Shown piece after piece: positions 1-64,000 of a stretch of DNA of 64,000 nt. The DNA is from Gloeobacter kilaueensis JS1 (GTDB lineage: Bacteria; Cyanobacteriota; Cyanobacteriia; Gloeobacterales; Gloeobacteraceae). Each line of letters starts with the position of its first letter. The stretch's first letter is position 1. A program made the position numbers and the translations under genes. Where the stretch lies: NCBI RefSeq assembly GCF_000484535.1, contig NC_022600.1:1302001-1366000 (forward strand). Reading direction: 5' to 3'. Under the pieces are notes generated by a model. That model was not told the origin of the DNA. It did not search any database and was given only the letters and a program-made list of their open reading frames with translations.

Positions 1-306
1 TCCAAAGTCGATCGAGTAAGAATTGAGTTCTTTTTTCTTGGTCTCTTTGTTGAACTCGTAGTCTACCACCGGCAGGTTGATCGGGCAGACCCGCACGCAG
101 ACTTCGCAGGAGATGCACTTGGGCCGCTCGAAGTGAATCCGTCCGCGAAAGCGCTCCGAGGGAATCAGCTTTTCGTACGGGTACTGGACAGTCACCGGCT
201 TGCGACGCATGTGATCGAAGACGACGCCCATGCCCTGACCGATGTATTTGGCCGATTCCAGCACTTCCCTGGCGTAGCCCCCAACCTTCTCCAGGAACTT
301 TACCAT
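1..306 (-). CDS. ndhI: NAD(P)H-quinone oxidoreductase subunit I (partial, N-terminal 102 residues)
   Basis: NdhI is the ferredoxin-like subunit of the cyanobacterial NDH-1 complex. It carries two [4Fe-4S] clusters that pass electrons towards plastoquinone. The visible part starts at an ATG (304-306) with [10 protein letters not shown] and reaches the first cluster motif [12 protein letters not shown], followed by [19 protein letters not shown], which is typical of cyanobacterial and chloroplast NdhI. The second cluster lies beyond the left edge. The gene is divergent from the PrsW-like gene, with about 130 bases between them. The family call is firm; only the C-terminus is missing. Confidence 0.95.
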
Positions 307-439
307 TGCTAATATGCTCTTTCGATACTCAAGCTCATTTTAGGCGTAATTGCTTACAGAGGCTACCGGGCCGCCTACACCAGAGTGTAGCCCCCGCCTG
401 GGGAGGTGCGAATAACATGAAGGCAGGGAGTACGTATAG

Positions 440-2230
440 ATGAACTTTCCAGTACCCAACTTCTTGCTGATCGCAGCTGCCCTCGCTCCTGCTCTGTTTT
501 TGCTGGCGCTGTTGACTTTTTTGCCGAAGAGTGCGACGCGCTGGAGCGCTCCGCGCCCGCTGCAGACGGTGGTTATCGCCACGCTCACCGGCATCGCCTC
601 GGCGGAGATGGCCCTGGTCGTCGAGGGCTGGCTGACAAAAAATCCCTGGCAATTTAGTTCGCTGGGGGTGCTCGCCCTCTTTTCGCTGGTGGTAGCCGGT
701 TGCGCGGAGGAAGGGGCCAAGTATCTGTGTGTACGGCTCTATAGCTGGCGGCTACCGGTCTTTCGCGAACCGTTCGACGGCCTGCTCTACTGCGGTGCGG
801 TCGGCCTTGGGTTCGGGGCAATCGAGAATATTTCTTACGTGAGTCAGGGCGGCCTCGGGACGGCGCTGACCCGCGCCCTGACCGCTGTTCCCTTCCACGG
901 AATGCTCGGTCTGGTACTGGGCTACTTTTTGGGCCAGGCGAAGGTGCGGCAGCTGGCCGGTGAGCGCTGGGGCGGCCTCCATGCCCAGGGGCTGATCTTC
1001 GCTATCCTCCTGCATGGTCTGTACGACCTGTTTGCTTTTCAGTCCAGCCTGCCTTCGGAGATTGCCCTCTACGCGCTCCTGCTCGGTATGGGCCTCTGGA
1101 GTGTACGGACGATTCGCTCGACGCGGGCGATCTCACCCAGTTGGGGAGGCAGCACACCGCCGCCGCCCCCCCCGTTCGTGCCGCCGCCCCTGGTGGAGCG
1201 CAACCCGGTCGTTGCCGCAGTGCTCGGGCTTTTTCCAGGTGTGGGCCAGTTCTATAACCGCGAATATCAAAAGGGCTTTTTTCTGCTGGCGGCAGGAGTG
1301 CTCAATCTGGTGCTGTTGGCGGTGGTATGGCTACTGCTGAACGTGCCGCAGCTGCTGGTCGTTCTGCTGGTGGTTGCGGGCCTCGATCTCAATATCCGGC
1401 CTCAAGATCTGGAGATGCTCTCCAACTCGCCGGTGCTCACAGTCCTGGCGGTCCTTAACGCCGCCCTGTGCCTGGTGAGCGCCTTCGACGCCTACCGCAC
1501 CGCCCGCACCAACCGCTTCGACTACCTTGAGCCGCCCGAAAAGCGCGTGCGCACCGTCCAGTCCTTCAGCGCCTCCTACATGGGCCACCTGCTGGCGCTG
1601 TTTCTGGCGGTCCTGGTGCCGGTGATCGTCGGTGGCAAAGCGCGCTCCGAATCGAAGCAGTCCGGCCAGCCCGGTGCGATCGAATTCGACCTGGTGACTA
1701 CCCCCAAGAAGCTCGACGGCTTCAGCGGCAAACCCGAGGGCACCGCCAAGGGCAAGGACAAGCGCAACGCCCCTAAGATCAGCGCCCAAAAAAGCCCGAC
1801 CGTAAAAGCCCCCGGCCCCGCCCCCAAGCCCCAGGCAGCCCAGGAGGCCCAGGGATTGCCGCGCTCCTACAACGAGTATCTTTCCTGGAAAATCCGCCGC
1901 TACCACGATCTTTACTTCGATCAGGTTGGCCAGGGCCAGTACACCGTCGTCCAGTACGACATCGACGCCGTGGGCAACGTCAGCAACGTCCAGGTTCTCT
2001 ACGACCACACCACCGCTCCCAGCGAAGTCGCTGAACTGGCGGCTGAGACCGTCCGCCGCCTCGACCCGGCTTTGCCCCTGCCGCCGGGCATTCAGATGGT
2101 AACGATCACCGAGCTATTTTGGGACGGCTCGCCCATCGGCTCGCCCGGCTCCCTCGAAGAGCACCTGAGCGAACTGCCGGACGGACGAGAAGTCGAACCC
2201 TACCCACCCCAACCGCGCTCCAACTCCTGA
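440..2230 (+). CDS. PrsW-type intramembrane protease fused to TM2-like and TonB-C-like domains
   Basis: A 596-residue membrane protein with three parts. Residues about 1-225 are a PrsW/CAAX-like glutamic-type intramembrane protease. The visible motifs are CAEEGAK (E90, E91, K94), GAIEN (E129, N130), PFHG (H153) and LHGLYD (H192), spread over several membrane helices. After a proline-rich linker (about 238-250), residues about 255-355 resemble TM2/DUF5683-like segments (GLFPGVGQFYNREYQKGFF). After a second charged, Pro/Lys-rich linker (about 415-480), the last 110 residues resemble a TonB C-terminal or cell-envelope energy-transducer domain (YDIDAVGNVSNVQVL; RLDPALPLPPG). PrsW family members cleave membrane-anchored regulators; the substrate here is unknown. 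The three-part architecture is unusual. Domain calls 1 and 2 are good; call 3 is moderate. Confidence 0.8.
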   Translation: MNFPVPNFLLIAAALAPALFLLALLTFLPKSATRWSAPRPLQTVVIATLTGIASAEMALVVEGWLTKNPWQFSSLGVLALFSLVVAGCAEEGAKYLCVRLYSWRLPVFREPFDGLLYCGAVGLGFGAIENISYVSQGGLGTALTRALTAVPFHGMLGLVLGYFLGQAKVRQLAGERWGGLHAQGLIFAILLHGLYDLFAFQSSLPSEIALYALLLGMGLWSVRTIRSTRAISPSWGGSTPPPPPPFVPPPLVERNPVVAAVLGLFPGVGQFYNREYQKGFFLLAAGVLNLVLLAVVWLLLNVPQLLVVLLVVAGLDLNIRPQDLEMLSNSPVLTVLAVLNAALCLVSAFDAYRTARTNRFDYLEPPEKRVRTVQSFSASYMGHLLALFLAVLVPVIVGGKARSESKQSGQPGAIEFDLVTTPKKLDGFSGKPEGTAKGKDKRNAPKISAQKSPTVKAPGPAPKPQAAQEAQGLPRSYNEYLSWKIRRYHDLYFDQVGQGQYTVVQYDIDAVGNVSNVQVLYDHTTAPSEVAELAAETVRRLDPALPLPPGIQMVTITELFWDGSPIGSPGSLEEHLSELPDGREVEPYPPQPRSNS

Positions 2231-2319
2231 TATCAAGCAATTCGCAGTCGGGGATACTTTGCACATATAGGTGGAAAGCCAGCCGCAATGCGATTATTGC
2301 TTTTTCGAGGAGACGACAG

Positions 2320-2631
2320 ATGATCGACTTGCTCAGAGAGACGCCACTGGGACGAGAAGTGCTGCGCGAATGGAAGCAGGAGGCAGAGCAGTACGCAGAA
2401 CAGCGCGCAGTTGAGCTTGCAGAACAGAAATTGGAACAAAGTCTGCAGCAAGGCGAAATTCAGGGCAAGCGCCGGACGCTCGTTCATCAGCTGACGCGCA
2501 AATTTGGTCCGCTGTCGGCAGATTTACTCGACTCTGTGCAAAATATCAGCGATCCTGACCGCCTGGAGCGCCTGATCGACGCCGCTGTCGATTCTGCCAG
2601 CCTGGATCGTTTCCGACAACAGCTCGGTTGA
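2320..2631 (+). CDS. DUF4351-like C-terminal fragment of a Rpn/PD-(D/E)XK family protein
   Basis: A 103-residue protein starting at an ATG (2320) preceded by a GAGGA ribosome-binding site. It has a charged, Gln/Glu-rich helix (residues about 15-50), then TLVHQLTRKFGPLS and a C-terminal SLDRFRQQL. This is the layout of the DUF4351 tail that follows the nuclease domain in Rpn/PDDEXK_2 transposase-like proteins, which are numerous in cyanobacteria. No nuclease domain is visible upstream, because the preceding 89 bases separate it from the PrsW-like gene. It is either a decayed remnant or a stand-alone helical protein. Function unknown. Confidence 0.6.
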   Translation: MIDLLRETPLGREVLREWKQEAEQYAEQRAVELAEQKLEQSLQQGEIQGKRRTLVHQLTRKFGPLSADLLDSVQNISDPDRLERLIDAAVDSASLDRFRQQLG

Positions 2632-2647
2632 ATGGGGAGCGTGGCTC

Positions 2648-5011
2648 TCAACTGGGCGGCGCAGCTTGAGCTGGTTCGATAAATAAGGGGCTGGTCCAGA
2701 CCCGCGAACCGTCGATCTGCTGAGCGCTCAAGTAGACCGGATGGGCAGCGAGTGGGTCAGGGAGGGGTTCAAGGACGAAGCTGCCCCTGATCTCGCGTGG
2801 CATCGCTGCAGCACTGAGCCGCTCAGCGGCCAGAAAGAGTCCTTCTCCCCCTAACTCCTGTCGCAGCTGTCCCTGCTCGATAAGTTCGCTGCCGCTGAAG
2901 CGCCAGTGCGACTCGGGGCAGTGCCGGTGGGGATTGGGCCTGAGAGGACTGCCGAGCTTGTCGAAAGCACCGATCTGCACCTGCAGGTCGAACTGGGCAG
3001 TGGCCAGGTTGGACACCTCCAGTTCGATCGCATCGCTGTCGCCGTAGGTGTCCGAGCGAAAGGCCAGCTCCAGCGCTCCGGCCCGGCGAACGAATTGTTC
3101 CGGATGCTCGAAGCCCTGGGCGCGAAAGTTCTGGATCGAAGCGTGGGTGCATCGCAGCACACCGCGCCACTCCGCCCAGCGATAGCGGTCTTGAATACGC
3201 GCCCCACCCCAGCGGATGCGCAGGCGGTTGGTGCTGTAGCCCGCTTCCTGCTGGAGATTGCGGTTCCAGAGCCTGCCTCTATGATCCCAGGCGCTCAGGC
3301 TGTCCCAACCGGCATCGCCCAGCAGGTGGTAGTGCAGCGTCACCGGAGCGTCCGCGACAAAGTGATCCCCCTGGAGGTGCGGACCGGACCACAGCAGGGC
3401 AACGCTGCGCTCGCCGGTGGTCGCCCAGGTGTGTCGGGCGCGCAGGGCGCGGTTGATAGCGCTGCGCGTCAAAGACGGAGCAACAATCCCGGTCAGGCCG
3501 CCTTTGACGCCAAAGACGGCTGTACCCGGCACGCCGCCCCCACAGCGGCCCCGGTGCTCGTCGCCGTTGGCGGCGACTCCCAGCCTGTAGCCCCGGCGAA
3601 TCGCCTCTCGATAGAACCAGTCGAACTGTCCCCAGGCGGAACCCACCTCCACCAGCCGCTCCAGTTGGGGCTGGTGCCAGTCGAGGATCGCCCGCCGCCC
3701 GCCGACGTGGGGCATCATCAGGTAGTTGCCGGGATTGGGCAGGTAGGCTTTCCAGAGCCGATCCACCGGCCAGGCTCCGGGGATGAGCGCATTGCCCTGC
3801 ATCTGGTCGTTCCACTCGAAGGAGCGCAGCGATTGACCGTCGGGGCCGGTCGGAAAAAGAACGTCCTCGCCCAGAAAAATAACGTTGCGGTCGCCTCCGG
3901 CGGCGGAGTTGCCGCACCACTCCGTTCCCGGATAGCAGAGAAATTCTCCTTCCAAGCTCACCTGAGAGCAGAGCTTTACATCTTCTTGCCAATCACTTTC
4001 GCTGATATTGAAGTCGTTGGCGGTGTAGCCCAGCACGTCCAGCCCGGCCACATCCCGACCGTAGGCAAAGTTGTACTCGGTGGAGTTGGTGCCGACGGTG
4101 TGATTGGAGTGGACGTGCAGATCCGCCCAGAAGGCGCGGGGAAAGGGAAGGTCTTTTTGGGCGGCGAGGTAGATGGGTGCGCATTCTAAAGAAAAATCCG
4201 TAAGCTCTGCCCTGAGTACCGTCTCGCCGGATTGCTCCAGCACCAGATCGCTGCGGGCTACGGCCCAGCCTGTGTCTGGTAAAGGCAGTATCTGCTCGCC
4301 ACTCGGGCCTTGCAGGCGGATAGCTCGGCCTGTAAGGTCGCGGCAGGTATTGCCCCAGCGGTCCTCGGCCCTGAGCCGCAGGGAAAACTTTTCGCCCACC
4401 CGCACCAGACGGGGAGTGATGGCCACCAGAGCCGCCGGAGGACCGGGCAGGATATCGATGACGACATCGCCGGGGATCGCTGCGAAGCGGGAGGTGCCCA
4501 CCGGGTCGATGTAGGCGCGAAAGCGAAAACCCGCCTCGACAAAAGTCTGGATACGGGTGCCCGGCCCTCCGGCTCGCCTGTCCCCGAGGCGCACGAGGAT
4601 GTGGTCCCCCGGCTTGAGGTAGCCGTCGATCACGTCGATAATCACCGCTTTTTGAAAGGGCCGTTCGTGGCCTTTTTGATCGAAGCGGACCTTGAGTTCT
4701 TGAACCGTGGCCGGGCTTTCTCCCTCCAGGCAGGGACGTGCCTGGTACTCGGCAGAGAGGTAGTTGGCCGCTGTCGGGTCTTCGCACTGAAACAGCGCCC
4801 AGTCGGAGTAGAACTTGAAGGTGATCTTGATCCAGGCTCCATCGGCCAGGCCCGCGCTGCCCACTTCGTAGTCCAGAAGAATCTCCTGCCAGCTACCGGC
4901 TTCAAGCTGACGGGCCAGACAGGTGAGGCGGCCCAAAAAAGGCAACTGCTCGACGTAGGCGTGATAACCCACCGGATAGAAGCTGCCGTCCGCTGCCGGT
5001 GTCGAAGACAT
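2648..5011 (-). CDS. DUF3604 family protein, PHP-type metal-dependent hydrolase
   Basis: A 787-residue protein. I start it at the ATG at 5009-5011 (MSSTPAADGSFYPVGYHA) because the upstream in-frame extension overlaps cysW and reads as its shadow. The N-terminal 270 residues look like beta-rich accessory modules. The DUF3604 core begins with FWADLHVHSNHT, the HxH metal motif of the PHP superfamily. It continues with YPGTEWCG, MMPHVGG and GVAANGDEHRG, all with plausible metal-ligand histidines and aspartates. The PHP family includes phosphoesterases; the DUF3604 substrate is not established. The start lies 2 bases after the cysW stop codon, so it is probably the last gene of the sbpA-cysT-cysW operon, where cysA often sits. 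Confidence 0.85.
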   Translation of the reverse strand: MSSTPAADGSFYPVGYHAYVEQLPFLGRLTCLARQLEAGSWQEILLDYEVGSAGLADGAWIKITFKFYSDWALFQCEDPTAANYLSAEYQARPCLEGESPATVQELKVRFDQKGHERPFQKAVIIDVIDGYLKPGDHILVRLGDRRAGGPGTRIQTFVEAGFRFRAYIDPVGTSRFAAIPGDVVIDILPGPPAALVAITPRLVRVGEKFSLRLRAEDRWGNTCRDLTGRAIRLQGPSGEQILPLPDTGWAVARSDLVLEQSGETVLRAELTDFSLECAPIYLAAQKDLPFPRAFWADLHVHSNHTVGTNSTEYNFAYGRDVAGLDVLGYTANDFNISESDWQEDVKLCSQVSLEGEFLCYPGTEWCGNSAAGGDRNVIFLGEDVLFPTGPDGQSLRSFEWNDQMQGNALIPGAWPVDRLWKAYLPNPGNYLMMPHVGGRRAILDWHQPQLERLVEVGSAWGQFDWFYREAIRRGYRLGVAANGDEHRGRCGGGVPGTAVFGVKGGLTGIVAPSLTRSAINRALRARHTWATTGERSVALLWSGPHLQGDHFVADAPVTLHYHLLGDAGWDSLSAWDHRGRLWNRNLQQEAGYSTNRLRIRWGGARIQDRYRWAEWRGVLRCTHASIQNFRAQGFEHPEQFVRRAGALELAFRSDTYGDSDAIELEVSNLATAQFDLQVQIGAFDKLGSPLRPNPHRHCPESHWRFSGSELIEQGQLRQELGGEGLFLAAERLSAAAMPREIRGSFVLEPLPDPLAAHPVYLSAQQIDGSRVWTSPLFIEPAQAAPPS

Positions 5012-5013
5012 TT

Positions 5014-5859
5014 TTATGTCTGCTCCCTGCTCTGGCGCAGCCATTCGCCGCCCACCAGGGTCAAAAGAGCGACCAGCGCCAGAAGCGAAGCGCAGGCGAA
5101 GGCGGCGGTGGTCTGGTACTCGGTGTAGACCTGCTCGATGTGCAGCGTCAGGGTCTGGGTTTCGTTGATCAGCTTGCCCGAGACGACCGAGACCGCGCCA
5201 AATTCGCCCAGGGCGCGGGCATTGGTGAGCACGACGCCGTAGAGCAAAGCCTGGCGAATCTCCGGCAGGGTAATCCGCCAGAAAATCTGAAACGGTGTGG
5301 CACCCAGGGTTTCGGCGGCCTGCTCCTGGTCTGTGCCGGTAGCGAGCAGCACCGGCAGCACCTCGCGGGCGACGAAGGGCAAAGTGACGAAGGTGGTCAC
5401 CAGGATCATCGAGGGCAGGGCAAAGATGATCTTGAGGTCGTGCGCCGCCAGCCACGGCCCCAAAAAGCCGTTGGTATGGCTGAAGAGCACGATCGCCATC
5501 ATCCCCACCACTACCGGCGAGATGGCGAAGGGCAGATCCAGTACACCCAGTAGCAGCGGCTTGAGGACGAATTGCTGGCGGGCCAGCACCCAGGCGATGA
5601 CGAGGCCAAAAAAGGTGTTGACCGGCACGGCCACCAGGGCAATGAGCAGGGTCAGGCCGATGGCGTGCAGCGCCTCGCGGGTGCTCACCGCCTGCCAGTA
5701 GGAGCCCAGACCCTCGCCAAATGCCTGCAGGAAGATATTGCCCAGCGGCAAAGCGACCAATAGCACCAGATAGACGAGTCCAATCGCGATGAGGGCAAGC
5801 CGCCCCCAGCGCGGGACGAGCGACTTTCGAGAAGCTGGGGAGAAGTCAGCGGTTCGCAT
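5014..5859 (-). CDS. cysW: Sulfate/thiosulfate ABC transporter permease CysW
   Basis: Inner-membrane permease subunit of the sulfate/thiosulfate importer, partner of CysT. It has about 281 residues with six hydrophobic helices and the binding-protein-dependent transport EAA loop (EQAAETLGATPFQIFWRITLP). The end TLTLHIEQVYTEYQTTAAFA is typical of CysW. I use the ATG at 5857-5859 (MRTADFSPASRK), which overlaps the end of cysT by 14 bases. The longer frame upstream is the cysT shadow. It is translationally coupled to cysT and to the DUF3604 gene downstream. No ATP-binding cysA gene lies in this window, so that subunit must be encoded elsewhere or shared. Confidence 0.93.
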   Translation of the reverse strand: MRTADFSPASRKSLVPRWGRLALIAIGLVYLVLLVALPLGNIFLQAFGEGLGSYWQAVSTREALHAIGLTLLIALVAVPVNTFFGLVIAWVLARQQFVLKPLLLGVLDLPFAISPVVVGMMAIVLFSHTNGFLGPWLAAHDLKIIFALPSMILVTTFVTLPFVAREVLPVLLATGTDQEQAAETLGATPFQIFWRITLPEIRQALLYGVVLTNARALGEFGAVSVVSGKLINETQTLTLHIEQVYTEYQTTAAFACASLLALVALLTLVGGEWLRQSREQT

Positions 5860-6697
5860 CGGCGCGGCGGCTCCAGCTTTCGAGTAGATTGATCCCCACC
5901 AGCACAGCGAGGGAGAAGACCAGCAGCACCAGCGAGACGGCGGTGGCACCGGTGTAATCGTACTCTTCTAAGCGCTGGTAGATGTAGACGGAGGTGATAA
6001 GCGACTCGTAAGGAATGTTGCCGGAGATGAGCACCGCCGCACCGTACTCGCCCACACCGCGTGCGAAACAGAGGGCAAAGCTGGTGAGGAGGGCCGGTAG
6101 AATTTCGGGCAGCAGCACCCGCCAGAAGGTTTGTAGAGGACTGGCTCCCAGCGACAGAGCCGCTTCCTCCGTTTCAGGTTCGATCTGGGCAATCACCGGC
6201 TGCAGGGTGCGCACGGCAAAAGGCAGGGTGACAAAGATCATCGCGAGCACCACACCGGCCTGGGAGTAGGCGAGGCGCACTTCTGAAAGGCCAAGAGCCT
6301 TCAAAAATCCTCCAAGCAGCGTGCCCGGAGCGAGAAATGGGCCCAGCGGTCCTTCCGGCCCATACAGGACGGCGAGGGTGATCCCGGCCACCGCCGCCGG
6401 CATCACGAAGGGCAGATCCACCAGGGCGTTGGCGAGCCTGCGGGCCGCAAAGGCGTAGCGCTCCAGGATCCAGGCAAGCACCAGACCAAATAGACAATTG
6501 ATCCCGCTGGCGGCGATCGCGGCTACGAGGGTGAGTTGGTAAGTGGCGACGGCGACCGGATTGGTGATCGCAGCCCAGAGCAGAGCGGGCGGACGGTCCG
6601 CCACCTTCAAGAGCAGACCGCCCACCGGGATCAAGACGAGCAGCGCGATATAGAGCAGGGCCAGCCCACGGGTGAGGGCGCTACTCACGGCGTTCAT
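5846..6697 (-). CDS. cysT: Sulfate/thiosulfate ABC transporter permease CysT
   Basis: A 283-residue inner-membrane permease, the first of the heterodimeric pair for sulfate uptake. About six transmembrane helices are visible, with the EAA loop (TEEAALSLGASPLQTFWRVL) and the family-typical ALCFARGVGEYGAAVLISGN. The ATG overlaps the sbpA stop in an ATGA arrangement (6694-6697), showing translational coupling. It sits in the order sbpA-cysT-cysW. It is likely expressed under sulfur limitation, as known for this family, but no regulator site was recognised. Confidence 0.94.
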   Translation of the reverse strand: MNAVSSALTRGLALLYIALLVLIPVGGLLLKVADRPPALLWAAITNPVAVATYQLTLVAAIAASGINCLFGLVLAWILERYAFAARRLANALVDLPFVMPAAVAGITLAVLYGPEGPLGPFLAPGTLLGGFLKALGLSEVRLAYSQAGVVLAMIFVTLPFAVRTLQPVIAQIEPETEEAALSLGASPLQTFWRVLLPEILPALLTSFALCFARGVGEYGAAVLISGNIPYESLITSVYIYQRLEEYDYTGATAVSLVLLVFSLAVLVGINLLESWSRRADANR

Positions 6698-7716
6698 CTT
6701 TGGGCGGCCTTTTGGGCCCGGTCAAAAAGGGCGTTGTCGGCAAAGAGCTCGCCATCGACTTTTTTCCAGCCGCCGAAGTCCGCCACCGTATAGAGGGGTT
6801 TGACAGGCCGGTACTGGCCGGCGTTTTTGGCGTAGACCTGTTTGTCGGAGGGCCGGTAGCCCAACTCGGCGTAGATGGCCTGGGCTCTGGCGCTAAAAAG
6901 AAACTGGGTAAACGCCTCGGCGGCGGCGCGGGTGCCTTTTTTGTCTACGATCCTGTCGATGATCGTCACCGGAAAATCCACCTCGATATTCGCTGCCGGT
7001 ACCGTGTAGGGATAATCTTTGGGCAGCACGTCGTTGGTGTAGAGAATTTCGTTCTCGAAGGTGACCAGTGCGTCGCCGATCCGCTTTTTGACGAAGGCGT
7101 CGGTGGCCTGACGGCCACCGTTTTCGAGGCTTTTGATGTTTTTGACCAGCGAGAGGACGTACTGCTCGGCTTCTTTGCTGCCCTTGCTTTTAAGCAGTGC
7201 GCCGTAGCCGGCGAGGATGCCCCAGCGGGCATTGCCGCTGGTCTTGGGGTTGATCGCCACCACCTCGATGCCGGGCCGGGTCAGATCGCCCCAGTCGGCG
7301 ATCTGTTTGGGGTTGCCAGGGCGGGTGACGATCGCCATCACTGTCGTCACCGGCACCGCGCCGTTGGGCAGGCGCTTGTTCCAGTTGGCGGCTACCAGTC
7401 CTTTTTCGACCAGTGGATCGATGTTGGTCTGAAGATTTTGGGCCAGCACGTCCGCTTCCAGGCCGTCGAGGATCGCCCGCGTCTGGGTACCGGAGGGGCC
7501 GTAGGATTCTTTGAAGGTGACCTCCTGTCCGGTCTTTGCTTTCCATTCTTTTTGAAATTCGGGGATGAGGCGGGCGTACACCGGTTTGGCAACGGCGTAG
7601 CTCACCAGCGTCAGCTCGACGGGTGGTTTTTGGGCGGCACCGGGCAGGGCTGCTGTCCACCACACCAGGAGCAGAAGACACACCCGGCGGCACATCGTAG
7701 AGGAGGGAATCTGCAT
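6694..7716 (-). CDS. sbpA: Sulfate-binding periplasmic protein
   Basis: Periplasmic solute receptor that delivers sulfate to CysT/CysW. It has about 340 residues and an N-terminal signal peptide (CRRVCLLLLVWWTAALPGAAQ). The mature region has the Sbp/CysP signatures VELTLVSYAVAKPVYARLIP, ESYGPSGTQTRAI, VAINPKTSGNARWG and PADNALFD-like ends. Three starts are possible: GTG 7722, ATG 7716 and ATG 7695. I prefer 7716 because a GAGA stretch sits about 10 bases upstream and the signal peptide stays complete. First gene of the sulfate operon; its promoter must lie in the 7717-8105 gap. Confidence 0.93.
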   Translation of the reverse strand: MQIPSSTMCRRVCLLLLVWWTAALPGAAQKPPVELTLVSYAVAKPVYARLIPEFQKEWKAKTGQEVTFKESYGPSGTQTRAILDGLEADVLAQNLQTNIDPLVEKGLVAANWNKRLPNGAVPVTTVMAIVTRPGNPKQIADWGDLTRPGIEVVAINPKTSGNARWGILAGYGALLKSKGSKEAEQYVLSLVKNIKSLENGGRQATDAFVKKRIGDALVTFENEILYTNDVLPKDYPYTVPAANIEVDFPVTIIDRIVDKKGTRAAAEAFTQFLFSARAQAIYAELGYRPSDKQVYAKNAGQYRPVKPLYTVADFGGWKKVDGELFADNALFDRAQKAAQR

Positions 7717-8105
7717 GGGCACTATCTCAGGCGGATTTATGGGGAATGCTCTGCATCTACAATACGGCTTTTGCGAGCGCCCTCCCTGCCCCTTGTTTTT
7801 GAAAGCAAAAGCTTTTCGGTACTTTCTGCATCGCCACTTCGGCTCAAAAGGCGGAGATCGGCTCCTGGACCGGAAGTTTGCCTTTTTGAACGCGAAGATA
7901 AATTTGCGGCCAGCGGGGCAATAGCGGTGGTCAGTAAAGCCGATAGCGCATATAATCGCCCCAGCCGGAGGTATCGGACGCAGGCAAGCTGCGCCTTTGA
8001 GCAGTTTTAGCCGTCGTCAGTTGGAAGCATTTTTTATGTTATGAAGACCGCTGCGCGCCCCACAGGCAGGGCAGTATCGCCAAAAGCAGGAAAAAGCACT
8101 GGATT
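7717..8105. other. Intergenic region between sbpA and glgP
   Basis: 389 bases without a credible gene, between divergent sbpA and glgP. It must hold both promoters. On the plus strand a good sigma-70-type promoter is visible (separate entry). The rest includes small A/T-rich stem-like stretches (for example around 7800-7825) but no riboswitch or small RNA that I recognise. The glgP leader after the promoter is roughly 140 bases, long enough for leader control, which is untested. Confidence 0.6.
7928..7956 (+). promoter_or_regulatory. Probable sigma-70-type promoter of glgP
   Basis: Perfect -10 TATAAT at 7951-7956 with a TGGTCA -35 (4 of 6 matches to TTGACA) at 7928-7933 and a 17-base spacer. 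Transcription would begin near 7963, about 143 bases before the glgP start. Inferred from sequence only. Confidence 0.5.
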
Positions 8106-10055
8106 ATGAACACCGAAGTGAGTGATAAAGTATTGCAGGTGCGCACACAGTTGCGCGAACTATTGAGCAACTACCTCTGGGTCTGGCAGGACAAACTGCA
8201 GCAGGTCTTTGAATCGCTCCCGACCTACAAGGGTCATCCCAACCGGGCAGTGGCCGAATTACATCAGGCTCAGCTCGCTGCATTGAGCGAGGACAGCCTC
8301 TTTACCGGACGGTTGGGGGAGGCGATCAATTTTCAGCGCCGCTACCTGGCGAGCGCCGGGGGCCGCGAGATCGCCTACTTCAGCGCTGAATTCGGCATTC
8401 ACGAGACGCTGCCCATCTACTCCGGTGGCCTGGGGGTGCTGGCGGGCGATCACGTCAAATCGGCGAGTGACCTCAATGTGCCGCTGGTGGCGATTGGACT
8501 GATGTACCGCCAGGGCTATTTCAACCAGCAGCTCAACGAAGAAGGCTGGCAGGTGGAGCGCTACAACGATCTCAATATCGACCTTACCTGTCTGCGGCCA
8601 GTGCTCGGCAAGGATGGCCAGCCCCTGCTCATCACCATTCCGATCGAAGAGCGGCAGGTGTACGCCCGCGCCTGGCTGGCCCAGGTGGGCCGCACGCCGC
8701 TTTACCTGCTCGATACCAACGTCGAGCAAAACGACGAGATGGACCGCTGGATCACAGGCCACCTTTACGGCGGCGACCAGGACACCCGGATCAAGCAGGA
8801 GGTGCTCTTGGGCATCGGCGGGGTGCGCCTGCTCGACGCCCTGGGCTATCGGATCAGTATTTTTCACATGAACGAGGGCCACGCCGCCTTCTTGACCCTT
8901 GAGCTGATTCGCCAGCGGATGCAGGCGGGCAGCAACTACGTGCTCGCTCGCGGCGAGATCGCCCGCTGCTGCGTCTTTACTACCCACACGCCGGTCCCGG
9001 CGGGCCACGACGCCTTTGCCCACGAACTGTTGTCGCAGGTGCTCGAACCTTATCGCCGCGACGAGTTGCGCATCTCGCAGTTCGACTTGCTGGCGCTTGG
9101 AGGCCGGGGCCGCTTTTCGATGACCGAGCTGGCCCTCAACTTGAGCGGTTCGGCCAACGCCGTCGCCCTGCGCCACGAAGAAGTCTCGCAGCGGATGTTT
9201 CCTTACCGCCAGATCACCCATGTCACCAACGGCATTCACCACCTAAGTTGGGTGAGCCCAGACATTGCCCGCGTGCTCGACGGCTCGATTCCGGGCTGGC
9301 GCGAGCAGCCGACGCTGCTGGCCCAGGCCCACAGCCTCGACAGTGAAGCCCTCAGGGCTGCCCACGCCAGGGCCAAAAGCCGGCTCGTAGAATTTATCAA
9401 CGGCCACGACCACGGCATCGACTTCCAAGAAAACCTGCTTACGATCGGTTTTGCCCGCCGCTTCGCCACTTACAAGCGCGGCGATCTGATCGTAAAGGCG
9501 ATCGACAAGCTGCCGCCGGAGGTGGGCGATCGCATCCAGCTGGTCTTTGCCGGTAAGTCCCACCCCCGCGACAACGGCGGCAAAGAATATATTCAGAAGA
9601 TTGTCGAGTTGATGAGCGAAAAGCGCATCCGGCTGGTGTTTCTCGAAAACTACGACATGTCGGTGGCGCGGATGCTGGTCAGCGGCGTCGATATCTGGAT
9701 GAACACTCCCCGCCGTCCCCTTGAGGCGAGCGGCACCAGCGGCATGAAGGCCGCCCTCAACGGCGTCCCCAACCTTTCGGTCCTCGACGGCTGGTGGGTC
9801 GAAGGCTACAACCGCAAAAACGGCTGGGCCGTCGGCGAAGACTTTGTCGAGGGCAACCCCGACGAGGACGAATTTGACGCTGCCAGCATCGCCCAGTTGC
9901 TCTCCGAGCAGATTCTAGACGAATTTTACGGGCGGCCTGCGGAGTGGATCGAACGGATGAAGGCGTCGGTTGCCACCGCTTCCTTCTTCAACACCCACCG
10001 CATGGTCAGCCAGTACGTCGAGCAGATCTACAAGCTGCCATTCGTTGCTGCCTGA
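8106..10055 (+). CDS. glgP: Alpha-glucan (glycogen) phosphorylase, short form
   Basis: Releases glucose-1-phosphate from glycogen or maltodextrin by pyridoxal-phosphate-dependent phosphorolysis. The 649-residue length and AYFSAEFGIHETLPIYSGGLG, FHMNEGHAAF and TTHTPVPAGHDAF identify the short alpha-glucan phosphorylase group rather than the 800-residue type. Near the C-terminus EASGTSGMKAALNGV carries the family's phosphate and cofactor-binding region with its lysine. The gene starts at ATG 8106 and is monocistronic, followed by hemE. Its promoter is the TATAAT site at 7951-7956. Confidence 0.93.
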   Translation: MNTEVSDKVLQVRTQLRELLSNYLWVWQDKLQQVFESLPTYKGHPNRAVAELHQAQLAALSEDSLFTGRLGEAINFQRRYLASAGGREIAYFSAEFGIHETLPIYSGGLGVLAGDHVKSASDLNVPLVAIGLMYRQGYFNQQLNEEGWQVERYNDLNIDLTCLRPVLGKDGQPLLITIPIEERQVYARAWLAQVGRTPLYLLDTNVEQNDEMDRWITGHLYGGDQDTRIKQEVLLGIGGVRLLDALGYRISIFHMNEGHAAFLTLELIRQRMQAGSNYVLARGEIARCCVFTTHTPVPAGHDAFAHELLSQVLEPYRRDELRISQFDLLALGGRGRFSMTELALNLSGSANAVALRHEEVSQRMFPYRQITHVTNGIHHLSWVSPDIARVLDGSIPGWREQPTLLAQAHSLDSEALRAAHARAKSRLVEFINGHDHGIDFQENLLTIGFARRFATYKRGDLIVKAIDKLPPEVGDRIQLVFAGKSHPRDNGGKEYIQKIVELMSEKRIRLVFLENYDMSVARMLVSGVDIWMNTPRRPLEASGTSGMKAALNGVPNLSVLDGWWVEGYNRKNGWAVGEDFVEGNPDEDEFDAASIAQLLSEQILDEFYGRPAEWIERMKASVATASFFNTHRMVSQYVEQIYKLPFVAA

Positions 10056-10129
10056 TGAGGAGCACTCCGCTCGGACCTGGGTAGGGTGGATATGCCATAA
10101 TCGTGCGCGGACCAGATAGGAAACTGCCC

Positions 10130-11161
10130 GTGCCCGATTCGTTGCTCCTCGATGCCGCTCGCGGCAAACCCGTGGCCCGTCCGCCCGTCTGGATGATGCG
10201 TCAGGCGGGGCGCTATATGGCAAACTATCGGGCTCTGCGGGAGCGCTACGGCTTTAAGGAGCGCTGCGAGAACCCGGATCTGGCGGTCGAAATCTCGCTG
10301 CAGCCGTTTCGGGCCTTCGCCCCGGACGGGGTCATCATGTTCTCGGATATCCTGACCCCCTTCGACGGCATGGGCATCCCCTTCGATCTCATCGAAAGCC
10401 GGGGACCCATCATCGACCCGCCCATCCGCAGTCGCGCTCAGATCGACGCGGTGCGGCTTTTAGAGCCAGAGGCAGCCCTGCCCTTCATCCGCACGATCCT
10501 GCAGACGCTCCGGCAGGAAGTCGCAGGCAAGGCGACGGTTCTGGGCTTTGTTGGCGCGCCCTGGACCCTTGCCGCCTATGCCGTGGAGGGCAAAAGCTCC
10601 AAAGATTATGCCCTCATCAAGCAGATGGCCTACAGCGAACCGGCCCTCCTGCACGCTTTGCTCAGCAAGTTTGCCGACTCGATCGCCCGCTACGTCATCT
10701 ACCAGATCGAGTCCGGTGCCCAGGTGGTACAACTGTTCGATACCTGGGCAGGCCAACTCAGCCCCAGCGACTACCGCCGCTTTGCTCTACCTTATGAGCG
10801 TCAGATCGTCGATCAGGTGCGGCAGGTCCACCCCGAGACCCCGCTCATCCTCTACATCAACCATTCCGCCGGTCTGTTGCGCCACGTAGCCGAGAGCGGC
10901 GTCGATATTATCAGCCTCGACTGGACGGTGGACATGGCGGAGGCGCGCGCGACGTTGGGCAGTGCCCTCGCCGTTCAGGGCAACCTCGATCCGTGCGTCC
11001 TTCTGGGCGATCACGACCAGATTCGCGAGCGCACCCTCGAAGTGATCCGCAAGGCCGGCCCCACCGGCCACATCATGAATCTGGGCCACGGCATCCTTCA
11101 GCAGACGCCCGAATCCGCTGCCCAGTTTTTTATCGAGACCGTCAAGTCCTTTGCCTGGTAA
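10130..11161 (+). CDS. hemE: Uroporphyrinogen decarboxylase
   Basis: Converts uroporphyrinogen III to coproporphyrinogen III in haem and chlorophyll synthesis (cytosol). About 343 residues. The signature [18 protein letters not shown] is at the N-terminus; [40 protein letters not shown] and the C-terminal [11 protein letters not shown] are all present. I choose GTG 10130 ([20 protein letters not shown]), with an AGGA about 9 bases upstream. An earlier GTG at 10103 would add nine atypical residues and sits just after a CATAAT (10095-10100) that could be the -10 box. hemF follows after 6 bases, giving two enzymes of successive steps in one operon. Confidence 0.95.
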
Positions 11162-11167
11162 ATTGCG

Positions 11168-12085
11168 ATGACCGCCGTCCTCACCGATACCCGTAGCCGC
11201 GTGCGCGCCTTTATGCTGGGGCTGCAGGAGAGCATTACCTCCCGCCTCGAAGCGCTCGATGGCGAGGCCCGCTTTGTCGAGGACCGCTGGGATCGCGAGG
11301 AAGGAGGCGGTGGTCGCTCCCGCGTGTTGAGCGAGGGGCGCTTATTCGAGCGGGCCGGGGTCAATTTCTCCGAAATTTTTGGCGAGGCACTGCCGCCCTC
11401 GATTTTGCAGCAGCGCCCCGAGGCGGCAGGCCACAGCTACTACGTCACCGGCACCTCGATGGTGCTTCACCCGCGCAATCCCTACATGCCGACCGTCCAC
11501 CTCAACTACCGCTACTTCGAGGCGGGGCCGGTCTGGTGGTTTGGCGGTGGGGCGGACCTCACGCCCTACTACGGCTTTCGCGAGGACGCCCACCACTTCC
11601 ACGCCACCCTCAAAGCCGCCTGCGACCAGCACGATCCAACTTACTACCCGCGCTTCAAAAAGTGGTGCGACGAGTACTTTTATCTCAAGCATCGCGGCGA
11701 ACCGCGCGGCGTCGGGGGACTGTTCTTCGACTACCTCGAAGGCGACTGGGAAAAGCTCTTTGCCTTTGCCCAGTCCTGCGGCAACGCCTTTTTGCCCGCC
11801 TACGTGCCGATTGTCGAGCGGCGATCGGGACTAGCCTACGGCGAGCGCGAGCGGCAGTTTCAGCTTTATCGCCGGGGCCGCTACGTCGAATTCAACCTTG
11901 TCTGGGACCGGGGAACGATCTTTGGCCTGCAGACCGGCGGTCGCATCGAGTCGATCTTGATGTCGCTGCCGCCGCTGGTGCGCTGGGAATATAACTACCG
12001 CCCCGAGCCGGGCACACCGGAAGCCGAACTGTACGAGGTCTTTCTTGTGCCCCGCGATTGGGCCTCTGAGTCTTCCCTGGGCTAG
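11168..12085 (+). CDS. hemF: Oxygen-dependent coproporphyrinogen III oxidase
   Basis: Oxidatively decarboxylates coproporphyrinogen III to protoporphyrinogen IX using O2. 305 residues, normal length. Family signatures are [71 protein letters not shown] and [12 protein letters not shown]. It begins 6 bases after hemE and so is likely co-transcribed with it, which couples consecutive tetrapyrrole steps. Its last 4 bases overlap, tail to tail, the end of the MFS gene on the other strand. Confidence 0.96.
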
Positions 12086-13380
12086 GTTTCTGGGGCGGCT
12101 ATAGAATCTGCCGCCGGTGTGCCGTTTGCTTCTGTGGGAGCCGCTGTGATGCTGCCGGTCAGAACGACGCACAGGGCAGCGAGTAAAAAACCAGCGCTGC
12201 CCAGGGCGAGGCCCGTTCCGATTCCGAGCGCCTGCAACTGGGTTGCGACGACCCCGGCAGCGGCCATCGCCAGACCGCCCCCGCCAAAATACAGCCCGAT
12301 CCCGAGACCGGAGTGCTCCGGTGGCACGCTCCCCAGCGCAAAAGCGTACAGCCCGTTGATCACCAGGCTGTGGGCAGCTCCTAAGGCCAGGGCCAGAGCA
12401 AAGGCAAAGCCTGCATTCTTGCAGACGGGCACCAGACAGATAAGGAGGGACATCGCCACCAGACCTGTAGCCATCGTCCGGCCATTGCCCACCCGCACCG
12501 CGAGGAGGCCCGCCGGGATGGCGAGGGCAGCGAAGGTGAGAAAAAGGGTTCCCATCACCGGAGCCGGGACGATCTTGGCGGCGGCGAGTACCTTCGGAAA
12601 AATGTCGGTGAGCAGCCGAAACCCGAGGGAGGCTCCCGCTCCGGCACAAAAAATCAGCCCCAGCCGAGTCAGCAGCGCACCGCTTCCCCCGTTTGTCTTG
12701 GACCGCTCCCGCCCCAGGGCCGGGGGTACCAATCGGGTCGAAATATAAATCGAGCCGTAAGGCAGCGATAGATCGACGGTGCGATCGAGGCGGCGGAGCA
12801 CCAGCACCGCCAAAAGCAGCACCCCTGAGGCGAGGCAAAAAAGCGCCGGAGCGCCCAATCCTAATAGCCACGGGCGTCCGAGCGGGCCGAAGGCGCTTGC
12901 GATCCCTGTCGCTATGCTCAAGACCGCCGCCGCCACCGGCATCGAGGACGGGGCAGCGTAGCGACTGAGCAGCGCCAGGGCCGGGCTGCGAAAAACAGCC
13001 ATCGCAAAGGACCAGCCGATCAAAAGCAGCGGCAATATCCACCGGAGCAACCCCCCTGGATGGGCAACGACCACCAGCGGCAGGACGACAAAGAGCACGC
13101 AGGCTGCCACCGTCCCGGCGACGATGAGCGGATAGCGCGAGGCAAAGCGGCGCTGGCGCTCGTCCGACAGGCTGCCCATCCAGGGCTCGACCGCCGCTGT
13201 GAGCAAGCCTTCGATTACCAGCAGCACCGGCACCGCCACCGGCGGAAACCCCAGTTGCCCGAGCAGTTTCGGCAGATAGAGGATGTAGGCGAGCCAGGCA
13301 AAGGCAATTGCCGCACTGAGCATCGCCAGACCAAACACGCGCCGCCAGAGCACAGGCGGGTGCTTTTTGAGACTATTCAT
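12082..13380 (-). CDS. MFS transporter
   Basis: A 432-residue polytopic membrane protein with about 12 hydrophobic helices. Start taken at ATG 13378-13380 ([20 protein letters not shown]). The motif [20 protein letters not shown] after the second or third helix is the MFS A-loop in the form seen in sugar/SLC45-like carriers. The C-terminal half has [28 protein letters not shown]. The substrate is not evident. It converges with hemF (4-base overlap of stop regions). No other transporter or enzyme context suggests its cargo. Confidence 0.8.
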
Positions 13381-13471
13381 CGCACCGCAACAGGACCGCT
13401 TTCGTATTGTCTCTGTCGAAGCGGGGGTTTGAAAAGAGAAGTGCAGGCGTGTACGTTCGTGCCTCCCGGCG

Positions 13472-13500
13472 TACAATAAACTAAGTCTACTAAACTAAGT
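13472..13500 (+). promoter_or_regulatory. Direct repeats and -10-like box upstream of the Phd antitoxin
   Basis: Two exact copies of TAAACTAAGT lie at 13477-13486 and 13491-13500 (period 14), and a TACAAT -10-like box at 13472-13477 runs into the first. They end 5 bases before the antitoxin GTG. Phd/YefM antitoxins repress their own operons by binding repeated sites near the promoter, so this is the likely operator. The repeats are seen directly; their role is inferred. Confidence 0.5.
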
Positions 13501-13505
13501 TTGTT

Positions 13506-13751
13506 GTGAAGATATTCAATATTCACGAGGCGAAGACGCATTTGTCTCGCCTGGTCGATCAAGCCGCTAGAGGCGAATCGTTTGTAATTGCCAAGGCAGG
13601 CAAGCCCCTGGTAAAGGTCGTGGCTTTGAATGCTCCAGAGCCGGCTCAGATGAAGCGACGGGGCTTTCTCGCAGGCCAGATCGTCGTCCCGGAGGACTTT
13701 GATCGCCTTGGCAGTGCTGAGATTGAGCAACTTTTTACCGGTGATGCGTGA
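13506..13751 (+). CDS. Type II antitoxin, Phd/YefM family
   Basis: An 81-residue protein, GTG start. NIHEAKTHLSRLVDQAARGE followed by FVIAKAGKPLVKVVAL is the standard Phd/YefM DNA-binding fold. The C-terminal part (GQIVVPEDFDRLG) would wrap the toxin. It neutralises the PIN-domain toxin encoded next, which begins 4 bases before this stop codon (GTGA overlap). Autorepression through the direct repeats just upstream is likely. Confidence 0.9.
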   Translation: MKIFNIHEAKTHLSRLVDQAARGESFVIAKAGKPLVKVVALNAPEPAQMKRRGFLAGQIVVPEDFDRLGSAEIEQLFTGDA

Positions 13752-14146
13752 AACTGCTGCTCGACATCCAGCTGCTTCTTTTTGCTGCAGAATCGAACGA
13801 CACTTCGACTGGCAGGCTGTCGGTTGAGGCCGCTGCCCTTATCGATGATGTTTCTAACGAACTGTTGTTCAGTGCAGCGAGTATCTGGGAGGTGACGATA
13901 AAAAACGGCCTGGGACGCGAGGATTTCAAGGTAAATCCACGTCTGCTCTGGCGCGGGTTGCTAGACAACGGCTATGTAGAGCTGGCAATTAGAAGCGAGC
14001 ACACCCTGGCTGTGGGCAGCTTGCCCAGCATCCACAAAGATCCGTTCGACCGCCTGCTCATTGCCCAGGCAACGGTTGAAGGGATTATCTTGCTGACGTG
14101 TGATCCGGTGGTGGCCAGCTATCCAGGCTCTATTCTCAAGGTGTGA
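13748..14146 (+). CDS. Type II toxin, PIN-domain ribonuclease (VapC-like)
   Basis: A 132-residue PIN-domain protein, a metal-dependent RNase partner of the preceding Phd antitoxin. The acidic residues expected for the active site are visible: LLLDIQLLLFAA (first Asp), SAASIWEVTIK (Glu) and KDPFDRLLIAQA (Asp), with a later LTCDPVV. The usual LLDTH has become LLDIQ, a change next to the first aspartate that might affect activity. Coupled to the antitoxin by a 4-base overlap. This Phd-PIN pairing is common in cyanobacteria. Confidence 0.9.
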   Translation: MKLLLDIQLLLFAAESNDTSTGRLSVEAAALIDDVSNELLFSAASIWEVTIKNGLGREDFKVNPRLLWRGLLDNGYVELAIRSEHTLAVGSLPSIHKDPFDRLLIAQATVEGIILLTCDPVVASYPGSILKV

Positions 14147-14472
14147 CTAAAAATTTTCAGGATCGACGCCCAACTCCCTCAACTTCGCTGCCATCTTTTC
14201 AGCTTTCTCAGCCCTTTCCTCCAGCGTTAGAAAGCGTTTTCCCGATGGGTCGCACCAGTAGAGCCATTCGCGCTGCCAGCCCATATGGGTACCCTGGCCT
14301 TTGCCCAGACCGAGACCGATTTCTGGCAGCCAGAAGTAATGTCTCTCCAGTCCACTGTCGGCGGGTGCAGGTGTACCGGCAAGCGATACATAGCTGTCCC
14401 CTTCCAGCCGATGCACTTCCAGCCGGGCTTTGCGCTTGCGTTTAGAGTTATAGATGACGTAGTAGCGAACGC
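14147..14472 (-). pseudogene. Uma2 family endonuclease, 3' part, separated by an IS605-type element
   Basis: C-terminal portion of a Uma2/DUF820 protein: RVRYYVIYN, HYFWLPEIGLGLGKGQG, WLYWCDPSGKRFLTLEERAEKAEK and a helical tail. This matches the end of family members. The N-terminal portion lies at 16224-16605 on the same strand, beyond the insertion sequence. Joining 16605-16224 to 14472-14147 gives 708 bases, an open frame of 235 residues with the junction AALGVRYYVIYN, which is the family consensus. The part before the junction supplies the PD-(D/E)XK core, so this fragment alone should be inactive. Confidence 0.9.
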
Positions 14473-14560
14473 GTGACATACTCCCAGCCCTAACCGCATA
14501 GCGGTATAGGGTGGGCTTCTCGCTTCACAGTCCAGCTAGTGCTTCGGACTCCGCGAGCTT
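14473..14560 (-). ncRNA. Predicted right end and omega RNA (reRNA) region of the IS605-type element
   Basis: A perfect-stem hairpin at 14488-14511 (CCCTA-CCGC ... GCGG-TAGGG with a small bulge) overlaps the last codons of tnpB. Subterminal hairpins at this position are characteristic of IS200/IS605 right ends. In TnpB systems the guide RNA comes from the tnpB 3' end plus this right end, and reads out into flanking DNA. The 5' limit given here is approximate. Confidence 0.5.
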
Positions 14561-15719
14561 TAAGAACGGGATGACCCTCCGCCCTTTTCCACATGTTCCG
14601 ACCTGAGTTTTCATCTCTATCCAACTCCAAGCCACAGTGCGGGCAACAATGCCGTCTATCGCTTAGAGTTTTGGCAACATGAGCATCGCAATCGGAACAC
14701 ATTTGCGTTGTACCAGATGGATTCACTCCAATCGTTAAGCACCCAGCTTTTTCAGCTTTGTTTGCCAAGATTGTAATGAATGTTCCCCAACCAGCATCAT
14801 GCACTGATTTGGCAAGATGAGTTCTTGCCAAACCTTTGATATTTAAGTTCTCATGAGCAATAACCTCGTATTTTCGCAATAGTAAAACTGCTGTCTTGTG
14901 ATGGAAGTCTTTGCGTTGATTTGCGACTTTGGCATGAAGTTTTGCAACTTTGCAAACTCGCTTAGCCCTGCGCTTACTCGCCTTATTCTTTTTGCGAGCA
15001 AGCTTGCGTTCTTCCTTTGCCAAGCGCTTTTCGGCTTTCCTGTAGTACTGGGGAATGGGAACATGTAAGCCATCGCCGGTGACTAGAAAATCTTTTAAGC
15101 CAAGGTCAATACCTACACCTTTCTTTACATCAATATCAGGATTAATCGTTGGTACAGATTCATCAAGCAGACTGAAAGTAATGTACCAACCGTCTGCTTT
15201 CTTGCTGATACAAGCCGTCTTAACATCGAAACCTTCAGGCAAAGGACGATGTTGAATCAGTTTGATACTGCCAAGCTTGGGCAAGTTTACCAAATTTCCA
15301 ACAATCCAATCATTATCAGCTTGTGTGTAAGTGAATGAATGGTAGCGACCTTTTCCTTTGAATCTCGGTTTACCACTACGCTTGCCTTTACTATCACCCT
15401 TCAAGTAACGGTCAAAAGCAAGTCCCACGCGTTTGACCATATCTTGAAGCACTTGGGAGTGAATCTCTTTGTACCCAGAACGTTCTTTTTTAAGCGTCAC
15501 GAGAGAACGTTTCTGACTGTAGTAATCAGGCTGTTCTTTGGGTGGGGCGATGCTTGAAGTGAGAGGGCAGGCATTAACTGGGCAACGATTAAGTTCCCAC
15601 CAATCAAAGCGTTCGGCAAGTAGCCAGTTGTACTGAGAGCGCAACATATCAAGCCAACGATTCAAGTCTTGAACCTGGCTAGCCCTGGGGCGCAATCGGT
15701 ACTGGTAGGCTAATCTCAT
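14490..15719 (-). CDS. tnpB: TnpB, RNA-guided endonuclease of the IS605-type element
   Basis: A 409-residue protein with the N-terminal helix-turn-helix/WED-like part (RLRPRASQVQDLNRWLDML) and a complete RuvC nuclease: GIDLGLKDF (D205), AHENLNIKG (E290) and LDRDENSGRNM (D369). The zinc finger between the last two has C341, C344, C359 and C362. All catalytic residues are present, so it should be active. TnpB nucleases use a transposon-end RNA as guide and recognise a target-adjacent motif equal to the left-end cleavage motif (TTAG here, inferred). Its 3' end overlaps the right-end hairpin. Confidence 0.95.
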   Translation of the reverse strand: MRLAYQYRLRPRASQVQDLNRWLDMLRSQYNWLLAERFDWWELNRCPVNACPLTSSIAPPKEQPDYYSQKRSLVTLKKERSGYKEIHSQVLQDMVKRVGLAFDRYLKGDSKGKRSGKPRFKGKGRYHSFTYTQADNDWIVGNLVNLPKLGSIKLIQHRPLPEGFDVKTACISKKADGWYITFSLLDESVPTINPDIDVKKGVGIDLGLKDFLVTGDGLHVPIPQYYRKAEKRLAKEERKLARKKNKASKRRAKRVCKVAKLHAKVANQRKDFHHKTAVLLLRKYEVIAHENLNIKGLARTHLAKSVHDAGWGTFITILANKAEKAGCLTIGVNPSGTTQMCSDCDAHVAKTLSDRRHCCPHCGLELDRDENSGRNMWKRAEGHPVLKARGVRSTSWTVKREAHPIPLCG

Positions 15720-15754
15720 GTTACGATGATAATGTATAGCGCCGTAGGTGTCAA

Positions 15755-16186
15755 ATGCCTTACGACTCCCACTCCAGAGCAGTTTCAGACCTCAACGCTC
15801 ACATAGTGCTTACCACAAAATACCGTCGCAAGGTCGTCAGTCCTGAACTTTTGGCAAGGATGACCGAGATTATGGCATCGGTCTGTGAAAAGTGGGGAGT
15901 TGAAATACTTGAGTTTAATGGCGAGGCTGACCACGTTCATCTACTCATGCGTTATTACCCGCAATTGCAACTCAGTAAGTTTGTCAACAATGTGAAGACA
16001 GTGACAAGCCGGATGCTCAGGAAAGAGTTCATGCCCCATATCAAGAAGTTTTACTGGGGTACGGAGGCTTTCTGGAATAGCTCTTATTTCGTTGCTTCTT
16101 GCGGAGGTGTGACTGTGGAGACCCTGAGAAAGTACGTTGAGAGTCAATCTGAGATACCCAATGAAGGTGATTCATCCCAAAGCTGA
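15755..16186 (+). CDS. tnpA: TnpA, Y1 HUH single-strand transposase of the IS605-type element
   Basis: A 143-residue Tyr transposase of the REP/IS200 type. It has the HUH motif DHVHLLM (H60, H62) and a catalytic tyrosine in TLRKYVES (Y127), plus NVKTVTSRMLRKE. Length and motifs are complete. It would cut and join single strands at the left and right ends and so excise without scars. It is transcribed away from tnpB, with 35 bases between the two start codons, which must hold both promoters. Confidence 0.95.
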   Translation: MPYDSHSRAVSDLNAHIVLTTKYRRKVVSPELLARMTEIMASVCEKWGVEILEFNGEADHVHLLMRYYPQLQLSKFVNNVKTVTSRMLRKEFMPHIKKFYWGTEAFWNSSYFVASCGGVTVETLRKYVESQSEIPNEGDSSQS

Positions 16187-16223
16187 GCTTGCGCTACAGC
16201 GTGGGGCTTCTCGCCAAAACCTG

Positions 16224-16605
16224 CTAACGCTGCATAATCGCGCTTTTTTTTGGAGTGCTCCCCGCCCCTGCTCTCTGAGACAACCTCCAGAAACAGCGCT
16301 GGAATCGCACCGTTCTCTTCCCAGAGGACGTAGCTCAGCCGCCCGTCTTCCAGTTCCGGTGGATTGCGCTCCATACCGAGGCTCAAAAAACCGTCCGGCA
16401 CCATCGGCGGCTCGTCGGGATGGTAGTAGACGCCCATATCGACAGCAAAGAACCAGTCGCGGCGGTCTTTCCAGATCCAGCCCAACAAAGTGAGCAGCAG
16501 ATTGGGCAGCAAATTCTGCAGTTCGTTGTCCACCGGGGCACCGTCCGAATCGGGCAGCTCCTCCGCTGCCGGCAGAAATCCCTTCGGATCGTACAGAGAA
16601 ATCAT
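16224..16605 (-). pseudogene. Uma2 family endonuclease, 5' part, separated by an IS605-type element
   Basis: N-terminal part of the same Uma2/DUF820 gene whose end is at 14147-14472. It starts at ATG 16603-16605 and carries AVDMGVYYHPDEPPMVPDGF, ALFLEVVSE and GGEHSKKKRDYAAL, the PD-(D/E)XK-type core of the family. From 16223 downward the frame reads into the insertion sequence and ends after about 25 foreign residues (stop at 16144). Uma2 proteins are abundant in cyanobacteria and poorly understood; an intact relative lies at 28606-29169. Confidence 0.9.
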
Positions 16606-16643
16606 CGCTTATCCTGCGCTCACCCCCCAGCTTAGCCAGAATT

Positions 16644-17048
16644 TCAGTCCGCTTCCCAATCTTCGAGTCTTAAATTGCTTACTCGATTAAATTCGCGGAC
16701 ATTATGTGTTATCAATGTCAAATTGTTTGCCAAAGCAATAGCTGCGATCTGCACATCGTAGGCTCCAATTGGAGTGCCCTTTGATTCCAGTTCTGCTCGG
16801 ACTATACCAAAGGTAAAAGCTGCAAGATCGTCGAAGGGTAATGATATAAACTGCTCTAAGAATGCCTGTTGTAGCCTGAAGTTTCGTTCTGGATAGGTAC
16901 TCTTCATAGCACCAAAGGATAGTTCTGCCTTGACTACCGAGCATACGGCCAGCTCTTCAGCAGGAGTCGCATTGAGTTTTAGCTGCAGGTTTGAGTTTTT
17001 ACCCTTTAGGTAAATAATGCAAATATTCGTGTCAAGAAGATATTTCAT
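16644..17048 (-). CDS. vapC: Type II toxin VapC, PIN-domain ribonuclease
   Basis: A 134-residue PIN protein, canonical VapC form. It has KYLLDTNICIIYLKG (first Asp), SVVKAELSFGAMKS (Glu), IGAYDVQIAAIALANNLTLIT (Asp) and THNVREFNRVSNLRLEDW at the C-terminus. All active-site acids are present, so it probably cleaves a tRNA or rRNA site as VapCs do. Its ATG overlaps the antitoxin stop (ATGA, 17045-17048). Together with 17045-17269 it forms the second toxin-antitoxin module of this stretch. Confidence 0.94.
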   Translation of the reverse strand: MKYLLDTNICIIYLKGKNSNLQLKLNATPAEELAVCSVVKAELSFGAMKSTYPERNFRLQQAFLEQFISLPFDDLAAFTFGIVRAELESKGTPIGAYDVQIAAIALANNLTLITHNVREFNRVSNLRLEDWEAD

Positions 17049-17269
17049 TCCAAAGATTCACGCTCAGGTTGTGCATTTTGAGGTTGTCTCAGGAAAGTCT
17101 CATCCTGAATGCAACCATAAAACTGTGCAGGAGGTGCCTCTTCGACTTGTTCTATCGTACTAGTACGATAGACAATCACAACATCGACATCCATGTTTCG
17201 GGCCTCCGGCAGATGAACTTTTAGAAGACCGTCACTGCCAATATGAAGTTTTCTTTGAATACTGTGCAT
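17045..17269 (-). CDS. vapB: Type II antitoxin VapB-like
   Basis: A 74-residue antitoxin encoded directly before vapC with an ATGA overlap. It has an acidic C-terminus (QDETFLRQPQNAQPERESLE). The N-terminal part (QRKLHIGSDGLLKVHLPE) is consistent with an AbrB-type beta-strand swapped DNA-binding domain. A GAGGAG ribosome-binding site precedes the ATG by about 6 bases. Assigned mainly from size, composition and coupling to an unmistakable VapC. Confidence 0.85.
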   Translation of the reverse strand: MHSIQRKLHIGSDGLLKVHLPEARNMDVDVVIVYRTSTIEQVEEAPPAQFYGCIQDETFLRQPQNAQPERESLE

Positions 17270-17519
17270 GTTTGCTCCTCGGGTCTGGAATATCTCATAA
17301 TTTGCATCAGCGATAAACGAGAATGATCACGCCTCGACTTTCTCAATCTCCTTTCCCAACTCAATTGAAATTTCGTGCAGTTTTCCGATACGAGTTCCAG
17401 CTCATTCATCGCCTCATGCGCAATTATAGCTGGTTTAGCTAGTCCATTGGTGTTGCTGTTGCTCTTGCTTGGTCGAGGTCAACTTTGACCAAACCAACTG
17501 TAGTCTGGTCTGCAATCTT

Positions 17520-17873
17520 TTAAGAGTTTGGGTGAGTGCTCTGCTGCAGTCTGGCAGCCCGCTCTTCCCAGTCAGGCAGGTAGGCAAACATGAAACTCTT
17601 AAAGACCCTACCGTGATTTGGTACCAGCAGATGAACCAGCTCGTGAACGATCACGAACTCACCGAGTTCTCTCGGCAATGGCAGCAGTTCCGTATTGAGG
17701 GTCAGGCGTCCGGCTGTCGAGATGGAGGCCCACTTGTTCGACATCTGCCGCAGGTGGATCTGTTTTACTTTGACTCCGATACGCACTGCCCAATGTCTGG
17801 CGGCCCAGCGCAAATCTTCGTGGTCGTACCAGCGATCGGACCGTGAAACCGGAATTGCTGTAGTCGGGCTCAT
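17520..17873 (-). CDS. YgjP/SprT-like zinc metalloprotein coupled to hsdR
   Basis: A 117-residue protein starting at ATG 17871-17873. The ATG overlaps the hsdR stop in an ATGA arrangement; the longer frame upstream is the hsdR shadow. It has the zinc-metallopeptidase signature VIVHELVHLLVPNHG (H77, E78, H81, H87) of the YgjP/DUF45 (M48-related) family and a conserved RQMSNKWASIS segment. Such genes are often next to type I restriction genes; their role there is not established. Strict translational coupling suggests it is made with HsdR. Confidence 0.85.
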   Translation of the reverse strand: MSPTTAIPVSRSDRWYDHEDLRWAARHWAVRIGVKVKQIHLRQMSNKWASISTAGRLTLNTELLPLPRELGEFVIVHELVHLLVPNHGRVFKSFMFAYLPDWEERAARLQQSTHPNS

Positions 17874-20740
17874 ACGCGCTGCAGTTTGAGCAAAGTGTTG
17901 GCCAGGTGAATCATCTTTGAAGGACCGGCGAGCGTTCGCAGGTTCTTGTACAGTTCGGCGCGCAGCTTGGCCTTTTCTGATTCGTTCCACAGGTAGTCCG
18001 GGTACGCCTTGAATAGCTCATTAATGCGCTCTGCCTGGGCCACCGTCAAATCTGGTACCACCAAATTCAACGCGGTGTAGATAGCGTAGGTGTTTTCGTC
18101 CACCGCCAGACGCCGACGCTCGGCGTCCGCCTCGATATATTCGCGGGCCAGCCGCTCGAACTCTTCGAGAGCCTGCTGGGTGGTCAGTTGCCGGTCCTCA
18201 AACTTCAGGACGACTTCCTCCGCCCTTTCACCTATAGACAGCAAGAAGGGCTTGGCCTGGCTCTCCGCAGCCACCTTTGCCGCCAGCAGCTTGCGCAGGT
18301 TGAGCACCTTGGCGGTATCCGAGGCATTGCCATCCTTGATGGCCGCTAATTCCGCCGGTCCCAGTTCATAGATCGTAGCGGGAGTGGCGAGATTGGAGAC
18401 GGCGGTTCCCTGCCGCAGCAGGTCCATCGTCTTGCGGGTGAGTTCTTTGTCGATGTACGGATCAGTTGAATAGGCGTTGCGAATCTCGGCGTACAGCTCT
18501 GCCAGAGCCTGGTAGTCGTCGATGAAGGGTCTGAGAAAGGCATCCGGGGAGAGAATGTCGTACAACGACTGGACCTGCTTGAAGAACTTGAAAAACTCCT
18601 CGCGGACGCGCACCTCCAGAAAGTGCTCGATGGCCCGCTCCCTGGCTTTATCGTTCCAGCCTCTGGTAAGTGACAGGTATTTTGGGGCCGCTTCGCTCAT
18701 CAGGGTCGTGAACAGATGCTTGAGAACGTCGATATTTTGGATAGCTGTGGCTACGGTCTCGGGGTCGAAGGCCAGAGCCCTTTCTAACCGCTCGAAGATG
18801 CCCACAAAGTCGAGCACAAAGCCGTAAGATTTTGGCTGGTTGTTCTCGTCCTCGTAGGGCCGGTTGACGCGGGCGATGGTCTGCAGCAGGACGTGATCGC
18901 GCATGGGCTTGTCGAGGTACAGACAGTACAAGATAGGTGCGTCGTACCCGGTGAGCAGTTTTTCGGTGACGATCAAGATCTTCGGCAGGGAGTCCTTCTT
19001 GATGAAGTCCCGGCGGACCTGCTTCTCGGCTTCCGGGGAGAGGGCGTACTGCCTGAGTTTGGGCGGATCGTTGTGCAGGGAGGAATAGACGGCCACGGAC
19101 CACTCGGGCGGCAGGTGCTTGTCGAGGGCTTCTTTATAGAGGACGCAGGCTTCGCGGTCCACCGCCACCAGGAACGCCTTGAAGCCCATCCGCTCGACGT
19201 TCTCCCGAAAATGTTGAGCGACGTGGGCGGCGATCTGTTCTATGCGGCTGGGTGCTTTCATCATCTCCTTGAGGACGACTGCTCGATCCAGCACAGCGTT
19301 GAGTTCTTCGATGTCGCTTACCCCCTCGGTGTCCGCCAGGTTCAAAAATTGCTGTTCGAGTGTCTCCCGCTCCACCCGCAACTCGGAGGGGGCGAGGGTG
19401 TAGTTGAGCTTCAGCGTCGTGCCATCCTCGATCGATTCGCGGATCGAATATTTGTCGAGATAGCCCTGTTCGTCGTCGCAGCCGAAGACCTTGAATGTCC
19501 CCTTGCCACTTGCCAGCCGGTCGATAGGCGTACCGGTAAAACCGATATAGGTGGCATTCGGTAGCGCTGCCATCAAATAGTTGCCAAGATCGCCCCCGGT
19601 CGTGCGGTGTGCCTCGTCCACCAGGACGACCACTCCTGTACGAGGATTGATTGCAGCCGGGATGTCGTCGAACTTGTGGATCATCGACACCACCAGCCCC
19701 CGGTGGTCGCTTGCAAGGATCTGCTTGAGGTCGTTCTTGTTCTGAGCAACCTTCACAGCACCGATGCCGTAGGCGGAGATGTTCTTGAACAGTTGGGTCT
19801 CCAGTTCGTTGCGGTCCACGAGCATCAGCACCGTCGCCTTCTCGGTGCCCGGCACATCGCGCAGCAACTGAGCGGCAATGGTGATCATCGTGAGGGTCTT
19901 GCCGCTGCCCTGGGTGTGCCAGATAAGCCCGCGCCGCTTTACCGGATCTTGTACTCGCTCGATCACCCTTTCGACGGCTTTAACCTGGTGCTGACGCAGA
20001 ATGATCTTGAGCAGTTGGTCGTCGCTGGTCAGAAAAAGAATGTGGTCGTGCAACAGCTTCAAGAAGCGGCTCCGGCTGAAGAACGCTTTGACCTTGCGCT
20101 CATAATCGCCCTGGATCTCCTCCTTCCAGTTGAAGAGATTCTTGCGAACCGTATTCCAGGTAACGCCATAGTAGAAGTCCCACAGCTGCGTCACCTCGAA
20201 CACCTGGGCCGCCGTGAACATCTCGGGCGTCTCATTGTGATAGCGACGAATCTGGTCTATCCCCTCGGCCACGGCGTTGGGCTTGCTGCTGGCCTTGGTC
20301 TCGGCCACAGCCACGGGGATGCCGTTGATGAGAAAGACGACATCGGCCCGGTTATTAAAAGCCACGCCCTGCTGCCGCCATTCCTCAGTGACCTGAAAGA
20401 CGTTGTTCTCAAGCCCATCGAAGTCGATGAGCCTGACGTTGCGCTCCCGCCGCTCGCCGGGTACAAAGACCGACTGCTCGCCGCGCAGCCAGGTGAGCGC
20501 GTCGCGGTTGCCCTCGATGGTGGGCCTGAGCAGCGTCAACTGCCGCAGAATGTCCGCCGCCCTGGCAGCGTCAACCACATTGGGATTGAGGCGCAGCAGT
20601 TGTTCCTCCAGGATGTTGTTGAAGTAGAGCCCCGCACTCCCACCCCGCAGTGCCAGGGCACGCTCCGGAGCGACATACTCCCAACCGATCCCACTGGCGT
20701 ACAGCAGCATCGGGTTCTGGACGGCAGAACGTTCTGACAT
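17870..20740 (-). CDS. hsdR: Type I restriction endonuclease subunit R
   Basis: The 956-residue motor and nuclease subunit of a type I restriction-modification complex. The N-terminal PD-(D/E)XK nuclease has D133 in NNRADVVFLING and ETK (E147, K149). The SF2 helicase has Walker A HTQGSGKT (about 276-282) and DEAH (375-378), followed by a TGTPID motif and the GYDAPIL...QTIARVNRPYE motor motifs. The ATG has a GGGGAGG ribosome-binding site 6 bases upstream. HsdR cuts only with HsdM and HsdS. In this window hsdS is truncated and hsdM is absent, so it may be an orphan unless a partner exists elsewhere. Confidence 0.95.
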   Translation of the reverse strand: MSERSAVQNPMLLYASGIGWEYVAPERALALRGGSAGLYFNNILEEQLLRLNPNVVDAARAADILRQLTLLRPTIEGNRDALTWLRGEQSVFVPGERRERNVRLIDFDGLENNVFQVTEEWRQQGVAFNNRADVVFLINGIPVAVAETKASSKPNAVAEGIDQIRRYHNETPEMFTAAQVFEVTQLWDFYYGVTWNTVRKNLFNWKEEIQGDYERKVKAFFSRSRFLKLLHDHILFLTSDDQLLKIILRQHQVKAVERVIERVQDPVKRRGLIWHTQGSGKTLTMITIAAQLLRDVPGTEKATVLMLVDRNELETQLFKNISAYGIGAVKVAQNKNDLKQILASDHRGLVVSMIHKFDDIPAAINPRTGVVVLVDEAHRTTGGDLGNYLMAALPNATYIGFTGTPIDRLASGKGTFKVFGCDDEQGYLDKYSIRESIEDGTTLKLNYTLAPSELRVERETLEQQFLNLADTEGVSDIEELNAVLDRAVVLKEMMKAPSRIEQIAAHVAQHFRENVERMGFKAFLVAVDREACVLYKEALDKHLPPEWSVAVYSSLHNDPPKLRQYALSPEAEKQVRRDFIKKDSLPKILIVTEKLLTGYDAPILYCLYLDKPMRDHVLLQTIARVNRPYEDENNQPKSYGFVLDFVGIFERLERALAFDPETVATAIQNIDVLKHLFTTLMSEAAPKYLSLTRGWNDKARERAIEHFLEVRVREEFFKFFKQVQSLYDILSPDAFLRPFIDDYQALAELYAEIRNAYSTDPYIDKELTRKTMDLLRQGTAVSNLATPATIYELGPAELAAIKDGNASDTAKVLNLRKLLAAKVAAESQAKPFLLSIGERAEEVVLKFEDRQLTTQQALEEFERLAREYIEADAERRRLAVDENTYAIYTALNLVVPDLTVAQAERINELFKAYPDYLWNESEKAKLRAELYKNLRTLAGPSKMIHLANTLLKLQRV

Positions 20741-20746
20741 GCTGGG

Positions 20747-20775
20747 CCTCCCCTACAGTAGAGGAATGTATTGTA
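20747..20775 (-). promoter_or_regulatory. Ribosome-binding site and -10-like box of hsdR
   Basis: Strong Shine-Dalgarno GGGGAGG (20747-20753) six bases before the hsdR ATG, and a TACAAT -10-like box on the minus strand (20770-20775). The -35 region is weak (TTTGGG). If real, hsdR and the YgjP-like gene have their own promoter, separate from the upstream toxin-antitoxin remnant. Confidence 0.4.
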
Positions 20776-20860
20776 ACTGGCCGTTGAGTTCTCCCAAAAC
20801 CCAACCTGCCCGGTGGCCCCTCGTTCGGTATCAAGGAACGGTGTTCGCTGGTCCTATGCG

Positions 20861-21131
20861 CTATAGCCGCTGAAGCAATTCGTCATATTCGGCGTGAGAG
20901 CCAATCCAGAACCAATAGATGTGATCCTCCTCCAGTAAACCGAGGGCACGGTAGTTCAGGCCGATGCGAGCCGATGTAGATAGGTTGACGCTAGCTGACG
21001 CACTTGAATTGGATGCTGTTGTGGTATGGATCCGATTGCCAGAGTGCATAAGCTCTGACCGCCTGTTCCCGAACCGATTCAGGTAACTCAGCAAGCCGTC
21101 TGCGAAATGCCCTCGTAGTGCTGGATTTCAC
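20861..21131 (-). pseudogene. RelE/ParE-type toxin, inactivated by a nonsense codon and a frameshift
   Basis: Starting at GTG 21129-21131 (overlapping the antitoxin stop by 4 bases), the frame reads KSSTTRAFRRRLAELPESV and YALWQSDPYHNSIQFKCVS, then a TAG. After it the same frame gives RQPIYI. The typical ending ARIGLNYRALGLLEEDHIYWFWIGSHAEYDELLQRL-type sequence lies in another frame (end 20861). Removing one A after the PIY codons would restore PIYSARIGLNYRALG. Two separate lesions therefore silence a toxin of the RelE-like family. The antitoxin gene next to it is intact. Confidence 0.85.
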
Positions 21132-21358
21132 GACCCAGGCGGGAAAAGGTCACTTAGAGGAGCAACATCGCCGTCTACAATTTCCTGGCGAACAAGCTCC
21201 GAGAGCCGGTCCCACTGGCTATCTGTCGTAGCTTTGAATTGCGCCTTCCAGTGTTGTTCATCTTCCAACTCGGCAAGGAGACGAGCAGCAATTGCATCCT
21301 GTTCGTCAGCGGGCAATGTCTTTAGTTGAGCGATCACTTGTTCGAGTAATTCAGTCAT
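21128..21358 (-). CDS. Antitoxin of a RelE-type module (toxin partner is broken)
   Basis: A 76-residue protein from ATG 21356-21358: MTELLEQVIAQLKTLPADEQ, then AIAARLLAELEDEQHWKAQF, with an acidic C-terminal region ending in SDLFPPG. This helical layout is common for small antitoxins encoded just before YafQ/RelE-like toxins in cyanobacteria. Its stop overlaps the GTG of the toxin pseudogene (GTGA). With the toxin dead, it may persist as a repressor or an anti-addiction gene. Function inferred from position and composition. Confidence 0.75.
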   Translation of the reverse strand: MTELLEQVIAQLKTLPADEQDAIAARLLAELEDEQHWKAQFKATTDSQWDRLSELVRQEIVDGDVAPLSDLFPPGS

Positions 21359-21374
21359 AGCAGCACACAATTTT

Positions 21375-22206
21375 TTATCCTGGGATGTTGTGAGCAAGAG
21401 CGTTTTCATCGATTAGAGGTAATGCGGAGAGCTGACCAGTCATCAGTTCTTCGAGCATCGCCTTAAAGAATTCTTGTAAAATAGCTATTTCCTTTTCGAG
21501 TGTAGTAGCTTTCATTTCTGCAGCAGTCAAGATCATTGAAATAGCATCTTGTTCCTTCAGATTTATAGGCATAGGGAGTACAAGCTCTTCAATTGCAGAA
21601 GTATCTAAGCGTTTGGTCCCATGCGCGGAAGTGCCAATAGCTCTAGAAAGACTAGACTTGCGCCACACGACCGCTCTATAAATGTACTCAGGATTATATC
21701 CAGGATTTACGCTCATACCTTTGAGATCTTGATTGAAGGCCATAGGAATTTCTGCAATCGCGAGTGGAATATCTTTGGCAAGCACCATGCCTCTAACAAC
21801 TATAAAAATAGTCTTAGCAGGTGCTAAGCAAGAACCATTATTCAACGCCTCATGAGTAATATAGTCCTCAACATTATTCAGCCGAGGCTTTTTCAAATCT
21901 TTAGGACTGATCCAGGGAATATTACCCTTCCACCAATCAAGGCGCTCCTTAGAGGGTGTACCTCCACTAAGCAAACGTGCGATTGACTTGAGTGGAGCAA
22001 GCTGCCAACTCTCAGGAATCTCACCAACCTCCGTCTGCTTCGTAGGCTCGCTGCGAGTGCCGTAGGTGAATAGGTGTTGCATGAGAGCTGCCTTGCGCTC
22101 TTTTTCCAACGTTAATTCATGTTGACGAGCCTTGAGAGTTTTCTGAATTACCTGAAGCACAAAAGTAATTACGTTTTGTTCCTGATAAGAAGGAATAGTA
22201 ACATTC
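21375..22206 (-). pseudogene. hsdS: Type I restriction specificity subunit HsdS, 5' part lost at an IS5-type element
   Basis: The surviving C-terminal ~275 residues of an HsdS. In order: VTIPSYQEQNVITFVLQVIQ and RKAALMQHLFTYG (conserved central helix), then a target-recognition domain beginning GEIPESWQLAPLKSIARLLSGGTPS, then LPMPINLKEQDAISMILTAAE and a final coiled coil ending ALLEELMTGQ-like. The frame runs open into the insertion-sequence end at 22206/22207, with no start of its own other than an internal GTG (22160). The first recognition domain is missing and not found on the other side of the element. The region is visibly AT-rich. Confidence 0.85.
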
Positions 22207-22223
22207 AGAGCTTGTTTATAAAG
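22207..22223 (+). repeat. Terminal inverted repeat of the IS5-type element (left)
   Basis: AGAGCTTGTTTATAAAG, 17 bases, exact reverse complement of 23059-23075. It abuts the truncated hsdS frame. Confidence 0.9.
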
Positions 22224-23021
22224 TCGCTTCAGATTTTGGTGGGTGCAAGCGCTTGAGCATCAGTCGGATCATCGACACGTACACCATCGCTTCATGCGTC
22301 TCCGGCCATTGCTCATAATCTTTACTCAAACGACGACAGCGACCTAGCCAACCAAACGTCCGCTCCACCACCCATCGTTGGCGCTGCACCACAAAACCCT
22401 TGCCCTGCTTTTCAACGATTTGCAGCTTCCAGCCACAGACCCGCTCGATTGCCTCACCTAAAGGCCCCTGATAGCCTTGGTCGGCCATCACCGTCAAAAG
22501 GCGTGGTTGCTGGTCTTTCATGCCCATCAGCACCCCCACTGCTCCCTGGCTGTCATGGATGTTGGCCGCATGCACAAAGACAAACAGGAGCAAGCCAAGG
22601 CTGTCTACGGCGATATGGCGCTTGCGGCCCTTGAGCTTTTTGTTGCCGTCGTAGCCCGTCTCGAAGCCCCTTTTTCTGTGCTCTTGACTGACTGGCTGTC
22701 GAGTAAGGCCAAGCTGGGGTCCGCCTCCCGCCCGGCCTGCAGGCGCACCCGCTGCCTGAGAGTGCGGTTGATCGCCTCCCAGACGCCTTTATTTCTCCAG
22801 CGGGCAAAGTAAGCGTAGACCGTCTGCCAGGCCGGGAACTCACTGGGCAACATCCGCCATTGGCAACCGGTGCGGTTGAGGTAGAAGATGGCGTTGAGCA
22901 CCTCGCGCAAGTCGGTCGTGCGCGGGTGGCCGCCAAACTTCGCGGCTGGCAACAGCGGAGCAATGCAGTTCCACTCTTGGTCAGTGAGATCGGTTGGATA
23001 GGGCTTGCGAGACATCGGCAC
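22216..23021 (-). CDS. IS5-family transposase, two frames joined by -1 frameshifting
   Basis: Frame 1 (23021 to about 22667) encodes PYPTDLTDQEWNCIAPLLP, RTTDLREVLNAIFYLNRTG and LLDSQSVKST. Frame 2 (to 22216) encodes GFETGYDGNKKLKG, HIAVDSLGLL, MADQGYQG and WVVERTFGWLGRCRRLSKDYE. The first Asp (DSQ), second Asp (ADQG) and Glu (VERTFGW) of the DDE centre are all visible. The frames meet at an A5G4 run (plus-strand 22667-22675), a slippery site where a -1 shift gives one protein of about 268 residues, as known for this IS group. Start ATG at 23021 or 23015. Confidence 0.9.
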
Positions 23022-23058
23022 AGGGTAATTATCTGCGTAGACTATAGCTCCTTCCTAT

Positions 23059-23075
23059 CTTTATAAACAAGCTCT
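23059..23075 (-). repeat. Terminal inverted repeat of the IS5-type element (right)
   Basis: CTTTATAAACAAGCTCT on the plus strand, exact reverse complement of the left repeat. The last base of the neighbouring gene's stop codon (23074-23076) falls in this repeat, so that gene may have been shortened by the insertion. Confidence 0.9.
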
Positions 23076-23460
23076 AAGGCTCAATAGCATTTTGTCGAGC
23101 TTCTACTAGATCAGTGATAGTGGTTGATATGAAAGTTCTTCCCCTTTCTAAAAACTCAAAACCCATTCCGTAATGTCGCCCGCAGTAAGTATTGCCAAAG
23201 CCATAGTAAGTATTGACGATCGTCTTATATCCATGCCGAACAGTTAGCTTCTTGTTCGATTCTGTGATGTCCTTCAGGATTCTATCAGCAGATAAGAGGA
23301 AAGCGTCGCTATCAATCAATTCCATGTCTTGTACGTCATTTTTATAAAGTCGAACCTCTCCTATTTCTCCGTTTTCTAGCAGTCTACGAAGCATTTGCAG
23401 GTACAACTGAACCGCATCCTCTGCTTGAGCACAAAATGCCAGAGTACTTATTTGAACCAC
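23074..23460 (-). CDS. Unrecognised protein next to the toxin cluster, possible immunity protein
   Basis: A 128-residue soluble protein (VQISTLAFCAQAEDAVQLYL, VRLYKNDVQDMELIDSD, KTIVNTYYGFGNTYCGRHYG). I do not recognise the family. The coding sequence is AT-rich compared with the housekeeping genes. It follows the 268-residue gene by 67 bases on the same strand and lies downstream of the polymorphic-toxin-like gene, where immunity genes normally sit. Its stop TAG is made by flank TA plus a G of the IS5-type repeat, so the original C-terminus may have been longer. Confidence 0.6.
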   Translation of the reverse strand: MVQISTLAFCAQAEDAVQLYLQMLRRLLENGEIGEVRLYKNDVQDMELIDSDAFLLSADRILKDITESNKKLTVRHGYKTIVNTYYGFGNTYCGRHYGMGFEFLERGRTFISTTITDLVEARQNAIEP

Positions 23461-23527
23461 GGCATCCTCTTTCTAATCAGAGTATACCCGTTAAATTTGA
23501 GATCCATGTTCTGCTGTCTTTGAGAAG

Positions 23528-24334
23528 CTAGTTTTGCTTTCCGTTATGGTCTGCAGAAACAATCAATGCTAATTTTTCATAAAACTGTGTAAGGTTGGCT
23601 GTCACAAACTTTTTATGATAGATAACCAAACCAGCTTCTGCTTCTACAAAGTCAATGTCCTCACTTTGCAAAACAGCATTCAACAAGTCATCTTCGGATA
23701 TTGACTCGATGTCTGCTATCGGATAAAAAGACTTGATATCTTCTATATAGCTGTCAAGATGGCGATGGAAGCAAAGATAATTTCGTCTGGGATCGCCAGA
23801 GGACTCCATGTCTACGCACTTTATAGACAGTGCGCCTGCATCGGCGATTAATCGTATTTCTTTGAGCAGCTCTTCAAGATTTTTACTAGCGACTTCATCT
23901 CCGTAAATGTACCAAGTGTAGTCTTTTGCATCTCCCACTTCATAAACCAAATTAGCTTGATTATTATGAGCCGATGGAAAGTAAAAATCTTTTCCGACAA
24001 TGTTAATAATAGCCCTATTAGGACTTTCTACAATACCACCAATTTTTGATTTTCCATAACGCTTAGCGGACCACCAAAGTACGATCATAATCTTCTCTTG
24101 ATCGCACTGCTGGCAATAGTCGAGCATTATTTGCTCAGCTTGATCGATATTAACTATTTTCTCTAGCCTAAGGTCAGGCTTAAGATACGCGATATACTCA
24201 TCTTTTCTAACCTCTATTCGTACTAGATAGTCGAAGAGCCTGCTATCTTTGAAAGTGTGAAGTAGAGTTTTCGACAACTCTAAAATATTAGAGTCGGTTG
24301 CAAATTTTACGGCGAATTCTACCTCTAGTCCCAC
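23528..24334 (-). CDS. Unrecognised 268-residue protein, candidate immunity protein
   Basis: No family recognised. It is acidic and soluble, without signal peptide or membrane segments: VEFAVKFATDSNILELSKTL, MLDYCQQCDQEKIMIVLWWS, YEVGDAKDYTWYIYGDEVAS, EDIDFVEAEAGLVIYHKKF. It begins 11 bases after the stop of the toxin-like gene, so the two are probably co-transcribed. The position is typical of immunity proteins, and its AT-rich codon use matches the toxin's C-terminal end rather than the core genes. The toxin-immunity relation is an inference from order only. Confidence 0.65.
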   Translation of the reverse strand: MGLEVEFAVKFATDSNILELSKTLLHTFKDSRLFDYLVRIEVRKDEYIAYLKPDLRLEKIVNIDQAEQIMLDYCQQCDQEKIMIVLWWSAKRYGKSKIGGIVESPNRAIINIVGKDFYFPSAHNNQANLVYEVGDAKDYTWYIYGDEVASKNLEELLKEIRLIADAGALSIKCVDMESSGDPRRNYLCFHRHLDSYIEDIKSFYPIADIESISEDDLLNAVLQSEDIDFVEAEAGLVIYHKKFVTANLTQFYEKLALIVSADHNGKQN

Positions 24335-24345
24335 TCGTTCCTCCT

Positions 24346-26613
24346 CTACTTATGGGGGTTCCAATGCACTTGCTCTTGAGGCACAAAATCTCTTTCTTTA
24401 ACCCGAACAGGCACGCCATCAATAACTACTGGTTCCAGCTTTCCAGAAGCATTTGCTCGCATTAATTGACCATTCGCATCGACACTATAGCTTCTATCGC
24501 TGAATGATGAGTAGCCTTTGCGCACATAAATGTCGAATTCCCCTATTGCGTTTTTCTTTAATCCTTCACCATCTTTGATGCTCTGGGCTACTGCTTCAAA
24601 TTTTTGAAGTATATGACCAATATCTGGAGTTTTTTGGTTTTTGACCTCTGCGGCTATGAACTTGCCATCATTTCTTTCGACCATAAACTCTGGTGCAGGC
24701 ATTTCATTTCTCCTGCGACCAAATACTCTCGCTATTTCTGCCTCTCCAATATACTTCTTCCCATCGGGAGGCACAGACGGACTGTCAAGCGTCTCCTTGA
24801 GGACGCTTGCCTCATCAAATGGCATGTTGTTGTCTTTGGCGAGTTGTCTTGTTTGCGGATCGTAAACATCCTCGTTCTGGTACTTACCATCTGGCCCAGG
24901 TACCGCTCCTGGACGTACATAGCTTTCATTTCTAACTCGTGCTTCATAGACCTGAGGTTTTTGTAGATCTTCCTCAAGGTTTTGCTTTGCCTGATTGTAG
25001 ATGTCCCAGCCGTTTTTGAAGATGCCTGCCCCCTCGGCTGCCAGGGCTGCTCCCGCAGGTATCGCCACTACAGTCTCTGAACCACCAAAAGCAATTGCTG
25101 CTCCCCCGCCTCCCAGTCCTCCGCCAAAGGCCATTTCTGAGATGCCCTGCACACTGGCAGCGATGTCACCTAATACTTCGCCAAACTGATACGCTCCTGT
25201 GCCTTGATCGTTGCGCGAAAGAATTTGAGACCAGTTGGGGTCAGCACTGGTGAGATAACCGTACAGTGCTCCCTGCTCGAACTGGTTGATCGTGCCAAAC
25301 ACGCTGCCCAGGGGATTTTGATTTTGCTCAGTTTCAGGTTTTGTCCAGTCCTGCGTTGCCTGGGTAGCAGCTTCGGTGTTGAAGGGGGTACTGGCGTTGA
25401 GCGGCAGGCTGGGGTCAGTGCTCAGAGTCGGCTGATTGGGGTCAGTGGGTTTGAGAATCTGGGTTTCTGAGACTTCGAGATTGAAGGGGGCCGCTCGATT
25501 AGTGCTATTGGCTGGGCCGATGGTGGCGGCAGCGGCTGGTAGTCCTGAAGGAGAAGCCCCAGTGCCGTCGCCTGTAGCGGGCGTGGCAGGCTCGCTGGTC
25601 TGCTCTGAGTTCTGGCTGTCCGGTGGATTGGATGGTTCCTCGCTTTGCTCTTGCTCAGCATCTGACGGAGGGAGCTGCTCATTGCTTTGTTGGGAGTCGG
25701 CATCTGAGGGATCGGTAGTATCTGCTTGCTCATCCGGGGAGGTGTCCGATTCCTGCTGATTGTCCTGATCGTTCTGGTCTTGTTTGTCTGACTGCTGGTC
25801 TTGATTGTCCTGACTTTGATCTTCCTGGTTCTGCTGCTCGTCTTGATCTTCCTGGTCTTCTGGCGCTTGTGCTTCTAGATCCTGCTCATCTTGCGGCTCC
25901 TGCTCTTCCTGGTCTTCTGGCTGTTGCTCTTCTGAGTCTTGCTCGTCTTGGCCCGCCTGCTCGTCTGGCTGTTGATTGTCTAGATCTTGCTCGTCCTGAT
26001 CATCCTGTTCGTCCGCATCCGGCTCTTCTTGTTCGTCCTGGTCCTGCTCGTCCTGCTGGTTTGATTGTTCGTCGGCGTCTTCTTCTGGCGGGGTTTGTTG
26101 CTCAGAAGTGGCTTTCTGGGATTTGGCCTCTTCCTCGGCTGTGTCCTGCGGCTCGCTCCTTTCGCCAGCCGCCGGCTGTGATGGGTTTTCGGGAAGGGCG
26201 GCTTTTCCAGTCAGCGTTTCTCCTCCCAAAGCCAGAACCGGCAACTCGCCCAAGGCGGGCGGTGCGGACGGCCATGAGAAAGGCTCTGCCATTGGAGCGG
26301 CACCGGAGTCGGGCACAAAGCTGGAAGGAAAGCGGTTGGCAAAATCAGTAGGAAAATCAGCAGAAGCAGGCTGTTCGGAGGAAAGTGACTCTGGTTGTAG
26401 CAAGATCGGGTTACTGCCGTCCTCTTGCTGTGTCGAATCGGGAGTATTCTCAGCGGCTTCTATCTGGAACGGACTGTCGGGCACCTCTGGCTGCTGTTCT
26501 TCCTCCAGGCTCTCCTGTAACTCGGCCTCGGTCTCGGTCACGCTCTGCGCGTCGCTTTCAGCCTGTGCTACCGCCTCAAAGTCATAGTCTTCAGGCCAGG
26601 CCAGCAGCGGCAC
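24346..26613 (-). CDS. Polymorphic-toxin-like protein: acidic repeats, pretoxin segment, nuclease-like C-terminus
   Basis: 755 residues from GTG 26611-26613, but the frame continues upstream past an amber codon (see 26638-27042). Residues about 165-335 are a low-complexity Asp/Glu/Gln tract. Residues about 490-540 form a Gly/Ala-rich hydrophobic stretch (GDIAASVQGISEMAFGGGLG ... IPAGAALAAEGAGI) like the pretoxin region of contact-dependent toxins. The last ~205 residues are a probable toxin domain with IGEAEIARVFGRRR and DGKFIAAEVKNQ (E656, K658), resembling a PD-(D/E)XK nuclease strand. No secretion signal or known transport domain is visible. Whether it is made from the GTG, by readthrough, or not at all is open. 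Confidence 0.65.
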   Translation of the reverse strand: MPLLAWPEDYDFEAVAQAESDAQSVTETEAELQESLEEEQQPEVPDSPFQIEAAENTPDSTQQEDGSNPILLQPESLSSEQPASADFPTDFANRFPSSFVPDSGAAPMAEPFSWPSAPPALGELPVLALGGETLTGKAALPENPSQPAAGERSEPQDTAEEEAKSQKATSEQQTPPEEDADEQSNQQDEQDQDEQEEPDADEQDDQDEQDLDNQQPDEQAGQDEQDSEEQQPEDQEEQEPQDEQDLEAQAPEDQEDQDEQQNQEDQSQDNQDQQSDKQDQNDQDNQQESDTSPDEQADTTDPSDADSQQSNEQLPPSDAEQEQSEEPSNPPDSQNSEQTSEPATPATGDGTGASPSGLPAAAATIGPANSTNRAAPFNLEVSETQILKPTDPNQPTLSTDPSLPLNASTPFNTEAATQATQDWTKPETEQNQNPLGSVFGTINQFEQGALYGYLTSADPNWSQILSRNDQGTGAYQFGEVLGDIAASVQGISEMAFGGGLGGGGAAIAFGGSETVVAIPAGAALAAEGAGIFKNGWDIYNQAKQNLEEDLQKPQVYEARVRNESYVRPGAVPGPDGKYQNEDVYDPQTRQLAKDNNMPFDEASVLKETLDSPSVPPDGKKYIGEAEIARVFGRRRNEMPAPEFMVERNDGKFIAAEVKNQKTPDIGHILQKFEAVAQSIKDGEGLKKNAIGEFDIYVRKGYSSFSDRSYSVDANGQLMRANASGKLEPVVIDGVPVRVKERDFVPQEQVHWNPHK

Positions 26614-26637
26614 CTGATTGAACTGGTTGGGGTCCAG

Positions 26638-27042
26638 CTAGTTGGGATCGGTGCCTATCTCAGAGTTGTCGGTACAACCCCAGTTCGCAGCAAAGTCTGT
26701 CACTGAATAGCCGTTGTCCGCCGCTGCGACTTCAGAAGCGCCACCAAAGGTCTGCTGATCGAAGCCGGAGAGCCCATCTTGCACAAACGGGTCATCGAGA
26801 TCTATTTGTTGCGACTCATCTTGCTCGTTGTCTTCCTGCCAGTCAGCAGGATCATCGAAAGCCTCAAAGTCGGTTTCTTCGTCGAAAGTTGTCCCAGGGC
26901 CATCGTCCTCCTCTTCGTCTTCGTCCTCGCTAGATTCCTCTGGCTGAAAATCTTGCTCTTCGGTGTCTTCGTTGCCTTCCGAAGGCGGCGGCTTGTTCTC
27001 GTCTGCTTCTGGCGGCTCTGAAGGGAAGATATCTTCGGGCAT
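26638..27042 (-). pseudogene. N-terminal part of the toxin-like protein, ended by an in-frame TAG
   Basis: 134 residues, acidic and proline-rich (FQPEESSEDEDEEEDDGPGT, DESQQIDLDDPFVQDGLSGF), ending TDNSEIGTDPN then TAG (26638-26640). The same frame continues without a break: LDPNQFNQVPLLAWPEDYDF and on into 24346-26613. A single C-to-T change (CAG to TAG) explains the stop: with Gln the text reads DPNQLDPNQFNQ. The original protein would have about 898 residues. Could also be two separate proteins, but the shared composition and unbroken frame argue against it. Confidence 0.75.
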
Positions 27043-27339
27043 GAGAGTGTTGCGGGTGAAGGGGTTGCTGGACGGGTTGGAAGTGAACCACGGGATAGGC
27101 GCGGCACATCATGTGGGGCAAATGCGCAACAAGACAAAGAGAGAGTGCTGGACAGGAACTATGGCTGTTGCAAATTTATCAGAAAGAATGAAGTGTCACT
27201 CATCCCAGGATGAAAATCCTCCCAACGGATGAATTCCAATGATTGGACAAGTTGATACCTAAATCTAGTGCTTCAACACAAACATTCAGAGCATGTACAG
27301 GTTTTTGCGGAGTGTCATTTTGCCGATAGTGTATCTGCG

Positions 27340-28503
27340 CTACAGGCGGATAGTTTGACCGGAGGCCGCCGCTTCGTAGATAGCCTGCATAATGCGCACG
27401 TCGCGCAGTCCTTCTGCGCCGGGTGTGTGCGGTTCGCGCTCTTCGGCGATGCACTCGGAGAGGTGATCGATCTCAAGGGCAAACTGGTTCTGGTTCGGGA
27501 TTTGCTTTTCTTGTTCGCCCTGTTTGTCGCCCACCACCAGCCGGTGCCGCTCGTAGTCGGTGGCCGGGTCGAGGTCTAAAAAGGCTTTATCGCCGAAGAC
27601 CCGGTAGCGCTTCACCTCCGCACAGCCGTAGCTGGAGGTGCAAGTGGCCTGGGTTCCAGAAGGAAAGCGCAGCAGGAAACTCACTGTCTCCTCGACTTGC
27701 TGAAAGCGGGGATCGCCTACAGGACTGTAAACCATTGCACTCACCGCTACCGGCTCCTCGCCTGTGAGGTAGCGGGTGGCATTGAGGCTGTAGATGCCAA
27801 TATCGACCAGTGAACCGCCCCCCGCCAGTTTCTTGTCCATCCGCCAGCGATCGGCGGGATCGGCAGGATCGAGGATGCGTCCGTGGTCGGCGACGATGAG
27901 CTTGAGCTTTCCCAGCTCACCCTTGCGGACCATCTCGATCGCAGTGCGGTTGAAAGGGTCGTACTGGGCGCGGTAGGCGATCATCAACTTGCGGTTTGCC
28001 CGGCGGCACTCGGCGATCATCCGTTCGCACTCGGCTGGGGTAGGGGCCATTGGCTTCTCGCACATCACATGCTTACCTGCCCGCGCCGCTCGCACCGTAA
28101 ATTCTGGATGCAGGGCATTGGGGACGATTACATAGACGACATCGATCGCCGGATTGCTCTGGATCGCATCGAAATTTTGATAGTCGTAGATGTTGCCCGG
28201 CTCGACGCCGTACTGGCTTGCTACCTGGCGGGCCTTATCGGGCGTGCCGCTCACTAAGGCCACCAGTTTCGAGCGCTTGCATTCGGCGAACGACGGCAAA
28301 ATCTGGTTGAGGGCAAATTTGCCCAATCCCACGACGGCCCAACCTAAGCGGCGCTCCGGCGGAAACGGTGCGTTCTCAGCTTTTTGCTTGGGGACCGGTT
28401 GCTGGGCCGCTGCCGCCTGAACCAGCTGCTGTCCGATCAAAAAACCGCCGCCCACGCCGTACAACAACCCGCGCCGCGTCCACTCTCTACTCTGTCTCTG
28501 CAT
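27340..28503 (-). CDS. Gfo/Idh/MocA family oxidoreductase with Tat-type signal
   Basis: A 387-residue NAD(P)-dependent oxidoreductase of the glucose-fructose oxidoreductase type. Start at ATG 28501-28503. The N-terminus has an apparent twin-arginine motif (WTRRGLLYGVGGGFLIGQQL) and an Ala-rich cleavage region, suggesting periplasmic export. The Rossmann domain reads WAVVGLGKFALNQILP. The catalytic EKP motif (HVMCEKPMAPT) and the GGGSLVDIGIYSLNATRYL region are present. Such exported enzymes oxidise sugars or cyclitols; the substrate here is unknown. It precedes a Uma2 gene with no clear functional link. Confidence 0.9.
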   Translation of the reverse strand: MQRQSREWTRRGLLYGVGGGFLIGQQLVQAAAAQQPVPKQKAENAPFPPERRLGWAVVGLGKFALNQILPSFAECKRSKLVALVSGTPDKARQVASQYGVEPGNIYDYQNFDAIQSNPAIDVVYVIVPNALHPEFTVRAARAGKHVMCEKPMAPTPAECERMIAECRRANRKLMIAYRAQYDPFNRTAIEMVRKGELGKLKLIVADHGRILDPADPADRWRMDKKLAGGGSLVDIGIYSLNATRYLTGEEPVAVSAMVYSPVGDPRFQQVEETVSFLLRFPSGTQATCTSSYGCAEVKRYRVFGDKAFLDLDPATDYERHRLVVGDKQGEQEKQIPNQNQFALEIDHLSECIAEEREPHTPGAEGLRDVRIMQAIYEAAASGQTIRL

Positions 28504-28605
28504 CGCCCGCTCCCGGCTTTGGGTCCAGGCTAGAGGCCGGGTTGTGCCCTGCTCCTCCTGCCCAGGACGGATCTCACCCAAGGCCAGATCAGCACCTTCA
28601 ACTGC

Positions 28606-29169
28606 TCATCTTGTCATCTTGAGCCAGCCAAAAACCTCATTGGCTGTCAGGGCAAGCTCAATTTCTGGCAAAACCGGCAACATTTCGTCTCCCCGTAGCA
28701 GCACAGGTTGTCGATCGCGTGCGAACGCCAGGATGCTCAGACCGTCCGGATCGACCAGCCAACCCAGACGAGCGTCGTAATTCAGGCAGTGGAGGATGTT
28801 GCCGATTACCTTGTTAACGTTCTGTTCTGGGGAGAGAATTTCAATTGTCCAATCCGGAGGCAGCTCGAAGTTATCGGGCACTTCGTCCACAACAATAAAA
28901 GGGATGTGCTGCCACAGAAATATCGCAACGTCGGGCACAATCGAGCGGTCGCCAAAGGTGCATCTCAACTCGGGAAAAGCAGAAGCAATCTGCTGTGCTT
29001 CTGCTACCCGGTTAATCGCTGCGCAGAGTTTGGCCTGCAGACGGCTGTGTCTTCCTTTGGGTATCGGTTTGTGGACGATCTCGCCGTCTATGTATTCGCT
29101 GGCAGGTTCTGTTTCTGGAAGCTTCAAAAATTCTTCCAGGGCGATAGGCGTAGTCGCTGGAACATTCAT
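28606..29169 (-). CDS. Uma2 family endonuclease (intact)
   Basis: A 187-residue DUF820/Uma2 protein starting at ATG 29167-29169. Core elements are ALEEFLKLPETEPASEYIDG (first acidic residues), GDRSIVPDVAIFLW (PD), TIEILSPEQNVNKVIGNI (E) and LGWLVDPDGLSILAF. The fold is restriction-endonuclease-like. Family function is not established. It lies beside tRNA-Leu. The reading-frame extension upstream overlaps the tRNA and is not coding. Confidence 0.93.
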   Translation of the reverse strand: MNVPATTPIALEEFLKLPETEPASEYIDGEIVHKPIPKGRHSRLQAKLCAAINRVAEAQQIASAFPELRCTFGDRSIVPDVAIFLWQHIPFIVVDEVPDNFELPPDWTIEILSPEQNVNKVIGNILHCLNYDARLGWLVDPDGLSILAFARDRQPVLLRGDEMLPVLPEIELALTANEVFGWLKMTR

Positions 29170-29191
29170 CCTGGCAAGAGTTGAAAGGAGA

Positions 29192-29272
29192 TGCCGGTGG
29201 TCAGAGTCGAACTGACATGCCTTTCGGCGAACGATTTTGAGTCGTTTGCGTCTACCATTTCGCCACACCGGC
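29192..29272 (-). tRNA. tRNA-Leu (anticodon CAA)
   Basis: Acceptor stem GCCGGTG (29266-29272) pairs with CACCGGC (29193-29199), discriminator A. The anticodon arm AACGA-CTCAAAA-TCGTT gives anticodon CAA (reads TTG, Leu). A variable arm with a GAAA-closed hairpin marks it as class II leucine type. The T arm GTCAG-TTCGACT-CTGAC is canonical. The terminal CCA is not encoded. 81 bases. Confidence 0.95.
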
Positions 29273-29308
29273 AGGTGTGTCGCCTATTATAGGCTGCCGG
29301 TCGGACCC

Positions 29309-30169
29309 TCAGCCAACCTGGGCTGCCGGTTCTTTTTCAAGGGGCCGGTAGTGTTCGCCGTTTACGAGGCGGCGGTAGTTCTCAGAGCGCGTCCAGCGGT
29401 CGAGTTCTTTGGCGCGCAGCACCGGCACCGGATGGGACTTCTCGGCGGTGGCAGCGAGCTTGAGAGCCTGACTCAACTCGTCCTCGTCCGCCGCCTCGTA
29501 GGCGCGGGCCTGGTCTAAGAAAGCGACCGGATCGAGTTTGTGAACCAGGGAGGGCGAGCCGCCGCAGAGTTTCATCATCAACGAGACCAGCACATCCACG
29601 TCCTGGGTGACGAGCAGCGCGGCCCGGTCGCAGCTAAATTCGGCGGCCCGCAGCCATTCGAGCATCGCACTGCGCAAAGGAGCGGCAAGAAAGGGGCCGT
29701 AGCGCGGGATCTGACCGGCGGCGAGCACGAAGAGGTTGGCGAGGGTGAGGTAGACGCCGTGGTCGCACTTGAGGTGGCCGAGTTCGTGGGCAATCACCGC
29801 CTGCACCTCGGCGTCGGTCAATAATTCGAGCAACGAGGTGTGGACGACGACAAAGGCGCGCTCGTCGGGCACAGCGAAGGTGTAGGCGTTGGGGACCGGG
29901 TGCTGCTTGATATAAAGCTGCGGCTCGGCGATGTCGAGTACGGCGCAGGCTTCGACGAGCAGGGCGTGCAGGTGCGGCAGTTGCCGTTCGCTTACCCGGA
30001 TGCTGGAGGAGATGTTCTCTAGATAAAAAAGTCGGCCCGCCGCCGGAGCGAGGCCATAGCGGATGAGCCAGTCGAGTCCCGGCAGGGCAGCGAGCGAACG
30101 GGTCGCCCGCGTGTCGAGGGGATGGCGAAAACTGTCGGGGTGCAGACCGCTGAAGTATTTTCTGGACAT
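29309..30169 (-). CDS. M48 family zinc metallopeptidase (HtpX-like)
   Basis: 286 residues with the zinc motif VIAHELGHLKCDHG (H128, E129, H132) and the downstream third-ligand helix RAAEFSCDRAA. The N-terminal ~60 residues and the helices after the zinc motif (YLTLANLFVLAAGQI) are hydrophobic, so it is probably membrane-associated. The layout (YIKQHPVPNAYTFAVPDERA) is typical of the cyanobacterial branch of HtpX/Ste24-like peptidases, which act in membrane protein quality control. It stands alone on its strand between the tRNA and a divergent small gene. Confidence 0.93.
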   Translation of the reverse strand: MSRKYFSGLHPDSFRHPLDTRATRSLAALPGLDWLIRYGLAPAAGRLFYLENISSSIRVSERQLPHLHALLVEACAVLDIAEPQLYIKQHPVPNAYTFAVPDERAFVVVHTSLLELLTDAEVQAVIAHELGHLKCDHGVYLTLANLFVLAAGQIPRYGPFLAAPLRSAMLEWLRAAEFSCDRAALLVTQDVDVLVSLMMKLCGGSPSLVHKLDPVAFLDQARAYEAADEDELSQALKLAATAEKSHPVPVLRAKELDRWTRSENYRRLVNGEHYRPLEKEPAAQVG

Positions 30170-30299
30170 CGAACCGGCTCAAATGAACGTTCCTTCCAGG
30201 GTACCAACTGGCTTGCCCATTGCTCTGTCTGCCGCGAGGAAGAGGGGCAACACAACCGCATGGCCTAGACTGTGGTGGGCGCGCCAAAGGGTACAGGCG

Positions 30300-30551
30300 A
30301 TGGCTACGGAAGCACTCAAGGGCTCTGAACTTATAGATTGTGCGAAGGCGAACGCGGATCTGGGGATGCAGGTTGCCTGCGAGCGCTGCGGCTATGGCCG
30401 CGATGAAGCGCTGTTTTTCTCAGAACTGAAGCGGGCTTGCGCCGCGATCGGCATCGAACTTGAAGATTTCGACGAGCTGGTTATCGATTCGCGCCGGGGC
30501 ATAGTGGACGAAGGCGTCGAGATCGCCCCCGACTCGACTGCGCGGCTTTGA
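30300..30551 (+). CDS. Conserved small hypothetical protein, cyanobacterial type
   Basis: 83 residues from ATG 30300: GSELIDCAKANADLGMQVAC, ERCGYGRDEALFFSELKRAC and GIELEDFDELVIDSRRGI. Helical and acidic, with three cysteines, one in ERCGYG. It looks like a cyanobacterial family of short cytosolic proteins, but I cannot name a function. It precedes the cupin gene by 26 bases on the same strand, so they may share a transcript. Confidence 0.7.
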   Translation: MATEALKGSELIDCAKANADLGMQVACERCGYGRDEALFFSELKRACAAIGIELEDFDELVIDSRRGIVDEGVEIAPDSTARL

Positions 30552-30576
30552 AGCGTTCCTGATTGGTAAAGCGACT

Positions 30577-30915
30577 ATGACCGACACGACCATTACCAAG
30601 ATCAGCTCCGGGTCATCTCCCCACGGCAAACTGGGCCAGAAGTACCTGGCTTCGGGGGTGCATGTGGCGATGCGCCTTTGGGAGGGGGAGCAGCCAGGTG
30701 AACCCAAGCCTTCCGCCAGTCGCGAGTACGAGACCGTCGGTTATGTGATCTCAGGCCGGGCAGAGCTGCACATCGAGGGCCAGATGGTGCTGTTGGAGCC
30801 GGGCGATTCCTGGACGGTGCCCAAAGGTTCCAGCCACACGTATAAAATTCTCGAACCCTTTACGGCAATCGAAGCGACCAGCCCGCCCGCCCAGGTCCAT
30901 AGCCGCGACGAGTAG
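30577..30915 (+). CDS. Single-domain cupin protein
   Basis: 112 residues. The cupin motifs are YETVGYVISGRAELHIEG (partner of motif 1, with few of the usual His) and PGDSWTVPKGSSHTYKILEP (motif 2). Only one of the common metal-binding histidines is obvious (SSHTY), so metal binding is uncertain. Small cupins of this form are stress-associated or bind small ligands; the substrate is unknown. Short gap (26 bases) from the hypothetical gene upstream. Confidence 0.88.
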   Translation: MTDTTITKISSGSSPHGKLGQKYLASGVHVAMRLWEGEQPGEPKPSASREYETVGYVISGRAELHIEGQMVLLEPGDSWTVPKGSSHTYKILEPFTAIEATSPPAQVHSRDE

Positions 30916-30984
30916 GGAGCGCTATTTTTTATCCGCGTGTCCTGCGCGACGGCTCGCTCGGGCCGTGCGCACCGGTTGTTGCCG

Positions 30985-31845
30985 CTAGACAGCCCCAGCC
31001 AGCACCTGCGCCATGGCCGTCGGTTTGTAGCCGAGCAGGGTGCCAAGCGTCGGATTCATAGCGGCGAACTCGCCCGCGCGGCCAGCACGATAGAAGCCGA
31101 GCAGGGCATTTACGGCGTATGGCAGTGCCCCTCGCGCCGTCATCGCCGACTGCAAATGGTCATCGGGTATGACCAGCCGCTCGACCGGGCGGCCCAGTAT
31201 CTCAGAGGCGATCTGCGCGAGAGCCGCCAAATCGAGCGCCTCAGATCCTGTCAATGGTGGCGTCGGTCCATCGAAGCGGCCCGGTTCGCTCAGGACGACA
31301 GCCACAGCCCCGGCAAGGTCTGAATGGGTGGTCCAGCAGACCGGTCCGTCCTCGGGTGCGGCAATGACACCAGTGTTGCGCCAATCACCCATAAACTGGA
31401 GGGCGCTCTGGGCATAGAAGCCGTTACGCAGCGCTGTCCACGCCAGACCCGACTCTGCGAGCATCGCCTCGGTCGCGGCATGTTCCAGCATCGGCGGGAA
31501 CGCCGAGCGGTCGCTCGCGGCCATGTGGCTTGTGTAGACGATCCGCTCCGCGCCCGCCGCTCGGGCCGCTTCGATCGCATTGCGGTGCTGGACAAGCGGA
31601 TCGCCACCGTACACCCTCGCATTCGACGAGGTGATCAGGACCTGCGTCGCTCCTTCAAAGCTTGCCCGCAGGCTCTCAGGATCGGCAAAGTCTCCGGCGC
31701 GCACGCGCACCCCGCAGCCGGCAAGGTCTGCGGCCTTGGCCGGATCGCGCACGCTGACGCCAATCCGTTCAGGGGCGATCCGCTTGAGGAGCTGCTCGAC
31801 AATACGGCGGCCCAGTTGGCCGCTTGCTCCTGTGACCACGATCAT
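30985..31845 (-). CDS. NmrA-like NAD(P)-binding reductase
   Basis: 286 residues from ATG 31843-31845, preceded by a GGGAGG ribosome-binding site. The N-terminus MIVVTGASGQLGRRIVEQLL is the Rossmann GxxGxxG of the NmrA/SDR atypical group. ERIVYTSHMAASDRSAFPPM and WTALRNGFYAQSALQFMGDW resemble QorB-like NAD(P)H:quinone oxidoreductases. Divergent from a TetR repressor gene (31974-32699), with a TAACG/CGTTA operator candidate between them, so it is probably induced by a small reactive compound. Confidence 0.9.
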   Translation of the reverse strand: MIVVTGASGQLGRRIVEQLLKRIAPERIGVSVRDPAKAADLAGCGVRVRAGDFADPESLRASFEGATQVLITSSNARVYGGDPLVQHRNAIEAARAAGAERIVYTSHMAASDRSAFPPMLEHAATEAMLAESGLAWTALRNGFYAQSALQFMGDWRNTGVIAAPEDGPVCWTTHSDLAGAVAVVLSEPGRFDGPTPPLTGSEALDLAALAQIASEILGRPVERLVIPDDHLQSAMTARGALPYAVNALLGFYRAGRAGEFAAMNPTLGTLLGYKPTAMAQVLAGAV

Positions 31846-31881
31846 CGCTGCCTCCCTGTCCTCGCCGTCTGACGAGCGCTG

Positions 31882-31906
31882 TAACGCTGCTAACGCTAAT
31901 ACGTTA
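31882..31906. promoter_or_regulatory. Candidate TetR operator between the NmrA-like and TetR genes
   Basis: TAACG (31891-31895) and CGTTA (31902-31906) form a perfect inverted repeat with a 6-base spacer; another TAACG lies at 31882-31886. The site is in the 128-base gap between the divergent genes, where a TetR dimer would repress both. Role inferred. Confidence 0.5.
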
Positions 31907-31973
31907 TCATTGATTTTCCATTGGAAGCAAGAGGGAGCTATCGTCGATAACAAAATTGCATCCAGAGGCTGGA

Positions 31974-32699
31974 ATGAACGAAACTGTCGTTATGCTCTCA
32001 GACGAGGCAGAAGGACCGGCTGCCACTCGGCGACGCATCATCGACGCCGCCACGTCGCTGCTCGAAGCGGGTGGCCGAGACGCGGTGACTACTCGCGCTG
32101 TTGCGGCGGCAGCCGGGATTCAGGCACCGACAATCTACCGTCTGTTCGGAGACAAGCGCGGCTTGCTCGACGCAGTTGCCGAGCAGGGGCTCGCTCAGTA
32201 TATTGCCGAGAAGAAGGCGCACGCCCTCCGTCCTGACCCGATCGATGACTTGCGTTTCGGTTGGGATCTCAACGTCTCGTTCGGGCTCGCGCATCCAGGC
32301 ATTTTCTCGATGATCAACGGTGAGCCTCGGCCAGCTTACCGCTTGCCCATCGTCGCCTCCGGGCTGGAGGTGCTTGAGCGCAAGATCACGAGGATCGCTG
32401 CCGCAGGGCTGCTGCGCGTCAGCGAGGAGCGCGCGCTCAATCTCGTGCGCGCGTCCTGCGTCGGTGCCGTGCTCGTGCTGCTGAGCCAGCCGGAGGACCG
32501 GCGCGACCCTCAGCTCTCCGCTGCAGCGCGCGAAAGCACCATCGCCGCAATCACGACATCTAGACCGGCCCTGAAAGACTCTGGAGCGGTGAGCGCGGCG
32601 GTCGCCCTGCAGGCTTCCCTTGGCAACACGCCCGCACTCAGTCCCGGAGAACGGCTCCTGCTGTCAGAGCTGCTGGCTAAGCTCGCCGCCAGTGCCTAG
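31974..32699 (+). CDS. TetR/AcrR family transcriptional regulator
   Basis: 241 residues from ATG 31974. The N-terminal helix-turn-helix runs over ATRRRIIDAATSLLEAGGRD and TTRAVAAAAGIQAPTIYRLF, with GDKRGLLDAVAEQGL after it: a standard TetR DNA-binding domain. The C-terminal domain (LNVSFGLAHPGIFSMINGEP) should bind a ligand. Most likely represses itself and the divergent NmrA-like reductase through the TAACG inverted repeat. A TTG at 31956 could add six residues. Confidence 0.93.
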   Translation: MNETVVMLSDEAEGPAATRRRIIDAATSLLEAGGRDAVTTRAVAAAAGIQAPTIYRLFGDKRGLLDAVAEQGLAQYIAEKKAHALRPDPIDDLRFGWDLNVSFGLAHPGIFSMINGEPRPAYRLPIVASGLEVLERKITRIAAAGLLRVSEERALNLVRASCVGAVLVLLSQPEDRRDPQLSAAARESTIAAITTSRPALKDSGAVSAAVALQASLGNTPALSPGERLLLSELLAKLAASA

Positions 32700-32786
32700 T
32701 TAAGAGCAGCCGGCTGCGACGAGTAGCGAGCGCCGTTTTTATCCAGTTGCCCCGAAACCTGATAGCCTTGTTGGCTGTACGGATGG

Positions 32787-33890
32787 GTGAGGGCGTTGGC
32801 TGAATACAAAATTGCGGTGCTGGCAGGCGACGGCATCGGTCCTGAGATTGTCGAAGTCGGTGTAGCTGTTCTGCAGGCGGCTGCCCGGCGCTTCGGCTTT
32901 GGGTTGCACTTTGAAGAGGCATTGGCGGGCGGGGCGGCGATCGACGCGACCGGTGAACCGCTGCCGGCTCCGACCCTCGAATTGTGCCAGGCGAGCGACG
33001 CGGTGTTTCTCGGAGCAGTGGGCGGGCCCAGATGGGACGAGCTGCCTGCGCACCAGCGGCCTGAAAAGGCGCTTTTGGGACTCAGGTCCGGCCTGGGACT
33101 TTTTGCCAACCTGCGCCCGGCCCGCATCCTGCCCCAGCTTGTGGACGCCTCGTCCCTCAAGCGGGAGGTGGTGGAAGGCGTCGATCTGCTCGTCGTGCGC
33201 GAACTGACCGGCGGCATCTACTTCGGTAATCCACGGGGCATCTTTCCTGAAAAAAAACAGGAGCGCCGGGGGGTGAACACGATGAGCTATAGCGAATCGG
33301 AGGTCGAGCGCATCGGTCGGGTCGCCTTCGAGGCCGCCCGCAAGCGCCGGGGCCAGCTCTGTTCGGTGGACAAGGCGAACGTGCTCGAAGTTTCGCAGCT
33401 CTGGCGGGAGGTGATGGGCAAACTCGCCCCCGAGTACCCGGATGTCGAGCTGACCCACATGTACGTCGATAACTGTGCGATGCAGCTTATCCGCTGGCCC
33501 CGGCAGTTCGACACGATCGTGACGGGCAACTTGTTTGGCGACATTCTCTCAGACGAGGCGGCGATGCTCACCGGCTCCATCGGCATGTTGCCCAGCGCCT
33601 CTTTAGGAAGCAGCGGGCCGGGGATGTACGAACCGGTCCACGGCTCGGCCCCCGACATTGCCGGGCAGGACAAAGCCAACCCGATCGCCCAGGTGCTCTC
33701 GGCTGCCATGCTTCTGCGCTTCAGCCTGGGAGAAGGGGCGGCGGCGGATAGGATCGAACAGGCGGTCCAGGACGTTCTCGATCAGGGCTACCGTACCGGC
33801 GATATCGCCACCGGCGGCCATCAGCCCATCGGCTGCCGGGCAATGGGCGAACAGCTGCTTGCCGCGCTGGAGAGGACGGACGGATCATGA
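32787..33890 (+). CDS. leuB: 3-isopropylmalate dehydrogenase
   Basis: Oxidatively decarboxylates 3-isopropylmalate in leucine biosynthesis (NAD-dependent, Mg2+). 367 residues with [72 protein letters not shown] and [20 protein letters not shown]. The GTG start at 32787 has a GGATGG upstream; a TTG at 32796 (LAEYKIAV) is an alternative. The region before it is short, and no leucine leader peptide was seen. Confidence 0.96.
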
Positions 33891-34049
33891 CGAACGTGAT
33901 CAGGAACGATCTGGCTTTTTGAGGGACTGCTAAGATTTCAAGGCCATTTGGTCGTGTGGATGGGACAAGCCATGTTCACAAGACGCAGGCTGAGAACGGG
34001 CGGACAGCAGGGGAGCGGAGCGGACGCGGATGGGGAGCAAAAGCCGACG

Positions 34050-34472
34050 ATGCTGAAAACGGTGCTGGTCGCTGTCGATAGTTCCGATTTTGCCTGGCGG
34101 GTGATCGAAGCGCTCCAGACTCTGCAACTCGCCCCCAACTGTCTGGTGGTGCTCACCCACATCGTGCCGCCGCCGGCGGGCGAGGATTTTGTCGAGGCGG
34201 ACGTGCCGCAAGAACAGGAGGGCGTCCCCGAACCGATCGCCGCTGAAAACTGGCTGGAGGCGCTGAGCGCTCGGGTCGATTTTCCGATTGCCCGCGAAGT
34301 GGTCACAGGCGATGCGGCGGAGGAGATCGTTCGGCTTGCAGGCATTCACCGCTGCGAACTGATCGTGATCGGTTCGCGCGGCCTCAAGGGGCTCGATCGG
34401 GTGATCCGGGGCTCCGTCAGCTCCGAAGTCGTCGCCGACGCGCCCTGCTCGGTGCTCGTCGTGCGCGGCTAG
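34050..34472 (+). CDS. Universal stress protein, UspA family
   Basis: 140 residues from ATG 34050 (MLKTVLVAVDSSDFAWRVIE), which fits the usual UspA start; the ORF can extend to 33948 with unrelated residues. The C-terminal GSRGLKGLDRVIRGSVSSEV and VADAPCSVLVVRG carry the ATP-binding Gx2GxnGS pattern. Binds nucleotide in the family; induced by stress. A short, separate gene between leuB and a convergent DUF6464-like gene (5 bases between their stop codons). Confidence 0.92.
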   Translation: MLKTVLVAVDSSDFAWRVIEALQTLQLAPNCLVVLTHIVPPPAGEDFVEADVPQEQEGVPEPIAAENWLEALSARVDFPIAREVVTGDAAEEIVRLAGIHRCELIVIGSRGLKGLDRVIRGSVSSEVVADAPCSVLVVRG

Positions 34473-34477
34473 CGGTT

Positions 34478-34837
34478 CTATTTTTCGTTTTGACTTTCGT
34501 AGTAACGGCAGCCCTGGCAGGGGCCGCTCGGGTTGGGCGCGCAGCGGATGAGCGGAGAGCGGGCGTTGAATATGCAGTCCGGCTCGCCGATCACCCACTG
34601 CCCCTCGAAGAACGTGCGCTCTTCTTCTATCCCTTCTGCCGGCTGGACATAGAGGGTGACGCCGTCGAGGCGGTAACGGCCCAGCCTCAAACTGTAGCGG
34701 TGCCGCCGTTCGAGCACGGCATAGAGCGCTCCTGAAACCTCTACAAAGCTTCCCGGCTGCTGGTTTGCGGCTGTGAGCACCTCGCCCACGCACTCGGCGG
34801 TGTCGGTCAGAAAAATTTGAGCAGGTACGAGATTCAT
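34478..34837 (-). CDS. DUF6464-like cyanobacterial protein
   Basis: 119 residues: VPAQIFLTDTAECVGEVLTA, PGSFVEVSGALYAVLERRHR and a C-terminal cysteine pair in GPCQGCRYYESQ. The ERRHRYSL motif and terminal CxxCxxYE recall a cyanobacterial family (DUF6464). No catalytic function is known for it. Converges with the UspA gene. Confidence 0.7.
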   Translation of the reverse strand: MNLVPAQIFLTDTAECVGEVLTAANQQPGSFVEVSGALYAVLERRHRYSLRLGRYRLDGVTLYVQPAEGIEEERTFFEGQWVIGEPDCIFNARSPLIRCAPNPSGPCQGCRYYESQNEK

Positions 34838-34946
34838 ATTCAGTTATGCTAGCCGATTGTTCACTCCGCTCGACGCGGACAGCGCTCCTCTGTCTGCTTA
34901 CCTAAAGTAAACTGAAGGGCAGATGCAGCAGGGAGGTTTAAATTTC

Positions 34947-35651
34947 ATGGCCAGCAGCAAGCCAGTTGTCGTCGCGCCGTCAATTCTTTCTGCCGACTTT
35001 GCCCGCCTGGGCGAAGAAGTCCGGGCAGTCGATGAAGCCGGGGCAGAGTGGATCCATGTCGATGTCATGGACGGGCGGTTCGTCCCCAATATTACGATTG
35101 GACCGCTGGTGGTCAAGGCGATCCGGCCCGTCACCAAAAAGGTGCTCGACGTACACCTGATGATCGTCGAGCCGGAGCGCTACGTGGCCGACTTTGCCAA
35201 GGCGGGAGCGGACATCATCACCGTCCACTGCGAGCACAACGCGACGGTCCACCTGCACCGCACGCTCTCACAGATCAAAGAACTGGGTGCCCAGGCGGGG
35301 GTCTCCCTCAATCCGTCCACGCCTTTAAGTCTTATCGAGTACGTCCTCGACCTGTGCGATCTGGTGCTGATTATGAGCGTCAACCCCGGCTTCGGCGGCC
35401 AGAGCTTTATTCCCCAGGTGCTGCCCAAGATTGCAAAGCTGCGCCAGATGTGCGACGAGCGCGGCCTCGACCCGTGGATCGAAGTCGATGGCGGCCTCAA
35501 GCCCGACAACACCTGGCGGGTGCTCGAAGTCGGAGCAAACGCGATCGTCTCCGGTTCAGGGGTGTTCGGTGTGGGCCCGGCCCGCTACGCCGAGGCAATT
35601 GCCGGTGTGCGGGGCAGCCGCCGCCCGGTGGCCGAAGTCGCCAGGGCATAA
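34947..35651 (+). CDS. rpe: Ribulose-phosphate 3-epimerase
   Basis: Interconverts ribulose-5-phosphate and xylulose-5-phosphate in the Calvin cycle and the pentose phosphate pathway. About 234 residues from ATG 34947, with GGGAGG about 11 bases upstream; an earlier ATG at 34923 would add 8 residues. TIM-barrel signatures are [56 protein letters not shown] and [10 protein letters not shown]. The metal-binding His and Asp of the family are present. Confidence 0.97.
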
Positions 35652-35657
35652 GCCCCC

Positions 35658-36782
35658 TCAACTGAGCTGGCTTCTGAAGCGGGCGGAACTTACTGCCATC
35701 AAGATCACAGCGATCGAGCCCAGAACGAGGACGTTCAACCAGAGTTCCTCGAAGCCGACTCCCTTGAGCAACATGCCGCGCACGATCGCGATGTAGTGCC
35801 TTAAAGGGTTCGCAAGCGAGATGTACTGAAACAGTCTGGGCATCGTCTCGACTGGGGCAATCGCTCCAGACAGCTGAATCAGGGGCAGGTTGATAAAGAA
35901 CGAGGTGAGCACCACCTGGGTCTGGGAGCGGGTGAGGGTGGCGAGCATCAGGCCGATGCCCAGGCCGACGCAGATGTAGAGGCTCGTAAAGACCATAAAC
36001 AGGGCAAAGTTGCCCAAAAAAGGCAGGCCAAAGACGAGGCGCGCCAGCCCGAGGGCGAGGAGCGCCTCGCCGATGAGCAGGACAAATAGTGGTGCAAGCT
36101 TGGCAAGCAAGATCTCCCACGCTTCGGCTGGCGTCATCAATAGCTGTTCGAGGGTGCCCACGTCCTTCTCGCGCACGAGGGTGGCCGAGGAGACGAGCAC
36201 CGAGGTGAGCGTCAACGCCAGCCCCAGCACCCCCGGTACAAAGAACCAGCTACTTTTGAGGCCCGGATTGTAGAGGATCGTCACCTGCGCATCGACGGGG
36301 GAAGTCGCAGCGGAGACGAGTGTCTGGCCGTACTCGCGCACGATCTGATTGGCGTAGCCGAAGGCGATACCGGCGGTGTTGGCATCGGCGGCGTCGATGA
36401 ACATCTGGATCTGGGCGCTCTTGCCCCGCTCCAGGTCGCGCCGAAATTCCGGCGGAATGATCAAGGCGGCGGTGACTTTGCCGACGCGCAGAGCATCGAC
36501 AAGATCCCGGTTGCGGGCACTCACCGCCTCGACCTCGAAGATATTGTTGTTGGTGAAGGCGGCCACCAGCTCGCGGCTCTGCTCGGTGTTGGAATAGTCT
36601 GCGAGAGCTAGCTTCAGATGTTTGACATCGGGGCTGAGGGCAAAGCCAAAGACCAGCAACTGAATCGTGGGCGGAAACAGCAGCAGAAATAAGAGCTGCC
36701 GATTTTTGAGAATCTGGATGGTTTCCTTGCGAATCAGCGCCCAGAGGCGGCTGTCGAGCAAGTTTTCAAGAAATTTCACCAT
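35658..36782 (-). CDS. ABC-2 type exporter permease (YbhR-like)
   Basis: 374 residues. One N-terminal helix (LLFLLLFPPTIQLLVFGFAL) is followed by a large extracytoplasmic domain (about 50-175), then five helices including VREKDVGTLEQLLMTPAEAW, the conserved cytoplasmic motif of this ABC-2 type. Ends 6 bases before the shadow of rpe on the opposite strand (stop codons converge). Last gene of the minus-strand operon 41082 to 35658, with the paralogous permease 36789-37910. The pair, the dual ATPase and the adaptor match E. coli YbhGFSR. Confidence 0.9.
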   Translation of the reverse strand: MVKFLENLLDSRLWALIRKETIQILKNRQLLFLLLFPPTIQLLVFGFALSPDVKHLKLALADYSNTEQSRELVAAFTNNNIFEVEAVSARNRDLVDALRVGKVTAALIIPPEFRRDLERGKSAQIQMFIDAADANTAGIAFGYANQIVREYGQTLVSAATSPVDAQVTILYNPGLKSSWFFVPGVLGLALTLTSVLVSSATLVREKDVGTLEQLLMTPAEAWEILLAKLAPLFVLLIGEALLALGLARLVFGLPFLGNFALFMVFTSLYICVGLGIGLMLATLTRSQTQVVLTSFFINLPLIQLSGAIAPVETMPRLFQYISLANPLRHYIAIVRGMLLKGVGFEELWLNVLVLGSIAVILMAVSSARFRSQLS

Positions 36783-36788
36783 GATCGT

Positions 36789-37910
36789 CTACCCCGGCAG
36801 TTGCATACGTTTGATCGACCGGAAACTGACAGCAAAAAAGAAACATCCCAACAGCAACAGCGCCGGTGGCACAAACCAGACGCTCGCCCAGCCGGTGCCG
36901 CGCACGAAGGCGTCGCGGGTGATCTCGATGTAGTAGCGGGCCGGGACGATGTTGCAGATGAGCGAGAGCGGAAAGGGAATGTTGCTGAGGGGATAGATGA
37001 ACCCCGACAGCAACAGCGAAGTGAGAAAGCCGCTGGTCGCCACCGCCTGCACCGCCGCGCTCTGGGTCGCGGTGCGCGTGCCGATGAGCAGGCCGTAGGC
37101 GACGCTGGTGATGATAAACAAGAGCGTTCCAATCAGCAGCGGCGTCGGATCGCCCGCCAGGCGCAGACCAAAGAGCAGCACCCCAATAATGCCGACGGCC
37201 AGGGCTTCCCCCAACCCCACCAGGCAGTAGGCGAGCCCCTTGCCCAGCAAAAATTCGACCGCGCTCAGGCTGGAGGCGTAGACCTGGACGATCGTGCCCT
37301 GTTCTTTTTCGCGCACCATAGCGATGGCGGTGAGCAGGGGCGGATAGATGGCGAGGATGACGGCGAAGACCCCCGGCACGACGTAGAGCGATTCTTTGCG
37401 CCCCGGATTGAACCAGAGGCGGGCGCTCAGGGCGATGGGCTGCGCCTGCTCACTGGCCAGGCCGGTGGTTCTGGTAAAAAAGTTGGTCACCTGGCGGATG
37501 CTGTTGCGGATGATCCGGGCATTGTTGGCGTCGGTGCCATCGACCAGAAGCTGCACGGTGGCTATTTTGCCGCTTTTGAGGCGGCGGCTGAAATCGGGGG
37601 GGATGAGCAGCACGGCCTTTGCCTTGCTGGCGTCGAGCACCGCCTCGGGGTTGCCCTCGCCGTTCCAGTTGACCGGCTGCAACTGGTTGGTGGCAAAGAC
37701 CCGCTCGATGTAGGCGCGGCTGGTGGGTGTCTGGTCGAGGTCTTGAACGGCGACGCCGATGTCGGTCGCCTCCAGCCGGATCGCAAAACCAAAGATAATC
37801 AACGTCCCGAGCGGCAACAGCACCGCCAGGGCCACCGTCAACCGGTCGCGGCTGAACTGGCGCAATTCTTTGACGCACTGGGCGACGATACGTTCGATCA
37901 TGGCGATCAC
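36789..37910 (-). CDS. ABC-2 type exporter permease (YbhS-like)
   Basis: 373 residues, with the same topology as its neighbour: one N-terminal helix (VALAVLLPLGTLIIFGFAIR), an extracytoplasmic domain, then helices with VREKEQGTIVQVYASSLSAV. GTG start at 37908-37910 overlaps the ATPase stop by 4 bases; an ATG three codons later (37901) is also possible. Forms a heterodimer with the second permease in the YbhGFSR-like exporter; substrates of the E. coli system include cationic and antibiotic-like compounds. Confidence 0.9.
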   Translation of the reverse strand: MIAMIERIVAQCVKELRQFSRDRLTVALAVLLPLGTLIIFGFAIRLEATDIGVAVQDLDQTPTSRAYIERVFATNQLQPVNWNGEGNPEAVLDASKAKAVLLIPPDFSRRLKSGKIATVQLLVDGTDANNARIIRNSIRQVTNFFTRTTGLASEQAQPIALSARLWFNPGRKESLYVVPGVFAVILAIYPPLLTAIAMVREKEQGTIVQVYASSLSAVEFLLGKGLAYCLVGLGEALAVGIIGVLLFGLRLAGDPTPLLIGTLLFIITSVAYGLLIGTRTATQSAAVQAVATSGFLTSLLLSGFIYPLSNIPFPLSLICNIVPARYYIEITRDAFVRGTGWASVWFVPPALLLLGCFFFAVSFRSIKRMQLPG

Positions 37911-39823
37911 CTGTTGCGCTGGACCATACCGATAAAGGCGTCTTCGAGGGAGTAGGGGATGGGCCGGGTCTGGCCCAGAGCCTGCAACTGGTCGAGGTGG
38001 CGCTCGCCGTCGTCGAGGACGACGTGCAGCCGGTCGCCGAACAGCGACACCCGCCAGCTCTGGTCTTTGAACAGCGAGCGCAGGCTGCGGGTGGCCTGCC
38101 TGAGGTCGCGGGGCACCACCTCGAACAACTGCCCCGGCTGCTGGGATTTGATCTCGCCGGGGGTGCCCTGGGCAATTAGCCCGCCTGCCACCATAAAGCC
38201 CAGCCGGTGGCAGTGCTCGGCCTCCTCCAGGTAGTGGGTCGTCACCAGCACGGCGGTACCGGTGCGGGCAAACATCTCGATGAGCCGCCAGAACTGGCGG
38301 CGGGCGAGCGGATCGACTCCCGAGGTGGGTTCGTCGAGAAAGAGCACCTCAGGCTGGTGCATCACCGAAGCGCCGAAGGCGACCCGCTGCTTCCAGCCCC
38401 CCGGCAGCGCGCCGGTGGTGAGATTTTCCTGGCCTTTTAGGCCACAGATCTCGATGACCCAGTCGATGCGCTCGCGCCTGAGCCGCCGGGGTACACCGTA
38501 GACGCCGCCGTAAAATTCGAGATTTTGCTCGATGCTCAGATCGTCGTAGAGGGTAAATTTCTGGCTCATATAACCCAGGCGGCTGCGCAGCGCACTGGAG
38601 CGCAACTGGCCCGATTCGCCCGCCAGGGTGACGCTGCCGGTGCTGGCGGGCAATAGGCCGCACAGCATCTTGATCGTCGTCGTCTTACCGGCACCGTTGG
38701 CTCCCAAAAGGCCATAAATCTGGCCGGGAGCGACTTCGAGGCTCACGTCGTGGACGGCACGAAAGTCGCCAAAGGTCTTGCCCAGGTCATAAGCGCCGAT
38801 CGCCACCCCGGATTGTGCCCTTGCCCGCTGAGCGGGAGCGCTCGGAAAGGCGATAAAGGGCGGGTCAGAACCGGCGGCCCTGAGGCGGGTGACAAAGACA
38901 TTTTCGAGGGTCGGCTCGGTGCGCTCGATCTGCGGCTCCTGGTCTTTGAGGGCGTCTTTGACCGCCTGCTCGCCCCGATCAGCGTCCGCTACCAGCACGT
39001 CGAGACGGTCGCCAAAAGTCTGGACATCTTTGATCTGAGCGAGTCGCTGCAACTTGTGCTCGGCCTCGTCGAGTGTGCCGCGCTTGGGCTGCACCTCCAG
39101 GCGCACCAGCCCCAGATCGGCCCGCAGGCGGGCGGGCGTATCGGTTTTTTGAAAGCGGCCCTCGTGCATCAGCGCCACCCGGTTGCAGCGCTCCGCCTCG
39201 TCGAGGTAGGGCGTCGCCACGATCACCGTCGTCTGCTCCTGTTCGGCCAGAGCGGCGAGCACATCCCAAAATTCGCGCCGCGATACCGGATCGACGCCGG
39301 TAGTGGGTTCATCGAGCAGCAAAATCTCCGGCTGGGTGACCAGGGCCGCGCACAGCGCCAGCTTCTGCTTCATCCCCCCAGAAAGCTGACCGGCAAGGCG
39401 AGCTGAGAAGCGTTCGAGGTCCATCAGCTTGAGATAGCGCGCCCGGCGCTCCTCGAACTGCTCCTTGGGCACCTGCCGCAGCCCGGCGCTGTAGCTGAGG
39501 TTTTCGTCGATGCTCAGATCGAGGTAGAGCGAGAAGGGCTGGGTGAGGTAACCGGTTTTGAGTCGCGCCTCGCGGGGCGGGCGGCCCAGAACCGTCACCT
39601 CCCCCGCCGTCGCCTCCATCACCCCGGCGAGAATCTGAAAGGTAGTCGTCTTGCCCGCTCCGTCCGGGCCAATCAGGCCAAAGACCTCGCCCCGCTCGAC
39701 GCTGAAGTCGATGCCGTCCACTGCCGCCAGATCCTTGTAGCGCTTCACCAGCCCCCGCACGACGACCGCCGGTTCGGTGGCCGCCTGCTGGCGCGGCTTT
39801 TCGCTGGTCCGTATCAATGTCAT
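37907..39823 (-). CDS. Dual ABC ATPase of the YbhF type
   Basis: A 638-residue cytoplasmic ATPase with two nucleotide-binding domains in one chain, as in YbhF. Domain 1: Walker A GPDGAGKTTT, signature LSGGMKQKLALCAAL, Walker B ILLLDEPTTGVDP. Domain 2: GANGAGKTTT, LPGGWKQRVAFGASV (signature slightly altered from LSGG), VLFLDEPTSGVDP. A linker of about 50 residues with charged and Pro-rich sequence joins them. Drives the two permeases. Overlaps the adaptor gene by 4 bases. The LPGG signature in domain 2 may lower its ATPase contribution. Confidence 0.95.
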   Translation of the reverse strand: MTLIRTSEKPRQQAATEPAVVVRGLVKRYKDLAAVDGIDFSVERGEVFGLIGPDGAGKTTTFQILAGVMEATAGEVTVLGRPPREARLKTGYLTQPFSLYLDLSIDENLSYSAGLRQVPKEQFEERRARYLKLMDLERFSARLAGQLSGGMKQKLALCAALVTQPEILLLDEPTTGVDPVSRREFWDVLAALAEQEQTTVIVATPYLDEAERCNRVALMHEGRFQKTDTPARLRADLGLVRLEVQPKRGTLDEAEHKLQRLAQIKDVQTFGDRLDVLVADADRGEQAVKDALKDQEPQIERTEPTLENVFVTRLRAAGSDPPFIAFPSAPAQRARAQSGVAIGAYDLGKTFGDFRAVHDVSLEVAPGQIYGLLGANGAGKTTTIKMLCGLLPASTGSVTLAGESGQLRSSALRSRLGYMSQKFTLYDDLSIEQNLEFYGGVYGVPRRLRRERIDWVIEICGLKGQENLTTGALPGGWKQRVAFGASVMHQPEVLFLDEPTSGVDPLARRQFWRLIEMFARTGTAVLVTTHYLEEAEHCHRLGFMVAGGLIAQGTPGEIKSQQPGQLFEVVPRDLRQATRSLRSLFKDQSWRVSLFGDRLHVVLDDGERHLDQLQALGQTRPIPYSLEDAFIGMVQRNR

Positions 39824-41082
39824 TTTGACTCCTCCAGCAAAATCTCGCCGTCGGCGGGCATCCCCGGCTTGGCAAAGCCACCCGGCCTGTCGAGGAGAAT
39901 CTTGACGCCAAAGACCTGGCGAACCCGCTCGTCTTTGAAGTAGATGTTCTCAGGCGTAAACGACGCCTGGGGATCGATGACGCCGACGTGGGCAGCGAGG
40001 GGCTGATCGGGAGCCGAATCGAGGAAAACCCGCGCCTTCTGGCCGACGCGCACTTTGCCTATCTGGCCTTCTGGAACGTAGCCGCGCAGATAAATCTGGC
40101 TCAGGTCAATCAGGGAGAGCACCGTCTTGCCGGTGGTCACCACCGCTCCCGGTTCGACGCTGCGGGCGGTCACCACGCCGTCGATGGGACTGGTGATGTT
40201 GAGGTAGCCAATCTGGGCGAGCAGTTGCTGGCGGGTCGCCTCGGCGTCTTTGACCGCCGCCTGGGAAGCCTTGAGCTGGGAGCGGGCCTGGGCCAGTTGC
40301 CGCTGGGTGACATCGAGCTGGGCGTTGCGCAGCTCCGGGTTGAGGGCGGTGGTGCGCGTCTGGGTGAGGGTGCCCGAGGCGGCGGCCACCTGCTTGCGCG
40401 CCGCTAGAACGGCGGCCTGCCGAGCGGCCAGGGTGGCCTTCGCTGCCTCGAAGTTGGTCTGCTGCTGGTCGAACTGCTGGGTGGCGACTACGCCCTCGCG
40501 CGCAAGTTGCTCGTAGCGGTTGCGGTCGGCCTGGGCAAGTTTTAAGTTGGCCCGCGCCTCGCCCACCTGGGCTTGCGCCTGAGCGAGTTGGGCCTGGGCT
40601 GTCGCCACCTGGGCCTCGGCCTGATCGATCCGGCCCTGGGCGTCGCCGCGCGACTGCTGGAGGTTGAGTTCAGCCTGGCGCACCTGGCCTTCGAGGACGC
40701 GGATCTGCAGGGCCGACTGCTGCTGCTGCTGGCGGGCAGAGGCGATCCGGGCGTTCGCTCCCCGCAGCTGGGCCTGGATCTCGTCGTCGTAGAGCTGGAC
40801 GACGAGCTGGCCTCTGCGCACCGTGTCTCCCTCGCGCACGGTGATCCGGTCTACCCGGCCCGCCGTCTTGGCCCCGATATCGGTCTCATAGCCTTCCAGC
40901 CGGCCGCTCAGGCGCAGGCGGTCCGACGGCGGCTGACTGGCAGCGTACCACCAGATACTGGCCGCTCCCGCCGCCAGCACCAGCCCGGCACCGAGGGCGA
41001 CGAGCAAACGGCGCTCCGGTTTCTTCTCGGCGGTCCGCTCCCCTTCCTGCCCGGTGCTCGGTCTGGACGAAGTCTGGGTCAT
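39820..41082 (-). CDS. HlyD-type periplasmic adaptor (YbhG-like)
   Basis: 420 residues. An N-terminal anchor (LLVALGAGLVLAAGAASIWW) is followed by a biotinyl-lipoyl half (GAKTAGRVDRITVREGDTV), a long coiled-coil hairpin rich in Ala/Gln (about residues 110-280), then the second lipoyl half and beta-barrel (YLNITSPIDGVVTARSVEPG). It would link the inner-membrane ABC pump to an outer-membrane channel. First gene of the operon; its ATG lies 166 bases from the divergent double-TetR gene. Confidence 0.93.
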   Translation of the reverse strand: MTQTSSRPSTGQEGERTAEKKPERRLLVALGAGLVLAAGAASIWWYAASQPPSDRLRLSGRLEGYETDIGAKTAGRVDRITVREGDTVRRGQLVVQLYDDEIQAQLRGANARIASARQQQQQSALQIRVLEGQVRQAELNLQQSRGDAQGRIDQAEAQVATAQAQLAQAQAQVGEARANLKLAQADRNRYEQLAREGVVATQQFDQQQTNFEAAKATLAARQAAVLAARKQVAAASGTLTQTRTTALNPELRNAQLDVTQRQLAQARSQLKASQAAVKDAEATRQQLLAQIGYLNITSPIDGVVTARSVEPGAVVTTGKTVLSLIDLSQIYLRGYVPEGQIGKVRVGQKARVFLDSAPDQPLAAHVGVIDPQASFTPENIYFKDERVRQVFGVKILLDRPGGFAKPGMPADGEILLEESK

Positions 41083-41125
41083 GGTGGTGTTCTCCTGAAG
41101 CGATGGAGTGCTACACTGAAAGCAA

Positions 41126-41147
41126 TTTAACTACACCGTTTAGTAAA
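41126..41147. promoter_or_regulatory. Candidate operator between the exporter operon and the double TetR gene
   Basis: TTTAACTACACCGTTTAGTAAA contains ACTA and TAGT as an inverted pair separated by 7 bases and sits 44 bases upstream of the adaptor start, in the divergent gap. An imperfect palindrome of this kind is what a TetR regulator would bind. Weak evidence. Confidence 0.3.
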
Positions 41148-41248
41148 GCATACGTCATGACTGCCGTCCTGGACACTCCCCCGTCAAATATTTTCTTAAA
41201 ACCGTTTCTTCCGGCAGGTAGGATCGAACGAACCTCCCGTCTGGCTCC

Positions 41249-42520
41249 ATGTCTACCGAAGTGACCCCATCAGCAGTGCAGTCGCCTTCCCCGGTGCGCG
41301 GCCCCGCCAAGCGCGAGCAGATTTTGCGCGGAGCGCTGGCGGTTTTTGCCGAGCACGGCTACGCGGGGACGAGCATGGACCGGGTGGCCTCCGGCGCGCG
41401 CGTCTCAAAGCCGACGCTTTACAGCCACTTTCAAAGCAAAGAAAAGCTTTTTTTGTCGGTGTGCGGGTGGGTGAACACTCAGCATCTGCGCTGGTCGCCC
41501 CCGCCGTCGCCCGTGTGCTCAGCCGATCTGTCCGGCTGGCTGAAGCGGCAGCTAAGCCAGTGGCTCGCCGCTGCCAGGCGACCAGAAAATGTCTTTGTCC
41601 TGCGTTCAGCTCTGAGCGAATCGCTGCGCTTTCCAGAATTGGGGGAGCTGTATACCAGAGCCGTCCTCGATCCGTTGTACGACTGGCTGCTGGAAACCTT
41701 CGACGCCCAGCCTTCCCTTGCCACCAGCGACAGGACGGCGCTGGCCGATTATCTGTGCGCTGGTCTTTTGACCCTTACGGTCTTTACCGAGATCATGCAC
41801 GGTCTGGAGCGCCTGGCTATCCCCTGCGAGCAGTGGATAGCGAGCATGGTCGATCTGGTGCTGGGCCAACCGCAAACCGTGCCGTTGCTGCCGCCTGCCG
41901 AAAAACCAGCGGCCTTCGAGGTGCCGCCCCAGCCGGGACCGGAGGCGGCGGACCGGCGCGAACAGCTCCTGCAGGAGGCGATGGCTGTCTTTTTGGCCCA
42001 CGGCTACGCCGGGACGAGCATGGACATGGTTGCCCAGGCCACCGGCGTCTCGAAGCCGACGCTCTACACTTACTTTCAAGACAAGGAGGGGCTTTTTAGC
42101 GAGCTGATCGCCAGGGTGACGATTCGCCGCTCGATTCTGCCCCTGCAGCCGATGCTAGCCACCCTGCCGCCGCCTGTGCTGCTCAAGCGGCAGGCGACGG
42201 CGATCCTCGCCAAGGCGGACGACCAGGAGTACGTGGCGCTGTTGCGGCTGGTCTTGAGCGAGTCGGTGCGCTTCCCCGAACTCATCCGGCTCTACGTGGG
42301 CACGGTGGCGGAGCCGGGCCATCGCTACTTGAGCCGTTATCTGATGGCCTGTCGGTGGCACCGTTTTCCGCCGGAGATGGGGGCGCTGCTGCTCATCGGT
42401 CCGATTATCGGCCTGGTCTTGCTCCAGTCGCTGTTGCACAGCAAAGTGCTGTCGTCTGTTGAGCGCGAGCGCTTCGTCGATTGCGTCGTCGGTCTGCTGG
42501 TGGGTTCTGCCGACCCATAA
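41249..42520 (+). CDS. Double TetR-family regulator, two complete domains fused in tandem
   Basis: 423 residues made of two TetR units. Unit 1: KREQILRGALAVFAEHGYAG, then SMDRVASGARVSKPTLYSHF. Unit 2, after a Pro-rich linker near residue 215-230: RREQLLQEAMAVFLAHGYAG, then SMDMVAQATGVSKPTLYTYF. Both DNA-binding domains keep the helix-turn-helix pattern, and each is followed by a C-terminal helical ligand domain. The very similar sequences point to an internal duplication. Divergent from the YbhGFSR-like exporter; in E. coli the TetR regulator CecR controls ybhGFSR, so the same link is likely here. Confidence 0.9.
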   Translation: MSTEVTPSAVQSPSPVRGPAKREQILRGALAVFAEHGYAGTSMDRVASGARVSKPTLYSHFQSKEKLFLSVCGWVNTQHLRWSPPPSPVCSADLSGWLKRQLSQWLAAARRPENVFVLRSALSESLRFPELGELYTRAVLDPLYDWLLETFDAQPSLATSDRTALADYLCAGLLTLTVFTEIMHGLERLAIPCEQWIASMVDLVLGQPQTVPLLPPAEKPAAFEVPPQPGPEAADRREQLLQEAMAVFLAHGYAGTSMDMVAQATGVSKPTLYTYFQDKEGLFSELIARVTIRRSILPLQPMLATLPPPVLLKRQATAILAKADDQEYVALLRLVLSESVRFPELIRLYVGTVAEPGHRYLSRYLMACRWHRFPPEMGALLLIGPIIGLVLLQSLLHSKVLSSVERERFVDCVVGLLVGSADP

Positions 42521-42654
42521 AAGCACCACTGCCACACCGCTTTCATAGAGCTGACAAACGGCGATGACACCATAAAAGACGTACACCGGTGGCAGGTCGG
42601 GGGAAGAGCCATTCCGGTGAGACAGCCTCTTCTACCCGTTTGGAGACGTTCGGT

Positions 42655-43767
42655 ATGGTAGCCCTTACCGCCGTGGGATCGTGCGAGCCGTTGCCCGCAC
42701 TGCTCAAAGAACACGGTCGCAATACGACCAGTTATCTGATGCTCGAACCGGACAAGCAAATTTTCTGGAGCGCTGCGGGCGATGCCGCTATCGCCTACCT
42801 GCGCGCCGGTTCGGTCGCCGTCGTGCAGGGGGAGCCGCTGTGCGCGGACGAGCAGTTGGAGTCAGTCATCGCTGAATTTGAGGCGTTCTGTCGGCGGACG
42901 CGCCTGCGGCCACTTTTTTTTGAGGTGTCGGAGTGGACGCTACCGGCCTTTGCAAGCCGGGGGTACCGGTTTTTGAAGACGGGCGAGGAGCCTTTTATCG
43001 AACTGGATACATTCACCCTGGCGGGCAACAGGATGGCCAACGTCCGCTCCTCCGCCAGCACCGCCCGCCGGCGGGGGGTGAGTGTGCGTCTGCACGACCC
43101 GCTCGCCCCTGGGAGTGCATGGACCAACGCCCGGCTGCAGGAAATTTCTGACGAGTGGCTGGCTGAGCGGGGCGCTCTGCGGGAGCTATCTTTTACCCTC
43201 GGCACCCTTTCGCTTGCCAATCCTGGCGAGCGGCGCTACTTCGTAGCCGAGCAGGAGGGCCGGGCGATCGCCTTTTTGACCTTTGCGCCGATTTACTCCC
43301 GCTCGGGGATGTACCTCGATCTGATGCGCCGCGCCGCCGACTGCCCACCCGGCACGATGGACCTGCTGTTGAGCGAAGCGTTCGTGCAACTGGCCGCCCT
43401 GGGCTACGAGCGCGCAACGATGGGCATGGCTCCCCTCGCCAATATCGAGCAGGCGGCCTGGGCTCAAGATGCCCGTCTGGTAAAGCTCTTGTGCTACGCC
43501 CGCGAGCACGGCGCTGCGCTCTACAACTTCGAGGCGCTGCGCCGCTTCAAGCAAAAATTCTGCCCCCAGCGCTGGGAGAGCAAGTACCTCGCCTATCGCC
43601 GCCTGGGCTGGGCCGAGCTAAACGCGCTGTGCTGGGCGCTGGAGGGCGCGGGGCTACCGGCGCTACTGCAGCAGGCGGCAGCTGGCCACGACTGGTGGCG
43701 GCGCGGCGGCCAATGGGCGGCGTCGATCGCTGCTGCGGCCCTCGGGCTTCTGGGCATCAGCGGTTAG
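42655..43767 (+). CDS. DUF2156/MprF C-terminal-type acyltransferase-like protein
   Basis: 370 residues from ATG 42655, with GGAG 9 bases upstream (an earlier GTG 42589 adds 22 unlikely residues). Two GNAT-like halves. Recognisable pieces are LLKEHGRNTTSYLMLEPDKQ, VVQGEPLCADEQLESVIAEF, RRGVSVRLHD and RRFKQKFCPQRWESKYL near the end. This is the catalytic fold of phosphatidylglycerol lysyltransferases, which transfer an aminoacyl group to lipid; no MprF membrane part is present, only one C-terminal hydrophobic stretch. The substrate is unknown. Followed by two hydrolase genes. Confidence 0.85.
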   Translation: MVALTAVGSCEPLPALLKEHGRNTTSYLMLEPDKQIFWSAAGDAAIAYLRAGSVAVVQGEPLCADEQLESVIAEFEAFCRRTRLRPLFFEVSEWTLPAFASRGYRFLKTGEEPFIELDTFTLAGNRMANVRSSASTARRRGVSVRLHDPLAPGSAWTNARLQEISDEWLAERGALRELSFTLGTLSLANPGERRYFVAEQEGRAIAFLTFAPIYSRSGMYLDLMRRAADCPPGTMDLLLSEAFVQLAALGYERATMGMAPLANIEQAAWAQDARLVKLLCYAREHGAALYNFEALRRFKQKFCPQRWESKYLAYRRLGWAELNALCWALEGAGLPALLQQAAAGHDWWRRGGQWAASIAAAALGLLGISG

Positions 43768-43778
43768 GATAGCAGGCG

Positions 43779-44696
43779 ATGAAAAAAGGGTTAGTAGCTC
43801 TGGCGGCCTGTCTGGCGCTGATTGTCGCGGCGGGGTGCTACTGGGTCTTTGCCCTGGGCGCTGTCCAGCCGGACGGCCCGGTGGCCGCTCCCGGCACCCG
43901 CCCCTTTGAACTGCTCACCTACCAGAGCCGCCTGCTCGGGATGCCGCGCCAGTACGCCCTGTTTTTGCCGCCCGGCTACACGAGCCATCCCGAGCGGCGC
44001 TACCCGACGATTTATCTATTGCACGGCGGCCACGGCCAGGCGAGCGACTGGTTTATCAAGGGGGACGCGGGCGGGGTGATCGACCGGCTCTACCGCAGTG
44101 GGGCGCTGCCCGAGTCGATCGTCGTCGCCCCCGACGGCAACGACCGGCGCGGCTCCAGCCCCTTCTTTGACCCGGACTACGTCGATGGCCCCAACGGCAG
44201 GGTTCTAAGTGCGATCGGCAGCGAACTGGTGCAACTTATCGATCAGCGCTACCGGACGATCCCCGATCCGCGCCTGCGGGCGATCGGGGGCCTCTCCTCC
44301 GGCGGCTGGGGCGCTTTTAATATCGGGCTGCATTACCCGACGACCTTCAGCGTCCTCTTCTCCCACAGCGGCTACTTTCACTACAGCGGCAGCGGGGATC
44401 GCTCGATCAACAGTCCCGCACTTTTTGTCGATCAACTGTCCCCGGCGAAACTCCTTCCCCTCGCCTTTTACCTCGATGCCGGGCGGCAGGACGGCGAATT
44501 TCTGAGCGAAACCAAGCAATTTGCCCGGCAGCTTGCCCGGATGCAGCTGAACGTCACCTTTCACGCCTACCCCGGCGGCCACGGCCTCGTTGGCCCCGAC
44601 GCGGGCTGGAACTACTGGCACAAGCATCTGGCCGATTCTCTCACCCTGGTGGGCACCCGCTTCAAACAGGCCCTCGCCCAGGATGCCCGGCGGTGA
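43779..44696 (+). CDS. Esterase-D-like secreted alpha/beta hydrolase
   Basis: 305 residues with a signal or lipoprotein-like N-terminus (LVALAACLALIVAAGCYWVF). Active-site serine in GGLSSGGWGAFN. YLLHGGHGQASDWF forms the oxyanion region; PGGHGLVGPDAGWNYWHKHL carries the catalytic His. The family includes feruloyl/acyl esterases of the esterase D type acting on extracellular or periplasmic esters. It begins 11 bases after the DUF2156 gene and overlaps the next hydrolase by 4 bases, forming one operon. The natural substrate is not evident. Confidence 0.88.
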   Translation: MKKGLVALAACLALIVAAGCYWVFALGAVQPDGPVAAPGTRPFELLTYQSRLLGMPRQYALFLPPGYTSHPERRYPTIYLLHGGHGQASDWFIKGDAGGVIDRLYRSGALPESIVVAPDGNDRRGSSPFFDPDYVDGPNGRVLSAIGSELVQLIDQRYRTIPDPRLRAIGGLSSGGWGAFNIGLHYPTTFSVLFSHSGYFHYSGSGDRSINSPALFVDQLSPAKLLPLAFYLDAGRQDGEFLSETKQFARQLARMQLNVTFHAYPGGHGLVGPDAGWNYWHKHLADSLTLVGTRFKQALAQDARR

Positions 44697-45478
44697 AAAA
44701 GCCGGACTGCTTTGAGGTAGCGCCGGGCCGTCCCCTGGCTTACCACTACTGCTCCGGCTCAGCGCCGCTCGTCGTCCTCATCCACGGCGCGCTGAGCGAT
44801 CGCCGCTACTGGCAGCCGCAGTGGCAGTTTCTCTGCGATCGCCGTCTGGCCGTCCTCGCCTGCGACCTGGCAGGTCATGGCCAGTCCGGCTGGGCGCGAG
44901 GCCACCTTCCTGCTCACCATGCCCAGGATCTGGCGGTCCTGCTTAAAAAACTCGCCCTCCGCAAGCCGCCCCTCCTGGTCGGCCATTCCTACGGCGTCAC
45001 CGTCGCCGTCGAGTACGCCAGGCGCTACCCGGTGCATGGCCTTTTTGCCCTGGGCGGTGGCGTGACTGGTCTAACACCCTGGTGGGAAAAGCCTTTCGTC
45101 GCCCTGCTGGAGTCGGTGGGCCGCCACAGCTTTCGCCTGCCCCCTGTAGGCCGCGCCTACCAGAAACTCGGCCTCGTGGGCAGCAGCCCGGCAACCGAAC
45201 CCTTTCTTCGCCAGTGCCTGCCTCCCAGCCACCGCACGCCCTACCGGGCGATGCGCGATTTTTGGGATTACGACGGCAGAGCCGGTCTGGAGCGCATCAC
45301 AGCCCCGGTGCTGATCGCCGCCGGTGAAAAAGATCCTGTCTTCACCCCTGCGATGGCCCACACCCAGGCCGCACTCTTCCCGGCAGGCCGGGCTGCCGTC
45401 ATCCCCAGTTGTGGCCACCTGCTGATGATCGAAGCGTCCGATTGGGTGAACGCGCAGATCGTCCAAATGCACGGGTAA
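44693..45478 (+). CDS. Alpha/beta hydrolase
   Basis: 261 residues, GTG start overlapping the previous stop (GTGA). Canonical lipase-like sequence: VVLIHGALSDRRYWQPQWQF (oxyanion), LVGHSYGVTVAVEYARRYPV (nucleophile Ser in GHSYG), PVLIAAGEKDPVFTPAMA (Asp) and IPSCGHLLMIEASDWVN (His). All triad residues are present. No signal peptide, so it acts in the cytosol while its operon partner appears exported. Substrate unknown; the operon context (DUF2156 plus two hydrolases) hints at acyl- or lipid-ester chemistry. Confidence 0.9.
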   Translation: MKKPDCFEVAPGRPLAYHYCSGSAPLVVLIHGALSDRRYWQPQWQFLCDRRLAVLACDLAGHGQSGWARGHLPAHHAQDLAVLLKKLALRKPPLLVGHSYGVTVAVEYARRYPVHGLFALGGGVTGLTPWWEKPFVALLESVGRHSFRLPPVGRAYQKLGLVGSSPATEPFLRQCLPPSHRTPYRAMRDFWDYDGRAGLERITAPVLIAAGEKDPVFTPAMAHTQAALFPAGRAAVIPSCGHLLMIEASDWVNAQIVQMHG

Positions 45479-45866
45479 AGCCGAGGGTCGTCAAACCTCG
45501 GATCGGCTTCACCCCTCACCCCCAGCCCCTCTCCCCTTGTGGCAGAGGAAGAGTAAGACAAATCTAAGGCCCACTTCACCTGGCCCCTTTGCAGCCCAGT
45601 TACAGTGAACCCCCCCTCTTCTCCTCTGCCCGGCGGGGCAGCCCCCCATTCGGGGGGCAGGAGGAGGAGAGCGGGGGGCAGGCCCCTTTTGGGGCCAGGT
45701 GGGGGTGTGGAGGGGTGGGGGACATTTCAAGGTTTGCTCTCTAAAAGCGCTCAACACCCCAAAGAATGGGACAAGTAGAATGCTGGAGCCAGAGAAACGG
45801 CCCACAGAGCCTTTCAACTTCTGCGGGCCGCTCTGAAACTGAGGCTACTTCAAGCAGCCTCGATCT
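45479..45866. other. Intergenic region with GC-rich repeat
   Basis: 388 bases between the hydrolase operon and the protease gene on the other strand (stop codons converge). It holds a long imperfect palindrome (separate entry) and C/G-tract sequence that resembles interspersed repeats. The stretch near 45810-45866 contains a stem-like CGAGGCTGCTTGAAG pairing with GTAGCCTC-type sequence but no clear terminator T-run. Confidence 0.5.
45577..45701. repeat. Long GC-rich imperfect palindrome, possible interspersed repeat
   Basis: CACCTGGCCCC (45577-45587) matches GGGGCCAGGTG (45691-45701) exactly as an 11-base inverted repeat. Inside are C7TCTTCTCCTCTGCCC against GGGGGGCAGGAGGAGGAGAG, the hairpin GCCCCCCATTCGGGGGGC around 45645-45665, and GGCCCCTTTTGGGGCC. 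The whole 125 bases can fold into one long structure. It could be a repeat element, a bidirectional terminator, or both; no gene lies in it. Confidence 0.5.
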
Positions 45867-48656
45867 TTACGGTTTGGGCTGGTTGAGGGCGTTCTCGGCA
45901 TTGATGAAGCCGTAGCCGTCCAGACTCGTATAACCTGAACCGATGTTGTTGACAAAGGTACCCGTTCCCGTCTGACCGCTGCCGGTCGTCACCGTAAAGC
46001 TCACTCCTCCGGTGGCAATCGTCCCCTGGGGAATCAACACCCCCGAACCGAACAGGTCCGCCGAGTTGCCCCCGGCGGTCGAAGGCGGCACAAAGGCCGT
46101 CTGCTGCTCGTCGCGGTCGATACCAAAAGTAAAGAGCTTGCCCTTGGTAAAGACACCGGGAGTGATGCTCACCGTCAGCGTGTTGGACTGGCCGGCCACC
46201 GCCGGGGGCGGAGCCGTCGGACCCAGCACACCGGCGATGTCGGAAGCAGACAGACCCTGGGTGATGCCGACCGTGAATGGGAAACCGGGCGGGTTGGTGG
46301 CGCTGGTGCGCTGATCGAAGGCGATACCGGGCACAATCTCGGTCGGATTGCCGTTGGTACCGTCAAAGAGGATGGAACTCACGCTGCCCGTGCCCCCGAC
46401 GGCGACGCGGAAGACGCGGGTATCGAACTGGGAAGTGGAATTGGCGTCGGCGGCGACGTTGATGAAGACGCGGGTGCCATCCACCGTCAACTTGCCGGAA
46501 GCGAAGTAGGGGTCCAGGTCGTGCAAGAAGGGGCTCTTCTGCAGAATCGTCCGTACCTGGGTAGGAGTGAGGGAGGTGGGACCACCATTCTTTTGCAACA
46601 ACAGCGCAGCGATGGCAGTGGCGTGGGGCGCAGCGGCGCTCGTACCGCTGAAGTTGGGGAAGGTGTCCGGGTCGCGGGTGTCGTCGAAGCCGAAGAACGT
46701 CGTGTTCACGTTGTCCGCTGCGGCGATGTCGGGCTTCTGACGAATCTCCGGCCTGGGCAGGCGGTTACCGCTCGGGTCGAAGTAGATGATCGACGGTCCC
46801 GGCGAGGTAAAGCTCTCCGGGATATAGGGGGTGAACACTCCGTAGGCTGCCGTACCGTTGGCACCCTTGGCTGAATTGTGGCCGTAGGTGACCGGGTAGC
46901 GATAGGAGTAGTACTCCTGGGGCGCACCGGAAGTAAACCAGACGTAGCGCAACTTGCTCGCCGGGGTCGGCGTCGCTGCTGGCGTGTTCGCCCGCGCAAT
47001 CACCAACTGCAGCGACGTCAGACCGCTGATACTCGCGATCTCGATGGGCCGCAGGTTGACGATGTTGTTGTCCGCCTGCGCTCCGACAAAGTTGCCCTGA
47101 GAATCGAAAAAGAGCAAGTTGAAGTCGGAGGTGACGGGCTTGAGACCAATCGCCTCGTTCGCCACCAGCGTGAAGGGACCTGTCGCACCCTGGAAGCCTG
47201 AGACCTGGATGGTGTAGGTGCCGCTGACGGGCAAGATGCCTGTGAACGTCTCGGGGCTGGTGCCGGTGTCGATGGAGGTAACCGTGTTGCCGCTCGGGTC
47301 GATGATCGTCAGCACCAGGTCCACACTGCCGGTGGGCACGCCGTCGGCGGTAATCGAGACGCCTTGCCCTGCCGTAGCAGTCAGGGGAAAACTGGCAACC
47401 GGCTGAGCGGTGGTGATGGTGCCGGAGGTATCAAGAAGGGTTGCGCCCAGTTGGGGAGGGACGGTGTCGTAGGGGTCGTCCCACTGGAAGACGAGGGTGC
47501 CGCCGCTGCTGCTAATCGAGATGGTCTGAGCGATGTCGGTGCCGCCGCTGGCCTTGAAGTTGTGGAAGCCGCCAGCGTAAAGGGCAGGATCGACGCCGGT
47601 GAGCTTAATGTTAGTGCCTGTCAGCGACGACGCATCGCCCGGTACCAGGCGCAGGTTCGAGAAGTATGCCTGGGTCGAAGGCCGGTTGCCCGCCGAGGAG
47701 AAATAAGGAATACCCTGGGCGGCCACTTCATCGACCGCCTGGGCAACGATGCCGTCGGCGAAGAAGGGTTCGTCCAGATAGATGATGTCATCGACGATCA
47801 CGTTTGCCTTGCAGGGACCGTTCGGGTCTGCCAGTGCCCGGATGTTGTTGGCAAAGGTCGTCTGGCCGCCATTGGCAGTGGCAAAGCAGAGATTGGCCTT
47901 GGGAGCCAGATCGTGAATGATCTGCAGCATCCCCCGCCCTTCGTCGAAACCGGTGCCATCTTGAATCACTACCACCGGCTGGGTGTTGCCCAGGGGGTTG
48001 CCGGGACCGGGCAGGTCCCCCGAGGCGATGTCCTCGGCGGCATGAATTGTGAGCGGCTGGCCAGAGAGCGTCTGGGTGGCAGTGTCGTAGCTGTCGGAGA
48101 GGGCGGCGACGGTGATGCCGGTGCCGTCGCTGCCGGCGGGCAGTTGATCGACTCGGTGCTGCACCACGCCCTGGCTGGTGGTGAGGCCCACCTCAGCCAC
48201 AGGCCGGGGGACGAGATGGACCGCTGCGACTTCCGGCAGCCGGGCCAGTTGCGCCACCTTCTCAAGGGGCACGTAAGCTTCGATCACGCCCTTGCGGTAG
48301 CGGTCGCTCACAGCGCCGATGCGCAGCGCTTGAAACTCCTTGCGCGTCTGGAGGGTGCGCTGAACGTCCTGGAGGGGCTTTCTGCCGCTCAGCAAGATCT
48401 GGACGAGCACACGGTTCTGACTGTCGAAGACGGCGATGCGGGAGTTGTCGATGCCGGGGCGCAGGGCGCTGCGGTTGAGCGTGCCGCCGTTGGTGTTCGC
48501 CTGACGCACCAGTGACGCCAGGCCGTTGCCGAGGTTGGCAGGCACATCGGGACGGGCCAGTGCCGGGGTAACAATTAACCCGAAGCCGAGGACGGTTGAC
48601 AAGGTGACCGAACCAGCCAGCGAGGGAACGCAGAGCTGGATGAGTTGGCGTTTCAT
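45867..48656 (-). CDS. Large secreted subtilase/sedolisin-like protease
   Basis: 929 residues from ATG 48654-48656; a longer in-frame start (48719) would precede a signal peptide unnaturally. Signal peptide LAGSVTLSTVLGFGLIVTPA, a propeptide-like part, then the protease: GTGITVAALSDSYD (D188), FDEGRGMLQIIHDLAP (E239), GIPYFSSAGN (oxyanion Asn) and FSGTSAAAPHATAIAALL (S673). The position that holds His in subtilisins is a Glu in DEGRG, a pattern seen in S8-group proteins related to S53 sedolisins (Ser-Glu-Asp triad). C-terminal beta-rich repeats follow. Its promoter is at 48693-48721. Confidence 0.88.
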   Translation of the reverse strand: MKRQLIQLCVPSLAGSVTLSTVLGFGLIVTPALARPDVPANLGNGLASLVRQANTNGGTLNRSALRPGIDNSRIAVFDSQNRVLVQILLSGRKPLQDVQRTLQTRKEFQALRIGAVSDRYRKGVIEAYVPLEKVAQLARLPEVAAVHLVPRPVAEVGLTTSQGVVQHRVDQLPAGSDGTGITVAALSDSYDTATQTLSGQPLTIHAAEDIASGDLPGPGNPLGNTQPVVVIQDGTGFDEGRGMLQIIHDLAPKANLCFATANGGQTTFANNIRALADPNGPCKANVIVDDIIYLDEPFFADGIVAQAVDEVAAQGIPYFSSAGNRPSTQAYFSNLRLVPGDASSLTGTNIKLTGVDPALYAGGFHNFKASGGTDIAQTISISSSGGTLVFQWDDPYDTVPPQLGATLLDTSGTITTAQPVASFPLTATAGQGVSITADGVPTGSVDLVLTIIDPSGNTVTSIDTGTSPETFTGILPVSGTYTIQVSGFQGATGPFTLVANEAIGLKPVTSDFNLLFFDSQGNFVGAQADNNIVNLRPIEIASISGLTSLQLVIARANTPAATPTPASKLRYVWFTSGAPQEYYSYRYPVTYGHNSAKGANGTAAYGVFTPYIPESFTSPGPSIIYFDPSGNRLPRPEIRQKPDIAAADNVNTTFFGFDDTRDPDTFPNFSGTSAAAPHATAIAALLLQKNGGPTSLTPTQVRTILQKSPFLHDLDPYFASGKLTVDGTRVFINVAADANSTSQFDTRVFRVAVGGTGSVSSILFDGTNGNPTEIVPGIAFDQRTSATNPPGFPFTVGITQGLSASDIAGVLGPTAPPPAVAGQSNTLTVSITPGVFTKGKLFTFGIDRDEQQTAFVPPSTAGGNSADLFGSGVLIPQGTIATGGVSFTVTTGSGQTGTGTFVNNIGSGYTSLDGYGFINAENALNQPKP

Positions 48657-48692
48657 ATATATAATTCCACGACCGATCTTAGGGCCGGTCGG

Positions 48693-48721
48693 ATTATAGA
48701 GTTTCAGCAGATGAAACACAA
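48693..48721 (-). promoter_or_regulatory. Probable promoter of the secreted protease gene
   Basis: On the minus strand a perfect TATAAT (48693-48698) lies 17 bases from TTGTGT (48716-48721). Transcription would start near 48686, giving a leader of about 30 bases before the ATG. Sequence-based inference. Confidence 0.5.
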
Positions 48722-48808
48722 GTTCCTGAACAACTATCTAAACCTTGGTCGGGAGCGCAGGCGACAAAGATGAGAGCGGTCTTAGATTGAGTACTTACAA
48801 AAATGTCT

Positions 48809-50686
48809 TCAGTTGACGACTTTCATCTCACCGATCTGCCAACCCGCCGGTGATTTGATCAGCGCGTAGCGCACGCGGTAAGGCCGATCGTAGGAGCGCG
48901 AGGACTGCAACTGGTTGTTGGTGTAGAAGTTGGCCACCTCGGACACTTCGGCGACGACTTCGACCCGGTCGGGGCGGGGGCTTTTCACTTCGTCGATCTT
49001 CAGTTGCTTGAGGCGGTACTTCCAGTGCTCGCCTGCCTGCCGGGTCTGCTCTGCCCGGTCGCGCCAGATCTGTTGGGTGTTGCCGGTGAGCAGTGCCTGC
49101 ATTCGGGCTGTCTGGTGCTCGGGCCCGAGGGCTTGCTGCTTGGCCTGCTGCCAGTCCTGCAGAATCTGGGTGATCTGGGCGGTGGAGAGGGCGGTGCCGC
49201 CTGTAAGGGGAGCAACGGGGGCAACGGCAGCAGGGGGACGGCTGGGCGGCGCTGGAGTTGCAGCGACGAGCGGCGGTGCAGGGTTTGCCTCAGGCTTGGG
49301 CGGATTGCCTGGGGCCGAGCGCTGGGACAGTAGCCAGCCGCTGCCGAGCAGAAAGACAGCCACCAGAGCGGCAGCAGCCGGCAAGAAGGGCGGCGGCAGC
49401 AACGTGGGTCGGCGGCGGCCCATGAGCGGTTGTTCGTCTGTGGCAGGGGCGACGGCGCGGTCGAATACTGGCCGGTTTTCGCGGCGGTCGGGGCGCGAGC
49501 GGCGCTGATCGACGGCCCCGGCTCCCACGGGTTGCTGTTGCTCGAGGTAGCACTGCACGAGGGGACTGGCAAAGTAGGACTGCAGGCTGAAACTTTGAGA
49601 GCGCAGATCGCGGAAGAACGGCAACACTTCCTGGGCAAACCACTCGTCCGCATAGCGGCACAGCCCCGGCAGTTGGTCCGGTGCCCCCAGCGAGAGATTG
49701 GCGATGTACTCGGTGGCGGGCTGCTCGCCGGAGCGCTCGATATTCTTGAGCGCTTCTTCGGTCTGGCCCAACAACAGAGCACAGAGAGCCAGTTCGATAT
49801 AGACGTCCTGGCGCTGGGCGAGCTTGATGAGGTGGCCACGGGCGCGCCGCACGCAGGGGGGATCGCAGGCGGTATAGCCCCGCGCCAGCAGTGCCTGCAC
49901 CGCCAGATACTGCGCCGCCGGGGACGGACGGGCCGCCTCGCGCTCGAACAGTTCGAGTTGCTCAGCGACGGTCAGCCGCAGGCGCACGTACTGGACGAAC
50001 TGGACGAACTCCTCGCGGCTGAGTCCGGATTGATCGTTGCCTGCCCCCTCAATGCCCTCGCGCTCGTCGAGGACTTCCGAAAGCAGAACAAAACCTGCCC
50101 GGCGCTGCAGTTGATTTTCCGGTTCCACCGGAGCAGCCAGTAGTTGCAGGATCCGTTCGGGCCGCCAGCGCTTGATGAGCGCCTGCAATTCCTGCTGCAC
50201 ACCGAGCAGGCTGCCGCCGCCACTCAAGATCGAGAGGGCCGCCTCGACTTCCTGGCAGGCGAGGGAGAGCGCTCCCTGGCGGTAAGCGTCGAGGGCGAGC
50301 ATCCGGTGGGTGAGGGCGAGCACCAGCCGCACATCCTGGTTGTCCGCCTTGAGCGCCTCCGCTTCGCGCTCGAGGATGGGCTGGTACTTGCCCAGCTCGA
50401 ATAAAAACAGCAGACCAACAGCCAGTTCCGAGGGTTCAAGTTTCAGGGTGCCGGCAGGCTGATCGCGGTGGTAGCGCTCGCGCAGCACCGGATCTTGCAG
50501 AACGGTGCTCGCGTCTTTGAGCAGGCGCTCGCGCGCTGCCAGAAGCGCCGCTGAAAATTCGCGCCGGGGTGCCTGGGCGACCCGATCCGTGTAGGCAGAC
50601 TCGACAAGTCCAAAGGCGCACTGCGGTGGCAGCCCAAGGATCTGGTAGTAGTCAAGAGGGAAGGCAACGACTGGATCAGGACTCAT
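48809..50686 (-). CDS. zipN: Cell division protein ZipN/Ftn2 (ARC6-type, J-domain-like)
   Basis: 625 residues from ATG 50684-50686 (a TTG at 50713 would add 9). N-terminal DnaJ-like fold FPLDYYQILGLPPQCAFGLV ... ERLLKDASTVLQDPVLRERY without the HPD triplet, as usual for this family. Then a helical repeat region. One transmembrane helix is near residue 450 (LPAAAALVAVFLLGSGWLL). A Pro/Ala-rich linker precedes the C-terminal IMS/DUF4101 domain (ILQDWQQAKQQALGPEHQT, IDEVKSPRPDRVEVVAEVSE). In cyanobacteria this protein tethers FtsZ to the membrane. No division neighbours here. Confidence 0.92.
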   Translation of the reverse strand: MSPDPVVAFPLDYYQILGLPPQCAFGLVESAYTDRVAQAPRREFSAALLAARERLLKDASTVLQDPVLRERYHRDQPAGTLKLEPSELAVGLLFLFELGKYQPILEREAEALKADNQDVRLVLALTHRMLALDAYRQGALSLACQEVEAALSILSGGGSLLGVQQELQALIKRWRPERILQLLAAPVEPENQLQRRAGFVLLSEVLDEREGIEGAGNDQSGLSREEFVQFVQYVRLRLTVAEQLELFEREAARPSPAAQYLAVQALLARGYTACDPPCVRRARGHLIKLAQRQDVYIELALCALLLGQTEEALKNIERSGEQPATEYIANLSLGAPDQLPGLCRYADEWFAQEVLPFFRDLRSQSFSLQSYFASPLVQCYLEQQQPVGAGAVDQRRSRPDRRENRPVFDRAVAPATDEQPLMGRRRPTLLPPPFLPAAAALVAVFLLGSGWLLSQRSAPGNPPKPEANPAPPLVAATPAPPSRPPAAVAPVAPLTGGTALSTAQITQILQDWQQAKQQALGPEHQTARMQALLTGNTQQIWRDRAEQTRQAGEHWKYRLKQLKIDEVKSPRPDRVEVVAEVSEVANFYTNNQLQSSRSYDRPYRVRYALIKSPAGWQIGEMKVVN

Positions 50687-50844
50687 AGCGGACGCGGTGG
50701 AGTCTTTGTTCAAAAGAATAACCCCTGCGCCTGCAAATGTGCGGAAGCAAACACTCAGTGTTCAGAAACCGTCATCTAATGACTGTCGGTGCGCATAAAT
50801 GCTTAGCGGATATACTGTAGAGAGTTGTTGCGGGTTGCAAAGGC

Positions 50845-51111
50845 ATGATCTACGTTACGGCCATCGCCGCCGTGGTCAGTCTGGCGATGGCCATCCAGGT
50901 GTTCATGACCGGCGTCGGCATCCTGCTGGTGCTCGAAGCGTACCTGCAATCGATCGACTCGCCCCTGTGGCTCGCCTTCAATCAGATCAATCCATTTTCT
51001 CAGTTGAGTCGTTCCTGGAAGATCCTGGGAGGCACCAGTTGTCTTCTGACCGGCGTGCTCGCCAACGTGCTGATGCGCTTTAGCTACGGCACCATCGTGC
51101 CGGGCGGATAG
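50845..51111 (+). CDS. Small membrane protein, unrecognised
   Basis: 88 residues. Two hydrophobic segments (VTAIAAVVSLAMAIQVFMTG; ILGGTSCLLTGVLANVLMRF) around a short loop containing QINPFSQLSRSW, so it probably spans the membrane twice. ATG 50845. It overlaps the end of the nucleotidyltransferase gene on the other strand by 28 bases, tail to tail. Real gene status is moderate: composition and start are plausible, but no family was recognised. Confidence 0.55.
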   Translation: MIYVTAIAAVVSLAMAIQVFMTGVGILLVLEAYLQSIDSPLWLAFNQINPFSQLSRSWKILGGTSCLLTGVLANVLMRFSYGTIVPGG

Positions 51112-52025
51112 AGACCGGCGCTGAGGGGCCGGTTGACCAGCGAAGCGCTGCCGAGGATGGTACCGGCGGCGATCGTTGCCTGGGGGCCAAGGCGGCAGTA
51201 CTCGCCGATGTAGCAGGGAGCCTCCAGCTGCGCCTGGGGATCGACCTCGGCGTTTGGGGCAATCCAGATGCCCGGCCTGTGCTCGCGGGCCGCGAGGCTG
51301 TAGGGCATGTGGCCTGTGAGAATATCGCTGTGGGCCTGCCAGTACTTGGCAGGATTGCCGATGTCGAGCCAGTAGGCGGACGAGACAAAGCCCAGCACCG
51401 GCTGAGCGGCGGCGAGCAGGCCCGGAAAGAGCTGGCGCTCGAAACTCCAGGGCGTGGCAGCAGGCACCGGGGCGAAGATGTGGGGCTCCAGCACGTAGGT
51501 ACCGGCGTTCACCGTGTCGATCCCCAGCCGGGCGGCTTCCTCGGCGGTGGGTTTTTCGCGAAAGGCGAGCACCCGATCATCAGAATCCAGCTCGACCAGG
51601 CCAAAGGCAGTGGGATCTTCGACGCGGGTGAGGGCGATTGTGGCGACGGCACCGGCGCTCCGATGGGCGGCGATCAGTGCTTTTAGATCGAGGTCGGTGA
51701 GGATGTCGGCGTTGAAGACCACCAGCGGCGCACCGCTAAACAGTGGCTCCGCCAGTTTGACGGCTCCTGCCGTGTCGAGGGCGGATTCTTCGATGCTGTA
51801 GCGGATACGGACACCGAAGCGGCTGCCGTCGCCGAAGTACTGCTGAATCTGGTGCGCCTGGTAGTGGACGTTGATCACGATATCGGTGATGCCCGCCTCC
51901 CGGCAGCGCTCGACCAAAAAGACCAGAAAGGGCCGCTCAAACAGCGGCAGCATTGGCTTTGGCATCTGATAGGTTAGAGGCCGTAGGCGCGTTCCTTTTC
52001 CCCCTGCTACGATCACTGCCTGCAT
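51084..52025 (-). CDS. NDP-sugar pyrophosphorylase (mannose-1-phosphate guanylyltransferase type)
   Basis: 313 residues from ATG 52023-52025 (MQAVIVAGGKGTRLRPLTYQ). The Rossmann-like nucleotidyltransferase N-terminus has GGKGTRLRPLT (binding P-loop), PKPMLPLFERPF, FNADILTDLDL (catalytic Asp) and VNAGTYVLEPHIF, followed by a short left-handed beta-helix (IWIAPNAEVDPQAQLEAPCY). It activates a sugar-1-phosphate to NDP-sugar for cell-surface polysaccharides. Divergent from the LCP gene, which attaches such polymers, so the pair may serve envelope glycopolymer assembly. Confidence 0.92.
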   Translation of the reverse strand: MQAVIVAGGKGTRLRPLTYQMPKPMLPLFERPFLVFLVERCREAGITDIVINVHYQAHQIQQYFGDGSRFGVRIRYSIEESALDTAGAVKLAEPLFSGAPLVVFNADILTDLDLKALIAAHRSAGAVATIALTRVEDPTAFGLVELDSDDRVLAFREKPTAEEAARLGIDTVNAGTYVLEPHIFAPVPAATPWSFERQLFPGLLAAAQPVLGFVSSAYWLDIGNPAKYWQAHSDILTGHMPYSLAAREHRPGIWIAPNAEVDPQAQLEAPCYIGEYCRLGPQATIAAGTILGSASLVNRPLSAGLYPPGTMVP

Positions 52026-52070
52026 CGGACGGCCATCGCTCCTGCATGTATCTCGAAAAACACCTTGCGA

Positions 52071-52076
52071 TATAAT
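52071..52076 (+). promoter_or_regulatory. Possible -10 box of the LCP gene
   Basis: Perfect TATAAT 47 bases before the LCP GTG (52123). No convincing -35 box at the usual distance, so it may be an extended or regulated promoter. Confidence 0.35.
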
Positions 52077-52122
52077 CTGCGGCAGTGTCAATCCCGCTAT
52101 TTATCTCAGCGATGAGGTTTGA

Positions 52123-53442
52123 GTGAGCAAAACAACCCAGCCCCCTGCGGGCCGGTCTTCGTGGAATAGCTGGCTGCTTCTAATCGCTGTGGCGATCGTG
52201 ACCTGTCTCGGGGTGGCCGGGGGAATGACACTCTGGTTCAGCAGGCCCTTCGAGAACAATCAGCACGACAAGACCAACGCCCTTTTTGAGGCGGCCCAGT
52301 TGGGCAACGACCTCAACATTCTGGTGCTGGGGACCGATGTCGTCGCCGACCGTCGGGCCACCGCCAGCGGCTTCAAGCCACCGACCAACTCCTTCGATGG
52401 CCGCAGCGACACGATCTTGCTGGCGCACTTCAACCCCGAACAAAAAAAAGTGAACGTGCTTTCGGTGCCCCGCGACACGCGCACCGAGATTCCTGGCCAC
52501 GGCGAGCACAAGATCAACGTCGCCAACGTCTACGGCGGCCCGGCTCTGGCGGCGCGCACGGTTACCCGGCTCACCGGGGCAGAGATCAACCGCTACGTGC
52601 GCATCAACACCCTGGGGGTCATCCAGCTCATCGATGTCCTGGGCGGTGTGACCGTCTACATCCCCCGGCCCATGAAGTACAGCGACGACTCGCAGCACCT
52701 CTACATCAACCTGCCCCAGGGCTGGCACACGCTGAGCGGCCTGCAGGCCCAGCAGTACATGCGCTTTCGCGAAGATGGCCTGGGAGACATTGGCCGGGTC
52801 CAGCGCCAGCAGGGCGTGCTAAGGGCACTTGCCGAGCGGGCTGTCCGTCCCGAAAATTTGCTCAAGATTGGACCGATCCTCGATACGGTCAAAAACAACA
52901 TCGACACCAACCTGACGGTCGATGACATCTTTGCCCTGGCCAAATTTGCGACCCAGATCGACCTCAAGCAGGATCTGCGCATGGTGATGCTGCCGGGCCG
53001 CTTCAGCCGTCCCGACGAATTCGAGGTCAGTTACTGGATTCCGGAGCGGCGCAAGGCGGCCCACTTAGGCGAGCAGTTCTTCAACGCACCGGCCACCGGC
53101 AGCGAGCCCACCGAAAAGACGCCGCTTTTGCCGGGGCAGATTCGCCTCACGATTCAAAATGCCACCGGCACGCCCGGCATGGCCCGCAAGCTCGGGCATC
53201 TATTGCAAAAGCAGGGCTTCCGCTCGATCGGCTACGCTGCCGACCGGCCCGATCCGATCTGGCGCAGCGAGATCATCGCCCAGGGGGGCAACCTCGAGGC
53301 GGCCCAACTGGTGAGCGACGCGCTGCAGGTGGGGGCGATCAGTGTCGAATCCACCGGTGCCCTCGATTCGGATGTCACCCTCAGGCTGGGCAAGGACTGG
53401 CTCAAGCGGCGCGCCGAGCAGCAGCAGAGTACACCGCAGTAG
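52123..53442 (+). CDS. LytR-CpsA-Psr (LCP) family protein with LytR_C domain
   Basis: 439 residues, GTG start. One N-terminal transmembrane helix (LLLIAVAIVTCLGVAGGMTL) is followed by the LCP domain: ILVLGTDVV, GRSDTILLAHF, LSVPRDTRTEIPGHGEHKIN (Arg and Asp of the pyrophosphate site), RINTLGVIQLIDVLGGVTVY and MRFREDGLGDIGRVQRQQGV. The C-terminal part (RLTIQNATGTPGMARKLGHL ... LLQKQGF) is the LytR_C domain. LCP proteins transfer glycopolymers from lipid carriers to peptidoglycan at the outer face of the membrane. Confidence 0.93.
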   Translation: MSKTTQPPAGRSSWNSWLLLIAVAIVTCLGVAGGMTLWFSRPFENNQHDKTNALFEAAQLGNDLNILVLGTDVVADRRATASGFKPPTNSFDGRSDTILLAHFNPEQKKVNVLSVPRDTRTEIPGHGEHKINVANVYGGPALAARTVTRLTGAEINRYVRINTLGVIQLIDVLGGVTVYIPRPMKYSDDSQHLYINLPQGWHTLSGLQAQQYMRFREDGLGDIGRVQRQQGVLRALAERAVRPENLLKIGPILDTVKNNIDTNLTVDDIFALAKFATQIDLKQDLRMVMLPGRFSRPDEFEVSYWIPERRKAAHLGEQFFNAPATGSEPTEKTPLLPGQIRLTIQNATGTPGMARKLGHLLQKQGFRSIGYAADRPDPIWRSEIIAQGGNLEAAQLVSDALQVGAISVESTGALDSDVTLRLGKDWLKRRAEQQQSTPQ

Positions 53443-53444
53443 CG

Positions 53445-53912
53445 CTACGGTTCCGCCTGGAGCTGGGTGGGCATACAGACCCGGCGGCGGTTATCGACAA
53501 AGCAGTTGACCGCCTCAAAATTCCGCTGGCCCAGAGCGGTGCGCGGAATAAAAAAGTTGTCGGGAATGTAGCGGTAGGTCGGTTTGCCGCTCGTGGCGTC
53601 TCGCGGCTCTGAACCGGCGAGCAGAATCTTTTTGTTCCGGCAGGTGCGCAGCTGGATCTGCTGGGTGATCGTTATCTGTTCGCCGTCCGGCAGCGTGTAG
53701 CGCACCTGCGCCTCGCCAAATTCGCCGCGCATCGTGAGCCTCCCCTGGTGCTGGATCTCGCCGTAGAGAAACGCCAGCGCGAAGCGGCCATAGAGATAGT
53801 CGCTCTTTTGCGCGGTTGTGCATTCGATGCTCAAGGAGGCAGAAGCCCGCGCCACCGGGGGCAAGATCGCGAGCTGAAAACAAATAGCGACGGCCACCAG
53901 CTGTATTCGCAC
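53445..53912 (-). CDS. Secreted protein of unknown function
   Basis: 155 residues. Signal peptide MRIQLVAVAICFQLAILPPV ... ARASAS. The mature part has about five cysteines (CTTAQKSDYLYGRF, TCRNKKILL, VNCFVDNRRRVC) and is beta-rich, hence a likely disulfide-bonded periplasmic protein. Start ATG 53910-53912. Not recognised. Two bases separate its stop from that of the LCP gene (convergent). Confidence 0.7.
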   Translation of the reverse strand: MRIQLVAVAICFQLAILPPVARASASLSIECTTAQKSDYLYGRFALAFLYGEIQHQGRLTMRGEFGEAQVRYTLPDGEQITITQQIQLRTCRNKKILLAGSEPRDATSGKPTYRYIPDNFFIPRTALGQRNFEAVNCFVDNRRRVCMPTQLQAEP

Positions 53913-53939
53913 GTCGTCCTCTCCGTCCTGCCAGTCATT

Positions 53940-55304
53940 TTAGAAGCTTGCGCCCCTGAGCAGCGTGGCGACGCTCTCGATGTGGTGCGTCTGGGCAAAC
54001 ATGTCCACCGGCTGCACCCGCTGGAGCTGGTAGCCGCCCTGGACGAGGAGGCGCAGATCCCGCGCCAGGGTGGCCGGGTTGCAGCTCACGTAGACGACGC
54101 GCAGTGGGGCGAGGCGCAAGATCGTCTCGATCACCGCCGGGTCGCAGCCCTTGCGCGGGGGGTCAAGAACGAGAATATCCGCTGCCAGGCCCGGCAGGCA
54201 CTGCTCGACCGCGCCTAACTGGAACTGGCAGTTGGTGACATTGTTGGCGCGGGCGTTGATCCGGGCCTGCTCCACCGAGCGCGGGTGGCTTTCGATACCG
54301 ATCACCTGATGGGCGCTTCGCGCCAGGGGCAGGCTCAACGTGCCGATGCCGCAGTAGGCATCGATGACGCGCATCTGCGCTGTTGCTGCTGCGGCCTCGA
54401 CCACCAGCCGGGCCAACCGCTCCGCCTGGCTGGTGCAGATCTGAAAAAAAGTCGTGCTTTCGATCCGGAAGCGAAAGCCCTCCAGTTCGTCCTCGATAAA
54501 ACCCTGACCGGCGACGCAGCGCGTCTCGGGGCCAAAGATCGTGTTGCCGCGCCGGCGGTTGGTGTTGACGCAGACGCCCATCAGGGCCGGGAACGCTTCT
54601 TGTAAGTGGGCGGCGGCGGCCTCGATGCCCGGCAACTGCTCGCCGTTGATCACAAAAGTGAGCAGCATCTGGCCGGTGCGTTCGCCCACGCGCAGGCTCA
54701 CGTGGCGGATAAGCCCCCGGTGCGGTTTTTCGGCGTAGATGCTCCAGCCGTAAGTCCGGATGCAATCGCCCACCGCAGCCAGTAGCGGATCGAGCCGCTC
54801 GTCTTGAACCGGACAGGCCGCAAGGGGCACGATCTGGTGGGAATCCTTGCGGTAGTAGCCGATCACCACCTCCCCCCGCCGGTTGCAGCCCACCGGAAAG
54901 GTCGATTTGTTGCGGTAGCCCAGAGGACGAACCTGGGCTATCACCGGTTCGACAGGCACATCTTCAAAGCCGCCCAGATGGACGAGGGCGTCCTGGACCT
55001 GGGAGCGCTTGGCTGTGAGTTGGGCCGGGTAAGCGACCGCCTGCCACTGGCAGCTGCCGCAGCGGTCCGCCACCGGACAGGCCGGTGTGACCCGTTCGGG
55101 TGAAGCTTCGAGTACCCGGCGCACCTGGCCAAAGGCGCAATCTTTTTTAAGGTGGACCAGCCGCACTTCGGCCCGGTCCCCCGGTACGGCGTCGCCCACA
55201 AAGAGCACCCGGCCATCGGGCAAGCGGGCAATCCCGTCGCCGCCAGCCGCCAGGGCTGTAATTTCGACCGTGACCAGTTCCCCTTGAAGTGCGGCAGCCG
55301 TCAC
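53940..55304 (-). CDS. rlmD: RlmD-type 23S rRNA (uracil-C5)-methyltransferase
   Basis: 454 residues, SAM-dependent methyltransferase of the TrmA/RlmCD family. The N-terminal TRAM domain (VEITALAAGGDGIARLPDGR) is followed by an iron-sulfur cysteine cluster (ACPVADRCGSCQWQ; C76, C82, C85, with one later), then the methyltransferase core: IDAYCGIGTLSLPLA, LVLDPPRKGCDP and VSCNPATLARDL (catalytic Cys). In family members it methylates U1939 or U747 of 23S rRNA; which position is targeted here cannot be told by eye. The start is the first ATG after a short leader. Confidence 0.9.
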   Translation of the reverse strand: MTAAALQGELVTVEITALAAGGDGIARLPDGRVLFVGDAVPGDRAEVRLVHLKKDCAFGQVRRVLEASPERVTPACPVADRCGSCQWQAVAYPAQLTAKRSQVQDALVHLGGFEDVPVEPVIAQVRPLGYRNKSTFPVGCNRRGEVVIGYYRKDSHQIVPLAACPVQDERLDPLLAAVGDCIRTYGWSIYAEKPHRGLIRHVSLRVGERTGQMLLTFVINGEQLPGIEAAAAHLQEAFPALMGVCVNTNRRRGNTIFGPETRCVAGQGFIEDELEGFRFRIESTTFFQICTSQAERLARLVVEAAAATAQMRVIDAYCGIGTLSLPLARSAHQVIGIESHPRSVEQARINARANNVTNCQFQLGAVEQCLPGLAADILVLDPPRKGCDPAVIETILRLAPLRVVYVSCNPATLARDLRLLVQGGYQLQRVQPVDMFAQTHHIESVATLLRGASF

Positions 55305-55520
55305 CTAGGACGCGCCCCACCACTTCATCGCCAGGCCGAGGCGGACCACACCCCAGAGCACGGCGAGGGCACCGATGCAGATCCAGGTGCCCGTGATCAT
55401 GAACTTGTAGATCGAGCGGCCCTGCTCTTTGGTGATCGGGACGCCTCGAAAGATGCTTTCTTTGTCGGGGTTGCCGTAGAGCGCGCCCATCTCGCTCTTG
55501 CGCCGCTTGCTCTCGCCCAT
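55305..55520 (-). CDS. DUF2839 family small membrane protein
   Basis: 71 residues from ATG 55518-55520. The N-terminus MGESKRRKSEMGALYGNP and the single membrane segment (TGTWICIGALAVLWGVVRLG) ending in KWWG follow the DUF2839 cyanobacterial family (MGExKRRK ... W motif). The reading frame continues upstream without a start, but residues there are not conserved. Sits one base after the RlmD start codon on the same strand, so it precedes rlmD and may share its transcript. Function unknown. Confidence 0.75.
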   Translation of the reverse strand: MGESKRRKSEMGALYGNPDKESIFRGVPITKEQGRSIYKFMITGTWICIGALAVLWGVVRLGLAMKWWGAS

Positions 55521-56230
55521 CGCGCCTTCTCTCGCTGCTTTTTTTAAGTGTATCTTTGGCGCAAAGTGCGATCGTCCGGGCGCTAGGGCGATCGCACTGC
55601 CGCCGCAGATTCTGGCCGCTTGTGCTCCAGCGCTGCGTCGCGGCGGCCAGCCAGATTCTCCCTGCGGTCCGCCTCGACGGGGGAGAGTACACCGACGCGT
55701 TGATTGTGTACCGGGAGGTGGGAAGGGGAGCGGGGAGCTGAGCGCACCGCCGAACACGGCCCAAACCAGAGGGCGAACACGAAAACCGGCAAAACCAGCA
55801 GCAAGGCTCTGAGGCGAATGGCAAGCGAGCAAGGAAGGGCCGGAGCGATCATCTTTTTCATCGTGCGGATACCCTGAATCGACAATAAAAATTCAACCCG
55901 CCGGCAGCAGTAGCGGTGCCTCAGCGGTGGCGAGGCCATTGCTTTGGGGAGGCAGTGGGATCGAGAAGGCGGCCACCGTCACCGTCGAGACGACGATGGC
56001 GAGCAACACCAGATGCAACAGCACGTCGAACGGGGTATCTTTGATCATCTCGGCTACACCAATATCGACAGCTTCACTCTAAAAGTTCAGGGCTCCAGGT
56101 TCGCTCAAAGAATGTGGGCAGGCTGTGAAGTTGTGCGAGGAGACAATCGCAGAGCCTCACCGCCGCTCATAAAATCTCACAACTGGTGCCCGGCGGATCC
56201 GCTATCGTACTGCTGATAGGATCCACACCC
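55521..56230. other. Intergenic region with a possible decayed secreted-protein gene and an inverted repeat
   Basis: 710 bases without a gene I would annotate. A minus-strand frame from ATG 55859-55861 reads MKKMIAPALPCSLAIRLRAL plus a hydrophobic stretch and then becomes charged and low-complexity. Another frame over the same bases reads QLPAPLPTSRYTINASVYSP, so a frameshifted small exported protein is conceivable. GTGCGATCG (55566-55574) and CGATCGCAC (55589-55597) form a perfect 9-base inverted repeat with HIP1-like GCGATCGC inside. The last ~150 bases must hold the kinase promoter. Confidence 0.4.
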
Positions 56231-58009
56231 ATGAGCAGGTTCACTTCGACGATCGAAAAGCTTTTCTATACAGCTATCCAGTGGAGTTTGAAGCACCAGC
56301 TGCAGGCGATAGCGATCATCTTGCTGGGCGTGATTATTCCGATCGGTACGCTGGATATTTTGCAGTACCGGGCGATGGTCCAGTACGAGGAGCAGGGCAC
56401 CGCCGCCTTAAAAGCCCAGATGCAGTATCTGATTGGCCGGACGATCGCCGGAGCCTACTTCAGCTATTACCAGTCGTACTCGCCCATCTTCCACGCCTAC
56501 GACACGAGCAGACATTCGCTCTTGTTCAGCGGCAAGCCCGGCATCGCCCGCCAGATCATCGACATTCTCCAAAAGAAAAACAACGAGATGATCGTCCAGG
56601 ACAAGGGCCGGCAACCCCACAAGGACGAACGGCTGGCCCTGTTCATGTTTGCCCGCGAGGCGGATAAAAACTGGCAGCTCTCCTTTGCCCGCGATTCTAA
56701 TACCAGCCCCCTGCGGGAAGCGGCGGTCCGCCGGGCGGAAGCGCACTTTTTTACCCTCTCGCCCCGCCGGCAGGACACGGGCTTTCAGTTTTTTTACGAC
56801 CAGCCCACCGGCCTGCTGATGCTGATGCACACGATGTCCCCGGTGCCGTTGCGCGGCGAGGATGTCGTCGCGCCTCCCCGGCCCATCCGGGCGGTGATGG
56901 GCGTCAGCCTCGACAAAAAGGAGGTGACCGAGTCGCTCAAGTACCTCCTCAACCGCTCGATGGACAAGCCCACCGCCTTCAACACGTCTCCCGTCGATGC
57001 CGCGCTCACCGGCCCTTCTTACTACTTTCAAATTAAAGACGAGCGGGGCAAGGTGCTCTACGAACACCCGCGCTGGCGTCAGAACGTGGATTGCGACGAC
57101 TTTATCCGGGTCGATTTTGCGATCACCCCCGAGCAGCGCTTCTTGAGTGGCTGGCACGTCTCGGCGATTACCCAGAGCAACCTGCGCCAGGCGACGCGGC
57201 GCAGCCAGGCGCAAATTTTGATCGCCAACGGCGTCGTCGGTCTGCTCATCGGGGCGCTGCTGGTGGTGCTCTTCCGGGCCGGACTGGTGGCCGTCAAGGT
57301 CTCCGAGTTGCAGACCGACATCGTGGCGGGCGTCTCCCACGATCTCAAGACGCCCCTGGCGGGGATCATCGCCTCCGCTCAGTTGCTCAGTTCCGGTCGG
57401 GCCAGAGGCGAGCAGGAAACGCGAGAATTTTCGGGCTACATCCTCTCGGAGGCGCGGCGGCTGACCTCCGTCGTCGAGAAGGTGCTGACGATGGCCAAGC
57501 TCGAATCGCGCCAGCTACTGATGAAGCCGACGGCGATCAACGTCACCGAACTGGTCAACCATGGGATCAGCCTCGCCCAGACGGCGTTTCCCGAAGCGAT
57601 CATCGCCAGAGGCGAGATGGCAAGTGGTGAAATCTACGGCGACTGCAACGCCCTCACGACGGTGCTGGTCAACTTGATCGACAACGCCGTGCGCTACTCG
57701 GGCGACCACCAGCCCTGGGTGCGGGTGCAGACCTACTGGAGCGGCTTTGGCGAAAAGCGGGTGCTGCAACTTTTGGTCGAGGACCGGGGGGTAGGAATCC
57801 CGGCGGAGGAGCAGCCGTTTATCTTTCAAAAATTCTACCGGGTGCGCAACGGCCTGGTCTGCGACACCGAAGGCACCGGTCTGGGGCTTGCCATCGCTTC
57901 GCAGATCGTCGGTGCCCACAAGGGACAGATCCTGGTCGAAAGCCGCGTCGGCATCGGCACTACATTCACCGTAAAGATCCCCTATGAGCAACCCCATTTT
58001 GGTCGTTGA
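56231..58009 (+). CDS. Membrane sensor histidine kinase
   Basis: 592 residues from ATG 56231, with AGGA about 9 bases upstream. A transmembrane helix at about 20-40 (LQAIAIILLGVIIPIGTLDI) and another near 340 (ILIANGVVGLLIGALLVVLF) flank a ~290-residue periplasmic sensor region. HisKA: VAGVSHDLKTPLAGIIAS (H370). HATPase: NLIDNAVRYS (N box), VEDRGVGIPAEEQP (G1) and GTGLGLAIASQIV (G2). Phosphorylates the response regulator encoded next (26-base overlap). The ligand is unknown; a putative ligand-binding lipoprotein gene follows 54 bases after the regulator. Confidence 0.93.
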   Translation: MSRFTSTIEKLFYTAIQWSLKHQLQAIAIILLGVIIPIGTLDILQYRAMVQYEEQGTAALKAQMQYLIGRTIAGAYFSYYQSYSPIFHAYDTSRHSLLFSGKPGIARQIIDILQKKNNEMIVQDKGRQPHKDERLALFMFAREADKNWQLSFARDSNTSPLREAAVRRAEAHFFTLSPRRQDTGFQFFYDQPTGLLMLMHTMSPVPLRGEDVVAPPRPIRAVMGVSLDKKEVTESLKYLLNRSMDKPTAFNTSPVDAALTGPSYYFQIKDERGKVLYEHPRWRQNVDCDDFIRVDFAITPEQRFLSGWHVSAITQSNLRQATRRSQAQILIANGVVGLLIGALLVVLFRAGLVAVKVSELQTDIVAGVSHDLKTPLAGIIASAQLLSSGRARGEQETREFSGYILSEARRLTSVVEKVLTMAKLESRQLLMKPTAINVTELVNHGISLAQTAFPEAIIARGEMASGEIYGDCNALTTVLVNLIDNAVRYSGDHQPWVRVQTYWSGFGEKRVLQLLVEDRGVGIPAEEQPFIFQKFYRVRNGLVCDTEGTGLGLAIASQIVGAHKGQILVESRVGIGTTFTVKIPYEQPHFGR

Positions 58010-58673
58010 GGACGATGAGACCCTGGCCCAGGTGCTGCGCAAGACCCTCGAATCGGAGGGCTACACCGTCCGGCTCGCCCGCGATGGCCGCGCTGCCCTC
58101 GAACTCGGCCACGAGCCGGGACTGCAGATGATCATCCTCGATCTGATGCTGCCGCGCATGAGCGGGCTGGAAGTCTGCCAGCGGCTGCGCCAGGACAACA
58201 TCAGCACGCCGATCATCATGCTGACCGCCCGTGGCCTCGACACCGATAAGGTCTTTGGCCTCCGGCTCGGAGCGGACGATTACCTGAGTAAACCCTTCAA
58301 CATCGACGAATTGCTCGCCCGCATCGAGGCCGTCCTGCGCCGCAGCACCCACAGCAAACCCTCCCAGCAGGTCAGCGTCGGCGACCTGCACATCGACTTT
58401 CAGCGCATGGGTGTCAGCAAAAACGGCACCAGGCTCGATCTGTCCTCGCGCGAATTTCAGGTGCTGGAGTGCCTGTTCCGCAGCGCCGGTCAGACGGTGG
58501 ACCGTGAAAAGATCTATCAAGAAGTCTGGGGCTACGATACAGCCGTCACCAACCGGACCATCGACTTTCATATCGCCCGGCTGCGGGCCAAGATCGAGGA
58601 CAACCCCAAAGAACCCCGCTATATCCTCACCGTCCACGGCTCCGGCTACCGCTTCGTCGTGCCCGAATCTTGA
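57984..58673 (+). CDS. OmpR/PhoB family response regulator
   Basis: 229 residues. Receiver domain VVEDDETLAQVLRKTLESEG (acid pocket D10, D11), MIILDLMLPRMSG (phospho-acceptor D53) and LSKPFNIDELLARI (Lys about 105), then a winged-helix DNA-binding domain (LDLSSREFQVLECLFRSAGQ; RTIDFHIARLRAKIEDNPKE; YRFVVPES). The start overlaps the kinase stop by 26 bases, so the pair is tightly coupled. Targets unknown. Confidence 0.95.
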   Translation: MSNPILVVEDDETLAQVLRKTLESEGYTVRLARDGRAALELGHEPGLQMIILDLMLPRMSGLEVCQRLRQDNISTPIIMLTARGLDTDKVFGLRLGADDYLSKPFNIDELLARIEAVLRRSTHSKPSQQVSVGDLHIDFQRMGVSKNGTRLDLSSREFQVLECLFRSAGQTVDREKIYQEVWGYDTAVTNRTIDFHIARLRAKIEDNPKEPRYILTVHGSGYRFVVPES

Positions 58674-58727
58674 ACCCTCCAGCCGCCTCGGATCGGCAAT
58701 ACTGAGACGTGTGCGCGGAGAGACGAC

Positions 58728-59855
58728 GTGGAGAGACGACAAGCTGGCTTCAGTCTGGTTGCCCTTGGCCTGCTGCTGTTTCTGGGCGGCTGTGCCGGTG
58801 AGCGCAAATTACAGGTAGGCTTCGCCGGGCCGCTCTCTGGGCCCGTTTCACCGGTGGGCGAGGACGCCCTGGCAGCGGCCCGGCTGGCGGTGGACGAGGC
58901 CAACCGCCGGGGCGGCATCAAGGGGGCCACAGTCGAGCTAGTAGCAGTCGATGACGAGGCAAAACCGCAGACGGCGGTAGCCGTCGCCCAAAAACTCGTC
59001 GATACGCCGGAGGTGCTGGGGGTGATTGGCCACCTCAACTCGGGCTGTTCGCTCCCGGCCTCCGGGATCTACCACAAGGCAGAGCTGGCGATGATTTCTC
59101 CCGGCACGGTCAACTACCAGCTCACCGAGCAGGGCTTCGCCAACGTCTTTCGGGTGGTGGGGCGCGACGATGTGCAGGGGGCGCAGATCGCCCGCTTCAT
59201 CGCCCGCGAACTGCGCGCCGACAACGTCGCCATCGTTCATGACAGGACGGCCTACGGCGAAGGGCTGGCCGAATTCGTCCGCCAGAACCTCGAGCGCCAG
59301 TTCGTCAAAGTTTCTGCCTTCGAGGGGATCAACGTCGGCGACAAAGATTTTCGGGCTCTGCTCACCCGGACGATCGCCCGCAAACCGGATGTGCTCTTCT
59401 TTGGCGGCCTCTTTACCGAGGCGGGGCTCATCGGTTCCCAGGCCCGCGCCCTGGGTTTTAAGGGTGATTTTGTCAGCGGTGCCGGAGCCAAAGAGCAGGG
59501 GCTCATCGACCTGTTGGGCAAAAGGAGCGAACGGACCTATCTGAGCGGTCTTGCGCTTGAGAACGGCAACAACTTCAGCGCCCGCTATCAAAAAACCTAC
59601 GGCCATCCCGCCGGTCCCTTCGCCCCTTACACCTACGACGCCACCCGCGTTCTGCTTGCGGCAATTGCCGCGACACCGGGCAAAGAATTGCCGGACCGGC
59701 AGGCGGTGGTCGCCGCCGTCGCAAGGACCCACGACTTTGCCGGTCTCGGAGGGCCCATCAGCTTCGATCGCAAGGGCGATGTGCTCAGAGCACCCTTCGC
59801 CTTCTTTACGATCGAAGCCGGCCACTTCGTGCCCTACGGCGACAGCGCGCCCTAG
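58728..59855 (+). CDS. Periplasmic-binding-protein type I lipoprotein (LivJ-like)
   Basis: 375 residues from GTG 58728, with GGAGAG 5 bases upstream. The lipobox FLGGCAG gives a lipid-anchored Cys at 22, so it is a lipoprotein. The fold is that of Leu/Ile/Val-binding or amide-binding receptors: LQVGFAGPLSGPVSPVGEDA, GVIGHLNSGCSLPAS, MISPGTVNYQL, ADNVAIVHDRTAYGEGLAEF and VLFFGGLFTEAGLIGSQARA. No permease or ATPase genes are near. It is directly downstream of a two-component system and may supply the sensor with ligand rather than serve a transporter. Confidence 0.85.
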   Translation: MERRQAGFSLVALGLLLFLGGCAGERKLQVGFAGPLSGPVSPVGEDALAAARLAVDEANRRGGIKGATVELVAVDDEAKPQTAVAVAQKLVDTPEVLGVIGHLNSGCSLPASGIYHKAELAMISPGTVNYQLTEQGFANVFRVVGRDDVQGAQIARFIARELRADNVAIVHDRTAYGEGLAEFVRQNLERQFVKVSAFEGINVGDKDFRALLTRTIARKPDVLFFGGLFTEAGLIGSQARALGFKGDFVSGAGAKEQGLIDLLGKRSERTYLSGLALENGNNFSARYQKTYGHPAGPFAPYTYDATRVLLAAIAATPGKELPDRQAVVAAVARTHDFAGLGGPISFDRKGDVLRAPFAFFTIEAGHFVPYGDSAP

Positions 59856-59871
59856 AGCAAAACCAGCTCCC

Positions 59872-60303
59872 TTAAGCCACCGGTCGGGGCTTGCGCTGGT
59901 TTTTGAGCTGCTGGTACTGCTGCTGCTGTTCGGGGGTCAGGACCGCCAGGATCTTCTGCTCGGTCTGCTCGTGGGCCTGCTTGAGTTGCGGCTGCAGACC
60001 GACGATCTGCGCCTCGATCGCCTGGGACTTCGAGACATCGCCGGCCTCGCGGGCGGCGCGCTGCTGCTCCATCAGACTGCGCATCTGCTGCATCAGGGGC
60101 CGGTTCTGCTCGCGGCTGGCCGTCCAGATCTGCTCGATCTGCTGCTTTTGGGTGTCGGTGAGGTTGAGCTGGCTCAGCCAGCGGGGGCTGCCGTGCTTGG
60201 GGTGGTGCGCCTCGGTCGGAGCCGCCTCCGGTGTCTGAGCAAAGGCTGCAGGCCCACTGGCAAGGACTGCCAGAGCGGCAAGTAGGGCAATCGGTCGCTT
60301 CAT
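59872..60303 (-). CDS. Spy/CpxP-like periplasmic protein
   Basis: 143 residues from ATG 60301-60303. Signal peptide KRPIALLAALAVLASGPAAF. The mature part is highly helical and Gln-rich, with LNLTDTQKQQIEQI and VLTPEQQQQYQQL (two LTxxQ-like motifs) in the CpxP/Spy manner. These proteins are periplasmic chaperones or metal/stress sensors. On the opposite strand from the two-component/lipoprotein gene cluster, converging 16 bases from the lipoprotein stop. Confidence 0.8.
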   Translation of the reverse strand: MKRPIALLAALAVLASGPAAFAQTPEAAPTEAHHPKHGSPRWLSQLNLTDTQKQQIEQIWTASREQNRPLMQQMRSLMEQQRAAREAGDVSKSQAIEAQIVGLQPQLKQAHEQTEQKILAVLTPEQQQQYQQLKNQRKPRPVA

Positions 60304-60544
60304 GCCATCTTCTCCAAGGGGAATTACTGAACTACTGTTATTGACGAGCCGGGTGCCAGCAAGTTCAGGGGTGCTCACAGCCTACTTGAAGAGCTTCTAA
60401 TCTGGCTCTCGAAGCTAAGATCTTTGCTGTATAAGCTTTACATCTGCTGCAGCCAATCGCATCGGTGCAAAGATCCCCGATTTTAGCCGTCAAACTCGAC
60501 CAATGGCCAGGCAAAAACCCGTCAAAATTCCAGGTCGAGGCGTA

Positions 60545-60572
60545 CAAAAAAAGCTCCGGGGGCCGGAGCTTT
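60545..60572 (-). terminator. Rho-independent terminator of the apc operon
   Basis: Perfect 10-base-pair stem AAAGCTCCGG / CCGGAGCTTT with GGG loop (60550-60572). On the minus strand it is followed by a T-run (complement of 60545-60552). It lies 30-57 bases after the apcC stop codon: a strong terminator for apcA-apcB-apcC. The 300-base gap 60304-60602 shows nothing else but a possible Spy promoter region. Confidence 0.9.
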
Positions 60573-60602
60573 GGGTGAGTCGAGGCGGCGAAGATCGGCC
60601 CG

Positions 60603-60806
60603 CTAGACTCCGACGTTGGCCCCCTGGCTGCCGGTAAAAAGTTCGACCTTCAGAACTTTGCCCCCGGCTTTTTGAATGCGCTGCTGCTCACCGAACCAGT
60701 TCTCGTAGGGCACGAGCTTGGTAAAGAAGGTGTTCTGCAGTTCGCGGCCAGTGCGCACCCGCTTGAGGCTGGGGATGCAGGCGGTGACTTTGAAATAACG
60801 GCTCAT
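60603..60806 (-). CDS. apcC: Phycobilisome small core linker ApcC
   Basis: 67-residue linker (Lc7.8) that caps the allophycocyanin core cylinders. MSRYFKVTACIPSLKRVRTG and ELQNTFFTKLVPYENWFGEQ match ApcC, with the CpcD-like fold. Preceded by a GGGAG ribosome-binding site. Third gene of apcA-apcB-apcC; 60 bases from apcB. Followed by the terminator. Confidence 0.96.
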   Translation of the reverse strand: MSRYFKVTACIPSLKRVRTGRELQNTFFTKLVPYENWFGEQQRIQKAGGKVLKVELFTGSQGANVGV

Positions 60807-60866
60807 GTGGTTCTCCCGTCAAAAGAGGGCGAGGGAGCGGCGTAGCCGCCCCCTGTAGTGTCGAAA

Positions 60867-61352
60867 CTAGCTCAAGCCCGAGGCGAGATAGTCGAAGTAG
60901 ACACCCGCTTCCTTGGCGGCGTCAGGGCCCACCAGGCCACCGACCACTTCCTTCATCGCCTGGATGCCGCCGACGGTCGCAGCGATCGGCACGCCCAGGG
61001 AGTTGTAGGTCTCCTTGAGGCCGTTGAGCACGCGCTCGTCGAGGATGGACGGATCGCCGGCAAGCATCGCGTAGGTGGCATAGCGCAGGAAGTAGTCCAT
61101 GTCGCGGATGCAGGCGGCGTAGCGGCGGGTGGTGTACATGTTGCCGCCCGGACGGGTCAGATCGGAGTAGATGAGCGCCTTGGCAGCCGCTTCTTTGATG
61201 ATCGTCGTCGCGTTGGAGGAGATGACCGCAGCGGCGCGCACGCGGGTCGCCCCGGTGGAGAAGTAAGCCTTGAGCTTGTCGAGGGCAGCGCCGTCGAGGT
61301 ACTTGCCCTGGACGTCGTAGTTGTTGATGACAGCGGTAATTGCGTCTTGCAT
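60867..61352 (-). CDS. apcB: Allophycocyanin beta subunit
   Basis: 161 residues of the phycobiliprotein fold. Phycocyanobilin-binding Cys81 in [20 protein letters not shown], and the methylated Asn71 site in [32 protein letters not shown] is the allophycocyanin beta start. Forms the alpha-beta monomer with ApcA that makes the phycobilisome core trimers. AGGAG lies 10 bases upstream of the ATG; 37 bases separate it from apcA. Confidence 0.98.
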
Positions 61353-61389
61353 GATTGGTAAACTCCTGATGGTTCTCGCTTAAAGCTCG

Positions 61390-61875
61390 TTACTGCATCG
61401 CACCAACGAGGTAATCGAAGTAGAAACCGGCCTCGGCAGAGTCTTCGCCGGAGAGCAGGCTGGTGGCAACGCTCTTCATGGCGCGCACACCCTCGGCAAC
61501 CGCCGGGATGGGAGTCTGCAGGGAGTTGTACATCTCCTTGACACCGATTACGCCGATTTCCTCGATCGGGGTGACATCGCCGGCGACGATGCCGTAGGTG
61601 ATGAGCCGCAGGTAGTAATCGAGGTCGCGCAGGCAGAGGGCAGTCATCTTCTCGCCGTAGGCGTTGCCGCCGGGGCTGACGACATCGGGACGCTTCTGGA
61701 ACAGCTGATCGCCTGCTTGCTTGACGATGCGCTCGCGAGCTTCGGTCAGGGTTTGGGCGATGCGCAGACGCCGTTCACCAGAAGCGACGAAGGACTTGAT
61801 GCGATCGAGTTCGCCGGGGCTCAGATAGCGCGCCTCGGCATCAGCGCTGACAATCGCTTTGGTAAGAACGCTCAT
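61390..61875 (-). CDS. apcA: Allophycocyanin alpha subunit
   Basis: 161 residues, chromophore Cys81 in [40 protein letters not shown] and [20 protein letters not shown]-type C-terminus are typical. First gene of the apcABC cluster; GGGAGG lies 9 bases before the ATG. Separated from apcE by 248 bases, which contain a GGTGC/GCACC stem near 62013-62030 and probably the apcA promoter or a processing site. Functions in energy transfer from phycobilisome rods to the reaction centres. Confidence 0.98.
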
Positions 61876-62123
61876 TAAGGTCTTCCTCCCTTAAGTGGTC
61901 AGTTGCGACTGGGTTCTCCTTGTTCCTCCACTCATCCCCAGCTGATGGGCAGATGGATGCTTCTCCGGGCACGGACCCGGAAAACTTGTCAATCCCCAGA
62001 ATGCCACAGGTTGGTGCATTTGGGGGCACCGGGCAGTCGCGAGGTGCGAGTGCGGACGGAACGTCGAGGGTTTCGGTGAACAGATGGCTGCATGGTAAAC
62101 ACGACTTTCCTGGTAGAGCGTGC

Positions 62124-64000
62124 CTAGCGTCTGCTTGCGTACTGGTAACCGGTGTAGGTCGGCGAAAGGCTCGACCACGACTGGTTGATCTGCTCTTCGT
62201 CGTTGATTCGGATACTGGCGCGGTAGTTGCCGGCGGGCAACGTCGGGTAGCGCCGGTAGGGAACGATATCTTCGTTGAAGACAGATAAGTACTCCGGTGA
62301 ATCGACGATCGCATCCACTGCCGCCCCAAGCCCCTTCGTCCCGAGAATCTGGACGTAGGTGCTGATCTCCTGCTGGGAGATCGGGGCACGACCCAAGAAG
62401 TGCTTGGTCAGCAGTTCGACGACCTTGGGACTGGGATAAGGCTCAAAGAAACGCTTGCGGTAGTTTTCTGAGCGGCCAAGCCGCCGAACGAACTCGCGCA
62501 CCGAAATTTCGTTGTTTTTGAGCTTGGACTCCGCCTCGCTCAGGCGCAAAAAGCCCGGCGGAATACCGGCGAAGACGTCCATCACCTGGCGGTAGATGGC
62601 GTTGATCGCCAGATCTTTGTCGGTGCGCGTCGCCTGGGGGGTGACCCGGTAGACGCGCTCCAGCTGGCGGCGGAGGGTACCGACGCCTACCTCGACGGAC
62701 TGCCCGCCGCTGCGGCTGGCCACACCCAGCTCAAGATACATCGGCTTGCTCATGTCGAGTTGCAGCTTGCTCGCCTCCAGCTTCTGCAAGCCCGCCTGCA
62801 CCAGGGGCATTGCCGCGATGTCCATCTTGGATTTAATCGGCTTGAAGCTGGGCACCACCAGACTGTCGTCCTGGCGGGTGAAGCGGTTGTAAAGCTCGAC
62901 GGAGTTGGGATAGTTGGCCGCCGGCAGGGTCGGGAACTGCCAGGAAGGCACCGTGTCTTCACCGAACAGCCGCCCGTACTCCTCGCTATCGACGAGGGCA
63001 CCGACCAGCGCCTTGTAGCCCTGGCGGCCCAATAGCCCGTGGTACTTGATGAGTTCCGCCTGGGTTTTGACTGCCCGGCCCAAAAAGTGCTTGAAGGCAA
63101 ATTCGACGACTTTCGTATTCGGATAGCGGTCGTGGAACTGCCTGCGATAAAGCTCCGATTGGCCCAGCTGGCGCACGAATTCTTTGATCGAGATTTCGCG
63201 GTTGCGCAGGCGGCTTTCGAGGTTGCTGAACTCCTTGCGGATGTAGCTTGCGATGTCCTTGTCAAAGACCTGGACGTAGGTAGCGGTGATCAGCGCGTCG
63301 GTGGAAGCCCGGTCCGTCGCCTCGGACTGCTTGAAGACCTTGCGCTGGCGCTTGAGAGCCGGTACCCCCTGATCGACGTACAGCTCCGGCAACGCTCGGG
63401 TGTTGATCGGTGTGCCGAGGGCCATGACGCTATCCATCAGGCGGCTGTTGTCCTCGCGGGGGCTGATGGCGGCGGGCGTCTTGAGCACTTCTGTCGAGCC
63501 GGAGCGGATCTTGCGCAGGTTGAGCCCCGCCGGGGTGAGGTAGCGCTCGTAAGGGAGCACGTCCTCGCCAAAGGTCTCCTGGTACTCAGCCGAATCGAGG
63601 ATCGCGTCGATGACGCCGTAGAAGCCTTTTTTGGAGGCGATGTCGAAGTAGCGGTTGTTTTCGACCCGGTCGTAGGTGGGCCGGCCCAGCAGCCGCCGAT
63701 GGATGTACTCGATCGACTTGCAGACGTAGAACTTCTCCCAGTAGAGCTTGCGGAAGATCTCGGACTTGGCGAGGGCGCGCACGAACTCCTTGACGTTGAT
63801 CTCGCCGTTTTCGAGCTTGATCTCAGGTACACTCAGCCTCTGGCCGCTGTAGAGCTGGCGGCCAAAAATCTGCTGATAGGCGGCGGTGATCAATGCCTGG
63901 ACGCTGCCCTCGTTGCCGACGACACCGGCATTTTGCACAAGACCCTTCGAGCGTCCCCGGTTGGCCTGGGTGAGCTTGAAGACCTTCGGTCCGAGGGTGG
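62124..64000 (-). CDS. apcE: Phycobilisome core-membrane linker ApcE (Lcm), partial, C-terminal part
   Basis: The frame is open through the right edge, so only the C-terminal 624 residues are here (FKLTQANRGRSKGLVQNAGV ... YQYASRR). It anchors the core cylinders and connects the phycobilisome to the thylakoid or plasma membrane. Three linker (REP/PF00427) repeats are visible: around ITAAYQQIFGRQL to GEDVLPYERY, around ITATYVQVFDKD to GEDTVPSWQF, and around INAIYRQVMDVF to NEDIVPYRRY, separated by flexible arms. It is upstream of apcA on the same strand. The chromophore-binding N-terminal domain is outside the window. Confidence 0.97.
   Translation of the reverse strand, partial: TLGPKVFKLTQANRGRSKGLVQNAGVVGNEGSVQALITAAYQQIFGRQLYSGQRLSVPEIKLENGEINVKEFVRALAKSEIFRKLYWEKFYVCKSIEYIHRRLLGRPTYDRVENNRYFDIASKKGFYGVIDAILDSAEYQETFGEDVLPYERYLTPAGLNLRKIRSGSTEVLKTPAAISPREDNSRLMDSVMALGTPINTRALPELYVDQGVPALKRQRKVFKQSEATDRASTDALITATYVQVFDKDIASYIRKEFSNLESRLRNREISIKEFVRQLGQSELYRRQFHDRYPNTKVVEFAFKHFLGRAVKTQAELIKYHGLLGRQGYKALVGALVDSEEYGRLFGEDTVPSWQFPTLPAANYPNSVELYNRFTRQDDSLVVPSFKPIKSKMDIAAMPLVQAGLQKLEASKLQLDMSKPMYLELGVASRSGGQSVEVGVGTLRRQLERVYRVTPQATRTDKDLAINAIYRQVMDVFAGIPPGFLRLSEAESKLKNNEISVREFVRRLGRSENYRKRFFEPYPSPKVVELLTKHFLGRAPISQQEISTYVQILGTKGLGAAVDAIVDSPEYLSVFNEDIVPYRRYPTLPAGNYRASIRINDEEQINQSWSSLSPTYTGYQYASRR

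Follow-up and report, generated by a model that had tools for sequence, protein, structure and literature searches.

Ordinary TetR family regulators act as homodimers, which raises the question of what a protein does when two complete TetR units are fused within its own chain. Such a protein is encoded in the window analyzed here, a stretch of 64,000 nucleotides from the cyanobacterium Gloeobacter kilaueensis JS1, where a double TetR regulator of 423 aa (41249..42520, plus strand) lies divergent from a YbhGFSR-type exporter operon. The initial annotation had described two full units with the second helix-turn-helix (HTH) at about residue 240, and this is borne out by an alignment of the units and by two stretches matching TetR_N (PF00440). 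Pfam scores them at 119.7 bits in total against a cut-off of 24, and each lies individually above the cut-off in a genome scan, at 67.4 bits for the first (41321-41461, residues 25-71) and 61 bits for the second (41966-42106, residues 240-286). The DNA-binding domains, supported by these matches and by dN/dS, are residues 18-72 in unit 1 (41300..41464), where the best TetR_N stretch covers residues 25-70, and residues 231-287 in unit 2 (41939..42109). The C-terminal, dimer- or ligand-binding domain of unit 1 (residues 73-208; 41465..41872), drawn from model helices, has diverged from its single-unit relatives. That of unit 2 (residues 288-420; 42110..42508) is supported by the model and by one match to the AefR-like domain PF14246 (residues 312-367; 42.6 bits against a gathering cut-off of 22). 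An inter-unit linker of about 25 residues (206-230; 41864..41938) joins the two, falling in a segment (205-231) that is helix-free and of reduced pLDDT, and a second model shows it likewise.

The exporter operon on the minus strand consists of a ybhG-like periplasmic adaptor of the HlyD/MFP type (39820..41082; Pfam HlyD_D23 and HlyD_3; 31% over 114 aa to E. coli YbhG), a ybhF-like ATPase with two ABC domains (37907..39823; ABC_tran twice; 42.5% over 555 alignment positions to YbhF) and two ABC-2 permeases assigned with Pfam, one ybhS-like (36789..37910; 28% over 346 positions to YbhS) and one ybhR-like (35658..36782; 30% over 365 positions to YbhR). The genes follow the G-F-S-R order of E. coli ybhGFSR, and to that extent the likeness to E. 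coli cecR-ybhGFSR that had been proposed stands. It does not extend to the regulator, since E. coli cecR encodes a single TetR on the same strand as ybhGFSR whereas the host regulator is double and divergent. With the NCBIfam equivalog model NF002939 the adaptor reaches 129.2 bits where 393 are required, which by this model makes it a relative and not an equivalog of YbhG. The idea that the regulator is a CecR orthologue is ruled out by a BLASTP match that extends no further than the HTH region, with 33% identity in 61 aa, and by a low score with the NCBIfam CecR model NF008587 (31.1 bits against 365). Drug or cation export has been reported for E. coli YbhFSR (PMC7190983).

How widespread is the double form? 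It is present, with its frame open, in all four host-genus genomes examined, so a sequencing error or fusion artefact is ruled out. It is divergent from ybhGFSR in each of the three genomes that hold both on one contig; in the fourth (G388) the regulator and exporter are on separate contigs. In two sister genera, G392 and G391, the gene that diverges from ybhG encodes a single TetR; the exporter is complete in G392, and in G391 the contig ends within ybhF. The phylum was scanned over 386 genomes, with no more than four candidates scored per genome for most rows and part of the matches listed. Ten long cyanobacterial frames (nine of at least 387 aa and one of 347 aa, leaving out G388:C7, a frame of 557 aa interrupted by a stop) yielded no second significant HTH with a profile of the double-TetR family, which a remoter HTH could escape, and weak second stretches appeared in two of the ten (E 1.4 and 23). 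In the GTDB contig scan a relative is encoded at 17 loci, only one of which, in the G388 species (L038), is double over most of the query. Plasmids gave 647 matching records, with spans of about 0.5-0.7 kb among the 15 matches listed; coverage of at least 80% in five records is explicable by both query halves matching one unit, and the two best of the 647 records, which were opened, are both single. The gene downstream of the regulator (42589-43767) had no match at E 1e-5 in the six loci compared, giving no sign of a shared downstream partner.

The two units are of common origin. Aligned with each other, they share 78 identities over 191 columns, and their C-terminal domains share 35 identities over 102 aligned positions. 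Because the C-terminal halves score far above shuffled sequences (103, where 500 shuffles averaged 28 with an sd of 5 and reached 52 at most), the duplication took in the whole unit and not the HTH alone. The units form sister clades in a tree with support of 96/91, a placement that carries a long-branch warning; when one unit is omitted, the branches to which unit 1 and unit 2 attach are not exactly identical. Mean identity of the HTHs to single-TetR relatives is 62-66% for unit 1 and 60-65% for unit 2, and that of the C-terminal domains is 21-31% (21-25% for unit 1). Against one single TetR (L068, of G391) the units reach 67-71% in the HTH and 29-40% in the C-terminal domains. The motif SKPTLY, in the recognition-helix region, is invariant in both units across the four doubles, and dN/dS, taken over the same four of the six possible pairs among the doubles, is 0.07-0.16 for HTH1 and 0.06-0.13 for HTH2. 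At the sequence level both HTHs are thus constrained, HTH2 equally with HTH1.

The spacer between the regulator and ybhG holds a candidate operator, TTAACTACACCGTTTAGTAAA (41127..41147), with a 15-bp core, ACTANACNGTNTAGT (41130-41144). An imperfect ACTA/TAGT site had been put forward here as the operator, and as a prediction it has gained support. It is more than a chance occurrence: with one mismatch or fewer the core occurs at one place in the 4,724,791 bases of the genome, compared with five for a backwards control pattern; across the four double-TetR genomes 20 of the 21 operator bases are invariant, against 41 of 145 in the rest of the spacer. A single site adjoins ybhG in all four at the same stringency, G388 included, and one genome (G390) has one extra one-mismatch core site away from ybhG. 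The core is also present at 32 of 35 single-TetR loci (control 0 of 35), several of which are near-copies, so that the counts are not independent. Among singles linked to ybhG, nine of ten have one site and the tenth has two, again allowing one mismatch. The proposal that a double regulator needs a longer operator was rejected on account of this identical core, found in single relatives beside the same adaptor gene. Since the core is common to single-TetR loci, the double would have kept the ancestral, dimer-sized operator.

The site is a near-palindrome with six of seven core pairs matched, and its half-sites, ACTACAC and ACTAAAC, are constant in all four double species. The position at which they differ is variable in single-TetR relatives. 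An asymmetric operator, also suggested at the outset, is only weakly supported: in the doubles the half-sites differ at one of the seven core positions, but in single-TetR loci anything from none to three of the seven differ, and not always the same ones. It is possible, though unlikely, that the protein is a polarized repressor, in which each unit would read its own fixed half-site, the chain would sit in one orientation on the divergent promoter, and two different ligand pockets could act on the two promoters separately.

The retention of both half-sites also bears on whether both HTHs are used. Gene duplicates often lose one function, and the stem branch of unit 1 is longer than that of unit 2 (1.12 vs 0.55), as might be expected if one HTH alone bound DNA and the other unit were retained for dimerization or ligand sensing. 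Such a division of labor is nevertheless very improbable, given that the two HTHs are about equally like those of the singles, that both are constrained, and that the operator has kept both halves.

How the two units are arranged is suggested by the predicted structure. The AlphaFold2 model of the regulator has a pTM of 0.85, a score also compatible with a domain-swapped dimer. Its best PDB match is Mce3R (9b7y), which VIA-align superposes from residue 14 to residue 421, with 357 residues aligned at a Z of 20.4 and an rmsd of 7.4 A. All other listed rows cover one unit, mostly unit 2, and score lower, with Z of 15.8 or less. A prediction built from doubles only matches Mce3R similarly (Z 19.5, rmsd 7.6), with a mean pLDDT of about 62 in three of its five models. 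As a rigid superposition the match is loose, both by that rmsd and by Foldseek (TM 0.49/0.53, rmsd 10.3), and sequence likeness to Mce3R is best over a single HTH region (residues 233-288). Mce3R (Rv1963c) of Mycobacterium tuberculosis is described as forming an intrachain four-helix bundle that sets two HTHs on one operator, and its gene lies upstream of a lipid-transport-linked operon (PMC11667970). The two proteins have in common two complete TetR units in a chain of about 400 aa. They differ in that the units of Mce3R are reported to come from distinct TetR subgroups (PMC11667970) while those here are sister copies, and in that the reported Mce3R operator is 25 bp and non-palindromic while the candidate here is a near-palindrome common to single-TetR relatives.

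The intramolecular pseudo-dimer that the initial annotation had envisaged is supported as the likely form by this precedent and by the whole-chain fold match, and it is probable that the regulator acts as a built-in pair, because it adjoins the same operator and the same kind of exporter as its single-copy relatives. Two chains might instead pair through like units, U1 with U1' and U2 with U2', giving four HTHs in two symmetric heads, one on this operator and the other on a second site or on none. The relatives of either unit are single TetRs, which in this family act as homodimers; the two C-terminal domains have diverged; and 18 of the 25 single loci without a ybhG link have two operators 26-33 bp apart. 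All this would suit like-unit pairing, which is still rather unlikely: the host genome holds a single site at one mismatch or fewer, the other three doubles have one each by ybhG, and Mce3R is reported to fold in cis, its isolated first unit failing to bind the operator (PMC11667970). The pseudo-dimer could also dimerize again and bridge the operator and a second DNA site, as would fit the cryo-EM structure of Mce3R, a C2 homodimer on two duplexes (PMC11667970), and a fold match that spans nearly the whole chain. With no second site in the host genome at that stringency, this further pairing is quite unlikely.

The data are probably best explained by a natural single-chain pseudo-dimer repressor, born of a tandem-duplicated TetR, with both HTHs on one 15-bp operator. 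An ancestral single-TetR repressor would have controlled a divergent YbhGFSR-type exporter, and in the ancestor of the host genus a tandem duplication would have left two copies joined by the flexible linker. Most likely the chain folds back so that the dimerization helices of unit 1 pack against those of unit 2, as in a TetR dimer, with one HTH on each half of the operator. The exporter would then be repressed, the regulator probably also itself, and ligand binding in either C-terminal pocket, or in both, may release the protein from DNA. The way in which the operator would block transcription is an assumption, because a scan of 40980-41350, which takes in the spacer, found neither a sigma-70-like promoter nor a terminator.

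Double-TetR proteins are already known as a kind, and engineered single-chain Tet transregulators, man-made from two TetR moieties placed head to tail with a peptide linker, are reported to fold intramolecularly (PMC1797012); the double here is a natural duplication. Among the literature matches listed, none is an earlier description of the 423-aa protein. What this case adds is the before/after pair of single and double forms. Cyanobacterial single TetRs, among them L068, L069, L009 and L013, have the same divergent adaptor gene and the same operator core and differ in having one unit instead of two. The transition from a homodimeric to a single-chain regulator is rarely visible, and here both forms occupy the same place in sister genera. 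Mce3R does not offer such a comparison, because its units are described as belonging to distinct subgroups. The shared locus and operator would therefore allow a direct test of what fusion does to affinity, concentration dependence, asymmetry and ligand range, and the survey yields a specific operator prediction for the exporters next to these cyanobacterial regulators.

The regulator encoded at 41249-42520 on the plus strand is a single chain of 423 residues with two complete TetR units (U1 and U2), as the initial annotation had stated. Divergent from it on the minus strand lie four genes whose order is that of E. coli ybhGFSR: one for an adaptor, one for a two-ABC-domain ATPase and two for ABC-2 permeases. 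The proposed likeness to cecR-ybhGFSR therefore holds for the exporter and not for the regulator, as E. coli cecR is co-directional with ybhGFSR and the NCBIfam CecR model (cut-off 365 bits) scores the divergent regulator at 31.1. The adaptor scores 129 bits, under the 393-bit cut-off of the NCBIfam YbhG equivalog. The gene 3' of the regulator (42589-43767) had no match at E 1e-5 around the double regulator of two congeneric genomes, G389 and G390, and thus probably lies outside the regulator/exporter system.

The double protein is present in all four genomes of the genus examined (the window's own, G388, G389 and G390), which rules out a sequencing error as the source of the fusion; the other copies share 53-54% identity with the window's over nearly the full length. 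In the window, G389 and G390 its gene points away from ybhGFSR; the G388 assembly has the regulator gene and ybhG on separate contigs, with the same putative operator near the end of the one that holds ybhG. An insertion-sequence-like element seems to sit between operator and regulator start in that genome (L080 3446-3570 and the last bases of L065, contigs C28 and C72); by-eye comparison of both contig ends found matching inverted ends of ~13 bp adjoining a repeated stretch of ~11 bp. Such an element may cut the regulator off from its promoter. In both sister genera (G391 and G392) the regulator divergent from ybhG is a single TetR, the G391 contig stopping within ybhF, and three further members of the order (G386, G387 and G393) had no double among the matches listed.

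The two units are most simply, though not conclusively, read as a duplication within the lineage. They align over 191 columns with 78 identities, and their C-terminal domains alone score 103 (500 shuffles: mean 28, maximum 52). A tree of the units and 35 singles (34 cyanobacterial, one alphaproteobacterial) shows U1 and U2 each as one clade and as sisters at 96/91, within a multifurcation that includes the ybhG-linked singles L068 (from G391), L009 and L013 and 26 other singles. Because the tree tool warned of long branches, trees were repeated with each unit removed in turn (L041 left out). U1 alone then attaches beside L068 and U2 alone on the branch dividing eight ybhG-linked singles from the other 26, points that are close together, not identical.

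The ACTA/TAGT site of the initial annotation is real and conserved: TTAACTACACCGTTTAGTAAA at 41127-41147, with a 15-bp core, ACTANACNGTNTAGT (41130-41144), found at one place in the genome when up to one mismatch is allowed, compared with five for the backwards control pattern. It adjoins ybhG in all four doubles, and in the aligned spacers 20 of the 21 operator bases are invariant, the lone variable base being the centre, versus 41 of 145 elsewhere. A promoter scan of the regulator-ybhG spacer recognised none. At up to one mismatch the core also occurs in 32 of 35 single-TetR relatives (control 0/35), within a span running from 600 bases upstream of the gene to 60 bases into it; it was not found there at L031, L034 and L035, and the counts are not independent as some loci are near-copies. 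The putative operator is thus older than the duplication and did not become longer with it, contrary to the longer site envisaged for the double. Nine of the ten ybhG-linked singles have one such site and the tenth has two; L068 has an additional operator-like site with two mismatches. Singles not linked to ybhG have two copies, 26-33 bp apart, in 18 of 25 loci (L010-L012, L014-L018, L020, L023, L025, L028, L030, L032, L036, L039, L040 and L070), which points to a pair of adjacent bound dimers at singles without a close ybhG homologue. Similar cores near TetR relatives in Alphaproteobacteria, Ensifer and Variovorax (L041-L045; one or two mismatches, with no control at two) indicate that this operator type may predate cyanobacteria or have been transferred.

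Operator asymmetry was also raised initially. In three aligned doubles the two half-sites disagree in the same way, at one of the seven positions of the core and three of the 11 in the wider arms, and the G388 operator has the same sequence. Single-TetR sites range from zero to three such differences among the seven core positions, and the positions involved vary, so that imperfection is not special to the doubles; only its constancy is. This constancy in four related genomes weakly suggests a fixed orientation of the double on its operator.

Both DNA-binding domains are under sequence constraint. Mean identity to singles is 62-66% for HTH1 and 60-65% for HTH2 (76% among singles), and the SKPTLY residues are invariant in both units of all four doubles. 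In four of six pairs (one very close pair and one with dS above 1.6 were left out), dN/dS is 0.07-0.16 for HTH1, 0.06-0.13 for HTH2 and 0.11-0.47 for the C-terminal domains. The latter have diverged far more strongly, with a mean of 21-31% identity to singles versus 50% among singles, so a change of ligand or ligands may have occurred. With two such HTHs per chain, a rival arrangement would be like-unit dimers of two chains, presenting four HTHs.

An AlphaFold2 model from 23 sequences (pTM 0.85, mean pLDDT 85.3) has no helix in residues 205-231 between the units. Its first match in Foldseek and VIA-align 2, over almost the whole chain, is Mce3R (9b7y; Z 20.4 with 357 positions aligned at rmsd 7.4 A, and Z 15.8 for the next row), which again came first (Z 19.5) for a model from the four doubles only (pTM 0.75, three of five models poor). 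With this rmsd and a TM of ~0.5, the predicted unit arrangement is similar to that of Mce3R rather than the same. PMC11667970 describes Mce3R as a double-TetR repressor: its chain folds on itself with one four-helix bundle, and its two unlike HTHs contact a 25-bp, non-palindromic operator; such repressors are termed infrequent there, with 204 predicted in Actinomycetes as cited. Mce3R-style dimers of pseudo-dimers would be a second rival. The likeliest reading is that U1 and U2 of one chain would pair as a pseudo-dimer and repress the exporter from a single operator; this repression, like the autoregulation and ligand release that would go with it, is expected from general knowledge of the TetR family. 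Intramolecular folding is also described for engineered single-chain Tet regulators in PMC1797012. Given these precedents, the present double belongs to a known kind of regulator, and what is new in it is its sister units and the near-palindrome it has retained, where Mce3R has unlike HTHs and a non-palindromic site.
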